A stretch of DNA of 21,022 nucleotides, taken from a virus. Each line of letters starts with the position of its first letter. Position 1 is the stretch's first letter. Under the pieces are notes generated by a model that was not told where the DNA came from, ran no database searches, and was given only the letters and a program-made list of their open reading frames with translations. The position numbers were made by a program, and so were the translations under genes. Positions 1-21,022 of this stretch are shown in pieces. The stretch is from the IMG/VR virus record IMGVR_UViG_3300006924_000259, positions 1 to 21,022 of that record. One strand, written 5' to 3'.

Positions 1-531
1 CCTTATAGAAATGCAAATGAAAATGATATGCCAAAATATAATAGAGATATAATAAAAAAAGGTAGGTTAAAAGATTGGAATGATAAACCAAATAAACAAT
101 ATTTTAATGAATTATTTAGAGTGAGTAAAAATCAAATAATATGGGGTGCTAACAATTTTAGTTTGCCAAACTATAAAGGATTTGTAATTTGGAGAAAATT
201 AAGTATTTCAGAAAATTTTAATATGAGTATGTGTGAAATGGCTTTTATATCTAATGGATTAGGTACAATATCAAAAATGTATTCTCAAGCTCCACAACAA
301 AAAATAAGAATACACCCTACTCAAAAACCTGTAAAACTTTATGAGTGGTTATTGATGAACTATGCAAAAAAAGGTGATAAAATATTAGATACTCATTTAG
401 GTTCTGGAAGCATAGCAATAGCTTGTCATAATTTAGGTTATGACTTAACTGGTTATGAAATTGACAAAGATTATTATGAAGCTGCAATAAAAAGAATAGA
501 GCAACACAAATCACAAATAAGAATGTTTTAA
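1..531 (+). CDS. DNA methyltransferase (N6-adenine/N4-cytosine, beta class), 3' part
   Basis: The reading frame is open from base 1, so the gene starts outside the window. The first codons read Pro-Tyr-Arg, which fits the end of a catalytic (D/N)PPY motif cut by the window edge; the ATG at 28 is internal. Downstream come GANNF and VIWRK (target-recognition region), then HPTQKP (motif X), then DTHLGSGS (AdoMet-binding motif I, the phage variant of DPFxGSG), then TGYEIDKDYYEAA with the acidic ribose-binding residue. The order IV - recognition - X - I is the beta class. The product should methylate an exocyclic amino group at a specific DNA site, most likely to protect phage DNA from host restriction. 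It leads a block with a ParB-like protein and a glycosyltransferase. Target sequence cannot be read from the protein. The family is certain; adenine versus N4-cytosine is not. Confidence 0.9.
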   Translation, partial: PYRNANENDMPKYNRDIIKKGRLKDWNDKPNKQYFNELFRVSKNQIIWGANNFSLPNYKGFVIWRKLSISENFNMSMCEMAFISNGLGTISKMYSQAPQQKIRIHPTQKPVKLYEWLLMNYAKKGDKILDTHLGSGSIAIACHNLGYDLTGYEIDKDYYEAAIKRIEQHKSQIRMF

Positions 532-532
532 T

Positions 533-754
533 ATGAATAAATATTTAAAAGCTCAATCATGGTGCTTGGATCAAGGAATTAAAGTTTATATAGTTCCTAT
601 AAAACAAAGAAAAGAATGTAATATTGAAGTTAATGATAATGGAGTCATTACAAAATCACCTCATACATATAAAGATCAAAGTGTTGCAAGTAGCAAAATC
701 TGGGATTTAATTTTATATTTGTATGAGCAAAGCAAAGTAAATGGAAAAAATTGA
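533..754 (+). CDS. Small hypothetical protein in the DNA-modification block
   Basis: A 73-residue soluble protein I do not recognise. It starts one base after the methyltransferase stop and its last 14 bases overlap the start of the ParB-like gene, so it is embedded in the operon and probably translationally coupled. It has two cysteines (about residues 11 and 29) too far apart for a zinc knuckle, no signal peptide and no membrane segment. The C-terminal third is predicted helical (IWDLILYLYEQ). Its conserved position between two DNA-modification genes suggests an accessory role there, but nothing in the sequence shows a function. Confidence 0.7.
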   Translation: MNKYLKAQSWCLDQGIKVYIVPIKQRKECNIEVNDNGVITKSPHTYKDQSVASSKIWDLILYLYEQSKVNGKN

Positions 755-1358
755 TATTAAGTTAGTTAAAGAAAATACTAATAATCCTCGATATATTAGT
801 GCAAGTAAATTCAAAAAATTAGTTAATTCTATAAAAGAATTTCCTGAAATGTTAGACAAAAGACCTATTGTTGTAGATGAAAACATGATTGTATTGGGTG
901 GAAATATGAGATTAAAAGCATGTAAAGCTGCTGGATTGAAAGAAATTCCAATTAGTATTGCTGATGATTGGAGTGAAGAAAAGAAAAAAGAATTTATAAT
1001 AAAAGATAACATTGGCTATGGTGAATGGGAATGGGATATAATTGCAAATGATTATGATTTAGAGGTTTTAGAAAATTGGGGTTTAGATGTTCCTATTGAT
1101 GATCAGATTGATGATTTAGAAGATGATGATGAAATTGAATTACCACAATCAGTTCAGTTAGAACCACCAAAAGAATATATTTTAATAATGGCAGAACCTA
1201 ATTCAGTAGATTGGGAGGATCTTAAAGAAACTTTAAAGCTAAAGATGGTCAGAAGGGGTGGATATAAAAAGGGATCTGCTTTTGATTCAGTAGCAATAGA
1301 AAGGGTTATATGGTGGTCAGATTTTAAAAAAAGATATGTTAATAGCAGTACCAAGTAA
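741..1358 (+). CDS. ParB/sulfiredoxin-fold protein with extra C-terminal domain
   Basis: Residues 1-75 form a ParB-like domain: an N-terminal strand with NPR (15-17), a helix, the PIVVDENMIVLGGNMRLKA region with the signature GGNMR at 53-57, and a following helix and strand (KEIPISIADDW). Residues 76-117 (SEEKKKEFIIKDN...GEWEWD) match the linker that in phage ParB-methylase fusions leads into the methyltransferase. Here there is no methylase; instead an acidic stretch (118-135, eleven Asp/Glu) leads to a different C-terminal module (145-200) with VRRGGYKKGS and ERVIWW. ParB-like domains bind DNA and can bind or hydrolyse nucleotides, so a targeting or regulatory partner for the neighbouring modifying enzymes is plausible. 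The gene overlaps the unknown gene before it by 14 nt and the glycosyltransferase after it by 23 nt. The domain call is strong; the biochemical role is inference. Confidence 0.85.
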   Translation: MEKIDIKLVKENTNNPRYISASKFKKLVNSIKEFPEMLDKRPIVVDENMIVLGGNMRLKACKAAGLKEIPISIADDWSEEKKKEFIIKDNIGYGEWEWDIIANDYDLEVLENWGLDVPIDDQIDDLEDDDEIELPQSVQLEPPKEYILIMAEPNSVDWEDLKETLKLKMVRRGGYKKGSAFDSVAIERVIWWSDFKKRYVNSSTK

Positions 1359-2055
1359 AGGAAGGGCAGGTTTAACCTCCACAGATAAAATATTAAAAGA
1401 ATCAGCAGTTTTTTTTATTCCTGAATCTGAATACCATCAATATAAAGGAATAGTTAAAAACATAGAATGTGTGCCGAAAGATGTTCAGGGAATAACTAAG
1501 ACAAGAAATTGGATTTTAAAAAACACTAGCGAAAAAAGGGTAGTCATGATTGATGATGATGTAGTAAATCAGGGATACAATTTTTTAGATACAAGAAGAA
1601 CTAAGAAAATTCAGATTAAAGAAGAAGGATTTTGGATTGAAGAATTTTTAAAGTATTTTGACATAACTGAGCAAATGGGTTATAAAATATGGGGAACTAG
1701 AACAGAAAGTTCACCCAGGGGATCCTATCCATATAAACCAATATTAACCAGAACGTATGTAACTGCTTCATTAATGGGTATTATAAATGATGGCGAATAT
1801 CTGTTTGATGAAAATTTTCCTGTTAAAGAAGATTATGAAATATGTTTAAGGCATATAAAAGATAAGGGGGGTATATTAGGAATAAGATATTTGCATTGGG
1901 AAAATAACCATTGGGTGAAAGATGGAGGATGCAAAGATTATAGAACAATCGAAATGGAAAAATCATGTATTAAAAAGCTTATTAGGTTATATCCAAATAT
2001 GATTTCAAAGGTTTCAAGGAAAGCAAATCAATTTACAATTCAATTAAATATTTAA
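1336..2055 (+). CDS. GT-A-like glycosyltransferase, TAGT-type (putative DNA base glycosyltransferase)
   Basis: A 239-residue protein beginning directly with the first strand of a GT-A fold (MLIAVPSKGRAG), so the start at 1336 is convincing even though it overlaps the ParB-like gene. Other landmarks are FFIPESEY (27-33), the segment QGITKTRNWIL (51-61), VVMIDDDV (69-76) with the metal-binding Asp triplet at 73-75, KEDYEICLR (164-172) as the usual late acidic motif of GT-A enzymes, and HW..NHWVKDGGC (187-199). This pattern resembles the TET-associated glycosyltransferases of phages, which are thought to put sugars on hydroxylated pyrimidines in DNA. No TET/JBP oxygenase or hydroxymethylase is in view, so the acceptor is unknown. 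Neighbouring methylase and ParB-like genes favour DNA as substrate, but a protein or other acceptor is possible. Confidence 0.75.
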   Translation: MLIAVPSKGRAGLTSTDKILKESAVFFIPESEYHQYKGIVKNIECVPKDVQGITKTRNWILKNTSEKRVVMIDDDVVNQGYNFLDTRRTKKIQIKEEGFWIEEFLKYFDITEQMGYKIWGTRTESSPRGSYPYKPILTRTYVTASLMGIINDGEYLFDENFPVKEDYEICLRHIKDKGGILGIRYLHWENNHWVKDGGCKDYRTIEMEKSCIKKLIRLYPNMISKVSRKANQFTIQLNI

Positions 2056-2076
2056 AATATTTTTATTTTTTTAAAA
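2046..2076 (+). terminator. Weak AT-only hairpin with T-run (possible terminator)
   Basis: AAATATT (2046-2052) can pair with AATATTT (2056-2062) around a TAA loop that is the stop codon of the glycosyltransferase gene, followed by a T-rich stretch. The stem has no G-C pair, so in this AT-rich DNA it may be chance. Its place, between a gene end and a strong promoter, is the only support. Confidence 0.25.
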
Positions 2077-2081
2077 AAAAC

Positions 2082-2112
2082 TTTGTCATTTAAAATATTC
2101 TTTTTATATTTG
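2082..2112 (+). promoter_or_regulatory. Bacteroidota-type promoter (TTTG-N19-TATATTTG)
   Basis: A -33-like TTTG at 2082-2085 and a -7-like TATATTTG at 2105-2112 are 19 nt apart, fitting the Bacteroidota primary-sigma consensus. Upstream is an A/T tract (T-run then A-run) like an UP element. The start codon at 2141 lies 28 nt after the -7 box. The same layout and nearly the same bases, including ACTTTGT and TATATTTGAAGTA, recur at 9970-10000. Confidence 0.8.
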
Positions 2113-2140
2113 AAGTATAATAATCAAATAAAAAAAAGTT

Positions 2141-2494
2141 ATGAATGCAATTAAAGTTGAAAAAAGTTTAAAAATTAGAAAAATAGAAAAAAACTGGACA
2201 ACTCTTACTAGAGTTGAAAATGGATCTTTTAACATTCCATTTGAAAGAAAAACAGAATTTGAATATGTTTCAAATAAAATTAATTTTAATAACCTTAATG
2301 GTTTTCAAAAAGTAGCTATTGAAAGTTTAACTACAATGATTTTAAAATCTGATGCAAGTGCATTTGATCACATTTACCCTGATGGAGAAAAAAATGAGCT
2401 TTGCTATTTAGTTTCACATCAAAACAAAACTTATTTAGTTAACAATGAAGGTTTCAATTATTCTAGATATTTAATCGAATTAATAAATTACTAA
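2141..2494 (+). CDS. Hypothetical accessory protein (117 aa)
   Basis: First gene behind the promoter at 2082-2112. I do not recognise the family. The protein is soluble, with a lysine-rich start (residues 5-18), a central predicted helix (FQKVAIESLTTMILKS, about 55-70) and a C-terminal part with alternating strands (LCYLVSHQ, KTYLVNNEGF, 87-105) ending in a short helix. No signal peptide, membrane segment, zinc motif or catalytic signature is visible. It is followed 1 nt later by another unknown gene. Strong host-type promoter and position ahead of the packaging genes suggest early expression and perhaps interaction with host functions; that is inference only. Confidence 0.75.
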   Translation: MNAIKVEKSLKIRKIEKNWTTLTRVENGSFNIPFERKTEFEYVSNKINFNNLNGFQKVAIESLTTMILKSDASAFDHIYPDGEKNELCYLVSHQNKTYLVNNEGFNYSRYLIELINY

Positions 2495-2495
2495 T

Positions 2496-2774
2496 ATGAA
2501 AGCAGAATTTGAGGTGTTCGGTTATAGTGTAGATTACAGAGTCAATGGTAAATTCATTGGCTCTTTAAAAATAGATTCACCAGACAGAGATAATGTCGGT
2601 TATCATGGAAGAAGATTAGAAGTTTTAAATGAAGATCTAAAAATAGGTAAAAAAACTATTAAAAAGGGTACAGAGGTTTTAACAGAAATGTTTCCTTTGT
2701 GTGGAAGAATCAAAGGTTCTTATAAAGATCAAATAAATATATTGTTTAATTCAAGAATAAATTATAATGGCTAA
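2496..2774 (+). CDS. Hypothetical accessory protein (92 aa)
   Basis: Starts 1 nt after the preceding stop and overlaps the next gene by 8 nt, so it is part of the same accessory operon. The protein is basic, predicted mainly beta (FEVFGYSVDYRVNGKFIGSLKI at the N-terminus is two strands with a turn), and carries a lysine-rich KIGKKTIKKGTE segment around residues 50-61. No recognised domain or signal peptide. The compact beta-rich form is common among small phage proteins that bind host proteins or nucleic acid, but nothing specific is supported. Confidence 0.7.
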   Translation: MKAEFEVFGYSVDYRVNGKFIGSLKIDSPDRDNVGYHGRRLEVLNEDLKIGKKTIKKGTEVLTEMFPLCGRIKGSYKDQINILFNSRINYNG

Positions 2775-3009
2775 AGAATTTTTTGTACATAGAATAATAA
2801 GTATGCATCAATCAGATGGAGTTGTACATATTGAAGCAGAAGTTGATTCATGGGAAGAAGAAGTTAATGTAATACATCTTGAATGGAATGCAAGTGGATT
2901 ATTAGATGATATTCCTTCTTTATATGAGTTTGCAGATAAAGCAGAAAAAGGGTGGTTAAAACATAGAAAGAAAAAATATATTGAATTTAAAAAGAAAATA
3001 AATAAATAA
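2767..3009 (+). CDS. Hypothetical accessory protein (80 aa)
   Basis: Overlaps the gene before it by 8 nt, implying coupled translation. The sequence has a first half rich in strands and acids (VHIEAEVDSWEEEVNVIHLEW, two adjacent strands) and a second half that is helical and very basic (KHRKKKYIEFKKKINK at the end). This charge asymmetry could suit a nucleic-acid or protein adaptor, but I do not recognise the family. No membrane segment or signal peptide. It is the last gene before the second promoter. Confidence 0.7.
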   Translation: MAKEFFVHRIISMHQSDGVVHIEAEVDSWEEEVNVIHLEWNASGLLDDIPSLYEFADKAEKGWLKHRKKKYIEFKKKINK

Positions 3010-3022
3010 ATTGAAAAAATAT

Positions 3023-3052
3023 TTTGTTTTTTAAAAAATATTTGTATATTTG
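3023..3052 (+). promoter_or_regulatory. Bacteroidota-type promoter (TTTG-N18-TATATTTG)
   Basis: TTTG at 3023-3026, an 18-nt spacer, and TATATTTG at 3045-3052, followed by GAGTATAAT much as in the promoter at 2082-2112. It lies between two accessory genes pointing the same way and would drive the single gene at 3090. Confidence 0.75.
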
Positions 3053-3089
3053 AGTATAATTAAAAACAAAACAATTTAAAATTATTATT

Positions 3090-3284
3090 ATGAAAGCAAT
3101 TATTTGGAAAGACAAAACTATAACTTACAAAAAAGGAAATTCAACTTATACTGATAAAATAGTAGATGAAAATGAAGAATTTTATACAGTTGTTGGTGTT
3201 GGATCTGGTGAAGTACTTTGGAATGCAGGTTTTGAAGTTAGTAGCAGAGTATATAAAAATCCAATAGATTTAACTAAAATATGA
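3090..3284 (+). CDS. Hypothetical accessory protein (64 aa)
   Basis: A 64-residue, predicted all-beta protein (AIIWKD, ITYKKG, YTVVGVGSG, VLWNAGFEV) with no cysteine, signal peptide or membrane segment; family not recognised. It is a single-gene unit with its own promoter (-7 box 37 nt upstream of the ATG) and a strong terminator 40 nt after its stop. Independent control of such a small gene suggests a need for high or early expression. Its function cannot be told from the sequence. Confidence 0.7.
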   Translation: MKAIIWKDKTITYKKGNSTYTDKIVDENEEFYTVVGVGSGEVLWNAGFEVSSRVYKNPIDLTKI

Positions 3285-3324
3285 TTTATTAAAAAATAAA
3301 ACAACTATTGGAAAGCTTGTTTTT

Positions 3325-3377
3325 AAGTGCAGATCCGACTACAGTGAGTCACAGTTTAGGATTTGTACTTTTTTTTT
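3325..3377 (+). terminator. Long-stem intrinsic terminator before the packaging genes
   Basis: AAGTGCAGATCC (3325-3336) pairs along its whole length with GGATTTGTACTT (3359-3370), 12 bp with two G-U pairs, and is followed by an unbroken T-run (3369-3377). The 22-nt loop contains a second small hairpin option (GACT 3337-3340 with AGTC 3347-3350). The stretch 3329-3352 is about 54% G+C in a very AT-rich setting. It separates the accessory genes from the terminase operon. Confidence 0.8.
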
Positions 3378-3380
3378 GTT

Positions 3381-3388
3381 TAATTTTG
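3381..3388 (+). promoter_or_regulatory. -7-like box TAATTTTG before small terminase
   Basis: TAATTTTG matches TANNTTTG and ends just 4 nt before the ATG at 3393. The nearest TTTG upstream (3362-3365) gives a short 15-nt spacer and lies in the terminator stem, so a normal -33 element is lacking. If used, the transcript would be leaderless or nearly so. Confidence 0.45.
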
Positions 3389-3392
3389 TAGC

Positions 3393-3755
3393 ATGGAAAA
3401 ACGACAAAATACGACACTTAAAAAAAGGGCGATGATTGAAGCATTGGAAAAAACTATGGGAATAGTTTCTCCAGCTTGTAAGTTAGTTGATATACATAGG
3501 GCGACACATTATAGATGGTTAAATGAAGATCCTGAATATAAAAAAGAGGTTATGGATATTGAGAATGTTGCTTTGGATTTTGCTGAAAGTAAATTAGTTG
3601 AAAATATTAGGGATAAAAAAGAATCATCAATATTTTTCTATTTAAAAACTAAAGGGAAAAAAAGAGGGTTTGTTGAACGACAGGAGATCCAACATGACAC
3701 TAGCATAAGCAGTAAATTAATTGAATGGACACCAGCAAAGGACAAAGAAGAATAA
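3393..3755 (+). CDS. terS: Terminase small subunit
   Basis: A 120-residue basic protein with a helix-turn-helix near the N-terminus: KRAMIEALEKTMGIVSPACKL followed by VDIHRATHYRWLNEDPEYKKEV (residues 12-54), the usual form of phage small terminases that read the packaging site. A central helix (57-75) for oligomerisation and a segment SSIFFYLKTKGKKRGFVER (78-96) typical of the group follow. It recognises the pac or cos site and hands DNA to the large subunit. The stop lies 31 nt inside the large-subunit gene, so the two are coupled. The call rests on the HTH pattern plus the large terminase directly after it. Confidence 0.88.
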   Translation: MEKRQNTTLKKRAMIEALEKTMGIVSPACKLVDIHRATHYRWLNEDPEYKKEVMDIENVALDFAESKLVENIRDKKESSIFFYLKTKGKKRGFVERQEIQHDTSISSKLIEWTPAKDKEE

Positions 3756-4906
3756 AGGAGCTTTGTAATAAACAATTTTATGAAGCTGTAAATTCTCAAA
3801 AAAGATTAAGAATATTTCAAGGGGGTACAAGATCAGGCAAATCATGGAGTTTGCAACAATATTGCTTGTATCTTATGACAATTACAAAAGATCCAATTAC
3901 TATTTCAATAGTTAGAAAAACGCTACCAGCACTTAAAAGGTCAGTTATAAGAGATTTCCTTCATATATCAAAAAACTTAGGTATTTATTGGCAAGGGGTA
4001 CATAATAGATCAGAAAATATATTTGAATATAATGGGCATACTTTAGAATTTTTTAGTGCAGATGATGCTCAAAAGATTAGGGGTTCTGCTAGGGATATCT
4101 TATGGCTAAATGAAGGAAATGAATTATTATATGAAGATTTTAGGCAGTTGGCTATGAGAACTAGAGGGCATATTTTAATTGATTTTAACCCTTCAGATCC
4201 CATACATTGGATATATGATTTAATGGATAGAAATGATGCAGATACTTTTATTTCAACTTATAAAGACAATAAATTTCTTCCTGAAGAATTAATAAATGAA
4301 ATTGAAAGAATTAAGGAAAAAGATCCTGATTATTGGAGGGTTTATGGTGAAGGACAAAGAGCAGTATTTAGTCAAAGACAAATATTTATGAATTGGGAAT
4401 ACATACCCTGGTCAGAGTTTCCAGAGTTTGATGATACAATTGTTGGCATTGATTTTGGCTATTCTCAGGACGTTGCAGCAGTTTGTGAGGTCGGAAAGGT
4501 AGGCGACAATTTATTTGTGCATGAATGGTTATATAAAAAAGGAATGACCAACAGGGATCTCGCAGAGTTTTTAAAAGACAATAATTTAAATGAAAAATTA
4601 ACTTTTTGTGACTCAGCAGAACCAAAGAGCATTGAAGAATTAAAGCAAATGAATGTTTGGGCAAAGCCATCAATTAAAGGGCAAGGATCAGTAAATGCAG
4701 GTATTTCATTATTAAAAGAGTTTGATATAATAGTTTCAAATGAATCTATTAATTTTAGAAAAGAACAACAAAGTTATTTATGGGAAGAATTAAAGGATGG
4801 TACAATTATTAATAAACCAGTTGATAAAATGAACCATTTGATGGATTCCCTGCGTTATTGTGTTTATTCTAAATATAAAAATAGAAATGATTTTTTTGTA
4901 GTATAA
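3725..4906 (+). CDS. terL: Terminase large subunit (PBSX-type)
   Basis: The DNA-packaging motor and nuclease, acting at the portal of the empty head. The ATPase part has Walker A GGTRSGKS (residues 33-40), Walker B plus catalytic acid DILWLNE (124-130) with the usual NEL(L) continuation, and the coupling segment FNPSDPIHWI. The RNase H-like nuclease part shows IVGIDFGYSQDVAAV (first acid about D243), LTFCDSAEPKSIEELK (second acid) and MNHLMDSLRYCVY (third acid near the end). Its 393 residues are normal for the PBSX-type group. The start overlaps the small subunit by 31 nt; no better internal start exists before the Walker A region. All key residues are present, so the enzyme should be active. 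Confidence 0.96.
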   Translation: MDTSKGQRRIKELCNKQFYEAVNSQKRLRIFQGGTRSGKSWSLQQYCLYLMTITKDPITISIVRKTLPALKRSVIRDFLHISKNLGIYWQGVHNRSENIFEYNGHTLEFFSADDAQKIRGSARDILWLNEGNELLYEDFRQLAMRTRGHILIDFNPSDPIHWIYDLMDRNDADTFISTYKDNKFLPEELINEIERIKEKDPDYWRVYGEGQRAVFSQRQIFMNWEYIPWSEFPEFDDTIVGIDFGYSQDVAAVCEVGKVGDNLFVHEWLYKKGMTNRDLAEFLKDNNLNEKLTFCDSAEPKSIEELKQMNVWAKPSIKGQGSVNAGISLLKEFDIIVSNESINFRKEQQSYLWEELKDGTIINKPVDKMNHLMDSLRYCVYSKYKNRNDFFVV

Positions 4907-4934
4907 TAAAAGAATTTAATATTTTGTATTTTTA
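4905..4934 (+). promoter_or_regulatory. Possible promoter before portal (TTTG-N18-TATTTTTA)
   Basis: TTTG at 4905-4908 (overlapping the end of the terminase gene), an 18-nt spacer, and TATTTTTA at 4927-4934, 17 nt before the portal ATG at 4952. The -7 box has A instead of the consensus final G, so it is weaker than the three TATATTTG promoters. It sits in the 45-nt gap between terminase and portal. Confidence 0.5.
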
Positions 4935-4951
4935 CAGAAAATTTTATTTTA

Positions 4952-7171
4952 ATGGCATCATTCTTTGACAGATTCAAAAATCTTATAGTTAAAAACTCAC
5001 AACAGACAGCGAAAGAATATAACCAAGCTATTTATAATTTTCTAGGACAATCAGTTGTTTGGAATCCTGAGAATGATGAAAATTATATTAATGAAGGTTA
5101 TAGAAAAAATGCAACAGTTTATTCAATCATTAATTTAATAGCAAAATCGGCATCTAGTGTGCCTTTGTGTGTTTATGAAAAAGTGAATGATAATGAATTA
5201 AAAAGATATAAAGCTATGACATCTGGGATGTTAGATCCTACAATAATGCACAAAGCTAATATGATTAGGAAACATGCTTTAGTTGAATTAGAGCATACTA
5301 AATTGCATGAATTATTAGATCGACCTAATCCAGCACAAAGCTATGCAAGTTGGATTAGTGAATTAGTTGCTTTTGGTAAACTAACAGGTAACAGATATAT
5401 CTATGGGATAGCACCTGAAAGTGGTGATAATATTGGAAAGTATAAAGAGCTTTATGTAATGCCTTCGCAAATTATGGAGGTTGTAAGTGGTGGTATTTTA
5501 GAACCTGTTAAATCATATAGAGTTGAATATAATTCAGAACAAAGAGATATACCAGCAGATCAAATATGTCATATAAAAGATTTTCAGCCACATTATGATG
5601 GATCTGGTTCACACTTATATGGGCAATCGCCATTGAAAGCAGGATTTAGAGCTATGACAACAAATAATGAAGCTGCTCAAACTGGTGTTCGATATTTACA
5701 AAATCAAATGGCTAGAGGTGTTTTAATGAGTGAAGAAGGGGATTTGAATGAAGTTCAAGCTCAACAATTAAAAGATAAATTTAGATCTAACTATCAATCT
5801 AGTAACAATGCTGGTGATGTCATAATAACTCCAAAAAAATTATCATGGGTTAACTTTGGATTATCTGCATCAGATTTATCATTGATCGAGCAATACAATG
5901 CATCTGTGAAAGATCTTTGTAATATATTTAATGTACCAGTACAATTATTAAATAATACTGAAACATCAACATATAACAATCAAAAGAGTGCTAAAGCTGC
6001 TTTATATCAACATGCAGTAATGCCTGAATTATATAAAATTAGAGATGAGTTAAATAGATGGTTAGCACCTAAATTTGGTGATAAAATATATTTAGATTTT
6101 GATTTTTCTGTTATTCCTGAATTACAGGAGGATATGGAAAAAGTAGTTACTCAAATGTCGCAGGCATGGTGGATTACTCCAAATGAAAAAAGAGCAGCAA
6201 TGAGTTATGCAGAAGAAGAAAATGATGCGATGAATGATATATATGTACCAGCAAATTTATTGCCTATTGGTGGTGAAGATGTAGAAATGCCTGATCCACA
6301 ACCTTCAAAAATAGATGATGAAGAAGATGATATTGAAAAAATGTTATCAAATTATATTACACAAAAAGATAAAATAAGAGGTTTTGAAGATGCTTATACA
6401 ACACAGGAAGAAGCAGAAGATCGTGCAAAAGAATTAGGGGGTTCAGGATATCACACACATGATTATGATGGGCAAACAATATATATGCCTTTTAAAACTC
6501 ATGAAGAATATGAAGAAGCTGTAAGAAATAATAAGCAAGTTTCTGGTAGTGTAGAAAAAGGATTAAAAAAAAAATTAGAAGATCACAATAAATCGGTTTC
6601 AGTTAGTTATAAAAAAACATCCTTAGGTACTTTAAAAAAGGTATTTAAAAGGGGTGTTGGTGCATATAACACTAATCCCTCAAGTGTGCGACCTAGTGTC
6701 AGTAATGCTGACCAATGGGCGTATGCTAGAGTCAATAGCTTTCTTTATGCTTTAAAAAATGAACGATTTAGAGGTGGTAAACATGATACAGATTTATTTC
6801 CATCTGGGCATAAATTAAGCTCAAAAAATGAGAAGAAAGCTGAAGGATTTTCTGATTATCCACAAAGTGCTACTAATAATGCTAAAAGAATGATTGAATG
6901 GAGAGAAAAATACGGAAGGGATGAAGTCAAAGGTGGCACATCTGTTGGATGGCAAAGAGCATCGAGTTTGTCAAAAAGGGAAAAACTCACAGCAGAAACA
7001 GTTGGAAGAATGGCTGCTTTTAATAGACATAGAAAAAATGCAACAGTAGATCCAAAGTTTCAAGACACACCATGGAAAGACAATGGCTATGTAGCATGGA
7101 ATTTATGGGGTGGCACAAGTGGTGTTAATTGGGCAATAAAAAAAATGGAACAGATTAGAAACAATGATTAA
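4952..7171 (+). CDS. Portal protein with fused C-terminal accessory modules
   Basis: Residues 1-445 are an HK97-type portal: YRKNATVYSIINLIAKSASSVPL (50-72), the stem region HELLDRPNPAQSYASW (119-134), GNRYIYGI (146-153), and the LLNNTETSTYNNQKSA segment (332-347) that marks this family. It forms the dodecameric ring through which DNA enters. Usual portals end about here. This one continues through an acidic linker (452-464) for some 290 residues: a module with TTQEEAEDRAKELGGSGYHTH and MPFKTHEEYEE (483-522), a DUF5824-like part (about 555-623; YNTNPSSVRP, DQWAYARVNSF), and a C-terminal module (632-736) with MAAFNRHRKN and PWKDNGYVAWNLWGG. Similar modules occur attached to head proteins and proteases of other phages. 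Their role here is unknown; a built-in scaffold or protease-interacting tail of the portal is my guess. The stop overlaps the next ATG (TAATG). Confidence 0.92.
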   Translation: MASFFDRFKNLIVKNSQQTAKEYNQAIYNFLGQSVVWNPENDENYINEGYRKNATVYSIINLIAKSASSVPLCVYEKVNDNELKRYKAMTSGMLDPTIMHKANMIRKHALVELEHTKLHELLDRPNPAQSYASWISELVAFGKLTGNRYIYGIAPESGDNIGKYKELYVMPSQIMEVVSGGILEPVKSYRVEYNSEQRDIPADQICHIKDFQPHYDGSGSHLYGQSPLKAGFRAMTTNNEAAQTGVRYLQNQMARGVLMSEEGDLNEVQAQQLKDKFRSNYQSSNNAGDVIITPKKLSWVNFGLSASDLSLIEQYNASVKDLCNIFNVPVQLLNNTETSTYNNQKSAKAALYQHAVMPELYKIRDELNRWLAPKFGDKIYLDFDFSVIPELQEDMEKVVTQMSQAWWITPNEKRAAMSYAEEENDAMNDIYVPANLLPIGGEDVEMPDPQPSKIDDEEDDIEKMLSNYITQKDKIRGFEDAYTTQEEAEDRAKELGGSGYHTHDYDGQTIYMPFKTHEEYEEAVRNNKQVSGSVEKGLKKKLEDHNKSVSVSYKKTSLGTLKKVFKRGVGAYNTNPSSVRPSVSNADQWAYARVNSFLYALKNERFRGGKHDTDLFPSGHKLSSKNEKKAEGFSDYPQSATNNAKRMIEWREKYGRDEVKGGTSVGWQRASSLSKREKLTAETVGRMAAFNRHRKNATVDPKFQDTPWKDNGYVAWNLWGGTSGVNWAIKKMEQIRNND

Positions 7172-7956
7172 TGCTTTCAAAAAAAATTACAGATAAATGG
7201 AGGAATGATTATGATAAACAATTATCATTAGCAGAAAAAAAATTAGTTCCTCAAGTTGCTAGATACTATAGAGAAGAATATTTTAAGGGAGTCGATATTT
7301 TTATCAAAACTGAAAATATAGATTACATTACTTTATTCAAATATGATGATTTCCAAAAAGTTTATTTAAATATATATAATCATACTTGCATGAGGTTTGC
7401 ATTTTGGTATTTTAGAAATTCAGATAAATATGAAGAAAAAAAAACTGCTAATGATTATACAGAAACATGGAGAACTGCTTTTAATCATTATGCTGGAAGA
7501 ATGGCTGCTCAAAATGTTACTTTAGTAAGTGGCACAGCAAAGAAAACTTTAATGAGTGTAATACAAAAATTATACAGAGATCCTGATTTTGTATCTAAAG
7601 GGGCAGATGAAAGAGCAAGAATACTTAGAAGCAAATTTAGACAATATTCAAGGGTACAGGCATTAAGATTAGTTAGGACAGAATCATTAAGAGGTGCAAG
7701 TTATGGAGTCGAACAAAGTGCTTTGCAAGTATATGCAGGAAGAAAATTAAAAAAACAATGGGTAACTTTTTTTGATAAAAATACAAGAGCTGCTCACCAA
7801 GTTGCAAATAATCAAACAGTAGATTTTGAATCTGATTTTTATGTCGGCAATGAATATATGAAAAGACCAGGCGAAGGGAGTGACCCAGGAAATGTTATAA
7901 ATTGTAGATGCTCAATGATTCCTTTTCCTGAAAATGTTAAGTTACCATTTCAATAA
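7171..7956 (+). CDS. MuF-like minor head (head morphogenesis) protein
   Basis: A 261-residue protein whose C-terminal part carries the MuF hallmarks: RLVRTESLRGASYG (167-179), FFDKNTRAAHQ (200-210), VGNEYMKRPGEGSDPGN (225-241) and the terminal NCRC (244-247) followed by PFPE. These residues resemble the nuclease-like core of MuF/SPP1 gp7 proteins that sit on the portal inside the head and may be ejected with the DNA. The N-terminal 150 residues are charged and helical. It starts at the TAATG overlap with the portal gene, the standard portal-MuF pairing. No toxin domain is fused to it, unlike the polymorphic-toxin MuF proteins. Confidence 0.85.
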   Translation: MLSKKITDKWRNDYDKQLSLAEKKLVPQVARYYREEYFKGVDIFIKTENIDYITLFKYDDFQKVYLNIYNHTCMRFAFWYFRNSDKYEEKKTANDYTETWRTAFNHYAGRMAAQNVTLVSGTAKKTLMSVIQKLYRDPDFVSKGADERARILRSKFRQYSRVQALRLVRTESLRGASYGVEQSALQVYAGRKLKKQWVTFFDKNTRAAHQVANNQTVDFESDFYVGNEYMKRPGEGSDPGNVINCRCSMIPFPENVKLPFQ

Positions 7957-7967
7957 AATATATTTAC

Positions 7968-7975
7968 TAAATTTG
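7968..7975 (+). promoter_or_regulatory. -7-like box TAAATTTG before protease
   Basis: TAAATTTGTA (7968-7977) matches TANNTTTG and lies 14 nt before the ATG at 7990. No TTTG is found at the proper distance upstream (only TTTC at 7948-7951, 16-nt spacer). The same ten bases, with following A-run, occur before the tail-fibre gene at 15078-15087. Confidence 0.4.
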
Positions 7976-7989
7976 TAAAAAATAATAAT

Positions 7990-8667
7990 ATGGATTTTAT
8001 TTATAAAGCATCACCACTTGGTGAATTATCTGATTATGATGAAAAAAATTCTATTGTCAAAGGATACGGAAGTTATTTTGATAATAAAGATTCTGATAAT
8101 GATATAATCATGAGGGGTGCATATCAAAAAACAATAAAAGAAAATGGTGAAAGAGTAAAGTATTTATATCAGCATAATATGATGCAACCAATTGGTAAAA
8201 TGAAAGAATTATATGAAGATGACAAAGGTTTAGTTTTTGTCGCTGAAATTCCTAAAACATCACTTGGAAAGGATGTAATTGCTTTGATGAAAGCGGGTGT
8301 GATCACAGAAAACTCTGTTGGTATTTTACCAATACAAAAAGAGGACAAAAATGATTATAGAGAATTGAAAGAGGTTAAACTGTTTGAAATTTCAGCAGTT
8401 ACTTTGGCTGCTAATGATCAGGCAAAAATTATGGATGTCAAAGGATCAAAAAGTTTTGATGACATTTATAAAAGATATGATAATCTTACTAAATTAATCC
8501 GAAAAGGCGATATCACAGATGAAATGGGGTATGCCATAGAGAGTGAAATATACAAACTTAAATCTTTATTCGTTGATGCTACTCAGCCAGTTGATGAAAT
8601 TACTGAGCCAGTAGAAGAAAAATCTGAGTTTGATGTTTATAAATATTTGTTAAATAACTTAAAATAA
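7990..8667 (+). CDS. Prohead protease, HK97/S78 type
   Basis: A 225-residue protease that matures the capsid by clipping the N-terminal part of the major capsid protein during assembly. The fold signatures are clear: GYGSYFDNKDSDNDIIMRGAF-like segment (25-45, here ending AY), catalytic His in YLYQHN (His62), catalytic Ser in ITENSVG (Ser109), and the third catalytic acid region in VKLFEISAVTLAAN (Glu133 as the likely acid) . About 65 residues after this core (helical, then acidic, 170-225) are extra and may be removed by self-cleavage. It lies directly before the capsid gene, 11 nt apart, as usual. There is no separate scaffold gene. Confidence 0.92.
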   Translation: MDFIYKASPLGELSDYDEKNSIVKGYGSYFDNKDSDNDIIMRGAYQKTIKENGERVKYLYQHNMMQPIGKMKELYEDDKGLVFVAEIPKTSLGKDVIALMKAGVITENSVGILPIQKEDKNDYRELKEVKLFEISAVTLAANDQAKIMDVKGSKSFDDIYKRYDNLTKLIRKGDITDEMGYAIESEIYKLKSLFVDATQPVDEITEPVEEKSEFDVYKYLLNNLK

Positions 8668-8678
8668 ATTTTTTCAAA

Positions 8679-9872
8679 ATGGAAGAAAATGTAAAAAACC
8701 AGCTTGATCAATTAGGAAACATCATTGATGCGAAAATTGAAAAAGCTAATGGACAGGTGTTGGAAAATGCCAATGGGAAGATTGATGAAGTTTTAAAAGG
8801 CGAAATCAATAATCTTACTCAGAAATTCAACGAAAGATTTGACTCATTAGAAGTTGCAAACCAAAAAATGTTTGAAACTAAAAATGAATCAAAAGATTTC
8901 AAAACTAACTTAGCAAAAGCTATCAATGATGGTGCTATTGAAGGGTTAGTGAAAGGAAACAGCAATGCTGCTTCTTTTGAGATTAAAGCGGACATGACTA
9001 CAGGTGCTGATTTTAGCGGTGAAGTTATAGCTGCGGACAGAGTGCCAGGATTTAAATTTGATCCTAGCAGAGCACAGAACATGAGATCTATTATACCAAA
9101 TGGATCAACTGGATCTGATGTAGTTAGATTTGTTAAAGAATCAGGATATTCAAATGGAGCTGCGGCTGCTGCTGAAGGTTCTGCTCTAGGACAATCTGAC
9201 TTTGATATGACTGCAAGTTCAGTTAACGTTGAGAAAATCGGAACATACCTTAGAATTTCTGAGGAGATGTTAGCAGATACTCAGCAATTAACTAGCTACA
9301 TATCTAATAGAGTACCAGCTAAATTATTAGAAGTTGAAGATACTCAGATTTTATCTGGGAATGGTTCATCACCTAATTTAAGCGGTTTATATTCTTCAGG
9401 TACTAACTTTGATGTTAGTTCAAGTGGAGCTTACTACCAGTCAGTAGAAGCTGCAAATGAATTTGATGTTTTAGTTGCATCGATAAATCAATTAGCTTTA
9501 TCTAATTATAAGCCAAATTATATTATTTTAAACCCAACTGATTTCCATAAGATTTTATTACTTAAGGATAGTACTAATAAGTACTTAAAAGATCAAGTAT
9601 ATCAAGGGTTACAACCTAACTTTATGGGTGTGCCAGTAATTGTAAACAATGCAATTACAGCAGGTACATTCTTTGTTGGTGATTTTAATTCTGCTCAATT
9701 ATGGATCAGAGAAAACTTATCAGTTTCTTTCCATAGAGAAGACGGAATCAACATTAGAGAAGGATTCGTTACGGTAAGATGTCAAGAAAGAATAGCATTA
9801 GCTACTTACTTGCCACTTGGAATAATTGATGGTACATTTAGCACTGCTAAAGCTGCATTAGAGACACCATAA
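8679..9872 (+). CDS. Major capsid protein, HK97 fold
   Basis: A 397-residue capsid protein. Residues 1-75 form a charged coiled coil, the delta domain that acts as built-in scaffold. The mature protein probably begins near residues 95-105 (the stretch SFEIKADMTTGADFSGE), after cleavage by the protease encoded just upstream. The core shows typical features: ADRVPGF and MRSIIPNGSTGSDVVRFVKESG (E-loop area), EKIGTYLRISEEMLAD (spine helix start), LLEVEDTQILSGNGSSPNLSGLY, and NYIILNPTDFHKILLLKD (A-domain), ending GFVTVRCQERIALA. Codon choice is somewhat richer in G and C than in the small ORFs, as common for highly expressed genes. A strong terminator begins 26 nt after the stop. Confidence 0.95.
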   Translation: MEENVKNQLDQLGNIIDAKIEKANGQVLENANGKIDEVLKGEINNLTQKFNERFDSLEVANQKMFETKNESKDFKTNLAKAINDGAIEGLVKGNSNAASFEIKADMTTGADFSGEVIAADRVPGFKFDPSRAQNMRSIIPNGSTGSDVVRFVKESGYSNGAAAAAEGSALGQSDFDMTASSVNVEKIGTYLRISEEMLADTQQLTSYISNRVPAKLLEVEDTQILSGNGSSPNLSGLYSSGTNFDVSSSGAYYQSVEAANEFDVLVASINQLALSNYKPNYIILNPTDFHKILLLKDSTNKYLKDQVYQGLQPNFMGVPVIVNNAITAGTFFVGDFNSAQLWIRENLSVSFHREDGINIREGFVTVRCQERIALATYLPLGIIDGTFSTAKAALETP

Positions 9873-9897
9873 TAGGGGTTTTTATTGTTATTAATAT

Positions 9898-9927
9898 TAA
9901 AAGGGGGATTAATTTCCCTCTTTTTTT
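9898..9927 (+). terminator. Intrinsic terminator after the major capsid gene
   Basis: AGGGGGA (9902-9908) pairs with TCCCTCT (9915-9921), one G-U, with flanking A/T pairs extending the stem, a 6-nt loop and a T-run to 9927. It ends the packaging/head transcription unit. Confidence 0.88.
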
Positions 9928-9969
9928 ATGGAGTAAAACATAAAAAATATCTTTTTTTTTAAAAAATAC

Positions 9970-10000
9970 TTTGTGAATTAAAAAATTGTTTATATATTTG
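9970..10000 (+). promoter_or_regulatory. Bacteroidota-type promoter (TTTG-N19-TATATTTG)
   Basis: TTTG (9970-9973), 19-nt spacer, TATATTTG (9993-10000), followed by AAGTA as in the promoter at 2082-2112. The ATG at 10018 lies 17 nt after the -7 box, giving a leader of roughly a dozen bases. Preceded by the same T-run/A-run tract as the other two. Confidence 0.8.
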
Positions 10001-10017
10001 AAGTAAATAATCAAACA

Positions 10018-10206
10018 ATGAAACAAATAGTAATTAGAAATTTCAAAACTGCAAAAGGTCAAAGAGTAACAAAAGGTACTGAATTGACTATAATGCCTTT
10101 AGTAGGTGTAACAAACAGAGTAGATTTAGTTCAAATAGTAGGTAAAAATTTTACTATGAATACTTTAAAATCTACTGCAATTAAATTAACAACCTTAGAA
10201 AAATAA
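10018..10206 (+). CDS. Hypothetical accessory protein (62 aa)
   Basis: First of five tiny genes behind the promoter at 9970-10000. A basic, soluble, largely beta protein: IVIRNFKTAKGQRVTKGTELTI looks like two strands linked by a basic turn, followed by VDLVQIVGKNFTMNT. No cysteine, signal peptide or membrane segment, and no family I recognise. It sits between capsid and connector genes where most phages have no early-type promoter, so it is probably not a virion part. Confidence 0.7.
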   Translation: MKQIVIRNFKTAKGQRVTKGTELTIMPLVGVTNRVDLVQIVGKNFTMNTLKSTAIKLTTLEK

Positions 10207-10208
10207 TT

Positions 10209-10448
10209 ATGAAAGAACAAACACACACTAGAATAATTAATTTCATGGGCAACTCATTCTTTGTTGAATTTACATATTGGTCAGGAGAAAAAGAAACAAA
10301 TTCTCCACCTAGTGCTGATATTGTATCGATACATTACAATGAAGTTGATGTAACAAATATAATTCATCATGAAGATATGGATGACATGGAAGATCAGATC
10401 ATTGATGAATTTGAAGAAGATTTTTATTACTTATCTAAATCCTGTTAA
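10209..10448 (+). CDS. Hypothetical acidic accessory protein (79 aa)
   Basis: Starts 2 nt after the previous stop. The N-terminal half is beta (RIINFMGNSFFVEFTYWSG), the C-terminal third extremely acidic (HHEDMDDMEDQIIDEFEED, about residues 54-72), so the protein has a strong negative charge. Acidic phage proteins sometimes mimic DNA to block host nucleases or restriction enzymes; that is only a possibility here, with no homologue recognised. Two cytosine-rich codons end it with a terminal Cys. Part of the promoter-driven insert downstream of the capsid gene. Confidence 0.68.
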   Translation: MKEQTHTRIINFMGNSFFVEFTYWSGEKETNSPPSADIVSIHYNEVDVTNIIHHEDMDDMEDQIIDEFEEDFYYLSKSC

Positions 10449-10450
10449 TC

Positions 10451-10624
10451 ATGAGTGCAAGAGAATCATTAAATCACAGAATTAAAGTGAATAGAAGAAT
10501 AAGAAAGTTTGAAGAATCTGAAAAGTTAATACATCCAGCTTTAAAAAGCGACTGGGAGGGTTTAGAGAGAGTTGAACAATCAAAAAGGTTATTAGTATGG
10601 AAAATGGCAATAAAAAGCAAATAG
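10451..10624 (+). CDS. Small basic hypothetical protein (57 aa)
   Basis: The ORF begins 2 nt after the previous stop and reads MSARESLNHRIKVNRRIRK... to ...WKMAIKSK. It is rich in Arg and Lys (SLNHRIKVNRRIRKFEESEK) and predicted as one or two amphipathic helices. Its 3' end overlaps the next ORF by 28 nt. No known family. A nucleic-acid- or membrane-surface-binding helix is conceivable but not shown. Confidence 0.6.
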   Translation: MSARESLNHRIKVNRRIRKFEESEKLIHPALKSDWEGLERVEQSKRLLVWKMAIKSK

Positions 10625-10752
10625 GGTTGCTTTTAGGGGTTTTATTAATATTATTTGCGTTTAGGTCTGCAATAATTATTAATGACTTATTAACAGCTGT
10701 ATTATTATTAATATTAGGTTTATCAGTTTTATATAATTATGAAAAGAATTGA
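10597..10752 (+). CDS. Small membrane protein (51 aa, two TM segments)
   Basis: The ORF starts inside the end of the 10451 gene (28-nt overlap) in another frame and ends 14 nt into the 10739 gene. The product has a short polar start (MENGNKKQ), a first hydrophobic helix (IGLLLGVLLILFAF, residues 9-22), a short connector (RSAIIIND), and a second hydrophobic helix (LLTAVLLLILGLSVLYNY, 31-48). Two-helix proteins of this size in phages can be holins, superinfection-exclusion or membrane-perturbing proteins. It lies far from the lysis module and behind an early-type promoter, which favours exclusion or host-membrane modulation over lysis. Function is inference. Confidence 0.6.
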   Translation: MENGNKKQIGLLLGVLLILFAFRSAIIINDLLTAVLLLILGLSVLYNYEKN

Positions 10753-10876
10753 AGATACAGATTTATTTATTTATTCAATTATCGGAGAGGATAAATGGAA
10801 TAAAATGTCACCAATGAAAAAAATATATATATTAAAAAAATATCATGAAATTCAAAAAATGATTAAAGAAAATTAA
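10739..10876 (+). CDS. Small basic hypothetical protein (45 aa)
   Basis: Last ORF of the insert; its ATG is 14 nt before the stop of the membrane-protein ORF. The product is helical and basic (MSPMKKIYILKKYHEIQKMIKEN, from residue 23). No family recognised. Real coding is supported by its fit into a chain of overlapping ORFs that ends just before a terminator. Confidence 0.55.
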   Translation: MKRIEDTDLFIYSIIGEDKWNKMSPMKKIYILKKYHEIQKMIKEN

Positions 10877-10910
10877 ATTTTGTTTTATAATTAGTTTGTT
10901 TGTTTGTTTA

Positions 10911-10940
10911 GGGGGGTGAGAAATCACTCCCTTTTTTTTT
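10911..10940 (+). terminator. Intrinsic terminator ending the small-gene insert
   Basis: GGGGGTGA (10912-10919) pairs with TCACTCCC (10924-10931), 8 bp with one G-U, closed by a GAAA tetraloop and followed by nine T's. A textbook hairpin. Confidence 0.92.
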
Positions 10941-10950
10941 ACCTTAGATT

Positions 10951-11325
10951 ATGAATCATAATCAAAAGGGTTGTTTTGCTGAATATCATTTTGCATCAAC
11001 AGCAATTTCTTTAGGTTATAATATATCAACTCCATTATCTAGTTCTAGCTATTATGATTGTATATTGGAAAAGGATGGAAAGCTTTTTAAAATTCAAGTT
11101 AAATATTTGGGCAAAAATAGATTAAGGCGAGGGAATAGTATGCAAATAACATTAAGAAGGACAGGTTTGCCAAGTTATGAAAAAAAGTATGTGGATTTTT
11201 TTGCTCTTTATGATGAAGAAAATGATGGATTCTTTATTATACCTAATTTAGGACAAAGTTGTTTAAAAATAAATATAAATGGCAAGTATAAAGAAAATTT
11301 TAATAACTTTGCTATTATTTCATAA
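10951..11325 (+). CDS. PD-(D/E)xK family nuclease (possible free-standing homing endonuclease or resolvase-like)
   Basis: A 124-residue protein with the small PD-(D/E)xK nuclease pattern: Glu11 in the first helix (KGCFAEYHFAS), Asp36 in YYDCIL, and Gln49-Val-Lys51 in IQVKY, with strands around them. This spacing matches the archaeal Holliday-junction-resolvase-like group and the I-Ssp6803I-like endonucleases (PDDEXK_5). A following basic part (GKNRLRRGNSMQITLRR, about 54-70) could bind DNA, and VDFFALYDEENDGFFIIP is the usual last strand pair. It should cut DNA, either at a specific site or at a structure. It stands alone: terminator before (10911-10940) and after (11348-11381), a single gene between the accessory insert and the connector genes. 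That isolation fits a mobile homing-type gene. Substrate is unknown. Confidence 0.75.
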   Translation: MNHNQKGCFAEYHFASTAISLGYNISTPLSSSSYYDCILEKDGKLFKIQVKYLGKNRLRRGNSMQITLRRTGLPSYEKKYVDFFALYDEENDGFFIIPNLGQSCLKININGKYKENFNNFAIIS

Positions 11326-11347
11326 ATAGTATTTTCTAAGTTCTTCA

Positions 11348-11381
11348 AAGTGTCACTAAAATCTAGTGGCACTTTTTTTTT
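11348..11381 (+). terminator. Intrinsic terminator after the nuclease gene
   Basis: AAGTGTCACTA (11348-11358) pairs with TAGTGGCACTT (11364-11374), 11 bp with one G-U, loop AAATC, then a T-run to 11381. It insulates the neck operon from the nuclease gene. Confidence 0.93.
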
Positions 11382-11388
11382 ATCTTTA
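11381..11388 (+). promoter_or_regulatory. -7-like box TATCTTTA before neck operon
   Basis: TATCTTTACA (11381-11390) follows directly on the terminator T-run and is 16 nt before the ATG at 11405. It differs from TANNTTTG only at the last base and resembles TATTTTTACA before the portal gene. No -33 element can be seen because the terminator occupies that place. Confidence 0.35.
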
Positions 11389-11404
11389 CATAAAAATTAA
11401 TGTT

Positions 11405-11614
11405 ATGAAAATAAAATTAAAAATCGAAATCAGTAAGGATGGACAAACTATTCCAGCTGGTGAAATTATTGAAATCAATGACAACAATGCTTCTAAATGG
11501 GTTAGCAAGGGTTGGGGTGAATTATTCCAAAAAGAAATCAAAGTAAAGAAAAAAGAAACAAAGGAATTAAAAATTGATTCAAAAGAAACTAAACATGAGA
11601 CAGATAAAAATTAA
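11405..11614 (+). CDS. Small lysine-rich protein between capsid and connector genes (69 aa)
   Basis: Start taken at 11405 (MKIKLKIEISKDGQTIPAG...). The upstream in-frame ATG at 11366 would put the first codons in the terminator stem, so I reject it. The first 45 residues form a small beta unit (IKLKIEISKDG, GEIIEINDNNASKWVSKGWGELF) like the short proteins that often follow capsid genes in this group; the rest is a Lys/Glu-rich tail (KEIKVKKKETKELKIDSKETKHE). Possibly a head-decoration or completion protein. Overlaps the following connector gene by 20 nt. Confidence 0.75.
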   Translation: MKIKLKIEISKDGQTIPAGEIIEINDNNASKWVSKGWGELFQKEIKVKKKETKELKIDSKETKHETDKN

Positions 11615-12104
11615 TTCTACGACTGGATCTGAAATAGTTAGCACATCTGAATTTAAGGATTATGCTAGAATTTCTGGTTCAACAGATGATACTTTAATTG
11701 CTATTATTTTAAAACAAGCAAGAATCTGGTGTGAAAATTATATATCTAGGGACATTGTTGCTAAGAATAGAACTTATTTTATTGATGAAACAAATGGAAT
11801 TTTTGATTTGCCTTTTGGACCAATAGCAAGTATTTCTTCAGTTACTATTGAAGGAGTTGCTAGTACTGATTATTCTTTTATTGGATTAGATAATGAAACT
11901 ATTGATTTGGATGGATCTGCTGAAGAAGTTAAAGTAACTTACATTACAAGTGGATTAGATGATGAATTATTACAACAGGCAATTAAACAATTTGCATCAA
12001 CTTTATATGATAACAGGCATGATTATGTAGAAGGCAAATCAGGGGATAGTGTGCCAAGTGAAACTAAAGTTATTTTGAATGCTTATAAAAATATGTTTAT
12101 TTAA
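11595..12104 (+). CDS. Head-tail connector protein (HK97 gp6-like)
   Basis: About 169 residues from the ATG at 11595 (MRQIKINSTTGSE). An in-frame ATG at 11574 would add seven residues and overlap the previous gene more, so I prefer 11595. The N-terminal half shows the gp6 pattern: STSEFKDYARISGSTDDTLIAIILKQARIWCENYISR, i.e. the L.E.K.. (here F.D.AR) helix, D-D-x-L-I, and a helix with aromatic residues. Then FIDETNGIFDLPFGPIASISSVTIEG (beta part) and a C-terminal helix (LLQQAIKQFASTLYDNR). It forms the ring below the portal. Stop and next start share TAATG. Confidence 0.85.
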   Translation: MRQIKINSTTGSEIVSTSEFKDYARISGSTDDTLIAIILKQARIWCENYISRDIVAKNRTYFIDETNGIFDLPFGPIASISSVTIEGVASTDYSFIGLDNETIDLDGSAEEVKVTYITSGLDDELLQQAIKQFASTLYDNRHDYVEGKSGDSVPSETKVILNAYKNMFI

Positions 12105-12469
12105 TGAACCCAGGATTATTTAGAAATCGAATTACTTTCAGCTATTCAGTTAAAAATGCTGATAATTATGGAGGTTATGTTTTTACTGCTGGAGGCACAA
12201 TGGAAACATTATGGGGATATTTAAAACCAAAGAGTGGCAAATATGAAAGCAGTAATGGTAAGAGGTCAAAAGAAAAAGTTGTTGAAATTATTATTAGAAA
12301 AAAAGATTATGAATCTTTACAAATACCAGCAGGATATTCTGGGAATATAGATTTAGATAATAATGATATAAAATTTAGTATTTCAGGACAATCAGGAACA
12401 TACAGAGTAAATGATTTATATGAATCAGATTATAACAAATATATGACTGTAAAAGGAACATTAAATTAA
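12104..12469 (+). CDS. Head closure protein (phage head-tail adaptor)
   Basis: A 121-residue beta-barrel-type adaptor. MNPGLFRNRITF is the usual beginning of this family (G-x-L-x-x-R-I-T/E-F), followed by NADNYGGYVFTAGGTMETLWGYLKP (the D-x-x-G-G...W-A/G segment) and KVVEIIIRKKDYESLQIPAG, then ISGQSGTYRVNDLYESD. It plugs the portal/connector channel after packaging and provides the tail docking surface. It is coupled by TAATG with the connector gene and followed after 2 nt by the gp10-like gene, the standard neck order. Confidence 0.85.
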   Translation: MNPGLFRNRITFSYSVKNADNYGGYVFTAGGTMETLWGYLKPKSGKYESSNGKRSKEKVVEIIIRKKDYESLQIPAGYSGNIDLDNNDIKFSISGQSGTYRVNDLYESDYNKYMTVKGTLN

Positions 12470-12471
12470 TT

Positions 12472-12843
12472 ATGAGAAAACAATTTAGAATTAGAGGTGA
12501 TCAAAAAGATCTTCAAAAATTTCATAAAAAATTAAGGAGAATAAAAAGATTTGGAAATCATGATTTTTTGGAAATTGCTCAAGATACAGCTGCAATCGCT
12601 GTTAGGTTTGCTCAGGGCAGAGTGCCTGTTAAAACTGGTGATTTAAAAAGATCTATTATAGCTAAAAAAGAAGGTGATAATGTTTTTATTGGTGCTGAAA
12701 TGGATTATGCTGCTGTTGTTGAATTTGGATCTGTTAAAAAAAATAGAGCACCTAAACCATATTTTTATAATAGTATAAGGGATGCAATTAAAAATATTGA
12801 AAGAAGAATGAATAATAAATTTACTAGAATAAGCAATGAATGA
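12472..12843 (+). CDS. HK97 gp10-like neck/tail-completion protein
   Basis: A 123-residue basic protein with the HK97 gp10 signatures VPVKTGDLKRSI (51-62) and DYAAVVEFGS (78-87), then APKPYFYNSI (93-102), the late aromatic motif. Helices before and after frame this core. Proteins of this family help connect or complete the tail in siphoviruses and myoviruses. Its 3' end overlaps the next gene by 8 nt. Family call is firm, exact structural role less so. Confidence 0.9.
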   Translation: MRKQFRIRGDQKDLQKFHKKLRRIKRFGNHDFLEIAQDTAAIAVRFAQGRVPVKTGDLKRSIIAKKEGDNVFIGAEMDYAAVVEFGSVKKNRAPKPYFYNSIRDAIKNIERRMNNKFTRISNE

Positions 12844-13276
12844 AGCTATACATCATATAAGACAAAAAATATATAATGCCTTAAATGGAAATATTAATTT
12901 AGGAGGTAGCAGTGTGCCAGTATATAATAGAGTGCCTACTAATTCAAATTTTCCTTATATATGGATCTATTCATTAAGCACTAATGAAGTTGATCAAAAT
13001 GCTTCAAAATATAACTTAGAATGTATTACAAGAATTGAATGTGTTACTAGATTTGATGGGGATGTCGGTGGTGATTTAAACTCAAATTTATTAGTTTCTT
13101 CTGTTGTATCTTTGCTAAGAACAAGATCCTCAGGTTATTTTAATTTGAGCTTAAGTGGGTTTAAGGTTTATACTTCAACAGTTGCTAGTATAAATTATGT
13201 TCAGGAAGATGAAAATGATCATACATATTTTAAAGGAATAATTGAATTATCAAATAAAGTTGAACAAATAAGTTAA
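12836..13276 (+). CDS. Tail terminator / tail-completion protein (DUF3168-like)
   Basis: A 146-residue protein starting with a helix (MNEAIHHIRQKIYNAL), then VPVYNRVPTNSNFPYIWIYSLSTNEVDQNAS, a pattern of short strands with P-Y/F-I that marks the DUF3168 / gpU-like group. A strand-helix part follows (ITRIECVTRF; LNSNLLVSSVVSLLR). Members cap the tail tube and join tail to neck. It follows the gp10-like gene in the usual order. A tail-tube gene would normally come next; instead a lysis-type gene starts 8 nt downstream. Confidence 0.72.
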   Translation: MNEAIHHIRQKIYNALNGNINLGGSSVPVYNRVPTNSNFPYIWIYSLSTNEVDQNASKYNLECITRIECVTRFDGDVGGDLNSNLLVSSVVSLLRTRSSGYFNLSLSGFKVYTSTVASINYVQEDENDHTYFKGIIELSNKVEQIS

Positions 13277-13284
13277 ATAAAATT

Positions 13285-13569
13285 ATGGCACAAAAAATAA
13301 GCGAGGATACTAATGTACAATTGGATTTAAAAACAATAGGTATTATAGTAGCTGGAGCTGTATCTCTTGCGGGAATGTATTTTACGTTAAATGCAGAAAT
13401 AGAATTAGCTAAAGAATTACCTAAACCTGAATTAACGAGAACAGAATATGATCTAAAGGATCAGCTAATAAGGGAAACAATCGAAAATACAGCAGAGCAA
13501 GTTGAAGAAAATTCTAATAAATTAGATAAAATAGATGAAAAATTATATGAGATCATACAAAAAAAATGA
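13285..13569 (+). CDS. Single-TM coiled-coil membrane protein of the lysis module
   Basis: A 94-residue protein with a short polar N-terminus, one membrane helix (TIGIIVAGAVSLAGMYFTL, 17-35) and a long charged coiled coil (about 53-94, with heptad-like spacing through IRETIENTAEQVEENSNKLDKID). No signal peptidase motif. This shape suits an inner-membrane spanin-like protein or an accessory holin. It overlaps the next gene by ATGA and lies upstream of the amidase and holin. The lysis link is from position and shape; no family is recognised. Confidence 0.75.
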   Translation: MAQKISEDTNVQLDLKTIGIIVAGAVSLAGMYFTLNAEIELAKELPKPELTRTEYDLKDQLIRETIENTAEQVEENSNKLDKIDEKLYEIIQKK

Positions 13570-13910
13570 GAAAAATATTTGCCCTAATTGTGTTCTTTGC
13601 ATTTGTAACAAGTAATGCACAGGATTTAACAATTATACATATCAATGCTAGTTGGAATCAAAGAAATAACTATGAGTTTATTGATGATTTAAAAGGCGTT
13701 AGAAAACAATATGGTTATTTAGAAGATCAAGCACCTTCAATTAAAAAAAGCATAAAATCAGTTCCTACAATTATATTAATGAAAGATGGACGACCAGTTT
13801 ACATTTGGAATGCTGATATTTCATTAAAAATAAAAATTCCTGTTTATGAAATACAGGAGATTATTGATCAACATAGATTTATAAATCGTAGAGCTAAAAC
13901 AACTGAATAA
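13566..13910 (+). CDS. Secreted thioredoxin-fold protein without active-site cysteines
   Basis: A 114-residue protein with a clear signal peptide: MRK, hydrophobic IFALIVFFAFV, and a cleavage site after Ala18 (SNA-QD), the usual Bacteroidota form. The mature part looks like a thioredoxin fold: strand TIIHINASW (22-30), helix with WNQRN (30-34) exactly where WCxxC should be, and a cis-proline strand SVPTIILMKDGRPVYIW (65-81), then a final helix (94-104). The protein has no cysteine at all, so it cannot be a disulfide oxidoreductase. It probably acts as a periplasmic binding or structural protein. It overlaps both neighbours (ATGA and TAATGA) and lies between a membrane coiled-coil protein and the amidase, so a lysis role, for example outer-membrane disruption or amidase partner, is plausible but unproven. 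Confidence 0.8.
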   Translation: MRKIFALIVFFAFVTSNAQDLTIIHINASWNQRNNYEFIDDLKGVRKQYGYLEDQAPSIKKSIKSVPTIILMKDGRPVYIWNADISLKIKIPVYEIQEIIDQHRFINRRAKTTE

Positions 13911-14344
13911 TGAGAAATATAAATAAATTAATAGTGCATTGTACTGCTACACCAGAACATAAAGATTTTAATGTCGAAGATGTTAGAGAATGGCATGTAA
14001 AAGGAAATGGCTGGTCGGATGTGGGTTATCATTTTTTAATAAAATTAGATGGTACTGTTGAAGATGGGAGACCTATTGAAAGAAGTGGTGCTCATGTAGC
14101 TGGATATAATAAAAATAGTATAGGGATTGCTTATGTGGGAGGCATGGATAAAAACATGGAAGAATGGATTGATACAAGAACTGTTGAACAAAAAGATGCT
14201 TTGCATAATTTATTAATGGATCTTAAATATGAATATCCTGATTCTGTAATTTATGGACACAATGATTTTACAGATCAAAAGGTTTGCCCATGTTTTAATG
14301 CTAAGGAAGAATATAAAGAAATTAGTAATTGGATTAATAAATAA
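13910..14344 (+). CDS. N-acetylmuramoyl-L-alanine amidase (T7 lysozyme-type endolysin)
   Basis: A 144-residue zinc amidase that cuts the bond between MurNAc and L-Ala of peptidoglycan to lyse the cell. Key residues line up with T7 lysozyme: zinc ligand His10 in VHCTAT, Tyr40 in VGYHFLI, zinc ligand His117 in YGHND, Lys124 and zinc ligand Cys126 in QKVCPCF. WHVKGNGWSDVGYHF (28-42) and RSGAHVAGYNKNSIGIAYVGG (58-78) are standard for the family. The usual G after CP is a cysteine (Cys128), a small oddity. No signal peptide, so it needs the holin encoded downstream for export. Its stop overlaps the next small ORF (TAATG). Confidence 0.95.
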   Translation: MRNINKLIVHCTATPEHKDFNVEDVREWHVKGNGWSDVGYHFLIKLDGTVEDGRPIERSGAHVAGYNKNSIGIAYVGGMDKNMEEWIDTRTVEQKDALHNLLMDLKYEYPDSVIYGHNDFTDQKVCPCFNAKEEYKEISNWINK

Positions 14345-14481
14345 TGGATTTTGGTTTTGCTCTTATTCCAAATGGTTTTTTATTGGGTTTAGAATTTTAT
14401 CCAATAGAAATTGATCAAGATTATAATGAATTAAATATTTATTTATTTTTAATAGTTTTACATTTTAGATTTTATTCATGA
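14344..14481 (+). CDS. Small hydrophobic ORF in the lysis module (45 aa)
   Basis: The ORF starts in the amidase stop (TAATG) and its stop overlaps the holin start (ATGA), so it fills the 133-nt gap exactly. The protein is hydrophobic and aromatic: FGFALIPNGFLLGLEFYPIE, an acidic middle (IDQDYNELN), then YLFLIVLHFRFYS. The last part could be a short membrane helix. No family recognised. Overlap on both sides is good evidence that it is translated; an antiholin, spanin-like or assembly role is only a guess. Confidence 0.6.
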   Translation: MDFGFALIPNGFLLGLEFYPIEIDQDYNELNIYLFLIVLHFRFYS

Positions 14482-14942
14482 GTGATAAAAAAAAGTTTAA
14501 GGAAACTACAGTTGGCAAATTATTATTTGGTGCTGCATCAATGATTAATCCTACTTTAGGAAAGATTTTAACTGGGGTTACTTCTCCACAAGATGCTTTA
14601 GCAGAAATTCAAAAATCAAAAATATCTGTTGATGATAAAATCAAATTACAACAATTAATATATGATCAACAAAATAAGGAAATGGCTGAAGTTTCTTCTA
14701 GATGGAAAGCTGATCAAATGAGTGATTCCTGGCTATCTAAAAATGTGCGACCACTTGTTTTGGTTTGGTGCATTGTGGTTTTTAGTTTTGCTGGAATTTT
14801 AGATAGTGTTGAATCAATACCTTTTCATATTGGTGAGACATGGAATGATACTTTTGAAAAAGTGATGATGTCCGTAGTTTTAGCATACTTTGGTGGGAGG
14901 TCAAGCGAAAAAGCAATAGGGTTATTTAGAAAAAATGGCTAA
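14478..14942 (+). CDS. Holin, 3-TM type (Holin_3TMs-like)
   Basis: A 154-residue protein with the features of the 3-TM holin family: a helical N-terminus with a hydrophobic, glycine-rich segment (VGKLLFGAASMINPTLGKIL, 12-31), a charged amphipathic middle, the signature SSRWKADQMSDSWLSKNVRPL (73-93) leading into a membrane helix (LVLVWCIVVFSFAGIL, 93-108), and a last helix with the FGGRSSEKAI ending (138-147). It makes membrane lesions that let the amidase reach the cell wall. It overlaps the preceding ORF by ATGA and the following one by 8 nt. Confidence 0.88.
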   Translation: MSDKKKFKETTVGKLLFGAASMINPTLGKILTGVTSPQDALAEIQKSKISVDDKIKLQQLIYDQQNKEMAEVSSRWKADQMSDSWLSKNVRPLVLVWCIVVFSFAGILDSVESIPFHIGETWNDTFEKVMMSVVLAYFGGRSSEKAIGLFRKNG

Positions 14943-15066
14943 AAAAATAGAATCAACTTATAATTTTAATCATAAAAAAAAGCGACCAGGTGTGCATTCC
15001 AAAAATGCATCAAAAGGTCAAAAAGGTTACAAAAAAAAGTATAAAGGTCAGGGTAAAAATAGGTAA
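14935..15066 (+). CDS. Tiny highly basic protein (43 aa, PGVHSK motif)
   Basis: The ORF begins 8 nt before the holin stop. Of 43 residues 15 are Lys or Arg; the core is HKKKRPGVHSKNASKGQKG followed by YKKKYKGQG. Small basic proteins with an RPGVHxK core and a YKKxYxGQG end recur, to my knowledge, next to lysis or tail genes of Bacteroidota phages, though no function is assigned. The charge suggests binding to nucleic acid or to anionic membrane surfaces. It ends 32 nt before the tail-fibre gene. Confidence 0.7.
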   Translation: MAKKIESTYNFNHKKKRPGVHSKNASKGQKGYKKKYKGQGKNR

Positions 15067-15077
15067 CTATAATTGCT

Positions 15078-15085
15078 TAAATTTG
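15078..15085 (+). promoter_or_regulatory. -7-like box TAAATTTG before tail fibre
   Basis: TAAATTTGTA (15078-15087) matches TANNTTTG, is identical to the box before the protease gene, and lies 13 nt before the ATG at 15099. No TTTG or TTG lies 17-23 nt upstream. Confidence 0.4.
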
Positions 15086-15098
15086 TAAAAAAGATTTT

Positions 15099-18000
15099 AT
15101 GGGTACTACATTAACTGGCAAAAGAGTACAGAATACTTATGATTCACTTATAAAGATTTCTGATAATAATAATTTAAGCGGTGTTGCTAAAATATTAGGT
15201 GATGGATTAGGAAATGATTCTCCAATTTATTTAAGTACATCACAGATCGGAATAGGCATTACACCTTCATACCAATTTCATACAAGCGGAAATGCTAAAA
15301 TTGGTGGCAATCTTATAATATCTGGTGATTTAACAGTAAATGGTACACTAACATATTTAAATGTAACTGATCTAGCAGTCGAGGATCCGTTAATAAAATT
15401 AGCAAAAGACAATACAGCAAACACATTAGATATTGGATTATTTGGTAAATACGTTGCTACTGGAACAAAGTATAAAGGTTTTTACAATGATGCTAGTGAT
15501 GATAAATTTAAGCTATTTATAGGCACTACTGTCGAGCCAACAACAACTGTTGACACATCTGCAAGCGGATATACTGTTGGAACTCTTGTAGCTAATTTAG
15601 AAGGAAATGCAGATACTGCAACTGGTGTTTTAATAACTGCTGACAATACTAATGCATCTAGGAGAATGGTGTTTACACAATCAAATAATACAACTAATAC
15701 AAATGGTAAATTGTTTAAAGATAGTGCTAGTAATTTCTTTTACAATCCAAGTAGCAACAGATTAACTTTAGTAAATTTAACAGGAACTACTGGAACTTTT
15801 AGTGGTTTATTAAAATCAGATACATTAGAATTAACAAGTGGCGATGATCATTTAACAATAACAGAATCATCTGGTGATTGGACAATTAATAATGCTCAAC
15901 AAAATAATGGTATTACTATTTATGATGGTACTGGTGGTATTGATTTAAAATATTCTGGTACAAGTTATTTAGATATAGATGTTAATGGTGTTTCTGTTGC
16001 AGCCAATATAGATTTTTATGTAGATACTAATACTTTGTATGTAGATGCCGCAAATAATTTAGTTGGTATTGGTAAAACTCCTAGCACTTATAAACTTGAT
16101 GTAAGTGGTAAAATAGCTAGTAATAATTATATAATAGCTGGCTTAGGAAGTGGAGGTACTGCATTAACACACAATGATGGCGGTGGGAATGCCAATATTA
16201 CTTTTAATCATGTATCTGAAACACCTGAGCAAGATGGAAGTTCTGGTCGTATTTCTGTTTTAACTGACAGTACTACTGCTAAAATGAGTTTTGAGTTAAA
16301 AGATGATGTAACAGCAGATACAGAGGTTAATACTGCAATGATTATGGAACTTTATACAAGTTCAATAATAGCAAATCGAAAAATTAGAGCAAGAACAACA
16401 ACTGGTGGACATATTTATTTTGACAGAAATGATACAACTATTGGAACTGACAATCATATAGGTACATTACATTTTTCTGGTGATGATCCAACGGATGGCA
16501 CTTTTAATGATGGTGCTGCTATAAAAATTACATCAGTATCTGATTGGAGTGCAAATAATTATCCATCAAGAATAGAATTACAAACAGATAATGCTGGTAC
16601 ATTAACAACTGCATTAACTATTAATGAATCACAAAATACAACATTTAGCGGTGATATTACTATTGCTAAAACCGATCCAACTATAACTTTATTTGATAAC
16701 TCTGGTGCTAATACTGATCCAAATGGTAAAATAATATTTAGTGAATTAGCTGACCAATCTAATTTTGAAATTAGCTATAATGGTTTAAATGATAGGTTGG
16801 AGTTTATAGGTTTAGTAAGTAATGTTTTAACTGATTTAGTTTACATAAAAAGAAATACAACAACAACTTTAAATGTTTTAGGTGGTGCAACATTTAGTGG
16901 ATTAGTAACTGGTATAGCACCAACATCAGATTTAAACTTTGCTACAAAAAAATATGTAGATGATAATATAGTTCCACAACAATCATTAAGTAATGTTTTA
17001 GGTGTTGGAAACACATCTGGTGCTAATGACATTATAATGGCTGATGATCAAAAAATTAGTTTTGGTGATGATTCTGATTTAAATATAAAGTTTGATGGCA
17101 CTAATAGTACTATAAACAATAAAACTGGGAATTTAAACATACTTGTAAGTGCAGATGATTCAGATATATCATTTCAATCTGATAATGGATCTGGTGGCAC
17201 TATTGAATATTTTAGATTAGATGGTTCAACAAATACAGTACCATTTGGAAGATCACCGCATTTACCAGATGCTTTAAGATTATACTTTGGTAATGACACA
17301 ACAGATGATGCAAGTATTAGATGGGAATCAACTGCTAGTCAGTTGTTTATTGATGGCGAATCTAAATTTTTAGAAAAATTAATTGCAAACAACAATTTTG
17401 TAGCTCAAGGTACTGTTGATTTAAATGTAATGCCTACTCACCAATCTGAAGGTTCAATAAAAATAGGTAGATATGATGGCAATACAACAAGGTTTCATTT
17501 AATAAAAAACTACGTTTCAACAACTCTAGCTAGTAATTATATGAAATTTTCACTACACAATGATGTTGATAACGATACAACAGATGTATTAAGTTTATTT
17601 GGAGATGGTAATGTCGAAATACCAAATGGTACATTAACTAGCGGCAATATAACAGTAAGTGATGATGGTGTACCACAATTAATTTTAAATGATACTGGCA
17701 ATGCTGGTGGTGGAGGAGCATCTGGAAAAATTATATATAAAAATACTGCTGGTAATGCTATTGGTTTAGGTTATACTGCTGATGACACAACAAGCTCTGA
17801 TTTTATTATTTCTAGTAATGCAAGCAGTACTTATGGTGGTTATTTAGGTTTAGATGCTGGTGCAATTAGTGATCCAAGCCAAATTATACTTGATCCTAAA
17901 ACAGATGTTTATTCAACAAAGCCAGTAACAACAGCTAATGTGTTTATTGCTAATGATCTTGATGTAACTAATACTGCACCATCAACAGATCAATTAAGAG

Positions 18001-21000
18001 CTAGTGGTTATGGTATTATTGGTAATAGAGCTGGATTTTTATATATAACTAATGCAGCATCTGGCGGTACTGTTCAAATTGGAAATGGCACATCACACAA
18101 TGCTGATGCAACTGCTTTATTTAATACATCTTTAATAACATTAAGCAAACAAACCTTAATAAGTGCTAAAACCACTATTGGATTTGGACAAATAACAACT
18201 AATATAGGAACAACATCACATTTAAGAATCCAACCTACTGCAACTACTGATACAACTGGTAAAACATCAATATTTTTAGGAACATCAACAGTAGATAATT
18301 ATGGTATATCATTAAGGGGTGCAAGATTTGGTGATACTGGAACACCAAAATTTGAAATAGCTGTACATAATAATTCTGCTAATGGTTCAGTTGCTTTAGA
18401 AATTGACCAATTTATAAACACACACATAAAAGGTGAATTGTTTATTGAAGATGTAGATAATGCAACGGCAGCAGATACAGATAAAGTTCTTGTAATGTCT
18501 AATGAAAGCGGTGAGGTACAATATAGAACACCTAACCAATTAGCAGATGATATGAATGTGCCAACTGGATTTGGTGGAGCTGGTTTAATACCTATATATG
18601 AAACAACAGATACTTTTACAACAAATTCAAATTTATATTGGGATATTGCTAATGGTCGACTAGGATTAGGTGATACGACACCTAGTTACAGATTAGATTT
18701 AGTTACTGGAACAATAGATACAGCACAATATTCTATGAGAATACATCATAGCAGAAATGATCCTGATCAGAATAGTGCTGCTTTATTTATTGATGCTAAT
18801 TACACAGGTACAAAATCAGATGCTACCGATATAATACAAAGGGGTTTGCATGTTGATTTTGATTCTTCAGCTAATGGAACTGCTGCTGATGAGCATAGAA
18901 TATACGGTATTCATTCAGACACTAGAAATAGTGGTTTTGCTGATATTGTATATGGAACATACTCTTTAGCTGAATCTAATTATACTGGTGGTAAAACTGC
19001 TAATGTTGGGGGAGTTTATGGTATAGCTACTCACGACTCTAGTAGTGCAAGTGGTGGTGTTACAAATTTGTTCGGTGTAAAGGGTATTGCACAAATACAA
19101 GATGATGGTGATGTGGATAATTCTTATGGCGGGCAATTCCAAGTACTTATAGCAAACAATAGAGATGCTAATGTTGATATCATAGTAGGTGTTGAAGCAG
19201 AAATACAAATTGATGAACAGAGTGCATTGACCTATGGAGGTATGCATGGTTTTAGAGCTATTATTGATAACAACGAGGGTGCTGTACCAACCTTTGGAAA
19301 CCAATTTTTATTCAAAGGCGATTATCAAGGAACAAGAGGAAGTGCTGCTTATGGTATATATTCTGAGGGTGATAGACATTATTTTGAAGGAATGGTATCA
19401 ATTGGAAATAATAATGTTGATACTGGCTTACCTTTAAATATACATCATGCTACAAATTCACAAATACGTTTTTCAACAGATGGAACTGGTACTGGAACGA
19501 GTGATGGATTTAGAGTAGGTTATAATGGCACAGTTGGTCAATTATATTTATATGAAAATGCTGATATTAGAATAGCGACAAATAACACCCCTTTTGCTTA
19601 TTTTACAAGCGATCAAAAATTTGGTATTGGCACAGATGATCCAGCGGGTCAATTTAATAGTTATATATCAGCAACAAGACAACTAACACATAATGGTAAT
19701 GGCGGAGATTTATCTATAATTAGTGATAACAATTCAGCACCAGTTATGTTTATAAAAGGCACTGGTACTGCTGACTTGTTAAATGTTTTTAATGGAAGTA
19801 CAGAAAGGTTAAAAATAGACAGCTCTGGAAACCAAACATTAAATTTATCTAGCACCACAACACAATTTATAGGTAATTCATCTGGAACTTTAGTCATTAA
19901 AAATACAACTGGTGGCATTAATTTTATGGCTAATGGAAGCACAGTTGTTTCAGCTTATATTACATCAAGTTTAATAACACTAAATGAAATAACTCAAATC
20001 AATAATAGATTGCAAACAAGTACTCCAATGGGAGATGTTGCAACTTGGGATAGTGCTGTTATAAGAGTAAATGCAACAAATACAATAGACACAACTGGTT
20101 TTCTAGGAATGCGATTTGCTACAAGTACTGCTAATAATTATGGCTGGAGAATTGGTGCTAATAGAACTGGCTCTGGTAGAGGTTCATTAAAAGTTTTCGA
20201 ACATATTAATAATGTTGCTGGCGCTCAAAGATTTGTAATAAAACCTGATGGTAATGTTGGTATTGGTGTTGGTGCTGATCCGACACATAAATTAGGTATA
20301 CACAATAATACATCTGGAGCGGTAAGTTCACAAATGAATTTTACAACTGCATCAACAGGTCAAACTGATGGTAATGGTTTTAGGGTTGGCTGGAATGGAA
20401 CTGTTGCTCAAATGTATTTATTTGAAAATGCTGACATGCGTTTTGCAACTAGTGGTACAGAAAGAATGGTTTTAGCTGCTGATGGTGATTTAAAGATAGC
20501 AAGATATTTAGAACATTTAGGAGATACAAACTCTTATTTAGGTTGGAGTGGAGGAGATGATTTTAGAATTGTTACTGGTAGTCGTGAATTATTAAGATTA
20601 GATGAGGGAACTGATCCAGATATTCTAAAATTTATGACAAACACTATAACAATGTCATCTGGTGGTGATTTTACTGCTGCTAAGGTTACAGCTAGTGGTG
20701 ATGTAATTGCCTTTTCTGATAAAAGAGTAAAAACAAATATAAAAACTATTAGCAATGGTTTAGAAAAAGTGTCTAAATTAAGGGGTGTTAGTTATAACAG
20801 AACAGATGTAAATGATAAATCAAACAAAATAGGTGTTATTGCTCAAGAAGTTCAAGAGGTGTTGCCAGAGGTTGTTAACTATGATAATAAAAAAGATTTA
20901 TTAGGAGTTGATTATGGCAAAATGGCTGGCGTATTTATTGAAGCTATAAAAGAATTAAAAGCAGAGGTTGATAGTTTAAAACAAGAAATAAAACAATTAA

Positions 21001-21008
21001 AAAAATAA
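15099..21008 (+). CDS. Giant tail fibre with C-terminal S74 chaperone domain (1969 aa)
   Basis: A receptor-binding fibre, nearly 30% of the window. The protein is rich in Thr, Asn, Gly and Ser with almost no cysteine, as expected for trimeric beta fibres. Near the N-terminus, SGDLTVNGTLTYLNVTDLAVEDPLIKLAK (about 77-105) is a segment seen in phage fibres with this layout. Many 'VGIG.TP...LDVSGKI' type repeats follow, and larger modules occur in divergent pairs (16650-16760 with 17640-17760; 18129-18405 with 19968-20215; 19455-19585 with 20329-20470). The last 97 residues are an intramolecular chaperone of the endosialidase type (Peptidase_S74): FSDKRVKTNIK with Ser1873 and Lys1878 spaced five residues like the known self-cleaving dyad, then VSYNR, IGVIAQEVQEVLPEVV, YGKMAGVFIEAIKELKAEV and a final coiled coil. 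It folds the trimer and is then cut off. Preceded by a TAAATTTG box. Confidence 0.93.
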   Translation: MGTTLTGKRVQNTYDSLIKISDNNNLSGVAKILGDGLGNDSPIYLSTSQIGIGITPSYQFHTSGNAKIGGNLIISGDLTVNGTLTYLNVTDLAVEDPLIKLAKDNTANTLDIGLFGKYVATGTKYKGFYNDASDDKFKLFIGTTVEPTTTVDTSASGYTVGTLVANLEGNADTATGVLITADNTNASRRMVFTQSNNTTNTNGKLFKDSASNFFYNPSSNRLTLVNLTGTTGTFSGLLKSDTLELTSGDDHLTITESSGDWTINNAQQNNGITIYDGTGGIDLKYSGTSYLDIDVNGVSVAANIDFYVDTNTLYVDAANNLVGIGKTPSTYKLDVSGKIASNNYIIAGLGSGGTALTHNDGGGNANITFNHVSETPEQDGSSGRISVLTDSTTAKMSFELKDDVTADTEVNTAMIMELYTSSIIANRKIRARTTTGGHIYFDRNDTTIGTDNHIGTLHFSGDDPTDGTFNDGAAIKITSVSDWSANNYPSRIELQTDNAGTLTTALTINESQNTTFSGDITIAKTDPTITLFDNSGANTDPNGKIIFSELADQSNFEISYNGLNDRLEFIGLVSNVLTDLVYIKRNTTTTLNVLGGATFSGLVTGIAPTSDLNFATKKYVDDNIVPQQSLSNVLGVGNTSGANDIIMADDQKISFGDDSDLNIKFDGTNSTINNKTGNLNILVSADDSDISFQSDNGSGGTIEYFRLDGSTNTVPFGRSPHLPDALRLYFGNDTTDDASIRWESTASQLFIDGESKFLEKLIANNNFVAQGTVDLNVMPTHQSEGSIKIGRYDGNTTRFHLIKNYVSTTLASNYMKFSLHNDVDNDTTDVLSLFGDGNVEIPNGTLTSGNITVSDDGVPQLILNDTGNAGGGGASGKIIYKNTAGNAIGLGYTADDTTSSDFIISSNASSTYGGYLGLDAGAISDPSQIILDPKTDVYSTKPVTTANVFIANDLDVTNTAPSTDQLRASGYGIIGNRAGFLYITNAASGGTVQIGNGTSHNADATALFNTSLITLSKQTLISAKTTIGFGQITTNIGTTSHLRIQPTATTDTTGKTSIFLGTSTVDNYGISLRGARFGDTGTPKFEIAVHNNSANGSVALEIDQFINTHIKGELFIEDVDNATAADTDKVLVMSNESGEVQYRTPNQLADDMNVPTGFGGAGLIPIYETTDTFTTNSNLYWDIANGRLGLGDTTPSYRLDLVTGTIDTAQYSMRIHHSRNDPDQNSAALFIDANYTGTKSDATDIIQRGLHVDFDSSANGTAADEHRIYGIHSDTRNSGFADIVYGTYSLAESNYTGGKTANVGGVYGIATHDSSSASGGVTNLFGVKGIAQIQDDGDVDNSYGGQFQVLIANNRDANVDIIVGVEAEIQIDEQSALTYGGMHGFRAIIDNNEGAVPTFGNQFLFKGDYQGTRGSAAYGIYSEGDRHYFEGMVSIGNNNVDTGLPLNIHHATNSQIRFSTDGTGTGTSDGFRVGYNGTVGQLYLYENADIRIATNNTPFAYFTSDQKFGIGTDDPAGQFNSYISATRQLTHNGNGGDLSIISDNNSAPVMFIKGTGTADLLNVFNGSTERLKIDSSGNQTLNLSSTTTQFIGNSSGTLVIKNTTGGINFMANGSTVVSAYITSSLITLNEITQINNRLQTSTPMGDVATWDSAVIRVNATNTIDTTGFLGMRFATSTANNYGWRIGANRTGSGRGSLKVFEHINNVAGAQRFVIKPDGNVGIGVGADPTHKLGIHNNTSGAVSSQMNFTTASTGQTDGNGFRVGWNGTVAQMYLFENADMRFATSGTERMVLAADGDLKIARYLEHLGDTNSYLGWSGGDDFRIVTGSRELLRLDEGTDPDILKFMTNTITMSSGGDFTAAKVTASGDVIAFSDKRVKTNIKTISNGLEKVSKLRGVSYNRTDVNDKSNKIGVIAQEVQEVLPEVVNYDNKKDLLGVDYGKMAGVFIEAIKELKAEVDSLKQEIKQLKK
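18129..20215 (+). repeat. Divergent duplicated module in tail fibre (two copies, about 250-280 bp each)
   Basis: 18129-18405 and 19968-20215 both begin with SLITL, pass through a TTxxIGF/TSTPMGD-type strand, then show DTTGKTSIFLGTSTVDNYG against DTTGFLGMRFATSTANNYG, followed by Arg/Gly-rich strands and an E-x-x-x-x-N-N end. The span covers both copies and what lies between. Supports a fibre built by reuse of shaft or knob modules. Confidence 0.6.
19455..20470 (+). repeat. Divergent duplicated module in tail fibre (two copies, about 130 bp each)
   Basis: 19455-19585 and 20329-20470 encode similar segments: DGFRVGYNGTVGQLYLYENADIRIAT and NGFRVGWNGTVAQMYLFENADMRFAT are recognisable cores (each given here only in part: FRV GxNGTV xQ xYLxENAD). 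The DNA is less similar than the protein, so the duplication is old. The span listed covers both copies and the unrelated stretch between them, which includes copy two of another module pair. Confidence 0.7.
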
Positions 21009-21011
21009 ATT

Positions 21012-21022
21012 ATGGCATGTCC
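21012..21022 (+). CDS. Start of a following gene (partial)
   Basis: An ATG 3 nt after the fibre stop, in a context (AAATTATGGC) like other starts in this window, opens a frame reading Met-Ala-Cys-Pro before the window ends. Spacing fits the tight packing of the late genes. Too short to identify; a tail or further fibre-related gene is likely. Confidence 0.35.

Follow-up and report, generated by a model that had tools for sequence, protein, structure and literature searches.

A cysteine-free thioredoxin-fold protein paired with a membrane coiled-coil protein in phage lysis cassettes

Two overlapping genes that lie among the lysis genes of a 21,022-base virus record (IMG/VR IMGVR_UViG_3300006924_000259, classed as a possible fragment and referred to here, at its full length, as the window) belong to a widespread and strictly conserved two-gene unit. 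The second of them, T (13566–13910, plus strand), encodes an exported thioredoxin-fold protein that lacks cysteines and retains a defined putative binding site, while the first, C (13285–13569, plus strand), encodes a transmembrane (TM) coiled-coil protein. Little is known of how the outer membrane (OM) gives way during lysis by phages of Bacteroidota; the C–T pair bears on that gap, and our analysis suggests that it is an undescribed part of the envelope-breaking machinery.

Fold of T and the site of the lost cysteines

The T reading frame opens with an ATG and encodes 114 amino acids, none of them cysteine. Its N-terminus (residues 1–18, 13566–13619) forms a typical signal peptide of the Bacteroidota type (K/R, a hydrophobic stretch, ...SNA|QD) with predicted cleavage before Gln19, a residue invariant in 50 relatives, in keeping with the export proposed by the first-pass annotation of this DNA. 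The AlphaFold2 model, for which the alignment held 50 relatives, reached a pLDDT of 84.9 overall, with every 10-residue block of residues 21–100 at 90–95, and follows the order strand-helix-strand-helix-strand-strand-helix. This β-α-β-α-β-β-α core fits solved thioredoxins: the top matches of the model were all thioredoxins in both Foldseek and VIA-align (Z up to 10.1; 2.1–2.2 Å over 80–81 residues), bearing out the fold that had been proposed from the letters alone. When the model was compared with a viral library, the best matches were four unnamed proteins (24–38% identity), followed by annotated phage thioredoxins.

At the position of the WCxxC motif T reads W-N-Q-R-N (residues 30–34, 13653–13667), as the first-pass annotation had pointed out, and both asparagines are invariant in the 50 relatives. 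The CxxC active site of a redox-active thioredoxin is therefore missing from a protein that has no cysteine at all and, judged from its sequence, redox chemistry at this site is not possible. The S-V-P-T-I segment (residues 65–69, 13758–13772), earlier described as a retained cis-Pro strand, places a proline where thioredoxins have their cis-Pro, ahead of the third strand, and by sequence position V66 and P67 are invariant in the same relatives. An A-D-I-S loop (residues 83–86, 13812–13823), in a form common to three clades of the family, makes up the third side of the thioredoxin groove. T thus shares its fold, cis-Pro strand and groove layout with the thioredoxins (PF00085; Thermus and Staphylococcus, 1v98 and 2o89) but differs from them in having NxxN for CxxC, a shorter stretch from the motif to the next strand, an export signal and a TM coiled-coil gene as its partner; searches with the T of the window gave no match in Pfam, in PHROG or by tblastn. 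Neither VIA nor Foldseek singled out a non-redox homologue, their listings being dominated by redox-active thioredoxins. Redox-inactive cellular thioredoxin folds (phosducin, HyaE and others) serve as binding modules after loss of the CxxC; by analogy T may use the same fold in this way, although it is phage-encoded and linked to lysis.

IMG/VR searches begun from T, C and the holin produced 296 T genes adjoining a C gene, 204 of them distinct, and this required adjacency excluded the short Lys-rich reading frames that entered the T profile set as false positives. A CxxC in the mature part was found in none of the 204, so that close homologues with an intact motif, which the first-pass annotation had named as evidence against its reading, are absent from the set. 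Since most of these sequences were reached through C or the holin and not through the motif, the zero does not stem from the way the search was made. CxxC matches in six clade A members (CAIC or CVIC) lie inside the signal peptide and not at the active site. NxxN occupies the position in 164 of the 204, in both clade A (the window type) and clade C, and the other 40 constitute clade B (e.g., L151:737–1087), with neither CxxC nor NxxN; the clades were defined using this pattern, and per-clade counts are therefore descriptive. Clade C proteins are about 134 residues long ('EFWAEFNKENCF'), and three of them pass the Pfam Thioredoxin model PF00085 (29–30 bits against a cut-off of 23.5). Because clade C in turn aligns to clade A (profile comparison probability 98.1%), the sequences support the descent of T from true thioredoxins, with both cysteines replaced by asparagine.

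Constraint on T is concentrated around the former active site. Only nine columns are invariant among 50 diverse clade A relatives (Q19, N27, W30, N31, N34, L52, Q55, V66 and P67), both motif asparagines being among them, and a loose A[D/G][I/L]S loop signature is matched by 195 of the 204 distinct proteins. Groove positions defined from an alignment with E. coli thioredoxin are conserved above the rest (P 0.011); the test becomes much stronger without the two variable x positions, a set picked after the alignment had been seen. Pairwise dN/dS is about 0.11–0.32. Taken together, the pattern fits purifying selection on a putative binding site and not decay; a decaying pseudogene was rejected given the open frame, a dN/dS well below 1 and the invariant asparagines. 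If this is true, T would neatly exemplify how an enzyme fold can become a binding module, here through the invariant replacement of two cysteines by asparagine. A groove conserved though its cysteines are gone, in an exported protein, would also suit a dominant-negative thioredoxin that non-covalently occupies host periplasmic partners (DsbD/CcdA-like proteins or OM assembly factors) and so disturbs disulfide or envelope upkeep before lysis, but this leaves the strict pairing with C unexplained and we regard it as quite improbable.

The C–T pair and its lysis neighbourhood

The window has the gene content of a tailed phage (terminase, portal and head genes recognised by eye, connector and tail-terminator genes by PHROG), and its genes run from the tail terminator through C–T, an Amidase_2 endolysin and a holin to a very long fibre-like gene. 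The endolysin, an N-acetylmuramoyl-L-alanine amidase (13910–14344, plus strand; PF01510, E 3e-16; PHROG amidase, 8e-58), and the holin-like protein (14478–14942, plus strand; PHROG holin, 2e-17; Pfam GTA_holin_3TM under its cut-off) give T the lysis setting that had been claimed for it, and its relatives likewise lie mostly in lysis cassettes. The overlaps of T with its neighbours, put at 1–4 nt by the first-pass annotation, measure 4 nt with C and 1 nt with the amidase gene. The fibre-like frame (15099–21008) encodes 1969 residues, and its C-terminus looks by eye like an intramolecular chaperone.

C is 94 residues long and consists of an N-terminal TM segment (residues 17–35) and a coiled-coil C-terminal part that is predicted to be periplasmic, as assessed by hydropathy and a heptad test. 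By hydropathy all 197 distinct C relatives have exactly one TM segment, and in 92% of them the tail shows a heptad pattern at P<0.05. These features point to a type II TM protein with a coiled coil, i.e., the layout of an i-spanin, which would sit in the membrane with its N-terminus inside. Pfam and PHROG gave no named family for C, and comparison of C and T with the PHROG spanins returned nothing significant (two C proteins, E 0.18 and 1.8).

The order C then T holds in 276 of 276 loci where the contig continues (loci that are partly redundant, the same contigs having been reached by several queries), with five further C genes at contig ends and one T at a contig start, and the commonest spacing is the 4-nt overlap (169 of 298 pairs). 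The search based on the holin, an independent route, recovered the pair in 51 of the 61 loci that extend far enough upstream. In two of the others, L089 and L108, the place of C–T before an M15 endolysin and a holin is taken, between about 2.8 and 0.5 kb ahead of the holin, by another TM gene together with genes for secreted proteins (an 81–99-residue TM protein ending in a Pro-rich tail, a 239-residue secreted protein and a secreted Asp/Gly/Ser-rich protein of 451–461 residues); among the rest, most of those read show rearranged surroundings. Distance correlations of T with C and of T with the endolysin are both r about 0.48 and do not single out C as the partner.

The endolysin that follows T is, by motif, M15-like or Amidase_2, with an M15 peptidase in most relatives, and since its type varies behind a constant C–T, no single endolysin chemistry goes with T. 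In 151 clade A cases the pair abuts the endolysin; in clade C phages the endolysin often lies one or more genes beyond the pair, and in one locus (L164) no endolysin adjoins C–T, which is followed by a small TM gene and then by genes for the tail. The gene pair itself is thus more invariant than its link to the endolysin. The arrangement in L164, and the position of the pair in the window, with the tail terminator on one side and the giant fibre-like gene on the other, could be taken to mean that C–T is a structural or ejection pair of the tail or virion, lying by chance between tail terminator and fibre genes. A signal peptide and a TM segment are unusual in assembled virion proteins, however, and the pair usually stands directly beside endolysin and holin, which makes this account very improbable.

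The holin and endolysin setting could also point to a lysis-timing regulator, with T (together with C) acting in the periplasm in the manner of an antiholin: it would bind the holin, or C, and either hold lysis back or set it off. T is small, exported and predicted to be periplasmic, it is encoded within the holin/endolysin cassette, and its gene overlaps that of a TM partner; a precedent is RI of phage T4, which acts on the holin T of that phage and is reported to be a secreted periplasmic antiholin (PMC8385771). RI and the T described here are alike in being small exported proteins of a lysis system, but no sequence relation between them was seen, and ours has a thioredoxin fold and is strictly paired with C. 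C–T is present, moreover, where this holin family is not adjacent, and in many relatives it stands beside OM proteins; we consider a timing role unlikely.

Spanins, outer-membrane proteins and a possible role for C–T

The first-pass annotation had suggested that T might replace the outer-membrane spanin (o-spanin), having seen no lipoprotein candidate. That absence holds for the plus strand of the window, a 21-kb fragment. T itself is not a lipoprotein o-spanin, a candidacy ruled out by the lack of a lipobox (a lipobox-like match occurs in one of the 204 distinct relatives), and the arrangement that marks an o-spanin, an OM lipoprotein with a lipobox beside the i-spanin, is thus absent from the plus strand of the window. 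A lipoprotein family with a lipobox, the signature 'VLAVTxEGDTLxLP' and a Pro/Asn-rich tail does accompany C–T elsewhere, its gene coming right behind T in six loci of clade A (e.g., L141), whereas in some of clade C (e.g., L274) it shortly precedes C. In L141 the cassette reads C–T–lipoprotein–M15–holin, each gene overlapping or abutting the next. The family was not found in the window, and it occurs in 7 of 46 long records, which are fragments, so that absence from them is weakly informative. Since such sister cassettes carry both T and an OM lipoprotein, replacement of the o-spanin by T is weakened; it stays conceivable for genomes that have no lipoprotein, and the lipoprotein of the sister cassettes appears from its sequence to be a better o-spanin candidate than T. 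C looks like an i-spanin and the lipoprotein, where present, like an o-spanin, and T would be a third, obligate partner of C. This candidate o-spanin family of these phages comprises 45 loci (e.g., L141:4190–4534 and L274:5571–6017).

The comparison with two-component spanins (lambda Rz/Rz1) is accordingly a partial one. C resembles an i-spanin in its predicted type II TM segment and coiled coil, the two genes overlap within a lysis cassette, and in some relatives a lipoprotein gene lies beside them, but T is a folded soluble domain with no lipobox, and neither protein has a significant sequence match to a spanin. Kongari 2018 (PMC6139136) listed Bacteroides phage B124-14 and Croceibacter phages P2559S/Y as spanin-less and allowed that an outer-membrane protein could act as an o-spanin; a 2025 survey (PMC12596118) gives Bacteroidetes phages unimolecular spanins only, and a paper on North Sea flavophages (PMC8776804) describes TM proteins near endolysins, as well as some unimolecular spanins, and no thioredoxin.

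Our tentative reading, to which we give somewhat less than an even chance, is that C is an i-spanin-like protein and T a periplasmic adaptor working non-covalently through its thioredoxin groove, the pair serving the envelope or outer-membrane step of lysis. T would be a thioredoxin that has lost its redox chemistry and become a periplasmic binding domain, exported through its signal peptide; C would be anchored in the inner membrane with its coiled coil in the periplasm, and within the lysis cassette the two genes would work as one unit. The former active-site groove (NxxN, Val-cisPro and the A[D/G][I/L]S loop) would hold a peptide segment, most likely from the periplasmic part of C or from an outer-membrane partner; the latter might be a lipoprotein or OM β-barrel in relatives and, in phages that encode neither, an OM protein of the host. 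After the holin and endolysin had acted, the complex would come into play at the envelope stage, as an i-spanin-like C with a soluble adaptor instead of a lipoprotein o-spanin. From its periplasmic location to its contact with C and its part in lysis, we infer this role from the features above, and the points against it include, besides the lack of a spanin match, the distance correlations and the looser link to the endolysin in L164 and clade C given above, that T has no OM anchor and that the periplasmic part of C, about 60 residues, is short for bridging the periplasm alone. A stronger version, which we hold to be doubtful, would make C–T a new trans-envelope lysis system: the coiled coil of C would recruit the cysteine-free T as a non-covalent clamp, coupled to an OM protein (a phage lipoprotein, a phage β-barrel or a host protein), and rupture the outer membrane of Bacteroidota, which would explain some 'spanin-less' phages.

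In 55 of 72 clade C cases the gene directly preceding the pair encodes a phage OM protein predicted to be a β-barrel. Two C–T pairs occur in 26 loci (including L183, L217 and L207), with the β-barrel gene between the pairs in 25, and the double loci that were read combine one clade B with one clade A pair. Thioredoxin folds without redox activity are often binding or chaperone domains. C–T might then be a late-expressed periplasmic chaperone for phage OM proteins (the β-barrel, the lipoprotein), involved in envelope assembly or exclusion, e.g., by receptor blocking, which merely shares a late operon with the lysis genes. However, neither the window nor most clade A cassettes show a β-barrel gene of that family close to T, and clade A pairs abut the endolysin in the 151 cases counted above; we consider such a chaperone, like a timing role, unlikely. 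The β-barrel family (about 400 residues; L151:1090–2304 and L225:3759–4982) adjoins C–T in clades B and C, in about 130 loci; its fold is a prediction (pLDDT 74), with no Pfam or significant PHROG match.

Distribution and hosts

Among 50,697 cultured phage records, neither the T of the window nor three further T proteins found a relative, and the T of L151 had a sole match, at E 0.9, to a Xanthomonas phage thioredoxin; C and the lipoprotein associated with the pair likewise had no match among cultured phages. The literature searched yielded no description of a thioredoxin-like lysis protein or of a C–T pair. We regard T as a new family; its fold and the type of gene cassette that carries it are known, while its mechanism is possibly new.

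A restriction of T to viruses agrees with its many IMG/VR relatives and with a search of 399 Flavobacteriales genomes, in which one matched, on a metagenome-assembled genome (MAG) contig carrying phage genes; a host origin of T was rejected on the same result. The phages that carry C–T are marine and their hosts probably Bacteroidota, as suggested by the '...AQ' signal peptides and by one relative in a Crocinitomicaceae MAG contig; another relative is binned in a gammaproteobacterial MAG, MAG binning being weak host evidence. At the end of a Crocinitomicaceae MAG contig a TonB-dependent-receptor-like gene (L165:8719–11229, 836 residues) lies on the opposite strand, 38 bases from the phage endolysin, and may mark a prophage junction, a phage gene or a chimera.
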